Source: Adlercreutzia sp. ZJ141
Lineage (GTDB): Bacteria > Actinomycetota > Coriobacteriia > Coriobacteriales > Eggerthellaceae
Reading direction: 5' to 3'
DNA length: 50,786 bases
Assembly (NCBI RefSeq): GCF_011038965.1
Contig: NZ_JAAKEB010000015.1
Span: forward strand, 1-50,786
In this document: in pieces, positions 1-50,786 of the stretch
Numbering within the stretch: the stretch's first letter is position 1
Layout: each line of letters opens with the position of its first letter
Made by a program: the position numbers and the translations under genes
The notes under the pieces: model-generated
Seen by the model: the letters and a program-made list of their open reading frames with translations, nothing else
The model's database searches: none
What the model was told of the DNA's origin: nothing

Positions 1-678
1 TCCCACAATCGGGTCTTTGCGACCTTCTTTGGATACTCCTTTGTGTCGAAGGGCATCCTCACGGTCAATCTCAAAGAAAAAGTTCGTGCAGTCAAAGTAC
101 GTTGTCGAAGTATCACGATCAAACAATTCAGAGACTTTGTGGTTGTAAATCTCTACTACCTTTTGGTACTCAGATCCCAAAAAGCAGATTCCCTCGTAGA
201 GCTGGTCAAGCGAATAGGTTTTATCAGCTCCGGCAAGCTGAGGGATGACATCATGAAACGTTCGTGACTTAGAACAGGGGGATACTGCCCGAGCATAGAC
301 AAGATCTGATAACAACCCGTGCAGTGAGAAGCGAAATCCACCTGCCATCTGAAGATACGCTAAATCCTGTTCTACCTTAAGTGCTTCGTTTACGGCGCGT
401 AAAGGAAAATGTCCTAAGAAGCGCTCTGGTGTATGCTCACCAATACGTTTGACTTTTGAGGCAGCCTTTTTAGCTTTACGCTCAGCATTCATCTCATCAA
501 CTTCGGCCTTAAAGTGGGCAATAGGGTCAGCAATGCCTGATTCGCGCAGTTCGTGCTCATATCCGAGTGCTCTCACAGAGCTATTTACCGTGTGCCCGCG
601 TCCGGCATCCCAGTGGCTTTCGTATATCTGTAAATAGAGTCCTTTTTTGTTCTTGGACTTCTTCAAGAAATACGCCAT
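1..678 (-). CDS. IS1634-family (IS4-like DDE) transposase, C-terminus beyond window edge
   Basis: The minus-strand frame opens with ATG at 678 (MAYFLKKSKNKKGLYL) and stays open for 226 codons to the window edge, so the C-terminal part is missing only because the window ends. The N-terminal layout is that of IS1634/IS1549-type transposases: a beta-rich start, the phrase ESHWDAGRGHTVNSSVRALG, a Lys-rich helix, then TYFDCTNFFFEIDRED near residues 205-218, which carries the first Asp of the DDE triad in this family. It catalyses cut-and-paste movement of its own element. Its start lies 170 bp from the truncated end of the neighbouring restriction gene, which suggests that this element caused that truncation. 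Intactness cannot be judged from this fragment. Confidence 0.8.
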   Translation of the reverse strand, partial: MAYFLKKSKNKKGLYLQIYESHWDAGRGHTVNSSVRALGYEHELRESGIADPIAHFKAEVDEMNAERKAKKAASKVKRIGEHTPERFLGHFPLRAVNEALKVEQDLAYLQMAGGFRFSLHGLLSDLVYARAVSPCSKSRTFHDVIPQLAGADKTYSLDQLYEGICFLGSEYQKVVEIYNHKVSELFDRDTSTTYFDCTNFFFEIDREDALRHKGVSKEGRKDPIVG

Positions 679-781
679 CGCTCACCCTTTCTTCATAGCC
701 GCAATGCTTCTATTGCAACTCCATAGCACCATATAGAAAACCCTTTTGAAGTATTTTGTCAATCCTCCACAGAATATACAA

Positions 782-807
782 AAAGACCAGCTCATTGGCT
801 GGTTTTT
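782..807 (+). terminator. Stem-loop with T-run inside the IS end region
   Basis: ACCAGC (786-791), a six-base loop, GCTGGT (798-803) and a T-run (803-807) form a short intrinsic terminator on the plus strand. A-rich DNA on the other flank could make it work in both directions. It would block transcription running from the truncated gene into the transposase or the reverse, a common arrangement at IS ends. Confidence 0.5.
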
Positions 808-826
808 ACAGATAAGCGTATGTCGA

Positions 827-860
827 AAATCCTAAAGAATTCTGGTGTCAAATCCTAAAG
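827..860. repeat. Direct repeat AAATCCTAAAG x2 at the IS/gene junction
   Basis: The 11-mer AAATCCTAAAG occurs at 827-837 and again at 850-860, 23 bp apart. The second copy coincides with the point where the restriction gene stops resembling its family. I infer that these are terminal or subterminal transposase-binding repeats of the IS and that its right tip is near 850-865. The other end of the element is outside the window, so the inverted repeat cannot be confirmed. Confidence 0.4.
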
Positions 861-3154
861 ACGGGTCTTATCTCGCCGAAAAGCTGCGGCGTGACTGCCA
901 GCTTCTTTGTTGCCTCGCGTGAGCTGGAAGATCTAAACTCCTTAACACGTATTATGCGCTCTTCTATTGGTGAGATTCCAGTGTATTCTTTGCTTGGAAC
1001 ATCTTTTAACCAAATGCACCAGCGATTCTTGTTGTTAAGGAACTCCTGAGCACCCATAAACTGCCTGATAAACTGTTGGCATCGTAAGTCTTTATGGATC
1101 AGCTCTTTTGCTTCCTCGTCTTTTAGCAGAAGGTTTCCGCCATCGTTCGGCATATTTCCAAATGATATTTCTGCAACTTTGCAAATCGGCTTTGGACGAT
1201 TCCTTATAAATACATCAGGGGCGTTTTTCAGATATGCGTTGATGTTTGACGGATATGTAACATCCGCTACGGAATCAGGTGTTTTGTAATGAAATAGCAC
1301 CTTTGCTTTTGATTGTTTCGAGAATCCTATGATGACTACATAAACATGCGCCTGATCGTTAGCTTCGCTTTTCCATCTGAAAGTATCGTAGGCGAAGTCG
1401 ATATGAAAACCCAAAGCGAAGATTTGTGACCACAGAATCTCGACTTGATCACCTTGGCTTATCGAGTTGGTTGATACGAAAGCGCACTTGATTGGATAAT
1501 CCATCATGTACTCGGCAGCTTTCATATACCAACCAGCAACATAATCGAGATTACTGCAATTCTTTGAGTTTTGGAAGACTTCTTTGATGTCTTCCTTTTG
1601 TTGTTTTGATTGCAGGCGCGCACCATAGAACGGTGGGTTACCTTCGATGTAGCTGCACTTCTCCGCCGGAAGCACATCGTTCCAGTCCATGCGCAGGGCA
1701 TTGCCCTCCACGATATGGGCGTTGGTGGTCAGGGGGAAGTAATCGATGTAGCGGCTCACAATATCCTGCGTCTCGGTGAGCATCTGGCTCTCGGCAATCC
1801 AAAGCGCAGTCTTCGCCACACTTACGGCGAAGTCGTTGATCTCGATGCCATAGAACTGCCTAATGGACACCTTCACAGGGTCGGCGTCGCCGTCGAAGCC
1901 GAGCGAGGCCTGCCCTTCGCCTTGGATGTTTTCCAGCACGCGGTTCTCAAGGCGGCGCAGCTGGATGTAGCTTTCGGTCAGGAAGTTGCCGCTTCCGCAC
2001 GCGGGGTCAACAATATTCAGGGACGCCAGCTTATTCTGGAACGCGCGCAATGCGAACATGCGCTTGCGCTCCACCTTCTCACCCTCAATTTCAGCGAGTT
2101 CCGTTTTGAGATCATCTAAGAACAGCGGGTCTATCACCTTGTGGATGTTCTCGATGCTGGTGTAGTGCATGCCGCCGGCACGACGTGTCTCAGGGTTTAA
2201 GGTGCTCTCAAACACCGCCCCGAAGATGGTGGGGCTAATATCTTTCCAGTTGAATCCACACGATGCATTCAGCAGCAATTCAACTCGCAAATCCTCGGTG
2301 AACTGCGGCACGATGATTGTCTCATCAGCAAAAAGCGAGCCGTTTACATACGGGAACTCTAGCAGCTTTTCGGACGCGTAGGGGTCACGCCTTTCTTCCG
2401 GCGTGTCAAGCACCTTGAACAGATCCAGCAAAGCAACGCGGGATTGTTCGGCGTTGAATGCCTTCATGTACTTAAAGAATGCCTGGTGCCCGTCGAACAG
2501 CCCTGCGTCTTCTGCGTACAGAAGGAATACCAGCCGCACGATGAGCACGTTCAGGCTGCGCTGCTCTTCGGCACTCTCATCCAGGTTCTTATACTGCTTC
2601 GCAAAGGCGTCGTAGAGCTTGCCTACGATCTCACCCGCCTCGACGGAGAGCTTTTTCTCCTTCACCAGGCGCGACTGCGACTTGTCGAAGAAGAAGTCGA
2701 ACAAATATGCTTGATCTGGCAGGTCTTCGAGCTTGACCGACACGTAATCGCGTTCGGGGTATTCCAGCTCAAGATCGTGAATACGGAATTCATCGAAGCT
2801 GGTGACAATAATCCAGCGCGGCGTGATGGAGTTAGGCAGCTCGTTTGCGTACCACTTCGCCTGCTGATACGGCGTCTCGAAACCGTACTTGCCGTTGTTG
2901 CGCTGCTCATCTAAGATGCCAGGTTTGCGAGACTTCGCCTCTATGAGAATTCCCATATCCTCGTAGAACGCGTCTATCTTGCGCCCCTTAACGCGACGCT
3001 CGAAGTCGATGATGCGGGTGGGGTTCTCTATTCCCAGCACATCGCTTAGAAACTCGATCAGGAAACTGCGGGCCTCGCGATCTTCGTTACACTCAGCGCT
3101 CTTCCAACGCTCAACAAATGCGCGTATTGCCTGCTTATTGGTGGTCTTTGCCAT
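848..3154 (-). CDS. MmeI-family type IIL restriction-modification enzyme, copy 1, C-terminally truncated by the IS
   Basis: This 768-residue protein has the layout of MmeI-type single-chain restriction/methyltransferase enzymes (about 920 residues). The N-terminal PD-(D/E)XK nuclease shows KIDAFYEDMGILIEAKS. A helical linker follows, then a gamma-type N6-adenine methyltransferase with SAM motif DPACGSGNFL and catalytic NPPF, then part of the target-recognition domain. After TPQLFGEIR the frame enters foreign sequence and stops (PVFRI*) within 20 bp of the presumed IS tip, so roughly the last 150-190 residues are missing compared with copy 2. The N-terminus is intact (MAKTTNKQAIR). Nuclease and methyltransferase cores are present, but recognition is probably lost. 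Nucleotide identity with copy 2 (offset 7305 bp) is very high from about 1655 to 2614 and collapses past NPPF. Confidence 0.85.
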   Translation of the reverse strand: MAKTTNKQAIRAFVERWKSAECNEDREARSFLIEFLSDVLGIENPTRIIDFERRVKGRKIDAFYEDMGILIEAKSRKPGILDEQRNNGKYGFETPYQQAKWYANELPNSITPRWIIVTSFDEFRIHDLELEYPERDYVSVKLEDLPDQAYLFDFFFDKSQSRLVKEKKLSVEAGEIVGKLYDAFAKQYKNLDESAEEQRSLNVLIVRLVFLLYAEDAGLFDGHQAFFKYMKAFNAEQSRVALLDLFKVLDTPEERRDPYASEKLLEFPYVNGSLFADETIIVPQFTEDLRVELLLNASCGFNWKDISPTIFGAVFESTLNPETRRAGGMHYTSIENIHKVIDPLFLDDLKTELAEIEGEKVERKRMFALRAFQNKLASLNIVDPACGSGNFLTESYIQLRRLENRVLENIQGEGQASLGFDGDADPVKVSIRQFYGIEINDFAVSVAKTALWIAESQMLTETQDIVSRYIDYFPLTTNAHIVEGNALRMDWNDVLPAEKCSYIEGNPPFYGARLQSKQQKEDIKEVFQNSKNCSNLDYVAGWYMKAAEYMMDYPIKCAFVSTNSISQGDQVEILWSQIFALGFHIDFAYDTFRWKSEANDQAHVYVVIIGFSKQSKAKVLFHYKTPDSVADVTYPSNINAYLKNAPDVFIRNRPKPICKVAEISFGNMPNDGGNLLLKDEEAKELIHKDLRCQQFIRQFMGAQEFLNNKNRWCIWLKDVPSKEYTGISPIEERIIRVKEFRSSSSREATKKLAVTPQLFGEIRPVFRI

Positions 3155-3198
3155 GCGGTGCTTCTATTCGTAAATTAAGGTGAATGAATCTGAAATCC

Positions 3199-3204
3199 AT
3201 TATA
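3199..3204 (-). promoter_or_regulatory. Conserved -10 box upstream of RM copy 1
   Basis: TATAAT on the minus strand lies about 45 bp before the ATG at 3154. The same box and about 50 flanking bases recur in front of copy 2 (9992-9997), so both copies were duplicated with their promoter. No -35 hexamer with normal spacing is conserved between them. Confidence 0.5.
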
Positions 3205-3290
3205 CGTGTACGCCATCGCAATAGAGCAATCATTGTCCCGCAAAGCGGTCTGCCACACCATCATCCCCGAGTTCTCGGTGGCGGTGGTCA

Positions 3291-3382
3291 GTGTGACAAA
3301 ATGCCCTGACCCTATTGTCACACATGCGACGGGGGCTATGTCACAGACAGGTGCTCTGGTAGACAGCGCCCGCCAGAGCACC
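3291..3382. repeat. Pair of palindromes downstream of the flavin reductase gene
   Basis: The 320-bp gap between RM copy 1 and the flavin reductase holds no gene. GTGTGACAA (3291-3299) pairs perfectly with TTGTCACAC (3315-3323), and GGTGCTCTGG (3350-3359) pairs perfectly with CCAGAGCACC (3373-3382). Neither is followed by a T-run, so they look more like REP-type palindromes than classical terminators, although they could protect or end the minus-strand transcript arriving from 3476. The segment 3298-3327 recurs inverted at 6399-6428. Confidence 0.55.
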
Positions 3383-3475
3383 CGTTACGGCACGTTTTAA
3401 AGACGCGAGCGGTATGACCGAACTGCCGCACCAACGAAACGCCGCCTCAAACCAGCCGAGACCGCCCCGAATTGG

Positions 3476-5203
3476 CTAGTCTTCGATTCCCAGAATATGA
3501 CGCACAGCAACCCAGCTCATAACCGACCCCGAGCCAACCGTGAATCCACCATGAGCATAGCAACCACCGGCCACACCGCTCGAGCAATTGCCGACCGCAT
3601 ACAAACCTGCGATAGGCTCGCCATCAACAGACAGCACCTGAGAATGAGCGTCGATGCGCAAGCCGCCGTTCGTCCCAAACGTGCCGGGAACATACTTCAC
3701 GCCATAAAACGGCGGTGTGGACACCGGGCTTAGCACAGGGTTGTCCCCGCTTACATCCCTACCGCTTTTCGCCATGAAGCCACCCGTAGTGTTAATGTCG
3801 TACTCGTGCTCGCCACGATGAAACACCGGGTCAACACCTTGCGATGCGTTCTCATTAAACGCAGCCATCTCGGACACAAACGTTTCCTTCTCGATACCAA
3901 GCTTGTCGGCAAGCTCTTCGAGCGAGTCGGCTTTCACGTACGCCTCGGGCAGCGTGCCGTCTTCGCCAGCCCCCGCGAAACGGCCAAAAGAGGGCACGTA
4001 TGTGGCGTCAAACACCAGATAAGACTCGATATTCGGCTGATCGTTGTCGCCACTATCGAACACCCCGAAGCTTCGGTTGAATGTATCATACGATGAGCAT
4101 TCGTTACCGATGCGGCGGCCCTTAGCATTCACAACCACCGATCCGGGAAAACCGCGATACGAAGCTGCATCGAACACCGCATCGCTTCCAACACCGAGCG
4201 TGGCAATAGCCTCGTTGTTGAGCACCATTTCCCGAGGGTTCTTGTCCCCTAAATACACATGAGGAAGGCCCCAGCAGCGATCCATATAAGCAACGTCGGC
4301 GCCCACCTTCATGCCCATCTTGTGCCCGTCACCCGTATTGCCTTCGCATGATTGCAAGCCGATCAACGGCATAGAAAGGTACTGCTGACGCATGTGCGCA
4401 TTGTGCTCGAAGCCGCCCGTACCCAAAATGACAGCCTTGTTGGCCTTGATGCGAATATCCGACGAACCGTCGTTAGCAACAACGCCAATCACGGCACCAT
4501 TCTCATCGGTCACTAAGCTGGTTGCAGGCGTACCGAGCAGCAGCTCGGTATTTTCGTCTGCCATAATTCGCTTGTTGAAGTACGTCCAAGCCGTTGTACC
4601 TTCGTTCTCACCTTCGATGGATGTCACGCTGATCGGGTTACGCCCAATGCCTAGATAGCCTTCTACCGGATCGTAGTAATCGCCGAAGAAGCCTTCTCCA
4701 ACCGTAAAGCCGAACGTCATGCCGTACGTTTCTTCCATCCACGTAACGAAACGGTCGCCATTCGTGGCAAACGCCTCACCAACGGACAGGTCAGCACGAC
4801 CGCCTGAAGCGTTTTTGTAATACTCGAGAACAGCCTCCATCGTATCGTTAGCAGCGTTATCGCCATGCACGTGGCACAGCGGAATACCCATCCCCTGCCC
4901 TGAGAAAATGGTGGTTCCCCCGAACAAGTCGGTCTTCTCCAACACGATGATCTTGCCAGCACCATAATGACTTGCCGCCATGGCGGCAACTGCCACCGTG
5001 CCCGTTCCGACAACGACGATATCCGCCTCTTTGTCCCAGGAAGTGTCGCCCGACCCAGCTGCAGAAGAGCTGCTATCCGATGTCGAAGGGGAACATCCCG
5101 CAAGCCCAGCGCCGATTACAGCCGAGCTCGCCAAAAGCGCGCCTCCCATAAGGAATTTGCGACGGCTCACGCCTTCCTCTGCCCTGATATCGTTGTATCC
5201 CAT
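3476..5203 (-). CDS. Tat-exported lipoprotein FAD-dependent reductase (fumarate reductase/flavocytochrome c-like)
   Basis: A flavoprotein of the FAD_binding_2 family, related to fumarate reductase, urocanate reductase and 3-ketosteroid dehydrogenase flavoprotein subunits. The ATG at 5203 is chosen over an upstream TTG (5233) because GGGAGA sits at normal spacing before it; this gives 575 residues. The N-terminus has a twin-arginine signal, SRRKFLMGG (residues 13-21), and a lipobox LAGC ending at Cys37, so the protein is probably folded with FAD, exported and lipid-anchored. The dinucleotide fold DIVVVGTGTVAVAA begins near residue 57 and its partner GLYAVGNCSSG is near the C-terminus. No haem motif (CXXCH) is present, so electrons must come from another protein. 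The substrate cannot be read from the sequence. The divergent LysR gene is its likely regulator. Confidence 0.85.
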   Translation of the reverse strand: MGYNDIRAEEGVSRRKFLMGGALLASSAVIGAGLAGCSPSTSDSSSSAAGSGDTSWDKEADIVVVGTGTVAVAAMAASHYGAGKIIVLEKTDLFGGTTIFSGQGMGIPLCHVHGDNAANDTMEAVLEYYKNASGGRADLSVGEAFATNGDRFVTWMEETYGMTFGFTVGEGFFGDYYDPVEGYLGIGRNPISVTSIEGENEGTTAWTYFNKRIMADENTELLLGTPATSLVTDENGAVIGVVANDGSSDIRIKANKAVILGTGGFEHNAHMRQQYLSMPLIGLQSCEGNTGDGHKMGMKVGADVAYMDRCWGLPHVYLGDKNPREMVLNNEAIATLGVGSDAVFDAASYRGFPGSVVVNAKGRRIGNECSSYDTFNRSFGVFDSGDNDQPNIESYLVFDATYVPSFGRFAGAGEDGTLPEAYVKADSLEELADKLGIEKETFVSEMAAFNENASQGVDPVFHRGEHEYDINTTGGFMAKSGRDVSGDNPVLSPVSTPPFYGVKYVPGTFGTNGGLRIDAHSQVLSVDGEPIAGLYAVGNCSSGVAGGCYAHGGFTVGSGSVMSWVAVRHILGIED

Positions 5204-5302
5204 TGCTTTCTCCCATCCGTTTGTTCCCGACAATTAATAGTGCGCTTCGCAATTCACATTTCGCGCATACTTACCTTAAAAACATGCGTCCCGATTAGAG
5301 AA

Positions 5303-5338
5303 ATAGCGAAAACATTGCACCTATCCGAGTTTCGCTAT
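5303..5338. promoter_or_regulatory. Candidate LysR operator: perfect 9-bp inverted repeat
   Basis: ATAGCGAAA (5303-5311) and TTTCGCTAT (5330-5338) form a perfect inverted repeat with an 18-bp spacer in the middle of the divergent intergenic region. Further TTCGC/GCGAA words lie on both sides (5240-5365). Placement between a LysR gene and its divergent target is typical of a LysR recognition site. TATACT at 5388-5393 is a possible -10 box for the regulator. Confidence 0.55.
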
Positions 5339-5428
5339 AAGGCAATCGCAATTCGCGATGAGCTCACAAACCACCTCGCAGTCCGCTTATACTGAAAAGC
5401 TAGCGCCAAACGGCTGAGGGGAGGATCT

Positions 5429-6337
5429 ATGAAAATCGAAGTGATCGACGAGTTTCTTGCGCTCGTTCGCAACAAGGGTTTTAACCGTGCGGCAAAAGAG
5501 CTTTACTTGTCTCAATCGACGTTAAGCGCGCATATCGCATCGCTCGAGAAAGAACTCGAAGCACCCCTTATCGACCGCAGCGCGGACTCGTTTGCCCTAA
5601 CCGAAGCCGGAAAAGCGTTCGTTACGTACGCTCAAAATTTGAGCACGTTGGCCATAGAAGCACAAAAGACAGTAAGGGCCGTTTCCCGCCAATGCTCTCC
5701 GGTGCGCATTGCCTCGCGCTTGTACGCGTTTCCGGCGGTTCTTCGGGTTTTTAAGGAAGCAGGTGTGCCGGTAGTTCCTATTGAACGCAACATCGACCAA
5801 ACTTCCCTTGATGCGATCATCGCTCGGGAGATGGATATGGGTTGCATGCTGGGAGTTCTCGACGATGCCCTGTTAAAGCGCGCCGAACAGTCCTTTGTTT
5901 CTTTCGCTCCGCTTAAAGGAACGCATTGGGCACTTGCATGTTCAACTGACCACCCTTTGGCAAGTGTTAACACACCCACCCGCGACGACATCCGAGGCGC
6001 CACCTTCCTTTTGGGAAGCCTTGCGTGGTCTAACCTGGAAAAACACGTGCTGCTTACCATGCTCGGAAACGACCTCGACCTGCGTTTCGCCCTTCAGCCC
6101 ATGGAAAACGAAACCGAGCTGGCCTTCGCCGACCTTGGCGACATGCTCGTAAGCTGCGACGAAAACGCACTGCGAAAGCGGTATGCGAACCGCAGCGACA
6201 TCGTGGTCATAAACAAGCTTGACGGCAAACCCCTCATCGAGCCGCCCGCACTACTCACATACCGCAACGACAAAAACCCGCCCCTAACCGAAGAGCTCAT
6301 ACAAGCCGTCACTGCAGCCTATAACGAAAGCGCGTAA
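5429..6337 (+). CDS. LysR-family transcriptional regulator
   Basis: A 302-residue protein with the winged helix-turn-helix of LysR regulators at residues 5-60 (FNRAAKELYLSQSTLSAHIASLEKEL), followed by a periplasmic-binding-protein-like effector domain of usual length. The start has a strong GGGGAGGA ribosome site. It is divergent from the flavin reductase with about 225 bp between start codons, the classical LysR arrangement, so it probably controls that gene in response to its substrate. The effector is unknown. Confidence 0.85.
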   Translation: MKIEVIDEFLALVRNKGFNRAAKELYLSQSTLSAHIASLEKELEAPLIDRSADSFALTEAGKAFVTYAQNLSTLAIEAQKTVRAVSRQCSPVRIASRLYAFPAVLRVFKEAGVPVVPIERNIDQTSLDAIIAREMDMGCMLGVLDDALLKRAEQSFVSFAPLKGTHWALACSTDHPLASVNTPTRDDIRGATFLLGSLAWSNLEKHVLLTMLGNDLDLRFALQPMENETELAFADLGDMLVSCDENALRKRYANRSDIVVINKLDGKPLIEPPALLTYRNDKNPPLTEELIQAVTAAYNESA

Positions 6338-6398
6338 GATAATTCCCAAGGAAACACTAAGCAATTCCGCCAGCCCATTCGTACCGGTATGCTCGTCA

Positions 6399-6428
6399 GC
6401 ATGTGTGACAATAGGGTCAGGGCATTTT
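6399..6428 (-). repeat. 30-bp inverted copy of the 3298-3327 repeat
   Basis: The reverse complement of 6399-6428 matches 3298-3327 exactly (core CAATAGGGTCAGGGCATTTT on the plus strand here). The two copies face each other across the flavin reductase and LysR genes. This copy lacks the second palindrome arm seen at 3291-3297. Confidence 0.75.
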
Positions 6429-6487
6429 GGCTAGATCTTGCCCGGATTGGAGAGCTGTAATCTATTTTTTCGCAATCGGCTTTCCCC

Positions 6488-6540
6488 ATCGTGTCTCCTG
6501 TAGTATTATTATTGCAAATTAATACTATAGGAGGCACGAT
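6488..6540. promoter_or_regulatory. 21-bp imperfect inverted repeat covering the RBS and start codon of the nucleotidyltransferase gene
   Basis: Arms at 6488-6508 and 6520-6540 match at 19 of 21 positions around an 11-bp A/T-rich centre. The right arm contains the AGGAGG ribosome site and the first two bases of the ATG at 6539. The left arm, read on the minus strand, carries the same layout: GGAG, spacer and ATG. Beyond the arms the minus strand still resembles the gene start (MGKAD versus MDKAE). It could be an operator, an RNA hairpin hiding the ribosome site, or the scar of an inverted duplication. Confidence 0.6.
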
Positions 6541-7084
6541 GGATAAGGCTGAGCTTATCTCTAAACTGAAGAGGATCGATGAAGACGTCTTCTTTTCTGG
6601 AATCCTTCGGGAAGGCCAGCGTGTCGGCATCATCATAGTGGGAGCAAGCGCATTGCTGCTGAACGACCTCTCGTCAAAAGGGGCAACGAAAGACGTCGAC
6701 GTGCTTCGAGCCGAGGAATCAGTGAAACCTTTCCTTTTCAGCGATGCTGATTTCAACAACCAGTGCGCAGCTTACGAAGCATGTCTCCCCTACAATTTCG
6801 AGGATCGCATCGAGCGCATTGACCTGGACACCTACGCGCTCGATATTTACGTTCCTTCGCTTGAAGATATAGCGGTAATGAAGCTGTATCGATGGGAAGC
6901 ACCCGACGTGGCCGATTTGACTGCACCTGAGTTCCTGGAAAAGCTGGACTGGGCGGCACTCGATCACCTTGTGCATTCTCCCGAAGAGGCAGCGGCAAGC
7001 CGTTGCGCTCTCCCCGAGCAAGATCGAGAACTAAAGAATCTGCTTCATAACTATCGCACGTACGAGGAAGGATGGCGGCCATGA
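6539..7084 (+). CDS. DUF6036-like nucleotidyltransferase-fold protein, candidate toxin
   Basis: 181 residues from the ATG at 6539, chosen over an upstream in-frame GTG (6491) because AGGAGG lies at ideal spacing. The sequence fits the nucleotidyltransferase fold of DUF6036/AbiEii-like proteins: an early glycine-rich segment IIIVGASALLLNDL, then ATKDVDVL with paired acidic residues, then LDIYVPSLEDIAVMKLYRW, the usual conserved block in which a Lys follows the metal-binding region. Such proteins are often toxins that transfer a nucleotide. The next gene overlaps by ATGA and encodes an HTH protein, as expected for an operon of the toxin-antitoxin kind. The family is assigned from memory of motifs; activity is inferred. 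Confidence 0.6.
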   Translation: MDKAELISKLKRIDEDVFFSGILREGQRVGIIIVGASALLLNDLSSKGATKDVDVLRAEESVKPFLFSDADFNNQCAAYEACLPYNFEDRIERIDLDTYALDIYVPSLEDIAVMKLYRWEAPDVADLTAPEFLEKLDWAALDHLVHSPEEAAASRCALPEQDRELKNLLHNYRTYEEGWRP

Positions 7085-7665
7085 TGCTCACGTTTCGCGG
7101 ATTCCTTCTGAAATACTGCCAAGAGCTCGCAGGCGCGCAGACGTCAAGCCTGAAAAGGCTCTTCGCCATCGCGGAGAAGGGGCGACCACGTGTTTTCGAA
7201 CCGCTTCTTCTCCTAGCGTTATGCGATCACAGGGAAACATATCTGATGAAGCAGGCGGTCGGCTCCGACGTGCTCGACGCGTATCAGGAGATAACGACCC
7301 GTTTTCATCAGTCGGGCCTTGCGTTGGAGCTCTTCCTTGAGACGCTGCCCGAAAGAAGCAGGTACAAGCGCCCGCTTGTCGCGTGGCGCGCCGAAAGCGG
7401 GCGAAGACAAACTGATCAGCAAACGCTGCAAAACGTCGCTGCTTCCCTTGTAACGCTGCTCGAGCAGAAGGGCGTAAGCCGCGCCGAGGCGTGCAGGATC
7501 GCAGAACTGAACAAGGGGAACTTCTATGCGTTCCTCAAAGGGGACACATCAAAGCTCAGCCGGGACACCGCGATGAGGGCGTACAAGACGCTGCGTTCCC
7601 TCTCCACTCGCGCACCATCTCCACGGGCAGACAAGGCATACGTGGAGAAAGCTTCCCTGTGTTAG
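7081..7665 (+). CDS. HTH-domain partner protein of the nucleotidyltransferase module
   Basis: 194 residues. The ATG at 7081 overlaps the stop of the preceding gene in an ATGA quartet, so the two are translationally coupled; an ATG at 7072 is an alternative. The N-terminal 120 residues are helical with no recognised domain. Residues 115-185 read as a Cro/C1-like helix-turn-helix (VSRAEACRIAELNKGNFYAFLKGDTSKLSRDTAMRAY; AELNKGNFYAFLKG resembles the turn and recognition helix). It may be an antitoxin/repressor acting on the inverted repeat upstream of the operon. That role is inferred. Confidence 0.55.
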   Translation: MMLTFRGFLLKYCQELAGAQTSSLKRLFAIAEKGRPRVFEPLLLLALCDHRETYLMKQAVGSDVLDAYQEITTRFHQSGLALELFLETLPERSRYKRPLVAWRAESGRRQTDQQTLQNVAASLVTLLEQKGVSRAEACRIAELNKGNFYAFLKGDTSKLSRDTAMRAYKTLRSLSTRAPSPRADKAYVEKASLC

Positions 7666-7681
7666 CTATATAAAATATAAT

Positions 7682-9853
7682 TCACTTCGACTCTGCCGTA
7701 GCTTCTGCATACAACTTAAACAGATGCGCGACGATCTTCTCTTCGTCGCCGTTGAAGTCAACGCCGTATGCTGCTTCGACTGCTGCGTCGAGGGTTTTGT
7801 GAGCTTTGAGCAGATCGGCTGGCATCTTGTCCGGGTCGTAGAGCTGCGCGAGCGACCAGCCTGGGTGAGCGTCGCGTGCGTCAAGGACAGCTTGCGCAGC
7901 ATTCTCGATGACTTGCTTCTGTTCAGGTGTCGGCTTTGGCCAGATAAAGTTGTTGTAAACAAGAGTGTTGCCATAGTTATAGTCGCTCTTCAACCTTCCA
8001 GTAGTAGCCCTCATCCAAGCATTGTGAAACAAACTAAGCATGACACCGAAATGGTATAGCGAGTCGCTTTCCACAAAGTACAGCTTATTTCCGGGAATCA
8101 TCCCATTATCTACGAAGCCAAGAGGCACATAGTCTCTTTTGCCCGAGGTAACAACAGGCACCCCTATATAAGTCGTATCATGAAACTTGTTACATGGGCG
8201 CAAGAGTTGCGGAGTCTCTTTGAGTTTGTAGGCGTCACCTGTAGGGGTCTGTTCGCTTCGCCACTGTCTGCATGCATCCACGCGCTCCCTGACAAGAGGA
8301 AGAGCACCTATGTCCGTTTCAGTGGCGTCAACCAGCCAGAGGCAAAACCGCTCATCACCTTTGACGAAGTCCGCCCCCATGGAAAAAGGGCGTATCCACT
8401 TTTCCGCTTCAGGTTCTTTCGCAACTAGCGCATCTCTTTCCTCTCGGTACATCAAGAGGTTGCCGTTGTCTGCTGGTTTGAACCCTTGGGCCATTTCCGG
8501 CACATCGCACAACGGTTTGGAATGCCTGCTTATGAACACGGTGGGCGCGGGTGATAGATACCCGTTTATATTCGACGGTTCGCTGAAGGCATCGCCATCG
8601 AACAGCTTCTTAGATTTATTTCCTTTTCGTGAGAACCCGATGATGACGACATGCACATGCGCTTGATCCGATGCCTCGCTATTCCATATAAACGTCCTAT
8701 ATGCGAAGTTGATATGAACTCCACTCTCGAACAACGGCTTCCAAAGAGGTTCCACTTGCTGTCCTTGAACAACGGAATTTGTAGAGACAAAAGCGCATGA
8801 AATGTCGAAGTTACCAATGAAATCAGCCGTCTTTTTGTACCAACAGGCTACATAATCTAAAACCCCTGCATCTTTTCCGAAAAGGTTCAGTCTGTCTTCT
8901 TGCTGCTCCTTACTCAGACGGTAAGATCCGATAAATGGCGGATTCCCAATAATGTAACTGCACTTCTCCGCTGGAAGCACATCGTTCCAGTTCATGCGCA
9001 GGGCGTTGCCTTCCACGATATGGGCGTTGGTAGTCAAGGGGAAGTAATCGATGTAGCGGCTGACAATATCCTGCGTCTCGGTGAGCATCTGGCTCTCGGC
9101 GATCCAGAGGGCGGTTTTCGCTACGCTCACGGCGAAGTCGTTGATCTCGATGCCGTAAAACTGCCTAATGGACACCTTCACAGGGTCAGCCTCGCCGTCG
9201 AAGCCAAGCGAGGCCTGCCCCTCGCCCTGGATGTTTTCAAGCACGCGATTCTCAAGGCGGCGCAGCTGTATGTAGCTTTCGGTCAGGAAGTTGCCGCTTC
9301 CGCACGCGGGGTCAAAGATGTTCAGCAACGCCAGCTTATTCTGGAACGCGCGCAATGCGAACATGCGCTTGCGCTCCACCTTCTCACCCTCAATTTCAGC
9401 GAGTTCCGCCTTAAGGTCATCTAAGAACAGCGGGTCTATCACCTTGTGGATGTTCTCGATGGATGTGTAGTGCATACCTCCCGCACGGCGCGTCTCGGGG
9501 TTTAAGGTGCTCTCAAACACCGCCCCGAAGATGGTGGGGCTAATGTCTTTCCAGTTGAATCCACACGATGCATTCAGCAGCAATTCAACCCGCAAATCCT
9601 CGGTGAATTGCGGCACAATGATTGTCTCATCAGCGAAAAGCGAGCCGTTCACATAGGGGAACTCCAAAAGCTTTTCGGATGCGTAAGGATCGCGCTTGTC
9701 TTCCGGCGTGTCAAGCACCTTGAACAGATCCAGCAAAGCAACGCGGGATTGTTCGGCGTTGAAACCCTTCATGTACTTGTAGAATGCCTGGTGCCCGTTG
9801 AACAGCCCTGCGTCTTCTGCGTACAGCAAAAACACCAGCCGCACGATAAGCAC
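7682..9853 (-). CDS. MmeI-family type IIL restriction-modification enzyme, copy 2, nuclease domain deleted
   Basis: This open frame of 723 residues matches copy 1 from about residue 200 onward: the same helical linker (MLIVRLVFLLYAEDAGLF), SAM motif DPACGSGNFL and NPPF. It then has a different target-recognition region and a complete C-terminus (GRLKSDYNYGNTLVYNNFIWPKP... to ATAESK). The nuclease domain is missing: a 512-bp deletion relative to copy 1 joins the first 11 codons to mid-gene in the wrong frame (see 9894-9947). If translated at all it must begin internally, for example at the GTG at 9853, which has no clear ribosome site. At best it is a nuclease-free methyltransferase; at least it is a store of an alternative recognition domain. 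Confidence 0.8.
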   Translation of the reverse strand: MLIVRLVFLLYAEDAGLFNGHQAFYKYMKGFNAEQSRVALLDLFKVLDTPEDKRDPYASEKLLEFPYVNGSLFADETIIVPQFTEDLRVELLLNASCGFNWKDISPTIFGAVFESTLNPETRRAGGMHYTSIENIHKVIDPLFLDDLKAELAEIEGEKVERKRMFALRAFQNKLALLNIFDPACGSGNFLTESYIQLRRLENRVLENIQGEGQASLGFDGEADPVKVSIRQFYGIEINDFAVSVAKTALWIAESQMLTETQDIVSRYIDYFPLTTNAHIVEGNALRMNWNDVLPAEKCSYIIGNPPFIGSYRLSKEQQEDRLNLFGKDAGVLDYVACWYKKTADFIGNFDISCAFVSTNSVVQGQQVEPLWKPLFESGVHINFAYRTFIWNSEASDQAHVHVVIIGFSRKGNKSKKLFDGDAFSEPSNINGYLSPAPTVFISRHSKPLCDVPEMAQGFKPADNGNLLMYREERDALVAKEPEAEKWIRPFSMGADFVKGDERFCLWLVDATETDIGALPLVRERVDACRQWRSEQTPTGDAYKLKETPQLLRPCNKFHDTTYIGVPVVTSGKRDYVPLGFVDNGMIPGNKLYFVESDSLYHFGVMLSLFHNAWMRATTGRLKSDYNYGNTLVYNNFIWPKPTPEQKQVIENAAQAVLDARDAHPGWSLAQLYDPDKMPADLLKAHKTLDAAVEAAYGVDFNGDEEKIVAHLFKLYAEATAESK

Positions 9854-9893
9854 GTTTAGACTGAGCTGCTCTTCGGCACTCTCATCCAGGTTC

Positions 9894-9947
9894 TTATACT
9901 GCTTCGCAAAGGCGTCGTATTGCCTGCTTATTGGTGGTCTTTGCCAT
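9894..9947 (-). pseudogene. 5' stub of RM copy 2, frameshifted at a deletion junction
   Basis: The minus strand from ATG 9947 reads MAKTTNKQAIR, identical to the start of copy 1, then RLCEAV and TAA. The junction falls on CGTA (9916-9919). In copy 1 CGTA occurs at both 2611-2614 and 3123-3126, exactly 512 bp apart, so a slipped or microhomology deletion explains it. 512 is not a multiple of three, hence the frameshift. Confidence 0.85.
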
Positions 9948-9991
9948 GCGGTGCTTCTATCCGTAAATTAAGGTGAATGAATCTGGAATCC

Positions 9992-9997
9992 ATTATA
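9992..9997 (-). promoter_or_regulatory. Conserved -10 box upstream of RM copy 2 remnant
   Basis: TATAAT on the minus strand, at the same distance from the start codon as the box of copy 1. The flanking sequence is nearly identical for about 50 bp and then decays toward 10060. Confidence 0.45.
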
Positions 9998-10061
9998 CGT
10001 GTACACCACCATAATCGCTGTCCCACGTAACGGTCTGCCAAGGTTGTTTGCGGCGAAAGCG

Positions 10062-11840
10062 CTATCTCTCACACAGGGCGGCGACGTGCTTGCCAGAGAA
10101 GGCGATTCCCCATCGAATAGTACCGGCGGCTCCTCGTTGGGCGCCGCTTTCATAGGCCTTCTCTGTGATCTGATCGAGGGCCTCCCGAGCTAACTCCTCC
10201 AAGCAACTAGGTTCGTTACTGCTGAAGGAGGTTCGTTTGAGCTCGATGGTCACGAGGGGATGTTGCGCTGGATTCTCGGGCTCGAGGCGAATATCGAAGC
10301 GCCCGAGGCCCGCTTCGCGATTAGAAAAGGGGTCGCGATAGTTTCGCATGCCGAACAGCAAGCCAAGCAGAAGGGTGTGATACGCCTGCTCGTGCGTGAG
10401 GTCGTGGTAGCTGGCGTTTTCTGAGAGAATGCGCTCCAGATCAGCGATGAGGGTAGCTGCGTTCCCGGTAACGATGGCGTTGTGCAGCTCGACGAGACGA
10501 TCGCGACTGCCAGCTAATCCGGTGAAGCGGCTGACGATTTCACTTCGGTACAGTTGAGCCACTTCCTTGTTCGGAATGCGCAGGGGGCGCACTTGATCGG
10601 GGCTATTGGGACGCGACGTGTCGTCGGTGGTAAGATAGCCCGCCAAGTAGAGCATCGACCACAGCGCATCGGGACGGACACCCACGTCGGGGAAGATGAC
10701 TCCAGTGTCTAAAGGCTCGTCTATGACGCCGTCGGGCTCCATGAGTACATATAGCTTCTGTAACGTGGCGCCCTCGGCGCTGGCAACCAGGTCGCCAAGC
10801 ACACCGTTCCCCGAGGTGTTTCCCCAGTATAAATCAGGAACGCACTGGCTTGAGAAATAGTTGAGAACGCTCCAGGGGTTGTAGGCGTCGATAGAGCCGA
10901 ACCGGTAGCCGTCGTACCACTCGCATGCAACATCGAGACCGTCCGAGACACCCAGGTAGTCGGCCAGAAGCTCCACCTCTTGCTGGGTGAAGCCATAGCG
11001 CTCGTCGGACGCGACAGAAAGCGATGTGTTTACCGTCAGGTTGTTGAGATCCGAGAATATCGACTCTTTCGAAATACGTTGAACGCCGGTGAGAACGCCG
11101 AACGCAAGAGACGGGTTGTCCTTCAAGGCACCGGTAAGCCACCGCTTCAGAAACCCTACTACCTCGGTATAATAGCCGTGCGTGTAGCCGGCCAGTACGG
11201 GGGCGTCGTACTCATCGACCAGCACCACGGTCGGCGCGACATGGTGTCGGTGCAAGAGGTCTACGAGCGTTGTCAGCGATGCGGCAAGCTCTACATCCGA
11301 GGCGGAACCTCCAACAAGACGCCGGAATGCATCTTTCTCATCCGAGGAGAGCATGGTGGAATTAAGAAGATACCGATGGCGACCGCATTCGGCAACGATG
11401 TTCTGGACAATGGCCCCGAAAGTTTCCTCCCAGGTGAGACCCTTGGTGTTGTTAAAGGAGAGCCGAACTACCGGGTAGGCGTTGTGCTGTTCGCGATAAC
11501 GACCATCTTCGGCTTCCCAAATGGCCAGACCTTCGAAAAGGTCTGCTGTGTCGGCGGCCGCCGGATCGTTGGGGGATGGAATTTCCAGAAAGCGCTGAAT
11601 CATGCTGAGGTTCAGCGACTTCCCGAAGCGACGTGGGCGGCAGTAAAGCATCACGTCCGAGTCGCCATCCAGGATGTCGGCAATGAGCATCGACTTGTCG
11701 ATGTACGTGAAGTTGCGTATCGCCTTCGGAAAGTCACTCACGCCGATGGGCAGTCGCTTGCGACCCGAACGATCAGACAGCCGCACTGAGCCTTTGCGGA
11801 ATACTCCCTTGTCGCTGCAAGCCTCTGTACCGCGTTTCAT
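10062..11840 (-). CDS. AAA-ATPase-like protein with C-terminal PD-(D/E)XK nuclease domain (AAA_ATPase-like/DUF1703)
   Basis: 592 residues from the ATG at 11840 (GAGG nine bases upstream; an ATG at 11849 overlaps that GAGG). The N-terminal half is the AAA_ATPase-like family: GVSDFPKAIRNFTYIDKS, a Walker A variant CRPRRFGKSLNLSM near residue 65, and Walker B VVLVDEYDAPV. The C-terminal PDDEXK_9 part shows FDIRLEP...VTIELKR, the Asp and Glu-x-Lys of a nuclease core. These proteins are common in gut anaerobes, usually solitary and mobile. Their role is unproven; defence or genome maintenance is suspected. It stands alone with its own promoter and lies beside the RM remnants. Confidence 0.8.
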   Translation of the reverse strand: MKRGTEACSDKGVFRKGSVRLSDRSGRKRLPIGVSDFPKAIRNFTYIDKSMLIADILDGDSDVMLYCRPRRFGKSLNLSMIQRFLEIPSPNDPAAADTADLFEGLAIWEAEDGRYREQHNAYPVVRLSFNNTKGLTWEETFGAIVQNIVAECGRHRYLLNSTMLSSDEKDAFRRLVGGSASDVELAASLTTLVDLLHRHHVAPTVVLVDEYDAPVLAGYTHGYYTEVVGFLKRWLTGALKDNPSLAFGVLTGVQRISKESIFSDLNNLTVNTSLSVASDERYGFTQQEVELLADYLGVSDGLDVACEWYDGYRFGSIDAYNPWSVLNYFSSQCVPDLYWGNTSGNGVLGDLVASAEGATLQKLYVLMEPDGVIDEPLDTGVIFPDVGVRPDALWSMLYLAGYLTTDDTSRPNSPDQVRPLRIPNKEVAQLYRSEIVSRFTGLAGSRDRLVELHNAIVTGNAATLIADLERILSENASYHDLTHEQAYHTLLLGLLFGMRNYRDPFSNREAGLGRFDIRLEPENPAQHPLVTIELKRTSFSSNEPSCLEELAREALDQITEKAYESGAQRGAAGTIRWGIAFSGKHVAALCER

Positions 11841-11875
11841 TGTCACCATCCTCGGGTTATGGCTTTACGCTCGAA

Positions 11876-11914
11876 ATTATACCGTACCTCCTATGCCGTT
11901 AAACAGCTTTAACG
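11876..11914 (-). promoter_or_regulatory. Promoter with palindrome upstream of the AAA/PDDEXK gene
   Basis: TATAAT (11881-11876, minus strand) is preceded at 16 bp by TTTAAC, a weak -35. That hexamer is half of a perfect palindrome CGTTAAA-cagc-TTTAACG (11897-11914). A palindrome over the -35 is a natural repressor site. Confidence 0.45.
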
Positions 11915-11969
11915 AATAAGGATAGACCGGTCGAGCGGTCGACATCCCTGCATTTGGATGGTCATTCTG

Positions 11970-13136
11970 TCACATGTTGGATGAGCGGGCGCATTTCCTT
12001 TTGCCGCGGCCTTGATTGCCGAATGTTTGCTTTTCGTGGCGGCGGCGACGTGCCTCTTCCTGACGTGCCGCCTGATCGGCTGTTTCTCGGCGAAGTGCCT
12101 GATACGATGCAAACCTGTTTTCGGACAACGTGCCCGCCTCAACCGCTGCGCGCACAGCACACCCCGGCTCGTTTTCGTGTTTGCAATCGCGAAAGCGGCA
12201 CTGTTCGGCCAGCCGCTCAATGTCGGAGAACGCCGCGCCAATGCCTTCGTCGGCATTCCACAGCCCCAAGCCGCGCACGCCCGGCATATCCACAACGAAC
12301 CCGCCGCCGGGAAGTGTCACCATGTCGCGGCTCACCGTGGTGTGCCGACCCTTACCGTCGCCTTCGCGCACGGTGGCAGTTGCTTGGACATCGCTTCCCA
12401 CTAGCATGTTCACCAAGCTCGACTTACCCACGCCGCTTTTTCCTAACAGCACCGCAGTTACATTTTCGGGAATCATTTCACGCACAGCACAAACGCTAGC
12501 TGCATCGTCAGACGACACCACCGCAACGGTCACGTCGGGGCCCACGAGATCGGCAACTTCACGCCGTACGCGCTCTACCTGCCCTTCACTCTCGGCAAGA
12601 TCGGCCTTGGTTAGAACCACCGCTACACGCGCGCCGGTTTCGTGCGCCAGCACCAGTTCGCGCTCCATGCGCCGCACGTTCACATTGGCAAGCGGCTGCG
12701 CCACAATAACCACGTCGAAATTCGCCGCTAACACCTGGGGAAGCGAACGCTCGGTAGGGTCTTTCCGCACGAAGGCGCGAGTACGTGGCAAAATGCGCGT
12801 AATGATGCCCTTATCGTGTCCGGCGGGTACGTCAACCTCAACAAAATCCCCAATAGTCGCGCGCTCACGGGTGCCTTTCACCAGCGCCGTCGCGTGTTCA
12901 CACCGAACAAGTTGCGCTGGCGAAGCTGGTGCTGTTGGCGCGGTTGATGCAGTTGGTGAAGCTGACACACAAGGCGCACCTGATGCACCTGGCTCATCTA
13001 ATGCAGCCGCATTCTCTTCCAGCACCCTCACCAGCGGATACCCGCGATCGAGCTTGATCACCTGCCCGCGCACGAGCGAAGCCGCCAAAGCCGCCGATGC
13101 TTTTGTGCGCTCGTTGTCAAACAGTTCTGCGCCCAT
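11970..13136 (-). CDS. rsgA: Ribosome small subunit-dependent GTPase A
   Basis: 388 residues with an N-terminal OB fold (GDFVEVDVP...GIITRILPR) and a circularly permuted GTPase: the NKxD-like TKADL comes before the P-loop GKSGVGKSSLVNML, followed by DMPGVRG. A C-terminal zinc-binding segment C-x4-C-x-H-x5-C (CRFRDCKHENEPGC) completes it. RsgA helps mature and check the 30S subunit using GTP. An Ala/Pro/Thr-rich stretch of about 40 residues interrupts the N-terminal OB region and makes the protein longer than usual. Its ATG directly follows the TAG of the upstream gene, so the two are coupled. Confidence 0.93.
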   Translation of the reverse strand: MGAELFDNERTKASAALAASLVRGQVIKLDRGYPLVRVLEENAAALDEPGASGAPCVSASPTASTAPTAPASPAQLVRCEHATALVKGTRERATIGDFVEVDVPAGHDKGIITRILPRTRAFVRKDPTERSLPQVLAANFDVVIVAQPLANVNVRRMERELVLAHETGARVAVVLTKADLAESEGQVERVRREVADLVGPDVTVAVVSSDDAASVCAVREMIPENVTAVLLGKSGVGKSSLVNMLVGSDVQATATVREGDGKGRHTTVSRDMVTLPGGGFVVDMPGVRGLGLWNADEGIGAAFSDIERLAEQCRFRDCKHENEPGCAVRAAVEAGTLSENRFASYQALRRETADQAARQEEARRRRHEKQTFGNQGRGKRKCARSSNM

Positions 13137-13835
13137 CTATCGCTGCCGCTCTCGCAGAACGTAATACGTCACTGCCAAGATAAGACCGATTGCTGTCAGC
13201 GCGGCACCTGGAGCGAACGCCCACATGTCGCGTTTGTCGGGCTCGGTCGAACCCGGATACACCACCGACACGACCTCGGCATGCAGATCGGACAGGCCTT
13301 GATGATCGCGGCACGCCAGATGATACGTCCCTCGAACTTGCAACGTCGTTCCCACAGCCCCATACTCGCCGAACGTGTCGATGTTTTTCGCCTGCTCTTC
13401 TGTCATATACACGGACACATACCCCGTGCCGCCCTCCGACTCGAGCGTTATCCATCGCTTGTCGCCCGACGGATTAGCGCGAATGTTGTCGCCCACAGCT
13501 TCGCCTGTCACCTGCACGGTTTGCCCGTCGTAATAGGTATCGGCCGCAGCCAAATCGTCGATTGACGTGTCGTAGATAAACGAGCTGTCCGGCCGCTGCT
13601 GCACGTTCACCGCATTGCCTTCGTCAATATCTTGCTGCGAAGCGGGTTCGTCGGCAAACGCGGGAGTACTGCCAAACGCAAGCACGGCAATGCATACAAC
13701 GATAAGCAGCAACAGCGCTGCGCAGCGCAAGCCATTCAGCAACAGCGGGCAACGGCGCGAACACGCGCGCGACGCATGCTGTATCGCACGAGGAAGCGCC
13801 GGCTGGCAGACGGAACGATTAGCGAGCCGGATCAT
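13137..13835 (-). CDS. Exported membrane-anchored protein with OB-like domain
   Basis: 232 residues from the ATG at 13835, which overlaps the stop of the small upstream gene as ATGA; this fixes the start better than earlier in-frame codons. A signal/anchor (CAALLLLIVVCIAVLAFGSTPAFA) ends in AFA-D, a signal-peptidase-like site. The middle (VQVTGEAVGD...RWITLES...VSVYMT...LQVRGTYH) has the beta-strand rhythm of an OB-fold domain. A C-terminal membrane segment (FAPGAALTAIGLILAVTYYVL) ends in basic residues. Function is unknown. Tight coupling to rsgA may only reflect gene packing. Confidence 0.65.
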   Translation of the reverse strand: MIRLANRSVCQPALPRAIQHASRACSRRCPLLLNGLRCAALLLLIVVCIAVLAFGSTPAFADEPASQQDIDEGNAVNVQQRPDSSFIYDTSIDDLAAADTYYDGQTVQVTGEAVGDNIRANPSGDKRWITLESEGGTGYVSVYMTEEQAKNIDTFGEYGAVGTTLQVRGTYHLACRDHQGLSDLHAEVVSVVYPGSTEPDKRDMWAFAPGAALTAIGLILAVTYYVLRERQR

Positions 13836-13969
13836 CCCATCACCAGCCTGACGACGATGATACATATCCATAGAAACACGATGAAGCAAGACAGCGCGAG
13901 CACGATCACGCCCATGCCCCCCAGCACATCGTATATGAACTGCCGTATGTCGCGTTTCCTTTTAACCAT
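13832..13969 (-). CDS. Small single-span membrane protein (45 residues)
   Basis: ATG 13969 to TGA 13832 on the minus strand encodes MVKRKRDIRQFIYDVLGG, then a hydrophobic span MGVIVLALSCFIVFLWICII and a short tail VVRLVMG. The basic N-terminus predicts it inside the cell. An in-frame TAG lies just upstream, so this ATG is the only start; no strong ribosome site is visible. Its stop overlaps the next start (ATGA), good evidence for a real coupled gene. No family was recognised; it may assist the exported protein that follows. Confidence 0.6.
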   Translation of the reverse strand: MVKRKRDIRQFIYDVLGGMGVIVLALSCFIVFLWICIIVVRLVMG

Positions 13970-14019
13970 GCAGGTATTCTAGTACATCTACCCGTCGCGT
14001 GCTGAGATGAGAGACCGAA

Positions 14020-14046
14020 GCGGCGCCCGGTTTGAACGGACGCCGC
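14020..14046 (-). terminator. GC-rich hairpin downstream of clpB
   Basis: GCGGCG (14020-14025) pairs with CGCCGC (14041-14046), with additional inner CCG/CGG pairing. It lies 130 bp after the clpB stop and 50 bp before the next start. It has only a weak T-rich tail on the minus strand, so it is a possible end of the chaperone transcript. Confidence 0.35.
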
Positions 14047-14052
14047 ATTGTA

Positions 14053-14160
14053 TCGTAGGTTTTCGTAGGGCCTTACGTTGGTTCACGTAGGCCACGCATG
14101 GATCTCGCGTAGGTTTGCATGAACCTCGCGCAGGTTTTGCGCAAGGTAACGCAGCGCCGC
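14053..14160. repeat. Degenerate 10-13 bp tandem repeats after the clpB stop
   Basis: The word CGTAGGTTT and close variants (CGTAGGGCC, CGTTGGTTC, CGTAGGCCA, GCGTAGGTTT, GCGCAGGTTT, GCGCAAGG) recur about eight times. No reading frame is supported. This fills the gap between clpB and the hairpin. A similar run follows the symporter gene at 42845-42918. Confidence 0.6.
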
Positions 14161-14175
14161 TTCTCTATTCCAGCA

Positions 14176-16881
14176 TTATTCCAGCATGCCCTCAAGGGCA
14201 CCCCAGTCCACGGACAGCGGCCCTTCCACGGTGCAGTCGTAATCGCCGTCGGCGTTGATGCCAATGAGCACGTGGCTACCGTCATGCAGTTGCCCGCGAA
14301 CCACTTTCTCGGCAATGCGGTCAACCACTTCTTTCTGGATGAGCCGCTTCAACGGACGGGCACCGTAGGCCGGATCAAACCCGTCGATGGCCAAGTGTTC
14401 CATGGCGGCAGGCGTCACATCAAGCGTAATGCGACGATCGGCCAGGCGGCGGCGCACCTCGTTGAGCTGCAAGTCGACAATGGGCTCGATGCTGACGATG
14501 CCCAGCGCGTTGAACGTGACAATGTCGTCGATACGGTTCAAGAACTCAGGCCTAAACGTCGAACGCAGCGCGTCGTTCACCTTCATGCTCAGCTCGGCGA
14601 GCCGCTTCGCACCCGTTTCCACATCACCTGCAAGCATGTCTTCCATGGCCTTGCCCATGGTTTCCTTACCACCTTGGCCGGAGTACTCGCGAATTGTCTG
14701 TGAAGCAACGTTGCTGGTCATGATGATGATGGCGTTTTTGAAGCTGACTACTCGGCCTTGTCCGTCGGTCAAACGGCCGTCATCGAGCACCTGCAGCAGC
14801 ACGTTGAACACGTCGGGATGTGCCTTCTCTATCTCGTCGAGCAACACCACCGAATACGGCTTGCGGCGCACGGCCTCGGTCAGCTGGCCGCCTTCGTCGT
14901 AGCCAACGTATCCCGGAGGCGCGCCGATCAGGCGTTGCACGCTGAATTTCTCCATGTATTCCGACATGTCGATACGCACCATGGCCCGCTCGCTGTCGAA
15001 CAGGTACTCGGCGAGCGCCTTGGCAAGCTCGGTTTTGCCCACACCCGTGGGGCCTAAGAACAGGAAGCTGCCAATAGGACGGTTGGGGTCGGAAAGCCCC
15101 GCGCGGTTGCGCCGGATGGCGCCGGCCACCGCAGCCACAGCTTCATCTTGGCCGATGACGCGCTCGCGCAACTTGTCTTCCAAGTCGACGAGCTTCGCCA
15201 TTTCGCCCTGCATCATCTTCGACACGGGAATACCCGTCCATGCGGAAACAACCTCGGCGATTTCGTCATCGGTCACTTCTTCGCGCAGGATAGCACCGTC
15301 TTGCTGCTTCGCGTTCAGCGCATCCTCGGCTTCACACAGCTGCTGCTGCAGCGCGGGAATACGGGCATAACGCAGCTCGGAAGCGCGCGACAAGTCGCCC
15401 TCACGCGTGGCGCGTTCCTCTTCCATCTGCGCGTCGTCAAGCTCGGCTTTCAAGGTCTGCACGTTTTCGATGACATCCTTTTCGTTCTGCCATTCGGCCT
15501 TACGCTTGTCTAAGTCTTCGCGGGCGGTGGCGATATCGCGGCGCAGCGCATCCAAACGCTCGGCGGACACCTCGTCAGTCTCCTTCATGAGCGCCTGCTC
15601 TTCGATTTGCATTTGCGTGAGCTTGCGCTCAGCAGCATCCACCTCTTCCGGCATACTGTCAATCTCGATGCGCAAGCGGCTGGCGGCCTCATCCATCAGG
15701 TCGATCGCCTTGTCGGGAAGGAAACGATCGGAAATGTAGCGGTTTGAGAGCTCAGCAGCCGCCACAATAGCGCCGTCGGTGATGCGCACGCCGTGATGAA
15801 TTTCGTACTTTTCCTTCAACCCACGCAAAATGGCAATGGTGTCCTCCACCGATGGCTCTCCCACCAGCACTGTCTGGAAACGGCGCTCAAGCGCGGCGTC
15901 CTTTTCGATGTACTTGCGGTATTCGTCAAGCGTGGTTGCTCCGATGGCGTGCAACTCGCCGCGTGCGAGCGCGGGCTTGAGCATGTTGCCCGCATCCATA
16001 GAACTGTCACCTGTGGAACCGGCACCAACGATGGTGTGCAGCTCATCGATGAACAGAATTACCTGACCAGCGCTTTCCTTTACCTCGCGCAGTACGGCCT
16101 TCAAGCGGTCTTCAAACTCGCCGCGATACTTTGCGCCGGCAACCATGGAGCCTAAGTCGAGCGCCACGATGTCGCGATCCTTCAGGCTGGAAGGAACATC
16201 GCCGGCGACGATGCGCTGCGCTAAGCCCTCCACGATGGCGGTTTTACCCGTGCCCGGCTCACCAATGAGGCACGGATTGTTCTTCGTGCGACGACTGAGC
16301 ACTTGAATGGTGCGGCGGATTTCCTCGGAACGACCGATGACCGGGTCGAGCTTGCCCTCGCGCGCTGCCTGCGTCAGGTTCTGCCCGTACGTGTTCAACG
16401 CATCGAGTTCGGGCTTTGACGCCTGGTCGGTAACACGCGTGCTACCACGAAGGTTGTTGTAGGCTTCCTCAACAGTCTTACGCGTGATGCCGTTGCGGTT
16501 GAGCAGCTTACCTGCGCGGTCTTTACCCTCAGACAGCGCAATAAGCAAATGCTCACTGGTGGCGTAACTGTCGCCCATCTTCTCGGCGATCTTCACCGAG
16601 TTGTCGATAACCTTCATGAAGTCGTTGCCTGGCATGGCCATGGGCATGCCTGTGCCGCTTGCTTTTGGCATCGAGGCAATTTCGTCGTTTACCTCGGCTT
16701 CCAAAAGCGACGGCTCGGCACCGATGCGCTTAATGATGGCCGACAGATTATTTTCGGCGGCATCAAGCAGCGCCTTCAGCAGATGAATTGGTTCAATGAT
16801 GCTCGCGTTTGCATCACCTGCTACGCCCATGGCGGCCTGAAACGCCTCTTGGGCAGAAATCGATAGTTTGTCGAGTCTCAT
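14176..16881 (-). CDS. clpB: ATP-dependent disaggregase ClpB
   Basis: 901 residues, slightly longer than usual. Domains in order: Clp N-domain (residues 1-145), first AAA+ with GEPGTGKTA and [15 protein letters not shown], the coiled-coil middle domain (about 400-525) that marks ClpB rather than ClpA/C, second AAA+ with [14 protein letters not shown] and [16 protein letters not shown], and the C-terminal D2-small domain. It refolds aggregated proteins together with DnaK/DnaJ/GrpE. An AAGGGAGC ribosome site precedes ATG 16881. It is the last gene of the chaperone operon, 61 bp after hspR. Confidence 0.95.
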
Positions 16882-16942
16882 ATGTGCTCCCTTCTGGCCT
16901 CCGCAACAGGCGGAAGCGTCGGTTCAGCGTGCTTTAAGCGCT

Positions 16943-17335
16943 CTAATGAAGGCGACGGATGGCAAGTGCTGTTGATCCGGGATTCACCAAGGCGTTTACC
17001 GATTCACGCGTTTCGAGCTCGTGCACACGGTCGGCAAGACGTCGCACGCGCTTATGCAGGTCGTCAAGCTCTTGATCGCGCTCATCGAGCCTGCCCTGCA
17101 AGTCGAGAATACGCGTCACACCTGCCAAGTTAATTCCCTCGCTGGTAAGCTCATTGATTAACGTGAGCCTATCGATATCAGCCTGCGAGTAGCGCCGCGT
17201 GTTGCCACTCGTACGCTGTGGTGTGACCAGGCCTTTCTGCTCGTACGCGCGCAGCGTCTGCGGATGCACACCCGCCAGCTCGGCAGCGACGCTGATCATA
17301 TATACCGGGCGATCCCTATCGGTGCGCTCAGTCAT
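16943..17335 (-). CDS. hspR: Heat-shock repressor HspR (MerR family)
   Basis: 130 residues. The MerR winged helix is at the N-terminus ([33 protein letters not shown]...NTRRYS), followed by a coiled-coil dimer helix ([26 protein letters not shown]). The motif [16 protein letters not shown] is characteristic of HspR, which represses the dnaK and clpB operons through HAIR sites and uses DnaK as co-repressor. It overlaps the end of dnaJ by 8 bp, giving the actinobacterial order dnaK-grpE-dnaJ-hspR. Confidence 0.92.
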
Positions 17336-18275
17336 TCCAATCCCTCATCTCGTCATCCGATGCATCAAGGTAGGCTTGTAGCGCCGCAGCTTGCCGGTCG
17401 TTGAGTGTCTGGGGGACACGAACCTTCACCGTTAGCTTCAAGTCACCCGAACCCGAGCCTTTCACCTTCGGAGCACCCTTGCCGCGAAGCGTCAGCTTTG
17501 TGTCGTGCTGGGTGCCGGCGGGAACCTTCACGCGAACCTTGGGTCCACCAGGCGTAGGAACAATCACGCTCGCGCCCAACGCCGCCTCGGCAACGCTCAC
17601 CGGAACATCGAGCAGCACGTCGGCCCCATCGCGTGTGAAGAACGGATGCGGAGCGATCTTCGTGGTTATGAGCAAGTCGCCTGCAGCTCCGCCGTTTTCT
17701 CCTGGAGCACCCTTTCCCTTGAAACGCAAACGACCCCCATCAACAGCACCCGCAGGAACTTTCACCAACAGCGTTTCCGTTTCGGTCTTGCCGGGAATGC
17801 GCACCGATACGCTCTTCTGCGTACCAGAAAACGCTTCATCGAACGTCACGTTGAGCGTCACGTTCATGTCCTGTCCCTTCCGTGGACGTGGACCGCGCGG
17901 AGCACCACCAAAGCCACCAAATCCGCCGAAACCGCCTGCGCCCCAATCGGACCCGAACGCACCTTCACCCCGGCGAATACTCTCGAGAATTTCTGCCCAA
18001 CTACCGAAGCCTCCGAACATATCGTCAGCTGATGCAGCTCCCCAGCCGTGGGGAATGCGATTTGCATCGGCAGTACCGTACTGGTCGTAAATCTTGCGCT
18101 TCTTCTCGTCGGAGAGCACCTCGTAGGCTTCGTTGATCTCCTTAAATTTCGCCTCATCACCACCCGCATCAGGATGATGCGTGCGAGCGAGCTTGCGAAA
18201 AGCTTTCTTTATCTCATCGCTTGAGGCGGTGCGAGGCACGCCAAGCGTCTTGTAATAGTCAGGGGTAGCCGACAT
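17328..18275 (-). CDS. dnaJ: DnaJ/CbpA-type co-chaperone lacking the zinc-finger domain
   Basis: 315 residues from ATG 18275 (AGAGGTGG upstream; an earlier in-frame TTG is unlikely). J domain at residues 5-70 with the HPD tripeptide ([11 protein letters not shown]). A Gly/Phe-rich linker follows ([11 protein letters not shown]), then two C-terminal substrate-binding beta domains. The CXXCXGXG zinc-finger repeats are absent, so this is a CbpA-like type B J-protein. It stimulates DnaK ATPase. It sits between grpE and hspR, preceded by a structured intergenic region. Confidence 0.92.
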
Positions 18276-18302
18276 ACGCCCACCTCTCTTTCTTTTTTTA
18301 AG

Positions 18303-18333
18303 CAAGGGCGGGCCAAAGAAAAGCCCGCCCTTG
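18303..18333. terminator. 11-bp perfect hairpin just upstream of dnaJ
   Basis: CAAGGGCGGGC (18303-18313) and GCCCGCCCTTG (18323-18333) are perfect complements around a 9-base loop. It lies 28 bp before the dnaJ start inside the operon. On the minus strand it is followed by A-rich, not T-rich sequence, so it is probably an attenuation, processing or stability structure and not a full terminator. Confidence 0.5.
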
Positions 18334-18367
18334 AATCAATCGTTATTGGCAATGTCTCAGCTTTGAA

Positions 18368-18476
18368 GGAGTGCGGAACAATGCTCACTAAGCGAGTTCC
18401 GCAGCGACTGGAACAGTCCAGCGGACTGTTCCACAAAGCGAGGACTGCCGAGCGACTGAGCGTTGCTCCGCACTCC
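18368..18476. repeat. 109-bp composite palindromic element between grpE and dnaJ
   Basis: Outer arms 18368-18387 and 18457-18476 are inverted repeats matching at 18 of 20 positions. Inside lies a perfect 10-bp palindrome GGAACAGTCC/GGACTGTTCC (18410-18419 and 18423-18432). Between them AAGCGAG and GCGACT words are directly repeated on each side. The transcript would fold into a long branched hairpin immediately after grpE. It has the look of a small mobile palindrome or a processing element. Confidence 0.7.
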
Positions 18477-18493
18477 ACAGCCTCGCATTGCTG

Positions 18494-19294
18494 TTACTCT
18501 TCCGCAGCGGGCTTTTCTCGTTTTGGCCCGCCCGTTGTGACCGTCACCATGGCCGGCCGCAGCACCTTCGCGCCCATCTTGTAGCCCTTTTGGTACACAT
18601 CGGCCACCGTTTCGTCGGGTACATCGGTGTTGGGAACCGTGGCAACCGCCTGAGCCTCCAACGCATCGTATGGCTCGCCGGCCGGGTCGATCACCTGCAC
18701 GCCATCTTTCACCAGCACGTCAACGAACTTGGCATGCACGGCTTTCACACCATCGAGTAAATCGGCCTCGCCGTTGTTGGCAGCGAAATCGATGGTACGC
18801 TCGAAGTCATCAATGACAGGAATCAGCCCCATAACCAACTTCTCGGCAGCACGGGCCTTCTCAACCTCACGCTGCTCGTTCATACGACGACGGTACGTGT
18901 CCCATTCGGCGTGGAGCCGCATGAACTTGTCCTGCCACTCCTTCGCTTCAGCCTGTGCGGCTGCGATCAGTTCGTCGGAGCTTTGCTGGGCATCGGCCTG
19001 CTCGAGCACCTCTTCAGCCTCTCGAACCACGTCCGATTCGCCCTGTTCCTCGTCGTGCACCTCATCGTGCTCGTTATCACAATCGGCTGCGGCCTCGGCC
19101 GACCCCGAAGGGTCGGCCGGCTCGACAGATGCGGCGTCCTCGGAGGAGGAGGTCGAGTCGCCGCCGTGGTCGACGTTTTCTGTGGCAGGCAACACTGCGT
19201 CCGCCATTGGCTCTTCTACGTCATCAATGGGAATCTGCCGCGCTGTAGCCCTTGCCTCACTGTCTCGCGTGGAGTTGTTCGGCTGCTGGGTCAT
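18494..19294 (-). CDS. grpE: Nucleotide exchange factor GrpE
   Basis: 266 residues. An acidic, low-complexity N-terminal extension of about 110 residues precedes the GrpE core: a long coiled-coil helix (EAKEWQDKFMRLHAEWDTYRRRM) and the C-terminal beta domain with GVQVIDPAGEPYDALEAQAV and VADVYQKGYKMGAKVLRPAMVTV, the family signature. It releases ADP from DnaK. The start is 5 bp after the dnaK stop and its ribosome site lies within the dnaK end. Confidence 0.93.
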   Translation of the reverse strand: MTQQPNNSTRDSEARATARQIPIDDVEEPMADAVLPATENVDHGGDSTSSSEDAASVEPADPSGSAEAAADCDNEHDEVHDEEQGESDVVREAEEVLEQADAQQSSDELIAAAQAEAKEWQDKFMRLHAEWDTYRRRMNEQREVEKARAAEKLVMGLIPVIDDFERTIDFAANNGEADLLDGVKAVHAKFVDVLVKDGVQVIDPAGEPYDALEAQAVATVPNTDVPDETVADVYQKGYKMGAKVLRPAMVTVTTGGPKREKPAAEE

Positions 19295-19299
19295 GGCGC

Positions 19300-21195
19300 T
19301 TACTTCCCTTCCTTGTCATCGACTACTTCGTAGTCGGCTTCGATGGTGTCGTCGTTTTGAGCAGCGCCCGCATCAGGTGCCTGGCCAGCTGCCTGCTCGG
19401 TGGAGTACACCACTTCGGCAAGCTTGTAGCCAGCCTGCTGCAGCTTCTCAGTGGCTGCCTTAATAGCCTCAGTGTCGGTACCCTCAAGCGCGGTGCGTGC
19501 CTCGGATATCGCTTGCTCAGCCTGGCTCTTCGCGTCGGCCGGAACCTTGTCGCCCAGCTCGGAGAGGGTCTGCTCGGTGGCGTTCACCAATGCGTCGGCA
19601 TTGTTGCGCACCTCAACCTCTTCCTTGCGGCGCTTGTCTTCCTCGGCATGAGCCTCGGCGTCCTTCACCATGCGATCAACTTCGTCGTCGTTGAGCGCCG
19701 TGGAGCCCGAAATGGTGATCTGCTGCTGCTTGCCGGTGCCCAAATCCTTCGCCGACACATTCACGATGCCGTTGGCGTCGATGTCGAACGTCACTTCGAT
19801 CTGCGGAACGCCACGCCGTGCTGCCGGAATGCCGGTCAGCTGGAAGCGACCGAGTGTCTTATTGTCGTTGGCCATCTGACGCTCGCCTTGCAGTACGTGA
19901 ATTTCAACGCTGGTCTGGTTATCGGCAGCGGTGGAGTAGATTTCGGTCTTGCGGGTGGGGATGGTGGTGTTGCGCTCGATCATGCGAGTCATAACGCCGC
20001 CCATGGTTTCAACACCCAGCGACAGCGGGGTAACATCCAGAAGCAGAATGCCCTCGACATCACCAGACAGCACGCCGCCCTGCACGGCCGCACCCATGGC
20101 CACAACTTCGTCGGGGTTCACCGACATGTTCGGCGCCTTGCCCGTGATCTTCTTCACCAGCTCCTGCACGGCAGGCATGCGAGTGGAGCCGCCGACCAGG
20201 ATAACTTCGTCGATGTTGCCCGCAGACAGGCCCGCATCGGACAACGCGCGCTCAACCGGCTTGCGGCAACGATCGAGCAGGTCCTTCGTGATGCTTTCGA
20301 ACTCCACGCGAGTAAGCGTGTAGTCAAGGTGCTGTGGAACACCATCGATGGCGGTAATGAACGGCAGGTTGATGGTGGTCTGCGTGGTGGCGGACAGCTC
20401 CATTTTCGCCTTCTCGGCGGCTTCCTTCAAACGCTGCAGCGCCATCGGGTCCTGACGCAGGTCAGTGCCCTTGTCGGCCTTGAACTTGTCAGCCATCCAG
20501 TCGATGACGCGCTGATCCCAGTCGTCACCACCCAAGTGGTTGTCGCCAGCAGTGGAGGCTACCTCAAACACGCCGTCGCCCAGCTCCAGCACCGACACGT
20601 CGAACGTACCGCCGCCCAGGTCGAACACGAGAATCTTCTCGTCCTTGTTTGTCTTGTCCAAGCCGTAGGCAAGTGCCGCTGCCGTAGGCTCGTTGATGAT
20701 GCGCAGTACCTCGAGACCGGCGATCTTACCAGCATCCTTGGTGGCCTGGCGCTGAGCGTCGTTGAAGTAGGCCGGCACGGTGATGACGGCCTGGGTGATG
20801 GTGGTGCCCAGTTGCTTCTCGGCATCGTTCTTCATCTTCTGCAGAACCATAGCGGAAATCTCTTCCGGCGTGTAATCCTTACCGTCGATGTCAACAACCG
20901 CACGGCCACCGCTGCCCGACTTCACCTTGTAGCTGACGGTCTTCTGCTCTTCGGAGGTCTCGCTGAACGAACGGCCGATGAAACGCTTCACTGACGACAC
21001 CGTATTGGTGGGGTTGGTAACCGCCTGGTTTTTTGCCTGCTTGCCAACCACACGCTCGCCGTCGGCGCGGAAGCCCTCAACCGACGGAGTGGTGCGATCG
21101 CCCTCGGCGTTCACCAGAATTTCGGGTTCGCTGCCCTCCATGACCGCCATGGCGGAGTTCGTCGTGCCCAAGTCGATGCCAAGAATCTTGCCCAT
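19300..21195 (-). CDS. dnaK: Chaperone DnaK (Hsp70)
   Basis: 631 residues from ATG 21195, chosen because GGGAAGGA lies upstream and the protein then begins [21 protein letters not shown], the canonical Hsp70 start. The ATPase domain carries the Hsp70 signatures [22 protein letters not shown] and [18 protein letters not shown] substrate-binding domain, helical lid and acidic tail [17 protein letters not shown] follow. It is the first gene of a minus-strand chaperone operon that includes its repressor hspR. Confidence 0.97.
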
Positions 21196-21272
21196 TATTG
21201 TGTCCTTCCCTAAGAAGTTTATTACCTTGTTCGGCCGTGCAACGGGTGCGTTCTGTCGTTGCAACGAAATGC

Positions 21273-21301
21273 ACTATAAAATCTTAGTGATGCAGTGTCA
21301 A
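21273..21301 (-). promoter_or_regulatory. dnaK operon promoter with HAIR-like half-sites
   Basis: On the minus strand TTGACA (21301-21296), exactly 17 bp, then TATAGT (21278-21273): a near-consensus housekeeping promoter about 80 bp before dnaK. The -35 is embedded in CTTGACA-N7-ACTAAGA. This partly matches the HspR operator HAIR (CTTGAGT-N7-ACTCAAG): the CTTGA and ACT cores and the spacing agree, while the other positions differ. No CIRCE element is seen. Confidence 0.7.
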
Positions 21302-21353
21302 GTTTTTTATCACAGCTTGTTGAAATTTTGTAATGTTGCCGTTATATGGCCAC

Positions 21354-21393
21354 AAAAAACGGCTGCGCTCCGCCCGTGGCAGAAACGCAGCCG
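21354..21393 (-). terminator. Intrinsic terminator of the ferredoxin gene
   Basis: On the minus strand CGGCTGCG (21393-21386) pairs with CGCAGCCG (21367-21360), followed by a run of six T (21359-21354). It lies 50 bp after the ferredoxin stop and just ahead of the dnaK promoter, so it insulates the two units. Confidence 0.8.
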
Positions 21394-21442
21394 CTTTCAA
21401 AACGATTCAAACGACACAACGGTGCCGCGAACGTGATTCGCC

Positions 21443-21631
21443 TTAATCCTCCTGGATTTCGGGGATGGCGCCCATGGGGCACTCTTCGACGCAATCGCCG
21501 CAACCGATGCAGGAATCTTCGTTCACGACCTCAACAGTGCCGCCGGAAACTTCCAGAACGTCATTCGGACATGCGTCAACGCAAATACCGCAACCTACGC
21601 ACTCATCGGCATCGATAATGGGACGGGGCAT
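21443..21631 (-). CDS. 2[4Fe-4S] ferredoxin
   Basis: 62 residues with two motifs CVGCGICVDACP and CIGCGDCVEECP, each CxxCxxCxxxCP, the clostridial-type ferredoxin that binds two 4Fe-4S clusters and carries low-potential electrons. The C-terminus is acidic. The AAGGAGG ribosome site is strong and the gene has its own promoter and terminator. It lies next to hydrogenase maturation genes but appears separately transcribed. Confidence 0.93.
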   Translation of the reverse strand: MPRPIIDADECVGCGICVDACPNDVLEVSGGTVEVVNEDSCIGCGDCVEECPMGAIPEIQED

Positions 21632-21698
21632 GGTGGCCTCCTTCTCGTCTTAGCTTCGCCCGGCACACAGCCGGATTCCTCTCAAAACTACTGGACGC

Positions 21699-21726
21699 AA
21701 GATACCATTATTGAAGGCGAATGCAA
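21699..21726 (-). promoter_or_regulatory. Probable ferredoxin promoter
   Basis: TTGCAT (21726-21721), 16 bp, TATCTT (21704-21699) on the minus strand, about 70 bp before the ferredoxin start and downstream of the hypD stop. Both boxes are imperfect but well placed. Confidence 0.45.
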
Positions 21727-21763
21727 GAGAAATCGAGTGTTTTCCAGGGTTCGGCACAAAAGG

Positions 21764-22882
21764 TTAGTAGTAGCGGTAATAAGCGGCGCAACTACCCTCG
21801 CTGCTGACCATGCACGGACCCACAGGATTCTCGGGCGTACACGCCGTGCGGAACAACGGGCACTCGTTTGGAGCCATGCGAGCGCGCAGCACATCCCCAC
21901 ACCGGCAACCCTTGGGATCGCGCGTTGGCTCGATTACGGGATCGAACTTACGCACAGCGTCGAAGCGTGTGTAACGATTGCGAATGCGGTAGCCCGACCC
22001 AGGAATGGGGCCTAAGCCGCGCCACGTGGCCTCGCAGGTTTCAAACACTTCTTCGATGGCAGCGAGCGCCACTGGGTTACCCTGCGGTTGCACGCCACGC
22101 GCGTAAGCTATCTCAATATCGGCGCGCCCCTCGTGCAACTGGCGCATGATCATGGCAATGCCTTGCAACACGTCGACCGGCTCGAACCCAGTAATGACGC
22201 CGGGGATGCCGTAACGCTCAGCGAGGAATCGGTATGGGTCGGCCCCGATGATGGTACTCACATGTCCTGGCAAGATAAGCGCATCAACCTGCAGCTGCGG
22301 GTCGTTGACAATGGCCTCCAACGCGCCGGGCATGTTCTTGTGAGCACCAAACACGCTGAAGTTGCGAAGTCCCAGCGCGTCGGCACGCTTGATAGCCATT
22401 GCTACAAGCGGCGTAGTAGTTTCGAACCCCACACCCACAAACACGACCTCACGACTCGGGTCGTCTTGAGCGAGACGCAACGCGTCAAGCGGGCTGTACA
22501 CGATACGCACGTTTGCGCCCGAAGCTTGCTCGGCAAGCAGGCTCGAGGTGCTTCCCGGCACACGCGTCATATCGCCGAACGTGGCAATAGTGACGTTCGG
22601 CGTGCGAGCGAGCGCAATAACGGTGTCGATATCGCGGTTCGACGTAACGCACACCGGGCAGCCCGGACCCGACGCCAAGCGCACACCCGTAGGCATGAGG
22701 TTGCGGATGCCGTTTCGGGCAATGGCTACGGTGTGCGTACCGCATACTTCCATAAGGGTTGCGCCACATGCAGGCGCCAACTTGTCGATTGACTCGATGA
22801 GTCCTTTCGCCAACCCTGGGTCTTTGAAAGCCTGTAGTTCTGCCTGAAACGTGTCAGAGGACGCTTTGTGCAATGCCGCCAT
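21764..22882 (-). CDS. hypD: Hydrogenase maturation protein HypD
   Basis: 372 residues, normal for HypD. Visible motifs are MEVCGTHT, GPGCPVCVTSNRDID (conserved Cys pair) and GVITGFEPVDVLQGI, with the C-terminal cluster-binding cysteines CRCGDVL...CPLFRTAC...CMVSSEGSC. With HypC it assembles the Fe(CN)2CO unit of [NiFe]-hydrogenases, holding one 4Fe-4S cluster. The start overlaps the hypC stop (TGATG); a GTG one codon earlier is possible. Confidence 0.95.
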   Translation of the reverse strand: MAALHKASSDTFQAELQAFKDPGLAKGLIESIDKLAPACGATLMEVCGTHTVAIARNGIRNLMPTGVRLASGPGCPVCVTSNRDIDTVIALARTPNVTIATFGDMTRVPGSTSSLLAEQASGANVRIVYSPLDALRLAQDDPSREVVFVGVGFETTTPLVAMAIKRADALGLRNFSVFGAHKNMPGALEAIVNDPQLQVDALILPGHVSTIIGADPYRFLAERYGIPGVITGFEPVDVLQGIAMIMRQLHEGRADIEIAYARGVQPQGNPVALAAIEEVFETCEATWRGLGPIPGSGYRIRNRYTRFDAVRKFDPVIEPTRDPKGCRCGDVLRARMAPNECPLFRTACTPENPVGPCMVSSEGSCAAYYRYY

Positions 22883-23118
22883 CACAACCCCTCCGCATCG
22901 ACTAAGCCAGGGAATTGCCGAATGAGCTCGAGAGTGTCTAAAGCAAACGTTTCATCCACTACCTCGATAGCGAACCCGGCGTGAACGAGCACGTAGTCGC
23001 CTGTGGTCGCCTGCGGCGTGAGATCGAGCGAAATATCACGGGTAACACCCATGATGTCAACAGTAGCCAGGTTGTCGGCCTTCAACTCAACCACGTGGGC
23101 GGGAATTGCCAAGCACAT
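22882..23118 (-). CDS. hypC: Hydrogenase maturation chaperone HypC
   Basis: 78 residues starting MCLAIPAHVVEL. The invariant Cys2, exposed after Met removal, binds the iron centre during cofactor assembly and holds the hydrogenase large subunit open. HGxxHxG-like segments are replaced by YVLVHAGFAIEVVDE, typical of HypC/HupF. It lies between hypF and hypD. Confidence 0.95.
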   Translation of the reverse strand: MCLAIPAHVVELKADNLATVDIMGVTRDISLDLTPQATTGDYVLVHAGFAIEVVDETFALDTLELIRQFPGLVDAEGL

Positions 23119-23177
23119 GTGAGGTTCCTTCTTTCATTTGCGGTAAGCGGGCGCAACGCTTGAAAATGCGTGTGCGC

Positions 23178-25952
23178 TTAGTGTTCTTTCGCGTTCAATG
23201 CTACCACAGCCTGCCCAAACGAAACGCACCCGTCGTTAGGCGGTAGATCGCGGTTGATGGCAACCGAGAAACCGGCCTGTTCGAGCTGATCGAGGGCGTG
23301 TTCAACAACGTAGCGGTTCATGAACACGCCACCTGTTAGCGCCACCGTCTCGATGCCGTACACCGCGCGGCAAAGCTGCGCCACATCCACGATAGCACCC
23401 ACGAATGCGTCGTGGAACCGTTGAGCGATAACGCCAACAGGAACGCCCGCCACAACGTCATCAAGCAGCGCACGAAACGCTGGCTCGGGATCGAGCAGCA
23501 GCACCGAGGTGTCCTGCGCCGTGCTGTTCGGAAGCGCCGTGTTCTTCACGATACTAATAGTTCCGTCGGTCTGCCGACCGACGGAACTTGCCGACGCTGC
23601 GGTCGTGCAAGGTGCGCCACATTCCCGTTCGTATTCGTGTAGGGCAGCTTCCAGAAGGATTGCGGGTTCACCTTCGTAGGTTGGCTCGGTACAAATTCCC
23701 AGAAGCGCACTTGCGGCGTCGAATAGGCGACCCACCGACGAGGTGAGTGGCGTATTGATGCCGGCGTCGATCATCTGCGCGCACACGTCCGCTTGCTCGC
23801 CCAGCTGCTCGATCGCGCGCGCAGCACCCGGATGATCAAGCAGGTCAAACGCCCATAACACGCCGTATGCCATACGCAAGGGGTGGCGCACGGCCGCAGC
23901 ACCGCCCGGCATAGGCACGTAGGCGAAGTTCGCGAAACGCTCGAAGGCGGCCATATTAGCCACAAGCACTTCGCCACCCCAAATGCGCCCGTCTGCACCA
24001 TAACCCGTACCGTCAAAGGCGATGCCGCACACAGCGTCGCGAATGCCATGCTCGCCTACAACCGACGCGATGTGCGCATGGTGGTGCTGCACCCGCACGA
24101 TGCGTGTGCCAGGTTCTTGATCGGCTGCCCACTTTGACGACAGGTACTCAGGATGCAAATCGCACGCCACCAGCGTAGGTTCCATGCGGAATAGCTGCTC
24201 GAAGCGCGCCTTCGCCGCAAGCCACGCATCGTAGGTTTCGACGTGTTCTAAGTCGCCGATGTGCTGTGACACGAACGCTTCCGCCTCGCGCTCGCCATGC
24301 GTCGCCAGACGAGCCAGCGCGAACGTGCATTTCTGATCGGGGCCCGTAGCGAACACAACAGGTCCCTCCACGTGCGTTAACGAGGCGCAGGATGCGACAT
24401 CTGCACAATTGGAAGCAGCAGGCATGCGTTTGTCAGCAGAGCCTGCCTCTTCCGATGAACCGCCACAACACGCGCTGTCAACAGGACAAGCAATTGGCAC
24501 GGGCGCGTAACCGCGAGCACGGCGAATCATCTGAATAGCCGTACCCGCACTGCCCGCACGAATGACGCGCACCACTGAATCGTCAAAGCGCGTGCGAATG
24601 GCACGATTGTTTCCCAACACTGCATCAGCGATGCCCAGCAGACGATCGTAGGCATCAGTGTCGTCAATGACAATGGGTTCGTCGTGAATGTTTCCCGACG
24701 TCATTACCAACATAGGAGGGTTTTTCGCAACTTGCACTGGTGAAGCAGCACCGCCGACATACCCAACAGCCTTAGCACCCGCTGCGCCGCCGGCGCACCC
24801 GGCAGCAACCTGCTCGCAGAAATCGTGCAGCAGCAAATGCTGCACCGGCGTACACGGCAGCATCACGCCCAGTTCGGGAAGATCGCCAATAAGCCCCGGC
24901 ACAAACGCAGCGTCCGGCAAACGCTTGAGCAGCACAATGGGTCGTGCCGCACTTTCCAGCACTTTGGCTTCCTCGGCGCTCACCTGGCACACCTGACGAA
25001 CCGCCTGCACGTCGCGCATCATCACCGCAAACGCCTTACCTTCGCGCCGCTTGCGCTGGCGTAGCTGGGCGACCGCCTGCTTGTTGTTCGCGTCGCACGC
25101 CAGATGAAAGCCGCCGAGCCCCTTCACCGCCACAATGCCGCCTGACGCAAGAAGCCGCGCTGCTCGAGCAAAGATGGCGTCGCTCTTCTCGCGACCACGC
25201 CCCCAAACAACGCGAACGTTCCCATCGCACGCGCGTTCGGCGTCGGCGCAGCTCCTATCGCAAACGCGTTCGACGTCGCTTTCAGAAAAGGGGATACCAC
25301 CCGACACTGCATCCAACGCAACGTCGCCACAGGTCGCATCGCACATGCCTTCGATGACGGCGCAGTTCGAACTCTGCCACGCAAACGAAACGCACGGCCC
25401 GCAATCGAAACACGCATCGGGTTGCGCATGGAAACGACGATCCAATGGGTCGGCGTATTCGTGCGCGCACGGCCCACACATGGGAAATGCGCCCATCGAC
25501 GTCTTCTCGCGATCGTACGGCAAAGCGTCGATGATAGTGAATCGGGGCCCGCAGTTTGTGCAGTTGATAAACGGGTAGCGGTAGCGACGATCAGCCGGAT
25601 CGAACAGCTCGGATACGCAATCGTTGCACGTAGCCAGGTCGGGTGACACGAGCGTTGTCTCCTGCGTTTTTGCCTCGTCAGAGAAACGAATCTCGAACGT
25701 TTCGAAATCCTGTAGCGGAACCTCTTTCAGATCCACTTCCTCAACGTGTGCCGCCGCGGGTGGGTTCTCGTGCAATTCACACACGAATTCATCGAGCAGC
25801 TTCCCTTCCCCTTCCGCATGGATAAACACGCCATCCACTGCATTCAGTACCCATCCGTTGATCAGGTATCGTTTTGCCAAACGATAAACGAAGGGGCGGA
25901 AACCCACCCCTTGTACGATTCCTTTAACCTGAATGTCGAGCGCTTCAACCAT
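23178..25952 (-). CDS. hypF: Carbamoyltransferase HypF, enlarged by low-complexity insertions
   Basis: 924 residues, clearly longer than the common 750-780. Order: acylphosphatase domain (VKGIVQGVGFRPFVYRLA, residues 9-26), two zinc fingers (C109/C112-C131/C134 and C159/C162-C181/C184), YrdC-like domain (from about 255; GGIVAVKGLGGFHLACDA), and Kae1-like domain with the metal site VQHHHAHIASV. It makes the thiocarbamate on HypE that becomes cyanide. Extra Cys- or Ala/Ser-rich stretches lie near residues 193-255, 382-410, 488-530 and 790-830. First gene of hypF-hypC-hypD; an AAAGGCGG ribosome site precedes ATG 25952. Confidence 0.93.
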   Translation of the reverse strand: MVEALDIQVKGIVQGVGFRPFVYRLAKRYLINGWVLNAVDGVFIHAEGEGKLLDEFVCELHENPPAAAHVEEVDLKEVPLQDFETFEIRFSDEAKTQETTLVSPDLATCNDCVSELFDPADRRYRYPFINCTNCGPRFTIIDALPYDREKTSMGAFPMCGPCAHEYADPLDRRFHAQPDACFDCGPCVSFAWQSSNCAVIEGMCDATCGDVALDAVSGGIPFSESDVERVCDRSCADAERACDGNVRVVWGRGREKSDAIFARAARLLASGGIVAVKGLGGFHLACDANNKQAVAQLRQRKRREGKAFAVMMRDVQAVRQVCQVSAEEAKVLESAARPIVLLKRLPDAAFVPGLIGDLPELGVMLPCTPVQHLLLHDFCEQVAAGCAGGAAGAKAVGYVGGAASPVQVAKNPPMLVMTSGNIHDEPIVIDDTDAYDRLLGIADAVLGNNRAIRTRFDDSVVRVIRAGSAGTAIQMIRRARGYAPVPIACPVDSACCGGSSEEAGSADKRMPAASNCADVASCASLTHVEGPVVFATGPDQKCTFALARLATHGEREAEAFVSQHIGDLEHVETYDAWLAAKARFEQLFRMEPTLVACDLHPEYLSSKWAADQEPGTRIVRVQHHHAHIASVVGEHGIRDAVCGIAFDGTGYGADGRIWGGEVLVANMAAFERFANFAYVPMPGGAAAVRHPLRMAYGVLWAFDLLDHPGAARAIEQLGEQADVCAQMIDAGINTPLTSSVGRLFDAASALLGICTEPTYEGEPAILLEAALHEYERECGAPCTTAASASSVGRQTDGTISIVKNTALPNSTAQDTSVLLLDPEPAFRALLDDVVAGVPVGVIAQRFHDAFVGAIVDVAQLCRAVYGIETVALTGGVFMNRYVVEHALDQLEQAGFSVAINRDLPPNDGCVSFGQAVVALNAKEH

Positions 25953-26029
25953 AAGCCGCCTTTCATGTCTTAATCTGGGTTCTCACACGTGCGCGCACGC
26001 ATGAGCCCGTACGCAGCCACGCAGCCAGC

Positions 26030-27733
26030 CTATCGTTCTTGCAGCACGTCTTCCACAATGCTTGCCAGCAGGCGCAGTGTTACACCGGCGTTGTCGGGAA
26101 GATGCAGGTGCACTACGCGCCTACCTCGCGCGGACAGCGTTGCCATGTCGCCTAACGCCTGCGCCTTCGCAAGGGCTCCCAAGCTGTCAGCTTCTTGACT
26201 GAGCGGGATATCATCGGGCTCGTCGGCCGACAAGATGAGGAACACACCGCAGTTCGGACCTCCTTTTTGCAGCTGCCCCGTGGAATGCAGGTAACGAGGA
26301 CCTACCTCCAAGCACGACGCTACGCCCTTCGCGCGGGCAACGCCATGACGAATGACCTCAAGCGCTTCACGACGTCCTTCGCCCGTGAAGGGTAAAAACG
26401 CATTGATGGCGAAGAAATCGCCTGGCTTGATGCTGTCAAACAACGCTTTCAGCGCACCGCGCACGTCGGCTTGCCCTGCGAAGCGCGGTGCCATGCGAAC
26501 CTCTATTTGACCGAGCGGCACGTTGCCGTAGAAGCTCTGTGTGAAATCGGGATCGGGTTGACCGTCGCGCAGGATATCCAGCACCACCGCCTTCGCTGAC
26601 GCCACGTCAGGCTGGTCGAACGGACATACCCGCATCAGGTAGCCGCACATGGCCACAGCGTACTCCCACATGATGAAGTGCTCGGCGAGCTGCTCAACTG
26701 CATCAATCTGGTAATCCATGCGCGGGATGTCCGGCGACAGACACTCCAAGCTGCGGCGGAAGTCCCGTGTTTCGTCTGGCAGATCAGCTTTCGTCTCATA
26801 CGTGACAACACCGCGATCGCCCGAGTCGGACGCCAGCAGCAGCGAATCAACTTCGATGCTGGGAAGGATTCCCTTGCCTTCCTTGCCAACACTTTCCGCC
26901 ACCAACTGTTCAATCCACAGCCCCAGTACCCGGCCGCGCGGCGGCGTAACAAATGAAAACTTGTTGCGCCCTGCCTCGTACCCTTCGTACAAAAACGCCG
27001 CCAGAGCGATAGCCGGGTTGTCAGCCACATCGGCGCTGCATCGCGTCTCGGCGGCGCGAGCATATTCCATAAACCGCTGCAGGTCGATGCCGACCAAGGC
27101 GGCCGGCAGCAAGCCAAACACCGACAACGCCGAGAATCGGCCACCTACTGTAGGCTCTCCGGAAAACACGGCGAGCCAACCTTCGTCATGCGCAAGTTGT
27201 TCGAGTTTCGAACCCGGATCGGTAATGGCAACCAAGCGTTTCACCAGGTCGGCGTCGCTGATACGGTTGGCAAGCTGAGCGCGCACGGCGCGCAAGGCCA
27301 GGCGCGGTTCGATAGTGCCGCCGCTTTTCGATGACACAATGAACAGCGACGTGGCCGGATCAAGCTCCGACAGGATTTCACGTATACGCACGGGGGAATC
27401 GGAATCGAGTGTTTTGAACGCCACGTCCGACGAATCGGGCTTGTTGTACTTCGTGATGGTCATCGGCGCTTGGGTGGAGCCACCTTGCCCAATGAGCACC
27501 ACGGTTTTCAATCCGCGTGCCCGCTCGGCATCGGCAAACGCCTGAATGCGGTCGATCGGGCAGGGCGGGTTCGTTGCCAAATCGGCCCATCCCATGAAAT
27601 TGCGTGCGCACGAACACGCTTCTTCGGAGAAATCGTACAGCGAGGCGTCCTTGGCATGCAGGCGCGACGCAACACGATCTTCCACCAGCTGTTTTGCCGA
27701 CGTGTACAACTTGCTCGCATCGATGGTTTGCAT
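26030..27733 (-). CDS. pgi: Glucose-6-phosphate isomerase
   Basis: 567 residues. The SIS-type sugar isomerase fold is recognisable from VVLIGQGGSTQAP (counterpart of the GIGGS phosphate loop), LFIVSSKSGGTIEPRLALRAV (second phosphate site; SKSGGT is the variant of the transaldolase-PGI lineage) and, further on, GRFSALSVFGLLPAALVGID. It interconverts glucose-6-phosphate and fructose-6-phosphate. The form resembles the PGI half of bifunctional transaldolase/PGI proteins more than E. coli Pgi. Solitary gene. Confidence 0.85.
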   Translation of the reverse strand: MQTIDASKLYTSAKQLVEDRVASRLHAKDASLYDFSEEACSCARNFMGWADLATNPPCPIDRIQAFADAERARGLKTVVLIGQGGSTQAPMTITKYNKPDSSDVAFKTLDSDSPVRIREILSELDPATSLFIVSSKSGGTIEPRLALRAVRAQLANRISDADLVKRLVAITDPGSKLEQLAHDEGWLAVFSGEPTVGGRFSALSVFGLLPAALVGIDLQRFMEYARAAETRCSADVADNPAIALAAFLYEGYEAGRNKFSFVTPPRGRVLGLWIEQLVAESVGKEGKGILPSIEVDSLLLASDSGDRGVVTYETKADLPDETRDFRRSLECLSPDIPRMDYQIDAVEQLAEHFIMWEYAVAMCGYLMRVCPFDQPDVASAKAVVLDILRDGQPDPDFTQSFYGNVPLGQIEVRMAPRFAGQADVRGALKALFDSIKPGDFFAINAFLPFTGEGRREALEVIRHGVARAKGVASCLEVGPRYLHSTGQLQKGGPNCGVFLILSADEPDDIPLSQEADSLGALAKAQALGDMATLSARGRRVVHLHLPDNAGVTLRLLASIVEDVLQER

Positions 27734-27886
27734 GATGTCTTCTTTCCTTCAGGATGGCCGGCTTACCGCCGACGTATCACTGATCACTGTGCGTACGACA
27801 GCTGCTTGCCGTTGCTTACCCCTGCGAGAACCGAACACAGCGCCTCGCGCGTTTCGTGCGCGGCGCAGCAACGAACGCAGGAAACC

Positions 27887-28600
27887 TTACAGTCCCAACG
27901 CCTTTTTCAGCGCGGTCACGCGACGACGCGACACCGGAATCTGCTCGTCAACGCCATTCAGCGTAAGCAGCAGCGTGCCACCCGACACCGGCTCGACCTC
28001 TTCGACCATGGAAAGGTTCACCAGATAGCCGCGATGTACGCGGAAGAACCCGTGCCCGTCGAGACGCTTTTCCAGCTGGGCTAAGCTGACCGTAGAAAAG
28101 AACCTGTCGGTATCGGTTTGCAGGTAGGCGTAATCGTCGCGCGCCATAACGAAGCGAATTTTGTCGATGCTGATAAGAATCTTCTTTCCCGCCTTCTCAA
28201 CGGGAATGCGCTCCGATTTCTGGCTCTTCAGATGCAGCGCTACATGTTCACGCACGCGGGAGATCGCCTGGGCTAACCGGTCGGTTTCCACAGGTTTTAC
28301 CAGATAATCGATCGCATTCACCTTGAACGCATCGAGCGCGAACTCGCTATATGCCGTAACGAACACAACTGCCGGGGGAAACTTCAGACGCATGAGAGCA
28401 TCGGCCAGCTGCAAGCCAGTGGCCTCGGGCATGTTCACATCAAGGAACATGACATCACACGGATACTCTTTTAACTTCTCGATGGCGTCGCGGACATTCG
28501 CAGCCTCGGCAACCACCTCGACCTGCCCCACCTCGTCGAGCAGGAAGCGCAGCTCAGAGCGCGCAGGAGCCTCATCATCAACAATGATCGCCTTTAGCAC
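27887..28600 (-). CDS. LytTR-family response regulator
   Basis: 237 residues from the GTG at 28600, preceded by AAAGGTGGGG; the longer open frame would add about 49 residues before the receiver domain and is unlikely. Receiver domain: acidic pair IIVDDE, phospho-acceptor Asp in VMFLDVNMP, and Lys in YLVKPV. The C-terminal LytTR DNA-binding domain has KIRFVMARDDYAYLQT and FFRVHRGYLVNLSMVEEVEP. Such regulators control extracellular or competence functions. No LytS-type kinase is adjacent, so its partner is elsewhere. Confidence 0.9.
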   Translation of the reverse strand: MLKAIIVDDEAPARSELRFLLDEVGQVEVVAEAANVRDAIEKLKEYPCDVMFLDVNMPEATGLQLADALMRLKFPPAVVFVTAYSEFALDAFKVNAIDYLVKPVETDRLAQAISRVREHVALHLKSQKSERIPVEKAGKKILISIDKIRFVMARDDYAYLQTDTDRFFSTVSLAQLEKRLDGHGFFRVHRGYLVNLSMVEEVEPVSGGTLLLTLNGVDEQIPVSRRRVTALKKALGL

Positions 28601-28783
28601 GGTCCCCCCACCTTTCTCATACGTGAAACCATTGCTGTAACAGAAGAGTCTAACACAGACCACCGCTTTCCACGCACCCGCACGCAAAGCGACAAAAGGA
28701 AAACGCCCACTCTGACTCTTTCTCAAATGCCACATGCACGCTACCATGAGTATGCATGACGGCAGAACTTCCGTGCCTCACAC

Positions 28784-29689
28784 TTAGCTAGGGCGGATCG
28801 TTTGTTTATTGAGAGCCTTGTCTGGGCTGATGTTGCGAATGAGACTCGGATTCTCAAAAAGAGCCGTGCAGATCAAATCTTCGCGGTTGAGACGCTTATT
28901 CGCGCGTCCCAGCGCGTTCTCGTAGAAGGCCACCAGAAACGATTCATCGGGAAAAATGCCGGCTGCCACATTGCGGTACATAGCGCGCACAAGGGCGTCG
29001 CGAAAGTAGCGGGCGTTGCTTGCGAAGGGCTCGTTTGACACGTTGAACCCCAGGTGATTAAGGTAGAGTTCCGAGAACACCGCTACTGTGCGAGTATTTC
29101 CCTCAAAGAAGGGATGAATCTGCCAGAGAAACGCTAGGAAGTGACAGAAGTCAGCAAGCTCGTCGCCTTCCAACGTAGTATAGAGCTTCCCCTGCTCTGC
29201 GGCGAACACCCCTTTGAGCGCCATGTCGTAAGCCAGCGGATCGGCATACAGCACGCTGTCGCCGTTCAAGATGTCCTCCTGCTTCACCATGCGCTCGGTT
29301 TTAAATTCGCCCGGATGATACACCGTAACGTCGAGGTCTTGGAACAGATAGCGATGCACTTTTACCAGTATCTCCGGCGCAAGATAGAAAGGAACTGCCG
29401 CCAGAAGCTCAGCGATGCGCTGGGCTACCAGGTCGGCTTCACGTGTGTCGGCATGGGCATCATTGCGGGCGGTATTACTGTGATACGCACGCACGAGCTG
29501 CCCCGTTTCCTCTAAAGTGCGCCCACCGTTCACGTAGTCGGCCGCCATCTTCTGCACATAAGGGGAAACCTCCAGGCCGTCAACGCGCTGCAATCCGATA
29601 GCTACGGCCCAGTAATGACGCCGCGCAGCCATAGACTCGTGCGAACGCGCCGGCTCATATGCGAAGTTGTCCAAGCCCTCAGCTGTCAA
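28784..29689 (-). CDS. Fic-domain protein (probable AMP-transferase)
   Basis: 301 residues. The Fic core has HPFFEGNTRTVAVF, fitting HxFx(D/E)GNxRxxR-type catalytic loops: His as general base, acidic residue for Mg, Asn and Arg for the nucleotide. The N-terminus has the helical leader often attached to these proteins (HYWAVAIGLQRVDGLEVS), and YHPGEFKTERMVKQED is the typical flap. Fic proteins attach AMP or a similar group to a target protein. The likely start is a TTG at 29689 with AGAGAGG upstream; no convincing ATG keeps the leader. Targets are unknown. Confidence 0.82.
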   Translation of the reverse strand: MTAEGLDNFAYEPARSHESMAARRHYWAVAIGLQRVDGLEVSPYVQKMAADYVNGGRTLEETGQLVRAYHSNTARNDAHADTREADLVAQRIAELLAAVPFYLAPEILVKVHRYLFQDLDVTVYHPGEFKTERMVKQEDILNGDSVLYADPLAYDMALKGVFAAEQGKLYTTLEGDELADFCHFLAFLWQIHPFFEGNTRTVAVFSELYLNHLGFNVSNEPFASNARYFRDALVRAMYRNVAAGIFPDESFLVAFYENALGRANKRLNREDLICTALFENPSLIRNISPDKALNKQTIRPS

Positions 29690-29780
29690 AAGCCCATCGC
29701 CTCTCTTAGGAACCCAACGGGTTCACCTTATCACGAAACGCCTTCGATCTCGGATGGTTTTCGAGAACGCGAACGCTCCT

Positions 29781-29814
29781 CCGTCCCCCGTTCACGTCCG
29801 TCCCCTGTTCACGC
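29781..29814. repeat. 17-bp direct tandem repeat
   Basis: Two adjacent 17-bp units (29781-29797 and 29798-29814) share CCGTCCCC and GTTCACG and differ at two positions. They lie in the 136-bp gap between the transglutaminase-like gene and the fic gene, where no gene is seen. Confidence 0.5.
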
Positions 29815-29825
29815 CCTCTCGTAGC

Positions 29826-32438
29826 TTATGCCGTAACGAGATGCAGGGGAATGAGATAGAGGCCAATGTAGCGATACGCGATGCGACGCGAAACCGACGC
29901 ACGCTCCCAATTGCCAGCTTCGAGCTTTTCCAGCAGGCTTTCCACGATACTTACCTCAAATTCACCGAGCGGAATTTGCCCATAGCGCTCGCGTTCCATA
30001 AGCGAAAGCGCACGATCACATTCGAAAGCGTGCACCTCGGGGTGAGCCTTCGCGAGCGCGCCAACACACGAGTGCGGGTCGAGTTCGTCCACGTGTACGC
30101 CCGCATCACTTATAAGATCGTGTAATCGCCCATACAGCAGCACCGACCCCGTGCCACACGCAACCGCACGGCGCAGGCGGCGCGAGCGCCACCCCAAGCG
30201 CGCGAGCCGCTGTAGCTCAGCCGCGCCCATAATGATGAACGCCATCAACATAAACAACAGCGCCAAGCCAAGCCATGCGAAGGGGCGAAGCTCTTCGGGC
30301 AGTATGTCGGTCCAATCCGGCGTCTCTGCAACCGTTCCCACATTTGAATCGTCGCTCGCGCCGCCCGCAACCTCGCGTGCTATTTCGACCACTTCATCGG
30401 ATGCGTACACGCGATCGTAGAAGCCCGGCGTCACCTCAACCGGCATCCAACCGGCACCGTCAACGTATACCTCAACCCATGCATGCGCGTTGCTTTCATT
30501 GAGCGTGCATGAGCTTTCGCCCGCTTCTCGCATATGTTCGATAGTTTCTTCATCAAGCAAGTAACCTTCCACATAACGAGCTGGCACGCCCACCTGGCGG
30601 AAAGCAAGCACCGCCGCACTCGCAAACGCAGCCGAATTACCCTCACAGGCATCCTCCAAGAACCACGCCACGTAATCGTTTGAAGCGGTGCCGGTGCTTG
30701 TGGCATTTGTGGCATTTGTGGCGTCTGTGGAGTCTGTGACATCCGCGCTCGCCGACCCACCGCCGGCACCTAACGCACCGCCGCTGCTGCTTGCACCTTC
30801 AAACCGCACGCCCTGCGCATTGTAATCGCAGCTTACATCGAGCAACGTGCGAATACGCGTAACCGTGGAATACAACGTGCTTTTATCGGCATTCCACGTG
30901 TCATCCTCGAAGAAGAACCGCTCGATTACCGTCGCAGTGTCGCTGGGAACGTCGAGATATCGGTCGTACACGAAGGAACGGTACGCCAACTCGCTTCGCA
31001 GGAAGTTTCGCTCGCGGGCAGACAAGTCTTCGCCGTTTGCATCGCCTTGATCTGCAGCAACGCCCGCATCGGGGCCCGTTTCCGAACCAAGTGAGGCCGC
31101 CTGCTCGTACACCCAATCGCCCGGAACCATCGTTTCGGCCATTGGCGCCCCTGCAACCACCTCAAACGTGCTGCTTTCGTTGCCGCGCACTTCTCCGTTA
31201 GTGCGATACAGATCGAGCAACGATTCCGCACCGTCCGATGTCGCAGCGGCCGGAGCGTATGCGTAGCGACGATAGGCACCTGGTGCATCAACCGTCACCG
31301 ATAACGTTTCGGTGGCATTACCGGTTTCCTCGTCGTCAAGCGAGCGATACGCCGAATATTGGGAAAGTGTGTTGAACCCTTCGGCATCAAGCCACGTGAA
31401 CAAGCCCGTCCATTCGCCTTCATACTGGTCAGGTTTCATGCGGTTAAATGCGTCCCCCGTGTATTCAACCCCTGCAAACCCGCGAAGGTACAGCGGCGCG
31501 GCGTTACTTGCGGCCTCTTCATCGGCAAACGTCACCCGAAGACGATCGGTTTCCCCTTCTTCAGGAACCGCACTCATCCGATGTGCACTCGCAAGATCGC
31601 CCTGAGGCAACGTGTCCGACCCAAAGCGGAACTCATCGACGGTAGCCAGCGCATTGCCTTTTGCATCGCGCAGCTGGGTGTTTCCCTCATATCCCGCGCA
31701 TGCAAGCAACGACACTCCCACAATAACAGCAAGCGTCACGGCAAATGCGGGAACAGCACGCAGCGAAGCGTCGTCACGTCGGGCATAGCAGCTTCCCAAC
31801 AGCGCACCACCAAGAAGCAAGCACGCAAACGAAGCGGGGAGTATCGTCTGGAAGAACAGGCCGCACACGATGAAGGTAATCGGAATAAGCCGTGCTGCGA
31901 TCATAGACCGACTCAAACATATGGCATGCACTACCAAGCCAACCACAAGCCCCGTGAACAGCGCAAACATAAGAGCAGCACCATCGGATGGGGCCGACAC
32001 TGCAAAATGAAGCACGTAGCCGTCGAACTGGGCATTCCACGCATCAATGAACGTGTTCGTCACATTGGCAGCCGTTGCGCGCAGGGGAGCAACTCCTACA
32101 ACAAGCATTGCTGCCAACGCAGCCATCACAAGCCCTAGCGCTATGCCGTAAGATGCACGCGAAGAATATCGCGTCGCAGCCAACAGAGCAGTTGAGAGCG
32201 CTGCTGCCACAGCACCGCATGCGACGATGGCTACAGGCCACGGCGCCACCAGCACGGCAAGCGCCATACCTGCAGCAAGCAACATAGCAGCAACCGTCTC
32301 AAACCCGCGCACGCGACGAGGGGAAGTGGCGGCGCTGCGGCCAGCGGCAACGTTACCCTGACTTGCAGCACGTGCATGCGCGGGTGCACTCGCGTGAGCG
32401 CTTCTGTGAGACTCGTTAAAGCGAGATGCGATGCCCAT
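29826..32438 (-). CDS. Polytopic membrane protein with extracellular transglutaminase-like domain
   Basis: 870 residues from ATG 32438 (GAGGGGG upstream; the earlier in-frame TTG at 32477 lies well inside the preceding gene). At least six membrane spans fill the first 280 residues. A large extracytoplasmic part contains a transglutaminase core near residue 610 (FASAAVLAFRQVGVPARYVEGYLL, NAHAWVEVYVDGAGWMPVEV). One membrane span and a cytoplasmic tail follow, the layout of TgpA/DUF3488-type proteins. The His is present; the usual catalytic Cys is replaced by Ser (EGNSAAFAS) and the Asp by Glu. Last gene of the MoxR-DUF58 operon, overlapping the DUF58 gene by 23 bp. Confidence 0.85.
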   Translation of the reverse strand: MGIASRFNESHRSAHASAPAHARAASQGNVAAGRSAATSPRRVRGFETVAAMLLAAGMALAVLVAPWPVAIVACGAVAAALSTALLAATRYSSRASYGIALGLVMAALAAMLVVGVAPLRATAANVTNTFIDAWNAQFDGYVLHFAVSAPSDGAALMFALFTGLVVGLVVHAICLSRSMIAARLIPITFIVCGLFFQTILPASFACLLLGGALLGSCYARRDDASLRAVPAFAVTLAVIVGVSLLACAGYEGNTQLRDAKGNALATVDEFRFGSDTLPQGDLASAHRMSAVPEEGETDRLRVTFADEEAASNAAPLYLRGFAGVEYTGDAFNRMKPDQYEGEWTGLFTWLDAEGFNTLSQYSAYRSLDDEETGNATETLSVTVDAPGAYRRYAYAPAAATSDGAESLLDLYRTNGEVRGNESSTFEVVAGAPMAETMVPGDWVYEQAASLGSETGPDAGVAADQGDANGEDLSARERNFLRSELAYRSFVYDRYLDVPSDTATVIERFFFEDDTWNADKSTLYSTVTRIRTLLDVSCDYNAQGVRFEGASSSGGALGAGGGSASADVTDSTDATNATNATSTGTASNDYVAWFLEDACEGNSAAFASAAVLAFRQVGVPARYVEGYLLDEETIEHMREAGESSCTLNESNAHAWVEVYVDGAGWMPVEVTPGFYDRVYASDEVVEIAREVAGGASDDSNVGTVAETPDWTDILPEELRPFAWLGLALLFMLMAFIIMGAAELQRLARLGWRSRRLRRAVACGTGSVLLYGRLHDLISDAGVHVDELDPHSCVGALAKAHPEVHAFECDRALSLMERERYGQIPLGEFEVSIVESLLEKLEAGNWERASVSRRIAYRYIGLYLIPLHLVTA

Positions 32439-33573
32439 GATCGGCCAACCCCCTCGCCTGGAATGTGAACAACGCATAGCGCTCGCTTACCGACCCCGAA
32501 GCCGCTCCCTCTTCGTCGGCAGAAATAACCACAACGGTCAAATCGACCGTCTGCGCAAGGGCAGCCCATGCGGCCTCGTCGTAGAAGCACGTCACCAAAA
32601 CAACCTTCGTGAAACGATCGGCAAGCGACGCATCCGCTAATACCTGCGACACCTCATATGCCGAAGGCGTTAAGGGTGTTGCCAGTAACGCGTCGGCAAA
32701 TGCGGCGCGCGATGCTTCATCGTCAACCATATGAAAGCTGGCCTGCTGCTCATACATTACCCCCGCATCGTGAAACACACCCGCACGCAACAGAGCCGCA
32801 GACAGCGACAACACCATGGAGGCAACGCCGTTGCACACGTCATCAGACGCTTCTTTGCAGCCACACGCCAACAGCGCCACTTCGTAATCGGCAGGACGCG
32901 AAAACTGTCGCGCGATCAACGAATCAAACTTACTCGACAGCTTCCAGTGAACACTGGCCATAGAGTCGCCGGGAACATATTCGCGCACATCGAATACCTC
33001 ACCTACATCGTGCCCGCTCTTCGAGTTGTCGAACGAATCGCCAAACATGTGAGCCTGAGGCGTTTGCGAAAGCAGAACCTCAGTTTGCAGCTGAGCGGGA
33101 CGCAGCACACTCTCATAGTTCGCATCAAGCGAAAGGCGCGCGCAGAACAACCGGAGCGGATCAACCAAACGCACCGAATCTGTCGAAATTAGCACACGCC
33201 CATAGCGCTGTTCAAGCACGGGCAAATCACAGGTGCGGCACCGTGTGCTCAACGCCGCTTCGACGGTGTGGTCTTCCACCGTAGCAAACACGCTGTTCTC
33301 AACGCGCACGGAAAGCATCGCAACAGCAAGACAGAACGGCAGCCCACGAACAAGACGAAGGCGAACAGCGCAATGTTCGCCCAACTGATAGGACGGTTCA
33401 ACATCAAGCGTCACGCGGGTAAGTGCCGCAGCAAGCCGCACCTGTGCGAACAAAACCACCGGCACAGCAACCGACACCAGCAGAAATGCAAGTGACAAGG
33501 CGCTGTTCGCCCAGAAATGCAGCACTGCGGCTATCAGGATGAAAGATGCGGATGCGATGCGGCTTTTCAGCAT
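32416..33573 (-). CDS. DUF58 domain protein
   Basis: 385 residues. Two hydrophobic segments near the N-terminus (SASFILIAAVLHFWANSAL, LAFLLVSVAVPVVLFAQV) anchor the protein. The DUF58 signature VREYVPGDSMASVHWKLSS lies in the middle, followed by a von Willebrand A-like region. DUF58 proteins are constant partners of MoxR ATPases and transglutaminase-like membrane proteins, as here, and are thought to be substrates or adaptors in envelope assembly. Confidence 0.88.
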   Translation of the reverse strand: MLKSRIASASFILIAAVLHFWANSALSLAFLLVSVAVPVVLFAQVRLAAALTRVTLDVEPSYQLGEHCAVRLRLVRGLPFCLAVAMLSVRVENSVFATVEDHTVEAALSTRCRTCDLPVLEQRYGRVLISTDSVRLVDPLRLFCARLSLDANYESVLRPAQLQTEVLLSQTPQAHMFGDSFDNSKSGHDVGEVFDVREYVPGDSMASVHWKLSSKFDSLIARQFSRPADYEVALLACGCKEASDDVCNGVASMVLSLSAALLRAGVFHDAGVMYEQQASFHMVDDEASRAAFADALLATPLTPSAYEVSQVLADASLADRFTKVVLVTCFYDEAAWAALAQTVDLTVVVISADEEGAASGSVSERYALFTFQARGLADHGHRISL

Positions 33574-33620
33574 AATAAGGTGTTCGCGCTCCTCGCGTTT
33601 CGTGCGGCGTGACGCGCCCG

Positions 33621-34571
33621 CTACCAGCGCACCGCGGAACCAAGCGTGGGTGCGGGCACGGCAGCAATCACTTCGTCAAGCACGTCGGAGGCGCTCACGC
33701 CATCGATGCGCGCTTGCGGGCGCATGGTCATACGGTGTGCGCACACATCTTTGAATACGGAAAGCACGTCTTCAGGCGTTACATAGTCGCGGTCAGATAG
33801 CACAGCCGAAGCGCGCGCCATACGCACAAGCGTTAGCACACCGCGCGGGCTTACACCTAGCTGCACCAGCGGCATGGTGCGCGTTGTTTCGCACAGGCGC
33901 ACCATGTAGTCCATAATCTCGCGCGACACACGAATCGTGGTCAGATAGTGCTGAATCATGAATAGGTCGTCGCGCGTTGCCACCTCGTGCACGTCATCGA
34001 GCGGAGTTGTTTGCAGCTGGTCTTCGATCATGCGAATTTGCATGTCGTGACTCGGATACCCAATGGAAAGCTGAATCATGAAACGGTCGAGCTGCGAGTC
34101 GGGTAGCGGCTGCGTACCTGCCGATCCCATGGGGTTTTGCGTAGCGATGACGATGAAAGGCTTGGGGATGTGATGCGTAACACCATCCACGGTAACGCAC
34201 TGTTCCTCCATGACCTCGAGCAACGCCGCCTGCGTCTTTGCCGAAGTACGGTTGATCTCGTCTGCGAGCAGCATGTTGCAACCGACCGCGCCCATTTTGA
34301 ACTCGAATGCGCCGGTTTGTTTGTTGTACATGCTGAAGCCCGTAATGTCAGACGGCATGGTGTCGGGCGTGAATTGCACACGACGGAAATCGAGCCCCAA
34401 CGCGCGTGAGAACGCCAGCGCCAATGTGGTCTTACCCACACCCGGCGTGTCCTCGAGCAACACGTGTCCGCCTGCGTAAATGGCCATGAGCACCTTGCGG
34501 ATCACGTCATCTTTGCCCACAATGGCCTTGTTCACCTCGCGGATAATCTGCTCGCTCTTCTTGATGATCAT
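33621..34571 (-). CDS. MoxR-family AAA+ ATPase
   Basis: 316 residues. Walker A TPGVGKTTLALAF, Walker B CNMLLADEINR, sensor VIATQNPMGSAGTQPLPDSQLDRF, and the C-terminal lid with LGVSPRGVLTLVRMARASAVL. MoxR ATPases act as chaperones that activate or assemble partner proteins. The ATG at 34571 overlaps the stop of the giant LRR gene (ATGA), and DUF58 follows 47 bp later. The coupling suggests that its client is one of these neighbours. Confidence 0.93.
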   Translation of the reverse strand: MIIKKSEQIIREVNKAIVGKDDVIRKVLMAIYAGGHVLLEDTPGVGKTTLALAFSRALGLDFRRVQFTPDTMPSDITGFSMYNKQTGAFEFKMGAVGCNMLLADEINRTSAKTQAALLEVMEEQCVTVDGVTHHIPKPFIVIATQNPMGSAGTQPLPDSQLDRFMIQLSIGYPSHDMQIRMIEDQLQTTPLDDVHEVATRDDLFMIQHYLTTIRVSREIMDYMVRLCETTRTMPLVQLGVSPRGVLTLVRMARASAVLSDRDYVTPEDVLSVFKDVCAHRMTMRPQARIDGVSASDVLDEVIAAVPAPTLGSAVRW

Positions 34572-37500
34572 GCGGTTTCCCCCTCGGAGCTTGTTGTGCC
34601 ACCCGAACCGTTCGCAGCGTTGATGTCGTTGATGGCGGCAGCTGCAACAGCAGCACGGGTTGCGTTGGTGGCAGCTGCGGCAGTGTCAGTGTTAGTGGCG
34701 GTAGCAGCGGCAGCACCAGAGCCAGCGTCAGCACCGGCATTGACAGCCCCGGCTTCGGAAGCACCCCCGCCATCCCCGGCAGCAGTACCCCCAGTGGCGT
34801 CAGTCGCAGTGTCGGTACCACCAGCACCAGCAGTGGCGTCCGCCACACCATTTCCCGCTGCAACATCATCACCACCAGCATCGGCAGCATCATTGGAGTC
34901 ATTATCGGCACCCTGATCACCAGTTTGCGCGGCATCTGTGGTGTCCGCAGTGCCTTCCGAAGCGGCAGCGGTTTCTGCTGCGTCTGTTGTGTCAGTAACG
35001 CTCGCGGATTTGTCTTGTCCAAGCTGTTCGAGCACGAAGCCGTCACGCATGTTCGCGAAGGCACCTTCCCCCATTTCGGGATTCGACTGAAGCTTCACTT
35101 TCGACAACCCAATACAGCCGTCAAACGCATGCGAACCGATGAAGTTCAGCGTGGATGAAAGAGTCAGCGTGTCAACACGCTTGCTACCAGAACCTGCCTG
35201 CGTATGAGTAATAGCGCCCTTAAACGCATTCGCTCCAATGTATTCCAGGTTCTTATACTTTTCTAGCGACCATGAGCTGGTTAATTCAAGCGATATGCAG
35301 CCCTCAAACGCGCTTTCGCCGATAGTCTTTAAATCTGCGAGCGCCGCTTTGGTACCACCCGTGCGCAGCAACTTCGGACAACCTTTAAAACAGTCTTTGG
35401 GAATTTCCGCAAGCCCACCATAGATGCTCGTCGTCTGCAGGTTATCGCAATATGCGAAGCACCCCTCACCGAGCGATTCCACCTTCTCAGGAACATATCC
35501 GTTTTCGAGTGAATCGCAATCGGCGAATGCCTCTTTGCCTATCGTTTTCAGAGCTTTGTAGCTATTGCTAATGGGAAATGTTTTCAACCCCGAACCTTTA
35601 AAAGCGCAATCGCCTATAGCCGAAAGCGCCGCAATATAGGATGATACTGTTCCAGTTTCTACAAGACTCGTACATGATTGGAACGCACTCTCTCCTATCG
35701 ATCCAACAGCAGCGGAAAAGCCCACATAACTCAATGCTGTGCAGTTCTCGAACGCATGTGGACCAACACACTCAATGCGGTCGTTTTGCGATCCGCCAAT
35801 TCGCACCGTCTCAAGATTGGAGCAATTAGCGAATACGCTATCACCCCACGAGTCGATAGAACCGTTAAGTTGAACTTCCTTCAAGCCAGAACAGCCCTCA
35901 AACGCTCGGTCGCCCAACGAGATAGATGCACCAAACTCGTATTGAACCTTCTCGATCTTGTCGCATCCTTCAAACGCTCCGGGCGCAATGGCTGCCACAC
36001 TGTCTGCGAGCATCACCGTGCCGGACACACTCGGCTCGGCATCGGTAATAATCCAACCATCTTCGCTCGCCTGGTACGTGACTCCGCGCAATACCTCCAC
36101 GTTGTCGTTGCGAACCTCCAGTATGGAAAGTGTATAGTCCTCTCCATACTCGGGGTCGAGCACAGCGCTATATGCTTCCAGATAACCTGCATAGGCCTGC
36201 TCATTCGGTACCCAAATGCGTAGATACTCAGACGGCTTAGAACCAAACACCGACGTGCCAAGACTCGTGGGATTCTCGGCAGCAAACTCGATAATGGACA
36301 ATAAAGGACAGTCTGAAAAACACCGGTCGGAAACTTCAGTCAGCGAGATAGGCATCGTAATACGCAAAAGACCCGAACAGCCCTCGAAGGCTTGATCGCC
36401 CAGATACGACAAGTTTGGATAGTCCGAAAGGTCAAGACGCTCAAGCGCGACGCATCGAGAGAACGCGCAGGCTCCTATCACTTTCAGCGCCTTTTTTTGG
36501 CTGTCACTCACATCGAGATGAGCCAAGCTCACACACCCGTAGAAGCTATAGCGTCCGATAGTCTCAAGCGCGCCCTGAGCGTGTAACGTATCGAGCGCCA
36601 TGCAGTCGCGGAATGCCTCTTCACCAAGTTCGGTGAGCGACGCAGGCAGCACAACTTCTTTCAATGAAGGACACCCCATGAACGCCTGAACACCCACGTG
36701 TTCGAGCGCGGGTAAGTCGAGCTTGCGGTACGTGTCGTAGCCGAACGATAGGCAGTAGGCGAATGCTCGGTCGCCTACCCAAGTAAGTTCGTCAAGGTTG
36801 AAAGAGTCTTCGTAGACGGCCTTACCATCAGACGAGAACCGTTTTATCGCACCTTTGAGAGTCATTAGGCTCTCACAATGATAGAAACATTCATCACCCA
36901 CAGACGTCACGTTCGGCGCATCAATATAAGCCAACGCCGTACAGTACGAAAATGTGCGGGCATCGAGCGCAGCCAGACCATGCGCCACGAACGACGTCAG
37001 CGACGAGCAGTTGGCAAACGCCCCTTGTCCCACCTGCGAAACGCAGTCGGGAAGTATGACTTCTTTCAGCGCCGTGCACCCGACAAAGGCCTCCTTGCCG
37101 ATAGAAGTAAGGGAGGTAAGCTCCGAATAGTTAACATTATCCATCCTAGGACAATCTGCAAAACAACGGTTGCCAATGGAGATAAGCGTCTCGGGCGTAT
37201 CGAATCCAATGGAATCGAAAGTAGGGCTTCCCTTGAACGCCTCATCACCCAAATGCGTCGTATTCGCACGAACGATGAAAAAAGTCGTATCGGTCGGCAC
37301 GTTCACCAGCGTAAACGAACCGTCAGCATCTGCACGGTAGACAGCGCCTGTATCGGGCTCATAGTCGTAGCCAACACCATTACCCGGCTGAAGAAGCTGC
37401 GCGTTACCTACATGAGGAAATACAGGCAACTTACCGCTAACCAACACCGATTCAAGCTTCACACAGTCTTTAAATGCATCGACATCTACCGAAACAACCG

Positions 37501-40069
37501 ACGCAGGAATGTGTACGATCTCAAGCGACGCACAGTTCGAGAATGAGCCGCTGGCAATTTGAGTCGTGCGCGCGTCGGGCTCGAAGAAAGTCTGCCCCTC
37601 ATCAAACACATCAACCAGGCACAGCTTCGTGCCCGCTTCGTCGAGCACAAGATACTTCGCGTTATTAAGGTAAAGGTACGTCTCGTCGGCAGGTTCAATC
37701 AGCCTGTGCGCCACCTCATCGCCAAGCGCATTGCCCCACTCGCGCAAATACTGAGCATACAACTCACGGGGAACAGCAACTGTCATGTCGGGAATATTGG
37801 AACCTGACCCGTCACCTGCGTTCGCGCCAAACGCCGCCGCATCGATGGACACCACGCTCTCGCCCGAAAGCGTCATGTGTACACCGTCGCTTAGTCCCAC
37901 GAGGCTGTTTGCGCGCAGCTCCTTCACGGTGGCGGGAACTACCACGTCGCGTATGTCGGGCGTTGCCGCGAATGCACCCGCGCCGATGGCAGTTATGCCA
38001 TCGGGCACCCAATAAGCTTCCGGTGCCGCTGCAGGCACGCCCGCAAGCACATCAGGTTCTGTGTTGGTAACTACCACGCCGCGCTCTGTATCGTATACAT
38101 ACGTGCCTGGAGCAACGCCCTCATTACTAGAGCCACTACCGTCTGTATTACCGAGCACGCCAACCTTCATCGCGCTTTCACCGCCCAGCGCTGCTATCCA
38201 CTGTTTGCATGCCGTATCGAATTCGGTGTCGGGCACGAAGAGCTCGCCTGTAAAGCCCGATTTTGCTATACCTGCAACGGGTGTCTCGCTCGCAAATACC
38301 AATTTGCCGATAGTGGCACCCGCTAGACAACCCGCCTCAAGCGTCTTTACGTGCGTGGGCACCTCCACACGTTCAAGCACACAGTTCTTAAACGCATCTT
38401 CGCCAACAGCTTCGGCCCACGGCGACCATGCATCGAAGTCCATAACTTTGATTGGCGCCGTATCATCCTCCTGGTAGCACGACGGCACGTACAACATGCG
38501 CAAACCGTTAGCGCTATACAGCACGTTCTTATACGAGCTGAATGTCTGGCTATTGTTGTCGCCAACCTTAATGCTATTCAGACTCGGGAAGTTCTCAGTA
38601 ATGCTAGGAAAATCGATATCGACCACGCTCTCGGGAAGAACAAGCTTTATCACCGTGTTGTTCTCGCACTCGAGCGCAACCTTAGTTACACCCACAGGAA
38701 TTGGAACCTCGCTCCCGCTACCCGTATAAGCCGCAAGAACCTGATCACCCAAGAAGGGGTTTTCTTTATTTTGTCCTTCCTCGCGACGAATGCGGAAATC
38801 CTTTGGAACCTCTTGAACTATAGAGACAACGGTGCGCACGGTCGACTTTCCATCCACCTCACTCGGTATATAGATGAGCGGTTCAGCGGTCGGATCATTG
38901 TTGGCAGAATCAGTCGACTTAAAACCAGCAACCATTTCCTTCAAATAACCATCTGAGCCCTCACTAAACGCACTTTCAAGAAACTGTACACCCCGATAAT
39001 TCTTGTCGGTGCTTTTCTTGTATTTCCGATACACATCTTGCCGCCCCAACACCGTGATCAAAAACCGCTGCGCATCAGAGAGATCGGTAAAAAAACCTCC
39101 AATGACATCATGCGAAACAGCTTCTTCTTGTATTTCTACTGCCGTGCTTTTATAGGGTTCTGACAGTAAGCCCGGGATCCTTGCTGAGTAATAGTCTTTT
39201 CCATCGTGCGTACCCATCGCAAAATTGAACCGTTTCCCCATAACATAGAAAGGTTCGGACACACTTTTTTCCTTGTAAGAAAACGTCACGTCGTGCTGCC
39301 CCGTAGTCCATGTTGGTGATAGAAATGCCGTATAGCCACCATCTCCGTAAGGAAGCTCGACTTCATGTTGGGTTCCGTCAGGTTGACGGTAGATCGCCCA
39401 AACCCTGACGTTATTTGGGTTATAACTCTCACCCTCGGCGAACGACCAGTGCTCAGGAACCTCCACCTTAAGATCCACCAACGTGCCATACTCTTCATCT
39501 ACGTAATCGTCCTTGGCGGAGAGCTGACCCGCTTGATAGTCGGTTATCGGAGGAGCACTTGGGCCGCCAGGATTGCCGCCTTCACCCTCGCCTTCGCCAC
39601 CGGCACCGCCGGGGTTGCTGGGGTTGTCAGCCCCACCGTTTCCGGCATTACCCTGACCACCCTGAGCTCCGGCACCGTCACCCTCCACAACAGTGGTTTC
39701 GCTTCCTACTCGCGTGCTGCTGTCGGTTTGCACTGTACTGCCCGCGAGCGAGGCGGACGAGTCGTCTGTCGCATCTTCGTCGGAAGCAAGCATATCGCTT
39801 GTCGAATCATTCGCGCCTTCTGGATCGTCTTCGTCATCGTGAATTCGATTGTCGGACTCGTCAACTTCGCCGACTTGATACGACACCGAGCCAAAGACGC
39901 GATCGTCTTTGTAGACGTTCTTCGCCCATGCCATTTCGTCAAAAAAGCCCAGGCTGAGCGTTCCCGACAACAGCACGTAACCCAGCATGCCCACAAGCGC
40001 CAACCCTGCCGTAGCTCCGGCAAATTGGGTGGCGTGTTTCGAAATGTAATCAAAAACCGTCTTAAACAT
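34568..40069 (-). CDS. Giant BspA-like leucine-rich-repeat surface protein
   Basis: 1833 residues. One hydrophobic span near residues 17-42 (AGATAGLALVGMLGYVLLSG) serves as signal anchor. A Gly/Asp-rich linker (about 60-175) and a beta-rich section (about 180-470) with MBG/bacterial-Ig-like strands follow. Then LRR_5 (BspA/TpLRR) repeats run to about residue 1690, many with the pattern IGExAFxGCxxLxxVxLP. The last 130 or so residues are Ala/Thr/Asp low complexity without an LPXTG motif or terminal membrane span. BspA-type repeats bind host matrix or mediate cell contact. It overlaps the kinase gene by 8 bp and moxR by 4 bp, so it is made together with them. Confidence 0.88.
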   Translation of the reverse strand: MFKTVFDYISKHATQFAGATAGLALVGMLGYVLLSGTLSLGFFDEMAWAKNVYKDDRVFGSVSYQVGEVDESDNRIHDDEDDPEGANDSTSDMLASDEDATDDSSASLAGSTVQTDSSTRVGSETTVVEGDGAGAQGGQGNAGNGGADNPSNPGGAGGEGEGEGGNPGGPSAPPITDYQAGQLSAKDDYVDEEYGTLVDLKVEVPEHWSFAEGESYNPNNVRVWAIYRQPDGTQHEVELPYGDGGYTAFLSPTWTTGQHDVTFSYKEKSVSEPFYVMGKRFNFAMGTHDGKDYYSARIPGLLSEPYKSTAVEIQEEAVSHDVIGGFFTDLSDAQRFLITVLGRQDVYRKYKKSTDKNYRGVQFLESAFSEGSDGYLKEMVAGFKSTDSANNDPTAEPLIYIPSEVDGKSTVRTVVSIVQEVPKDFRIRREEGQNKENPFLGDQVLAAYTGSGSEVPIPVGVTKVALECENNTVIKLVLPESVVDIDFPSITENFPSLNSIKVGDNNSQTFSSYKNVLYSANGLRMLYVPSCYQEDDTAPIKVMDFDAWSPWAEAVGEDAFKNCVLERVEVPTHVKTLEAGCLAGATIGKLVFASETPVAGIAKSGFTGELFVPDTEFDTACKQWIAALGGESAMKVGVLGNTDGSGSSNEGVAPGTYVYDTERGVVVTNTEPDVLAGVPAAAPEAYWVPDGITAIGAGAFAATPDIRDVVVPATVKELRANSLVGLSDGVHMTLSGESVVSIDAAAFGANAGDGSGSNIPDMTVAVPRELYAQYLREWGNALGDEVAHRLIEPADETYLYLNNAKYLVLDEAGTKLCLVDVFDEGQTFFEPDARTTQIASGSFSNCASLEIVHIPASVVSVDVDAFKDCVKLESVLVSGKLPVFPHVGNAQLLQPGNGVGYDYEPDTGAVYRADADGSFTLVNVPTDTTFFIVRANTTHLGDEAFKGSPTFDSIGFDTPETLISIGNRCFADCPRMDNVNYSELTSLTSIGKEAFVGCTALKEVILPDCVSQVGQGAFANCSSLTSFVAHGLAALDARTFSYCTALAYIDAPNVTSVGDECFYHCESLMTLKGAIKRFSSDGKAVYEDSFNLDELTWVGDRAFAYCLSFGYDTYRKLDLPALEHVGVQAFMGCPSLKEVVLPASLTELGEEAFRDCMALDTLHAQGALETIGRYSFYGCVSLAHLDVSDSQKKALKVIGACAFSRCVALERLDLSDYPNLSYLGDQAFEGCSGLLRITMPISLTEVSDRCFSDCPLLSIIEFAAENPTSLGTSVFGSKPSEYLRIWVPNEQAYAGYLEAYSAVLDPEYGEDYTLSILEVRNDNVEVLRGVTYQASEDGWIITDAEPSVSGTVMLADSVAAIAPGAFEGCDKIEKVQYEFGASISLGDRAFEGCSGLKEVQLNGSIDSWGDSVFANCSNLETVRIGGSQNDRIECVGPHAFENCTALSYVGFSAAVGSIGESAFQSCTSLVETGTVSSYIAALSAIGDCAFKGSGLKTFPISNSYKALKTIGKEAFADCDSLENGYVPEKVESLGEGCFAYCDNLQTTSIYGGLAEIPKDCFKGCPKLLRTGGTKAALADLKTIGESAFEGCISLELTSSWSLEKYKNLEYIGANAFKGAITHTQAGSGSKRVDTLTLSSTLNFIGSHAFDGCIGLSKVKLQSNPEMGEGAFANMRDGFVLEQLGQDKSASVTDTTDAAETAAASEGTADTTDAAQTGDQGADNDSNDAADAGGDDVAAGNGVADATAGAGGTDTATDATGGTAAGDGGGASEAGAVNAGADAGSGAAAATATNTDTAAAATNATRAAVAAAAINDINAANGSGGTTSSEGETA

Positions 40070-41810
40070 GCGAGTACCCCCTTTGCATGCTCACGGCAAG
40101 CTCTGCATTAATAAGGTGTTCAAGTTGCTCGAATTCAACCGGCTTCGATATGTGGCCATCCATGCCCACTTCACGCGAATGCCGCTTGTCTTCCGTGTAA
40201 GCATCGGCCGACAACGCAAAAATGGGCGTGGTCTGCGCATCGGGGCGCTCAAGTGCGCGGATATGCTGCGCGGCTTCCCAGCCATTGCGATTGGGCATTT
40301 GTACGTCCATCAGCACAACGTCGAAGTGGTTCAGCTCGCTGTGTTCGAACATTTCGCACACGATCACGCCGTCGCTCGCGTGCTCCACGTGCGCGCCCAG
40401 CTCTTCTAACATGTCGATAGCAATGCTGGCGTTGAGCATGTTGTCTTCAGCAAGCAAAATGGTGCTGCCTGCCAGCTTGAACTGGCCATCATCAACAACG
40501 GGCACACCGCCCAGCGATGAGCCGCCCGCTTCCAGATATTCTTCCACCTCTTCATCGGAAGCAATGGGCAAACCCAAATGTATTTCGAAGGTTGTACCCA
40601 CGCCCACCTCGGACTCTACAGAAATTTGTCCGCCCATCAGGCGCGTCAGCTGATCGGAAATAGCCATGCCCAACCCCGTGCCACCAAAGCGTCGCGAAAT
40701 GGAGCGGTCTTCTTGCGAGAAGGGATTGAAAAGGTCGGCCAGAAACTCCGGCGACATGCCTTTGCCTGTGTCGGATTCCACAATTACCACGTGAAGGACG
40801 CCGTCTATCTGCTGCATCAACCGCAACGACAGCGAAATGGTGCCCCCGGGGTTCGTGAATTTGTGCGAGTTCGAAATAAGATTGGTGACAACCTGCGTAA
40901 GTCGCAGCTCGTCTCCCAAAACATACGGCGTGGGAAGATTATCTACGCTTGTTTCGAAGGTGATACCCTTTGAGGCTATCATTTCGCCGAACAGGTTCTG
41001 CTCGGACCGAATGATATTAGTTATGTCGAAGCAACGCTGCTCTACCTCGAGCTTGCCGTTGTCGATCTTGGAAATATCAAGCACGTCGTTGATTACCGAC
41101 AACAAGTACTTCAGCAGTTCATCGGCCTGGGAAAGGTAGCCCTGCATCCGCTCGGTGTCGTCGATGTGCAGCTTGGCAAGAGACAACGTTCCCATGATGC
41201 CGTTCATAGGCGTGCGGATTTCGTGGCTCATGTTGGACAAGAACATGAGTTTGGCCCGCTCGCCCAGCTCGGCGCGCTCGCATTGCTCAATCAAATCGCG
41301 CTGAACGTTGTGTTGCGCGGTGATGTCGCGCACCGACAACAGCACCTTATTATCGCCGCATGGAGCGATGCGCAACGTTGCCCAGCGCGTATCATCAGGG
41401 TTTTCGGAAACGACATGCTCCGGCGCTTTGTTGGCGAAGGCGAATTCCATTTCGAAGGGCTCGCGCTTATCCCATTCGGCAAGGCCCTCGCGAAGATCAA
41501 GCAACGAGTCGTGCGCAATAACACGGCCGAGCGCCTGCACGTCGGCTTCTAGCTCGCGAGAGGACACACCCAGAATGCGATCGACGCCAGCCACATGACA
41601 CACGCGATGAGCTGCGGTATCGTACAGAATGAGCGCTTGGTCGGCCGCGCGGTCAACAGCCATGTCGAACGCGCCACCATGGGCAATAACACGCTTGGTC
41701 ACGCCCGAACGGCGAATGAGAGCAAGCACAGCGAAAAGCAGCACCGCAGACAGCACGAGCGCCACAACGCCACACACAAAGAGCGCGTTGTTCTGAAGCG
41801 CCTCGAGCAT
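40062..41810 (-). CDS. Hybrid sensor histidine kinase with C-terminal receiver
   Basis: 582 residues. One N-terminal membrane span (residues 8-32), a PAS-like segment (about 50-165), HisKA with phospho-acceptor His196 in FLSNMSHEIRTPMNGIMG, HATPase with DTGKGMSPEF and FGGTGLGMAIS, and a receiver domain from about 455 with FDVVLMDVQMP (phospho-Asp) and ISKPVEF (Lys). No output domain or Hpt domain is attached. It has little extracytoplasmic sequence, so it senses through the membrane or PAS part. It leads the LRR-MoxR-DUF58-transglutaminase operon with an AGGGGG ribosome site. Confidence 0.92.
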   Translation of the reverse strand: MLEALQNNALFVCGVVALVLSAVLLFAVLALIRRSGVTKRVIAHGGAFDMAVDRAADQALILYDTAAHRVCHVAGVDRILGVSSRELEADVQALGRVIAHDSLLDLREGLAEWDKREPFEMEFAFANKAPEHVVSENPDDTRWATLRIAPCGDNKVLLSVRDITAQHNVQRDLIEQCERAELGERAKLMFLSNMSHEIRTPMNGIMGTLSLAKLHIDDTERMQGYLSQADELLKYLLSVINDVLDISKIDNGKLEVEQRCFDITNIIRSEQNLFGEMIASKGITFETSVDNLPTPYVLGDELRLTQVVTNLISNSHKFTNPGGTISLSLRLMQQIDGVLHVVIVESDTGKGMSPEFLADLFNPFSQEDRSISRRFGGTGLGMAISDQLTRLMGGQISVESEVGVGTTFEIHLGLPIASDEEVEEYLEAGGSSLGGVPVVDDGQFKLAGSTILLAEDNMLNASIAIDMLEELGAHVEHASDGVIVCEMFEHSELNHFDVVLMDVQMPNRNGWEAAQHIRALERPDAQTTPIFALSADAYTEDKRHSREVGMDGHISKPVEFEQLEHLINAELAVSMQRGYSHV

Positions 41811-41894
41811 CGTGTCCCCCTCTTCACCGAATATGTTAACTACCAGTAATTCGCGCGATTAATCTGCAAATACGAGACAAATAAGCCCTCTCAC

Positions 41895-41940
41895 TTGCGA
41901 TTGATTGCACACGTATTTACATTATCGCAAATGACCCCGC
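41895..41940. promoter_or_regulatory. Inverted repeat upstream of the kinase operon
   Basis: TTGCGAT (41895-41901) and ATCGCAA (41934-41940) are complementary with a 32-bp gap, in the 270-bp A/T-richer divergent region between the kinase and the FitAB-type genes. A possible regulator site. No strong -35/-10 pair for the kinase is obvious. Confidence 0.3.
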
Positions 41941-42029
41941 CCTTTGAAAGCATTCCACAAGGTAAGCGCAAGCAGAAACGTCTGAGAAACGGGCACCCTG
42001 GAGGGGGCACAAGCATGATTTCTAAGAGT

Positions 42030-42046
42030 TGATATCTATGATATCA
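42030..42046. promoter_or_regulatory. Perfect palindrome TGATATC-tat-GATATCA, candidate antitoxin operator
   Basis: A 17-bp perfect palindrome 35 bp before the antitoxin start. It overlaps TATGAT, a likely -10 box. FitA/VapB antitoxins repress their own operon by binding such palindromes. Confidence 0.6.
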
Positions 42047-42081
42047 TCCAAGATAGCAGAAGCAGAAGAAAGGAACCCCTT

Positions 42082-42324
42082 ATGAGCGACCTTCTTATTC
42101 GAGACATCGATCCCACGCTCAAATCGGCGCTGCGGGATCGTGCAGCTCGCCATGGCCTTTCTCAACAGAAAGAGGCCCGAGCGATTCTCGAATCAGTTCT
42201 GCGCACCGAACATGACAGTTGGGTGTCTCGTCTCCGCAATGCCGGACGCTCCGTTGAAGGCATTGAACTCGAAGTACCAACGCGTCATGCAGCTCGCGAT
42301 GTGAACAGAGGGGACTGGCTGTGA
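42082..42324 (+). CDS. FitA/VapB-type ribbon-helix-helix antitoxin
   Basis: 80 residues. The N-terminal ribbon-helix-helix (LLIRDIDPTLKSALRDRAARHGLSQQKEARAILESVL) is the FitA-like Arc fold. The C-terminus RHAARDVNRGDWL is the extended part that enters the toxin active site. AAAGGA precedes the ATG. The stop overlaps the toxin GTG by GTGA. Confidence 0.88.
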   Translation: MSDLLIRDIDPTLKSALRDRAARHGLSQQKEARAILESVLRTEHDSWVSRLRNAGRSVEGIELEVPTRHAARDVNRGDWL

Positions 42325-42743
42325 AGTTCATAGCAGACACAAACGTTGTCTCGGAGCTCATGAAAGCGGAGCCTTCCGATGCGGTTATCGACTGGTTCCA
42401 AGACCACGAGGGGCTGATTTACCTCACGTCCATAACGGTAGAGGAGCTTTACTATGGAATATTGCGCCTTCCCGATGGAAGGCGCAAAGAACGTTTGAAG
42501 TCGGCTATCACGGGCATCGTTATGGACTGCTCAAGCAAGACACTGCCGTTCGATGCGTACAGTGCCTATCTTTGCGCTCAACTGCACGAGCGAGCCGTTT
42601 TGCAGGGCAGAACACCAACGATCGAAGACCTTATGATCGCATCCATCACCCAACGCAACGAAGCTATTCTGGCAACTCGAAACGTGAAAGACTTCGCCTA
42701 TCTTGGCATCGACTACGTAAACCCTTTCGAATATCGCACGTAG
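42321..42743 (+). CDS. FitB/VapC-type PIN-domain ribonuclease toxin
   Basis: 140 residues from the GTG at 42321. PIN-domain acidic residues are visible: Asp in FIADTNVVSELMK, Glu in TVEELYYGI, Asp in IEDLMIASI and Asn/Asp in ATRNVKDF. FitB/VapC toxins cleave RNA when the antitoxin is lost. The order antitoxin-toxin with a 4-bp overlap is standard. Confidence 0.9.
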   Translation: MKFIADTNVVSELMKAEPSDAVIDWFQDHEGLIYLTSITVEELYYGILRLPDGRRKERLKSAITGIVMDCSSKTLPFDAYSAYLCAQLHERAVLQGRTPTIEDLMIASITQRNEAILATRNVKDFAYLGIDYVNPFEYRT

Positions 42744-42844
42744 CGCCAACACCCGAACCTGTATTGTTGCAAAAGCTCAAGCTCGAGCATCGGCGCTATG
42801 CGAAGCTTCTCGAATTATTGTGCGTCTTTTGATTTCACGCAGCC

Positions 42845-42918
42845 TTACGCGGTCTTACACGACCTGAAGCGCGCAGTCTGGCGCAGTCTGGCGCACTCTG
42901 GCGCGGTCTTACGCAACC
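42845..42918. repeat. Degenerate 10-bp tandem repeats at the symporter 3' end
   Basis: Consecutive ten-base words GCGCAGTCTG, GCGCAGTCTG, GCGCACTCTG, GCGCGGTCTT, flanked by ACGCGGTCTT/ACACGACCTG and ACGCAACCTT, run through the 165-bp gap into the last codons of the minus-strand symporter. No frame is supported. Compare 14053-14160. Confidence 0.65.
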
Positions 42919-44228
42919 TTTTGTGCGCGCTTTTGGGCCTTGCGTTCCTCCATGGCATTCACGCATACGGCAGCCGAGCCGTCACCTGTGACGTTTACCG
43001 CCGTGCGCATCATGTCGAGAATACGATCGACGCCGGCAACCAGCGCAATACCCTCAACCGGCAGGCCAACCGACTGCAGCACCATGGCGAGCATGATCAT
43101 GCCCGAACCCGGAACGCCCGCCGTGCCAATGGACGCCAGAACAGCGGTAAGCACAATGGTCACCTGTTGGCCAATCGTTAGGTCGATGCCGAACACCTGC
43201 GCAATGAAGATGGCACAAACTCCCTGGTAAATTGAAGTGCCGTCCATGTTGATGGTAGCGCCGAGTGGCAGCACGAAACTGGATATTTCCTTCTTCACAC
43301 CCATGTTCTGCGAGCATTCGATGTTAATGGGCAGCGCGCCCACCGACGATGCCGACGCGAACGCAAACGTGAATGCCGGCAACTCACCTTTGAAGAACGT
43401 AAGCGGGTTCATACCAGCAATCACCTTCACCAACCCGGAATACACAACCACCACGTGCAGGATCATGGCCACATACGCAACGACGATCAACCTTAATAGG
43501 GGCAGCAAGATGTCGGGGCCGTTGCTGGCGATAACAGGCGCTATCAGGCCGAACACACCAAACGGCGCGAAGCAAATGATGCCGTGCATCACCTTGATGC
43601 ACACCTCCGACATGGCATTCACCAGATCGGCAACAGGTTTCGCCTTCTGACCAGCTGCGATAATACCAAACCCGAAGAACAGCGCGATAACGATGATCTG
43701 CAGCATGGTGGCGTCAGCCATGGGCTGCACGAAGTTCGACGGGAAGATAGCAACCAGCGTGTCAATGAGCGTTGGCTGCTCGGCGGGCTCGTAGGCCAAT
43801 TCCTCGGCGGGCAAGTTGTAGCCACCTCCAACGTTGAGTACGTTAGCTATAATCAAGCCAATAGTGATGGCGCACGCCGTGGTGAGCAGGTAGTACACGA
43901 TGGTTTTGCCGCCGATGGCGCCAATTTGCTTGATGTCTCGCAGCGAGATAACACCCGCCATCATGGAGAAAATAACAAGCGGAACCACAATCATCTTGAT
44001 CAAGTTCAAGAATATCGTGCCCACCGGCTTAATGTATGTTTCGGCGATTTCAGGCGCGCCTTGCAACAGCAAGCCAACAACCACGCCCAACCCCAACGCA
44101 ATGAAAATCCACGTGGTCAGCGAAATGCGCTTGTACCACGGCTTCTTCGCATTTTCCTGGGCTATTTCTTGCGCGACTTCTTTGATGTCGCTTTCCGCCT
44201 CTTCAACTAACTCTTTCAATTCCGACAT
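42909..44228 (-). CDS. Dicarboxylate/amino acid:cation symporter (DAACS family)
   Basis: 439 residues with about eight membrane spans and the two re-entrant loops of GltP/DctA transporters: the serine-rich FAFASASSVGALPINIE, then LGATINMDGTSIYQGV (NMDGT signature) and the last motif RTAVNVTGDGSAAV. It imports glutamate/aspartate or C4-dicarboxylates with Na+ or H+. The N-terminus has a charged helix of about 30 residues. The AAGGGG ribosome site fits. C4-dicarboxylate uptake would suit a fumarate-type respiring anaerobe, but the substrate is not proven. Confidence 0.92.
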   Translation of the reverse strand: MSELKELVEEAESDIKEVAQEIAQENAKKPWYKRISLTTWIFIALGLGVVVGLLLQGAPEIAETYIKPVGTIFLNLIKMIVVPLVIFSMMAGVISLRDIKQIGAIGGKTIVYYLLTTACAITIGLIIANVLNVGGGYNLPAEELAYEPAEQPTLIDTLVAIFPSNFVQPMADATMLQIIVIALFFGFGIIAAGQKAKPVADLVNAMSEVCIKVMHGIICFAPFGVFGLIAPVIASNGPDILLPLLRLIVVAYVAMILHVVVVYSGLVKVIAGMNPLTFFKGELPAFTFAFASASSVGALPINIECSQNMGVKKEISSFVLPLGATINMDGTSIYQGVCAIFIAQVFGIDLTIGQQVTIVLTAVLASIGTAGVPGSGMIMLAMVLQSVGLPVEGIALVAGVDRILDMMRTAVNVTGDGSAAVCVNAMEERKAQKRAQKVA

Positions 44229-44416
44229 ACCAACCCCTTACACGTCAGGCTCGACGAGCCATCGGTACGCGAAACCCCGCAAGCTTCCCTCTTCGCGTTT
44301 TCTCATACCGAGTGCATTTTAGCTGATTATTGGCAGAATGGAATGTTTTTCTCGACGTGTCATCTTGTATCAGGTATACTAGCAAACCGCGTTTGGCGCT
44401 ACAGCATCGTTTTCGT

Positions 44417-44500
44417 GCCCGAGTGGCGGAATGGCAGACGCGGCGGTCTCAAAAACCGTTGTCGAAAGACGTGCGAGTTCGACTCTCGCCTCGGGCACCA
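44417..44500 (+). tRNA. tRNA-Leu (anticodon CAA)
   Basis: 84 bases including an encoded CCA. Acceptor arms GCCCGAG and CTCGGGC pair fully. The anticodon stem GCGGT/ACCGT encloses loop CTCAAAA with anticodon CAA at 44450-44452. A long variable arm (class II) and the T-arm with GTTCGACTC follow. It reads UUG. Confidence 0.95.
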
Positions 44501-44532
44501 GTTTTCTTTCCATCATTTTCTTCACATACGCA

Positions 44533-44564
44533 AACGACGCTGCGTCACACGCAGGGTGCGTTTT
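44533..44564 (+). terminator. Probable terminator after tRNA-Leu
   Basis: CTGCGT (44540-44545) pairs with ACGCAG (44549-44554), with outer AACG/CGTT pairing, and ends in TTTT (44561-44564), 33 bases after the tRNA. Confidence 0.5.
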
Positions 44565-44603
44565 GCTATGTAACACTGCCAAACGGAAAGGAAGCGAGCA
44601 CGC

Positions 44604-45386
44604 ATGAGTTACCGCATTCAGAACCTCTTCGACAACGACGACGTGGAAATTGTCGAGCAGCTGGGAGCCTTTTCGGTTCTTCAGTGGAAGCGCGACTTGT
44701 CGGTTAACCGCGAAAGTGCCCTGAGCGAGTATTTCGCCGCGAAGATGAACGTACATCGCCGTCAGGTTGTTGTCAACATGGCTGAGCTGGCGAAACACCA
44801 GCTTGGTTGCACCGTGCAAGCGGGAGCTATGCAGTGGATGGCCGGCGACGTGCGATCCGAAACGGGTATCAAGGGCGCGGGTGATTTCTTCGGCAAGATG
44901 GTCGGTGGCGCAGTTTCTGGGGAAGGCGCCATCAAGCCCTTGTACACGGGCACGGGTACACTGATGCTCGAGCCTACGTACAAGTACCTGCTGCTGCTCG
45001 ACATCAACGACTGGAATGGGTCGCTCGTGCTCGACGACGGTTTGTTCCTGGCTTCGTACAGCTCGCTTAAGCATCGGATCGTTCGCCGTTCGAACCTCAG
45101 CTCTGCCGTTGGCGGCGGCGAAGGGCTGTTCAACCTGTCGCTGTCTGGACAGTACGGCGTGGTTGCCATCGAAAGCCCCGTTCCCCGCGAGGAACTCATT
45201 GAGATTCACCTGGACAACGACCAGATCAAGATTGACGGTAACATGGCGCTCGCATGGTCGTCGAGCCTGGAATTTACCGTGGAACGTTCGGGAAAGTCGC
45301 TTGTGGGAAGCGCGGCGAGCGGCGAAGGCCTGGTGAACGTGTACCGCGGCACCGGCAAGATTATCATGGCGCCCACACAGCTGTAG
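44604..45386 (+). CDS. AIM24 family protein
   Basis: 260 residues, fully beta-rich. The family pattern is seen in VVNMAELAKHQLGCTVQAGAMQWMAGDV and later VGGGEGLFNLSLSGQYGVVAI, with the closing VNVYRGTGKIIMAPT. Bacterial AIM24/TIGR00266 proteins form trimeric beta-barrel-like domains with no established activity. An AAAGGAAG ribosome site is present. Single gene between two terminators. Confidence 0.88.
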   Translation: MSYRIQNLFDNDDVEIVEQLGAFSVLQWKRDLSVNRESALSEYFAAKMNVHRRQVVVNMAELAKHQLGCTVQAGAMQWMAGDVRSETGIKGAGDFFGKMVGGAVSGEGAIKPLYTGTGTLMLEPTYKYLLLLDINDWNGSLVLDDGLFLASYSSLKHRIVRRSNLSSAVGGGEGLFNLSLSGQYGVVAIESPVPREELIEIHLDNDQIKIDGNMALAWSSSLEFTVERSGKSLVGSAASGEGLVNVYRGTGKIIMAPTQL

Positions 45387-45408
45387 GTCAGCTTAGGTGC
45401 CGAATTGC

Positions 45409-45443
45409 GAGGGGGCGAACCGCAATGGCTCGCCCCCCTTGTT
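45409..45443 (+). terminator. Terminator between AIM24 and aldolase genes
   Basis: AGGGGGCGA (45410-45418) pairs with TCGCCCCCCT (45430-45439) and is followed by TTGTT. It ends the AIM24 transcript and, being symmetric, may also serve the convergent aldolase gene. Confidence 0.7.
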
Positions 45444-45508
45444 CTGCATGGTGAAAGCACCTGAAGCGCACTCTAAGGCGCGCCAACGCGCGTGCGTGCA
45501 CTGCGCTC

Positions 45509-46447
45509 TTACAGTGAGAAGTCCTTTTCGCCGTTAAACACGGCCAGCGCGTCTTCAACTTCGTAGTCGGCCAACGTGATAGCGCTGATGGCCTTGGTCA
45601 GGCGCACCGCCTCATCGAGCGAGCGCATGTGGATGTTGCGGCCCGTCGCGTTACCGCACGCACCGCCGATGTGAATCTGGTCATGCAGCTGCGACAGGAA
45701 GTCTTTCGCGTCGGCCTTCGAGCCGCCCGCGCACACCAAGCCACAACGGCCGGCAGCCTTGGAAGCAATAGCCAGGCCCTCGGCACTGGTCTGTCCGTCG
45801 ATTTCATGCGGCGGATTCACCTTCACGAAGTCGGCACCTAGGCACAGCGCCACACCAGCAGCACCCGCAATCAGATCGGGAGCCTTCTCGTCGGTGACAG
45901 CCTTGCCGCGCGGGTAGATCCACAAAACCACCAGCAGGCCGTTGGCGTGGGCCTGAGCAATCAAGTCGCCCGCCTCGGCCAGCATGGTCGACTCGTACTC
46001 GGAGCCCAGATAGATGGTGTAACCCAAGCCGACGATGTTCACGCCCGCCTCGCGCATAGCCAGCACAGCACCTAAGTCGGTAAGCTGCGGCGAATAGGGG
46101 TCGTCCTGGCTGGTTTTCACCAAGTTGGTTTTGGAATTCATCTTCACCAGATAGTTGATTTCCGGATAATCGGCGGCATAGCGCGCGATAAGGCCACGCT
46201 GACCAGCCAACACACCACAAATGCCCTGGCTGCCGATCTCGAATAGGTGCTCGGGCTCGGCATCGGAGGGGTCAATGCCCTCACCGTAGAAGTCTTTGTT
46301 GAGGTGCTCGATCTTCTGATCGCACGCGAACAGCATCAGACGGCCCGTGCCGCGGGTTGCCTTCATGTAGTTTTCGATGTACTCTTCACGCGCTTCCGGC
46401 ATAACGTCGGCCGGAACCCTCACCTGATCACGAGTGATAGTGGGCAT
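45509..46447 (-). CDS. Class I fructose-bisphosphate aldolase (archaeal-type, FbaB/DhnA-like)
   Basis: 312 residues from ATG 46447, fixed by AAGGAGG; a longer frame adds 26 residues without support. TIM barrel of the DeoC/LacD/FbaB type. LFACDQKIEHLN carries the DQ(K/R)xE loop, and the Schiff-base Lys lies in LGADFVKVNPP. Glycine-rich phosphate-binding segments are CAGGSKAD and GGACGNATGRNI. It cleaves fructose-1,6-bisphosphate to two triose phosphates. Convergent with the AIM24 gene. Confidence 0.88.
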   Translation of the reverse strand: MPTITRDQVRVPADVMPEAREEYIENYMKATRGTGRLMLFACDQKIEHLNKDFYGEGIDPSDAEPEHLFEIGSQGICGVLAGQRGLIARYAADYPEINYLVKMNSKTNLVKTSQDDPYSPQLTDLGAVLAMREAGVNIVGLGYTIYLGSEYESTMLAEAGDLIAQAHANGLLVVLWIYPRGKAVTDEKAPDLIAGAAGVALCLGADFVKVNPPHEIDGQTSAEGLAIASKAAGRCGLVCAGGSKADAKDFLSQLHDQIHIGGACGNATGRNIHMRSLDEAVRLTKAISAITLADYEVEDALAVFNGEKDFSL

Positions 46448-46629
46448 GTGAATCCTCCTTATGGAATGCTTCTTCTCTGCTACGCAAGCACGCCGCGCAG
46501 TAATACGCATCGCATGAAAAAACAACCGGCTGCCAAAACCGGCCTCGCATCGCGCATTTCCGCACGCACCGCCTCGCGCACGCTTGGAATATATTTTACC
46601 GAAAACAGAGCGCCACCTGCAGCGAAAGC

Positions 46630-46782
46630 GCCTTAATTTCAGGAAATCCTGCCAGATGCAAGTGGCAGACGAAGCTCACGGACGTCGAAGTCCTGCGAAC
46701 TCTTGAATATCGATCGAAGCTGATTGCAGGGAATCGGGATAAGCGGTTGTTTCTCTTCTCGAAAAGCGGGTTCACCGAGTGA
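46630..46782 (+). pseudogene. C-terminal remnant of a DUF234-type ATP-binding protein
   Basis: The 360-bp gap between the aldolase and the next gene contains a plus-strand open stretch ending at TGA 46780-46782. It reads CKWQTKLTDVEVLRTLEYRS, a short linker, then RLFLFSKSGFTE. The last words are the signature of the DUF234 region of AAA-type ATP-binding proteins (E-CKW ... FSKSGFT). There is no start codon context or ATPase domain, and the frame stops where the family normally continues about 20 residues. It is a decayed fragment. Confidence 0.6.
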
Positions 46783-46808
46783 ATGTCGCGACCCGCGAAG
46801 ATGGTCGA

Positions 46809-47534
46809 CTAAGCCGCTTTGGTTAGACTTGCCAGAATGGTGGCGAGCTCTTCAGGTGTGTCGAAGGTGCGCGGATCGTCATCGTCGCCCACCACGACAA
46901 CCTCGCCCTTCCACGTGGTTGGATACACCTGCGGGATATCGGCCACGATAGCGGTGGTTGCGGCGGTTTCAGCCACGGCAGTGTCGGCTGCAGCCACGGA
47001 AACATTGGCCACAGGCTGAGCGGCTTCACTGGCAACAGCGACACTAGCGTCAGTAGCAGGCTGGATTGCCGCCGTTAAATCGGCGGCAACCTCGGCGGCC
47101 TCATCAGCCGCCGAGGCGCCGTTAGCTTCATCGTCCTTCTTCTCGGCTTCAAACTTATCGGTGCGGATGAAGTAGCGCGGCTGGAAATCGTCGGGTTCGG
47201 GAAAGTCCTCGCGTGTGAAGTTATACTTCAGGTCATCGAGCACAGCCGCCACGCTGTCTTGCACGGGGAAAGCAGCATCCAGTAGCAGCAAACCTTTTTC
47301 GCTGTTGAACGCAGAGCGGTCCCCCACGTACACGGTACGAATGCGGCGGCGGCGCACCTGCTCGAGCCGCACGATGACAACGATACTCAGCGCAATGACA
47401 ACCCACCAGATAATTGACAGCACCAAATCGAACGGGTTATCTACACGGTTAAAACCCAGGTAGTACCACAGCCATAGCAGAAACGCTGACAGCAGAACCA
47501 GTAGGGCAAATACAACAACGTTGCTCTTTTTCAT
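46809..47534 (-). CDS. Two-span membrane protein of unknown function
   Basis: 241 residues. Two hydrophobic spans (VVVFALLVLLSAFLLWLWYYL and LVLSIIWWVVIALSIVVIV) are joined by a short loop. An arginine-rich turn (RRRRIR) and a cytoplasmic region with YVGDRSAFNSEKGLLLLD follow, then about 60 residues of Ala/Val/Thr low complexity and an end TWKGEVVVVGDDDD...PEELATILASL. No family was recognised. It starts 12 bp after the adhesin stop with AAGGGC, so it is co-transcribed and may serve adhesin display. Confidence 0.65.
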   Translation of the reverse strand: MKKSNVVVFALLVLLSAFLLWLWYYLGFNRVDNPFDLVLSIIWWVVIALSIVVIVRLEQVRRRRIRTVYVGDRSAFNSEKGLLLLDAAFPVQDSVAAVLDDLKYNFTREDFPEPDDFQPRYFIRTDKFEAEKKDDEANGASAADEAAEVAADLTAAIQPATDASVAVASEAAQPVANVSVAAADTAVAETAATTAIVADIPQVYPTTWKGEVVVVGDDDDPRTFDTPEELATILASLTKAA

Positions 47535-47546
47535 GGTTGCCCTTCC

Positions 47547-50500
47547 CTATTCGTTCGATCCAGCGGCTGCCATGGCGGGCACACCTTTGCGGAACAGAGG
47601 ATCGGCTCCTCCACCCACGTGAGAAGACGTCTCGGGGGCGGGGTCGTCGCCCCCGGTGAGATTGTCTTCGTACTTCTTCAAGCGACGCGAGAACAGCGCC
47701 CGGCGAATAGCCACACACACCGAGAACAACGCCGTTACGATGATGCCCAGAATAATGTAGAAGTGCACCCAGCAGCTTACATGCTCGGCAGCTGCAAGCG
47801 GCGTAGCGGCATCTTCGATGCCCGACTGGGCGAGCGGCGTGGCGTCGTCACCAATAACGGTCTCGGCCACACCCTCAAGCGCGCCTACGATGGGGGTAAT
47901 TACCGGAGCCAGCGGACCATCAGGCACCACACCCGGCGTAGGTGTGGGCGTAGGCGTCGGGTTAGGCGGTACCGTTGGTGTGGGAGGCGTCGGCGGCACC
48001 GGAGCGGCCGTAATGGTGAAGTCGCCGAGGATAACGGTAATGTCGTAGTTCGAGTTCGCCAAATACGTCGCCGTCAGAGCATCGGGGTAGATACCCACCG
48101 CTTCATCGTCGTTGCTACGGACGTAGTTGACAACACCCAAGTCGCCATCGGCCGCTAGGCCTTCGACCCTACCCGTGAAGACAGGGTCGTCTGCACCCTC
48201 AACCTTGCTGGCATTATTCACAGTAATGGTCACCGGTGCAGGCGCGATGCTGATAGTCGCAGAAACCGGAACCGTTTCAGCGAAGTTCGGGGCCTGAGCC
48301 TTCACGTACACCGTGTACTGACCGGCATCTGTGTAGCTCGGATTAGTCTCAGACCATGGGCCGTCTGCCGAAGTAGCGTACAGTAGTATGGAACCCTCTA
48401 CCGCTGCGGTTGCCACAATCTGCGAGGGCTGCCCATCGTAAACCTTGTTCATGCCCTCAGCATTAACGTCGATGGTTACAGCGTTCGCATTAGAATCGGT
48501 GATAGTGAAATCTCCCGGCACCACCGTGTAGGTGTAGTTATTATTCAGATTCTCAACAACAGCTGTCAACGTGTCCTCATACGTGCCCACGTTAACATTG
48601 ACGTCAGCATCAATACGAGAGTAAACCACACTGCCGAACGAATTCATATCCTTTGCTACAAGACCCTCGTCGTTGGTTACGTTACCCTGAGCGTCAACCT
48701 CAGCCGCACTGATGGATCCGTCGAACGCAGGATCAGCGTTGCCGAACATCTTGGACTTGTTGTTAACGGTGATAACAACTGGTCGAGGGTTGACCGTGAT
48801 AGAACCGTTGACGTAGCTGATGTTGAGTTTGCTGGCAACATCCTCATTCGCCGCATTCTTGATCACAAGCGTGTCACAGGTAGCCACAACGGTACCATCT
48901 TCGACGTTAGTCGCTGCAGCACTCGAGGTTGCGGTTTCAAGCGTGTAGCCTGTGGGCAGCCCGGAGACGCTCACCGTCGCACCGTGAGCCTGGCCATCAT
49001 AGGTGAACGTGCCACCGGTGGTGGTAACCGTGATCTCGTCGGTATTCTCGGTCACACTCAGCGTACCGATGGTATCACTGATGGTGTAGTTAGACGCCTT
49101 GGCAGAGCCATTCCACTCGATGCTGTAGGTGTTATCAGAGCTGCCAACATCGGTCTGGGTACCGGTGGTAGTAAAGGTTGCCGTCTCGTTGTTGACAAAG
49201 CCCTCGACCTTACCGGCAGCGGTTAGAGCTGTGCCGTCATAGGTCTTGTTGGCATCAGGCGTGGTCACGGTAAGCGTCGCAGGGTTAACCGTGATGGAGC
49301 CGTCGACCCTCTTGATGTTGAGCTCGGAGGTGACATCCTCACCTGCCGCGTTTTTGATGATAAGCGTGTCGCAGTTGGCCGCAACAGCTTCTGTTGTCAC
49401 ATCAGTTGCTGTGTCGTTCGAAGTCGCGGTGTCAAGTGTGTAGCCTGTAGGCAGCCCGGAGACCTCAACAGTTGCACCATGGGCCTGGCCATCATAGGTG
49501 TACTCGCCGCCGGTGGTGGTAACCACGATCTCGTCAGCGTTTTCGGTCACGGTCAGCGTGCCGATTGACTCATTGATGGTGTAGTTGGTCTGCTTAGCGG
49601 TGCCATCCCACACAAGGCTATAGGTGTTCTCAGATGAGCCAACTGCAGTTCGGGTGCCGGTGGTGGTAAAGGTTGCCGTCTCACCGTTAACAAAGCCAGT
49701 GATTGTGCCTTTAGCGGTTAAGGCCGTGCCGTCATAGACCTTACTCTCGCTGGGCGTGGTCACGGTAAGCGTCGCAGGGTTAACCGTGATAGAGCCATTA
49801 ACCTTTTTGATATTGAGCTTGGCGGTAACGTCTTGACCTGCCGCATTCTTGATCACAAGCGTGTCACAGGTAGCCACAACGGTACCATCTTCGACGTTAG
49901 TCGCTGCAGCACTCGAGGTTGCGGTTTCAAGCGTGTAGCCTGTGGGCAGCCCGGAGACGCTCACCGTCGCACCGTGAGCCTGGCCATCATAGGTGAACGT
50001 GCCACCGGTGGTGGTAACCGTGATCTCGTCGGTATTCTCGGTCACACTCAGCGTACCGATGGTATCACTGATGGTGTAGTTAGACGCCTTGGCAGAGCCA
50101 TTCCACTCGATGCTGTAGGTGTTATCAGAGCTGCCAACATCGGTCTGGGTACCGGTGGTAGTAAAGGTTGCCGTCTCGTTGTTGACAAAGCCCTCGACCT
50201 TACCGGCAGCGGTTAGAGCTGTGCCGTCATAGGTCTTGTTGGCATCAGGCGTGGTCACGGTAAGCGTCGCAGGGTTAACCGTGATGGAGCCGTCGACCCT
50301 CTTGATGTTGAGCTCGGAGGTGACATCCTCACCTGCCGCGTTTTTGATGATAAGCGTGTCGCAGTTGGCCGCAACAGCTTCTGTTGTCACATCAGTTGCT
50401 GTGTCGTTCGAAGTCGCGGTGTCAAGTGTGTAGCCTGTAGGCAGCCCGGAGACCTCAACAGTTGCACCATGGGCCTGGCCATCATAGGTGTACTCGCCGC

Positions 50501-50786
50501 CGGTGGTGGTAACCACGATCTCGTCAGCGTTTTCGGTCACGGTCAGCGTGCCGATTGACTCATTGATGGTGTAGTTGGTCTGCTTAGCGGTGCCATCCCA
50601 CACAAGGCTATAGGTGTTCTCAGATGAGCCAACTGCAGTTCGGGTGCCGGTGGTGGTAAAGGTTGCCGTCTCACCGTTAACAAAGCCAGTGATTGTGCCT
50701 TTAGCGGTTAAGGCCGTGCCGTCATAGACCTTACTCTCGCTGGGCGTGGTCACGGTAAGCGTCGCAGGGTTAACCGTGATAGAGCC
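47547..50786 (-). CDS. MBG-domain repeat adhesin, N-terminus beyond window edge
   Basis: 1079 residues are visible and the frame stays open to the right edge. MBG-type repeats alternate in two versions, one with SESKVYDGTALTAKG and one with DANKTYDGTALTAAG, each about 165 residues with a second half starting TFTYDGQAHGA or EYTYDGQAHGA. They are followed by a more divergent MBG_2-like part (VITVNNKSKMFGNADPAF, VTITVNNASKVEGADDPVF), a Pro/Thr spacer, a membrane span (FYIILGIIVTALFSVCVAI) with basic stop-transfer, and a cytoplasmic tail. It is a surface stalk held by a C-terminal membrane anchor instead of a sortase signal. Start and signal peptide are not visible. Confidence 0.9.
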   Translation of the reverse strand, partial: GSITVNPATLTVTTPSESKVYDGTALTAKGTITGFVNGETATFTTTGTRTAVGSSENTYSLVWDGTAKQTNYTINESIGTLTVTENADEIVVTTTGGEYTYDGQAHGATVEVSGLPTGYTLDTATSNDTATDVTTEAVAANCDTLIIKNAAGEDVTSELNIKRVDGSITVNPATLTVTTPDANKTYDGTALTAAGKVEGFVNNETATFTTTGTQTDVGSSDNTYSIEWNGSAKASNYTISDTIGTLSVTENTDEITVTTTGGTFTYDGQAHGATVSVSGLPTGYTLETATSSAAATNVEDGTVVATCDTLVIKNAAGQDVTAKLNIKKVNGSITVNPATLTVTTPSESKVYDGTALTAKGTITGFVNGETATFTTTGTRTAVGSSENTYSLVWDGTAKQTNYTINESIGTLTVTENADEIVVTTTGGEYTYDGQAHGATVEVSGLPTGYTLDTATSNDTATDVTTEAVAANCDTLIIKNAAGEDVTSELNIKRVDGSITVNPATLTVTTPDANKTYDGTALTAAGKVEGFVNNETATFTTTGTQTDVGSSDNTYSIEWNGSAKASNYTISDTIGTLSVTENTDEITVTTTGGTFTYDGQAHGATVSVSGLPTGYTLETATSSAAATNVEDGTVVATCDTLVIKNAANEDVASKLNISYVNGSITVNPRPVVITVNNKSKMFGNADPAFDGSISAAEVDAQGNVTNDEGLVAKDMNSFGSVVYSRIDADVNVNVGTYEDTLTAVVENLNNNYTYTVVPGDFTITDSNANAVTIDVNAEGMNKVYDGQPSQIVATAAVEGSILLYATSADGPWSETNPSYTDAGQYTVYVKAQAPNFAETVPVSATISIAPAPVTITVNNASKVEGADDPVFTGRVEGLAADGDLGVVNYVRSNDDEAVGIYPDALTATYLANSNYDITVILGDFTITAAPVPPTPPTPTVPPNPTPTPTPTPGVVPDGPLAPVITPIVGALEGVAETVIGDDATPLAQSGIEDAATPLAAAEHVSCWVHFYIILGIIVTALFSVCVAIRRALFSRRLKKYEDNLTGGDDPAPETSSHVGGGADPLFRKGVPAMAAAGSNE
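48850..50786. repeat. 990-bp tandem duplication within the adhesin gene
   Basis: By eye 48850-49796 and 49840-50786 are the same sequence at an offset of exactly 990 bp (330 codons, one pair of repeat versions). The match continues to the window edge, so more copies may follow. Identity at silent sites shows recent duplication or ongoing homogenisation. Confidence 0.9.

Follow-up and report, generated by a model that had tools for sequence, protein, structure and literature searches.

The composite palindrome between grpE and dnaJ of Adlercreutzia sp. ZJ141 probably belongs to a dispersed family of non-autonomous mobile repeats in the Coriobacteriia, with a mover acting in trans. It lies in the window, which here denotes the whole analysed stretch of 50,786 nucleotides (contig NZ_JAAKEB010000015.1) and which stems from a draft genome of 2.29 Mb. 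According to the list of open reading frames (ORFs), a dnaK-grpE-dnaJ-hspR-clpB operon is encoded on the minus strand; we assume the names of its genes from a preliminary description of this DNA and from recognition of the sequence. The grpE ORF (18494..19294, minus strand) has its stop at 18494 and served as the query for the corresponding gaps of relatives. The dnaJ ORF (17328..18275, minus strand) starts with an ATG at 18275 and contains the J-domain motif. Downstream of dnaJ follows the ORF of a MerR-type regulator (16943..17335, minus strand), which we take to be hspR-like on the same two grounds. Two separate hairpins occupy the grpE-dnaJ gap, the palindrome at 18368-18476 and a GC hairpin at 18303-18333. 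The palindrome ends 17 nt from the grpE stop and its core strand runs antisense to the operon.

The palindrome is 109 bp long. Read along the plus strand, it consists of a left outer arm (GGAGTGCGGAACAATGCTCA, 18368..18387), a conserved left core half (CTAAGCGAGTTCCGCAGCGAC, 18388..18408), an inner stem-loop of 11 bp with a 3-nt loop (18409..18433), a conserved right core half (CAAAGCGAGGACTGCCGAGCGAC, 18434..18456) and a right outer arm (TGAGCGTTGCTCCGCACTCC, 18457..18476). The outer arms were delimited by eye and are complementary at 18 of 20 positions. Both core halves emerged from alignment with seven other copies of the same genome and from the covariation of 30 Adlercreutzia-type copies. 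The inner stem-loop varies among copies by paired changes. Two direct words each occur twice, AAGCGAG at 18390-18396 and 18436-18442 and GCGACTG at 18404-18410 and 18452-18458. In the minimum-free-energy fold the hairpin is somewhat longer than 109 bp and covers 18350..18490, with weaker outermost pairs between CAATG (18350) and CATTG (18490). The gap from 18277 to 18493 folds with -102.8 kcal/mol in comparison to -73.3 ± 4.2 kcal/mol for 200 shuffles (z = -6.97), none of which equalled it. Inverted repeats pairing at 18 or more of 20 positions over a span of 60-160 nt were found once in the window and not at all in five mononucleotide shuffles of it. As RNA, the palindrome is very stable on both strands, with about -62 kcal/mol for 110 nt on the transcribed strand. 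The preliminary description had seen a 109-bp element with 20-bp outer arms and mirrored direct words, which agrees with our reading of the sequence and with its fold; the inner palindrome that it gave as 10 bp is present, too, with a stem that measures 11 bp around the 3-nt loop.

With the element alone as the query, BLAST found partial matches (E < 0.1) on five further contigs of its genome; at E < 1e-5 there were six matches, the element itself included. When these copies were aligned in one orientation, a common core of ~50 nt around the variable inner stem-loop became apparent. A covariance model was built from eight full copies of this genome, which it recovers by construction (E <= 1.7e-12); of its weaker matches in the same genome, only three (E about 1e-7) are counted as copies, with long arms and no inner stem. 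At E <= 0.01, the model finds the family in 29 of 60 genomes, the own genome among them, at up to 60 places each (60 in G005, 29 in G021, 22 each in G017 and G022), these counts being lower bounds owing to stricter filters. A pattern scan with one genome per species (genome_contigs) yielded at least 119 stretches, and all but two of their titles belong to Coriobacteriia, some of the genera being presumed members of this class; the two are a 'Corynebacterium sp.' MAG (L164) and an 'actinobacterium' (L205). The same scan gave no matches in viral_contigs. In Parvibacter caecicola, near-identical copies are seen by eye between different flanks. The remark in the preliminary description that the palindrome has the form of a miniature mobile element is thus supported by dispersed copies in the own genome and in 28 others among the 60. 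In a Parvibacter stretch (L388, ~1230-1560 and ~12800-13060), other high-copy repeats stand beside the element, including a hairpin with GGCAGAGATAGAATCTCTGCC.

No Rfam 15 family reached its gathering score on the elements in the window and in 20 further loci. Sub-threshold Rfam matches between 18200 and 18560 fall at 18284-18386, mostly on the GC hairpin. We found no published description of the family in the literature covered, the supplementary candidate lists of PMC8040213 lying outside that scope. This study presents thousands of candidate RNAs and mentions one Collinsella example by name.

The two outer arms of a copy pair with each other, and arms from different copies are unrelated. 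In a set of 189 elements, which includes orthologous and overlapping ones, arms paired with their own partner at a median score of 34, while the arm of a random other copy reached a maximum of 22. The outer end of most arms lies 28-33 nt away from the core. Covariation was assessed in 30 gap-free Adlercreutzia-type copies using a 44-pair structure. In this structure 90.8% of the cells are paired and 28 of the 44 pairs have changed on both sides, which none of 500 shuffles reached. Sliding the structure by 1-3 columns left 37-46% of the cells paired, a comparison that favours the unslid version in so far as the structure was written by hand from the same sequences. In the inner stem, 7 of the 11 pairs have changed on both sides. 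Helix 2, by which the left core half is also recognised, is nearly invariant in these 30 copies, and 29 of them retain a particular G.T pair. One further position is unpaired in 22 of the 30 and, where read by eye, holds an A.G mismatch.

The pairs also distinguish the two strands. In the inner arm, the core strand carries G.T 165 times versus A.C 56 times among 157 non-redundant copies, and 36 of the 56 A.C cases sit at one fixed position; the outer arm, at distances above 20 nt from the core, shows no preference for G.T (57 to 72). Since the excess of G.T over A.C persists where the host genes run in the opposite direction (50 to 22), the preference seems to be a property of the element and not of the host message, with the reservation that the counts are not independent, copies from one ancestor sharing pairs, and that the gene calls are crude.

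The two hairpins of the grpE-dnaJ gap have different histories. The GC hairpin, 11 bp with all 11 positions paired (18303-18313 with 18323-18333), adjoins dnaJ at a distance of 27 nt from its ATG; the preliminary description had correctly noted a perfect 11-bp stem and had placed it 28 nt from the start. GrpE was matched in 95 of 99 family genomes, and the best 30 of these 95 loci yielded 29 parsed gaps, that of the window among them. The element core is present in 3 of the 29, namely in the window (antisense), in L261 (sense) and in L274 (antisense), and is missing from 26 of the 28 relatives' parsed gaps. A GC-rich hairpin with an exact stem of at least 6 bp, however, occurs in 28 of the 29 gaps, in comparison to a mean of 4.8 and a maximum of 9 in 50 shuffles, and a stem of at least 8 bp occurs in 23 gaps, in comparison to 0.4 in shuffles. 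The sequences of these stems near dnaJ differ among relatives. Because a GC-rich hairpin is found in 28 of the 29 parsed gaps, the GC hairpin is a separate feature that lies outside the mobile element; of the two hairpins, this one and not the palindrome qualifies as a candidate conserved intercistronic element. The preliminary description had merged the two into one structure, which this distribution does not bear out. By eye, the gaps of L259, L265, L272 and L282 contain long palindromic inserts without the element core.

To describe where copies reside, the genes around 101 of them were called by a crude method based on codons. By this measure 81 copies are intergenic, 19 are located within ORFs and 1 is at an edge. 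Among the intergenic copies, 42 are antisense to tandem genes, 20 are sense, 15 lie between convergent and 4 between divergent genes; the same loci have 350 tandem gaps of at least 20 nt and 76 each of the convergent and the divergent type. For antisense copies, the median distance from the right end of the core to the stop codon of the gene on that side is 50 nt.

Copies also reside in frame inside protein genes. The own genome has a copy inside an open trmD of 299 codons (L004, 1240-2139), and trmD of A. hattorii contains one full copy and one half. Within the Adlercreutzia group (L355-L363), trmD bears copies or halves in eight of nine genomes and the frame is open. They are flanked throughout by one pair of protein motifs, which span 76 to 107 residues in the eight carriers and 28 residues in G168, which is without a copy. 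Ten element-bearing ORFs, the own-genome trmD and 9 of the 19 intragenic cases, were scanned with Pfam, and TrmD was recognised in both trmD products scanned. Matches on both sides of the element or across it were obtained for seven of the ten, where both TrmD products are counted with two match stretches each, of which only the second is listed; L116, L132 and L195 were unclear. The seven comprise TrmD twice, an OPT transporter, RecQ, a DEAD helicase and two products whose names are our own assignment, a putative TsaB-RimI-TsaD-like fusion (L133) and a putative ABC-F-like ATPase.

Comparison of orthologous places reveals presence, absence and replacement. In the gap between plsY and gpsA, as we take these genes to be by recognition, a copy is present in five of eight Adlercreutzia-group genomes (G005, G146, G164, G166, G167) and absent from three (G115, G165, G169). 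By eye, the absence in G115 and G165 looks like loss by deletion between short repeats. Same-place copies persist in species whose surrounding DNA is 79-91% identical; such persistence, seen upstream of thrB as well, would also be expected of a functional RNA. At the gpsA site of G166, the inner stem-loop is replaced by an unrelated, longer hairpin. A different palindromic repeat stands at a gene end in G146 and G165 (L306 ~3130-3347, L291), and the same gene in G005 is without this repeat.

Of 30 Collinsella loci around thrB, at least 14 have the element upstream of this gene, in the same position and orientation and with paired arm changes. L229 and L232 carry a long hairpin without the core at this site; the other 14 loci comprise 11 that are unreadable there, two that the anchor misplaced (L225 and L228) and one without a gap (L248). 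Just upstream of cysS (L150, L187) and of thrB (L057, L193), copies of different Collinsella species share the orientation and have wholly different arms. At the site of L106, at least four arm types of ~37-41 bp are distinguished by eye in related genomes, copies of one arm type differ by one-sided changes, and L347 has a simple hairpin without the core. Given these four or more arm types and one-sided changes, we rejected the view that arms diversify by slow compensatory drift alone.

Copies are furthermore nested: in L197 one copy sits in the apical loop of another, and L140 provides a second case, both read by eye. A motif search of the loci returned half copies and nested copies, and no autonomous, gene-bearing copy was recognised by eye in an inner loop in this search. 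Three half elements (L285, L184/L355 of G166 and L358 of G169) stop at about the same place, right after GAGTTCCGCA, as judged by eye. None of the sites compared proved to be a clean ancestral empty site that would give exact boundaries or reveal a target duplication; one Parvibacter site is without a copy in G123, where the gap differs by several repeats and the boundaries are ambiguous. An inverted duplication of target DNA upon insertion is conceivable.

As a candidate mover, we examined Y1 transposases, and no transposase or other moving enzyme was identified. Y1_Tnp matches occur in 27 of the 60 genomes. Both Y1_Tnp and the element are present in 16 genomes, the element only in 13, Y1_Tnp only in 11 and neither in 20 (Fisher p = 0.19; Spearman rho = 0.10). 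Y1_Tnp is missing from five of the nine genomes with at least ten element matches, some of these five being drafts, and eight Y1 loci among the matches listed hold no copy of the element. On the A. hattorii chromosome, the 46 matches of this one genome split by halves of the record into 8 plus and 10 minus and into 13 plus and 15 minus, so that no strand bias is seen. A RAYT or IS200 mover is therefore not supported, given that Y1 does not track the element, that these Y1 loci are without copies and that no strand bias is seen. On the same record (G166:C1), 30 of the 46 copies lie in the central third, near the switch of GC skew, and 13 of the 46 matches are 89-90 nt long, representing a core variant ~20 nt longer.

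The preliminary description had proposed a cis-regulatory RNA that sets the level of dnaJ/hspR/clpB relative to dnaK, or a thermosensor. The position inside the operon and the very stable RNA on either strand would suit this. We regard it as very unlikely, and the thermosensor or regulator was rejected on its absence at the orthologous position: the core is found in only three of the 29 parsed gaps and in two orientations, one of the two relatives that carry it having it the other way round. Moreover, other copies adjoin unrelated genes, and a hairpin of such stability would probably not melt in the physiological range. The preliminary description had itself stated that absence from orthologous operons together with many dispersed copies elsewhere would favour a neutral insertion, and both were observed. 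It is exceedingly improbable that grpE once had an intrinsic terminator or a processing hairpin here, which quasipalindrome mutation then enlarged. Palindromes are prone to template-switch mutation, and in Collinsella L347 a core-less hairpin occupies the orthologous site of another copy; a conserved core of ~50 nt that is common to unrelated loci speaks against such an origin, as does the lack of any A- or T-run at the arm ends of 149 copies.

Two further readings concern the family as a whole. It could be a class of functional structured RNA, protein-binding or involved in mRNA processing, that spread by copying and has since been maintained by selection on the RNA. Strong covariation, conserved internal loops and the G.T pair kept in nearly all copies would suit such a class, as would the constant position and orientation upstream of thrB and at the two cysS loci and the persistence of the plsY-gpsA copy. 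On the other hand, the strand preference of G.T does not flip with host transcription, as far as the crude gene calls tell, antisense placement of the core strand relative to tandem genes outnumbers sense placement, close relatives have lost copies, some copies reside inside coding genes, and no Rfam family scored at threshold on the elements searched. On balance, we think this reading rather unlikely. Alternatively, the copies could be REPINs that depend on a RAYT (Y1) transposase for their movement, or could derive from IS200/IS605. This draws on the hairpin form, the short size, the extragenic bias and the compensatory changes, traits of REPINs according to PMC3116915, and on the Y1_Tnp matches in almost half of the genomes. 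In the present family, however, conservation is confined to the centre and variation lies outside it, the presence of Y1 does not track the family, and its eight loci are without the element. Single-strand transposition of the IS200/IS605 kind might show a strand bias, which A. hattorii lacks, and we give this alternative little chance.

Under the reading as a mobile repeat moved in trans, the unit is a nested hairpin, in which a core of ~50 nt with two direct words around a variable inner stem-loop is enclosed by variable arms of ~20-25 bp. The folding strand is the plus strand of the window, and it would fold either as single-stranded DNA or in the form of a transcript of the element itself. 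A trans-acting protein may recognise the conserved internal loops, whereupon the folded strand would be copied or moved. The data show the family with its structure and covariation, its dispersal, its presence or absence among related species, its nesting and its in-frame position in trmD. They support a mobile palindrome as a kind of element, and we infer both that an enzyme mobilises the element in trans and what kind of enzyme this might be. Copies lie mostly in gaps, frequently a short way past a stop codon; few stand between divergent genes, and a number are in frame inside protein genes. After insertion they persist while their stems co-vary, and deletion can remove them. Several results count against this reading: no moving enzyme was identified, Y1_Tnp does not track the family, none of the sites compared was a clean empty site, the absences in G115 and G165 resemble losses, copies persist at fixed places, A. 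hattorii shows no strand bias, and G.T is not preferred in the outer arm. The element most likely arrived in the lineage of the window, and any effect on the operon would be incidental. An effect of this one copy on the expression of dnaJ/hspR/clpB is possible, as a candidate only. More tentatively, the mobile form may be a folded single strand that is read by its structure, with the trans-acting protein recognising the internal loops, with helices of constant length and free sequence, much as integron attC sites are read, and with a preference of the element for the apical loops of hairpins, including those of its own kind. This idea is suggested by the covarying, strand-specific fold, by the nested copy in L197 and by the core-less hairpin of L347 exactly at an element site.

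In palindromic MITEs of the ERIC, BOX and RUP type, the terminal repeats are largely fixed, whereas the terminal arms of the present element are site-specific; the distinction is drawn from descriptions. PMC10969869 names ERIC, BOX and RUP as structured, dispersed repeats and describes Rickettsia palindromic elements (RPEs) as short palindromic mobile repeats of ~150 bp that lie in frame inside conserved protein genes. As a kind of repeat, our element is best classed with RPEs and REPINs. Like RPEs, it is palindromic, ~100-150 bp long and dispersed in the genome, and it resides in frame in trmD, although only a minority of copies (19 of 101) is intragenic. It differs from RPEs in the host phylum, in being mostly intergenic and in the variable arms that surround its conserved core; the likeness rests on form and description, and among the at least 119 titles listed none names Rickettsia. 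REPINs are described in PMC3116915 as non-autonomous hairpin repeats with compensatory stem changes, in which two conserved regions flank a variable spacer. The element shares with them the non-autonomous hairpin, the short size, the extragenic bias and the compensatory stem changes; in contrast to them, its outer arms vary too. In place of inverted conserved REPs, its core halves share direct words and the variable arms lie outside, and a cognate RAYT (Y1) gene flanked by the repeats was not found, five of the nine high-copy genomes being without Y1_Tnp and the eight Y1 loci among the matches listed being without copies. An orientation tied to the replication strand, as for IS200/IS605-derived (PATE-like) elements, was not found in A. 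hattorii. From Collinsella-1 RNA (RF01700), a structured motif of related bacteria given in PMC2864571, it is set apart by the lack of a gathering-score match in Rfam 15 over the 20 loci and the window, RF01700 presumably still being part of that library.

If the reading as a trans-moved repeat is right, the Coriobacteriia (Collinsella, Adlercreutzia, Gordonibacter, Slackia and relatives), which live mostly in the gut, hold a large family of structured mobile repeats that has no Rfam 15 match in the loci searched. The family adds an apparently independent case of in-frame palindromic DNA inside protein genes such as trmD. How its elements move and why their stems stay paired would then be testable in cultivable species. 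For the window itself, the reading of a heat-shock switch gives way to that of an insertion beside a hairpin common to most relatives.
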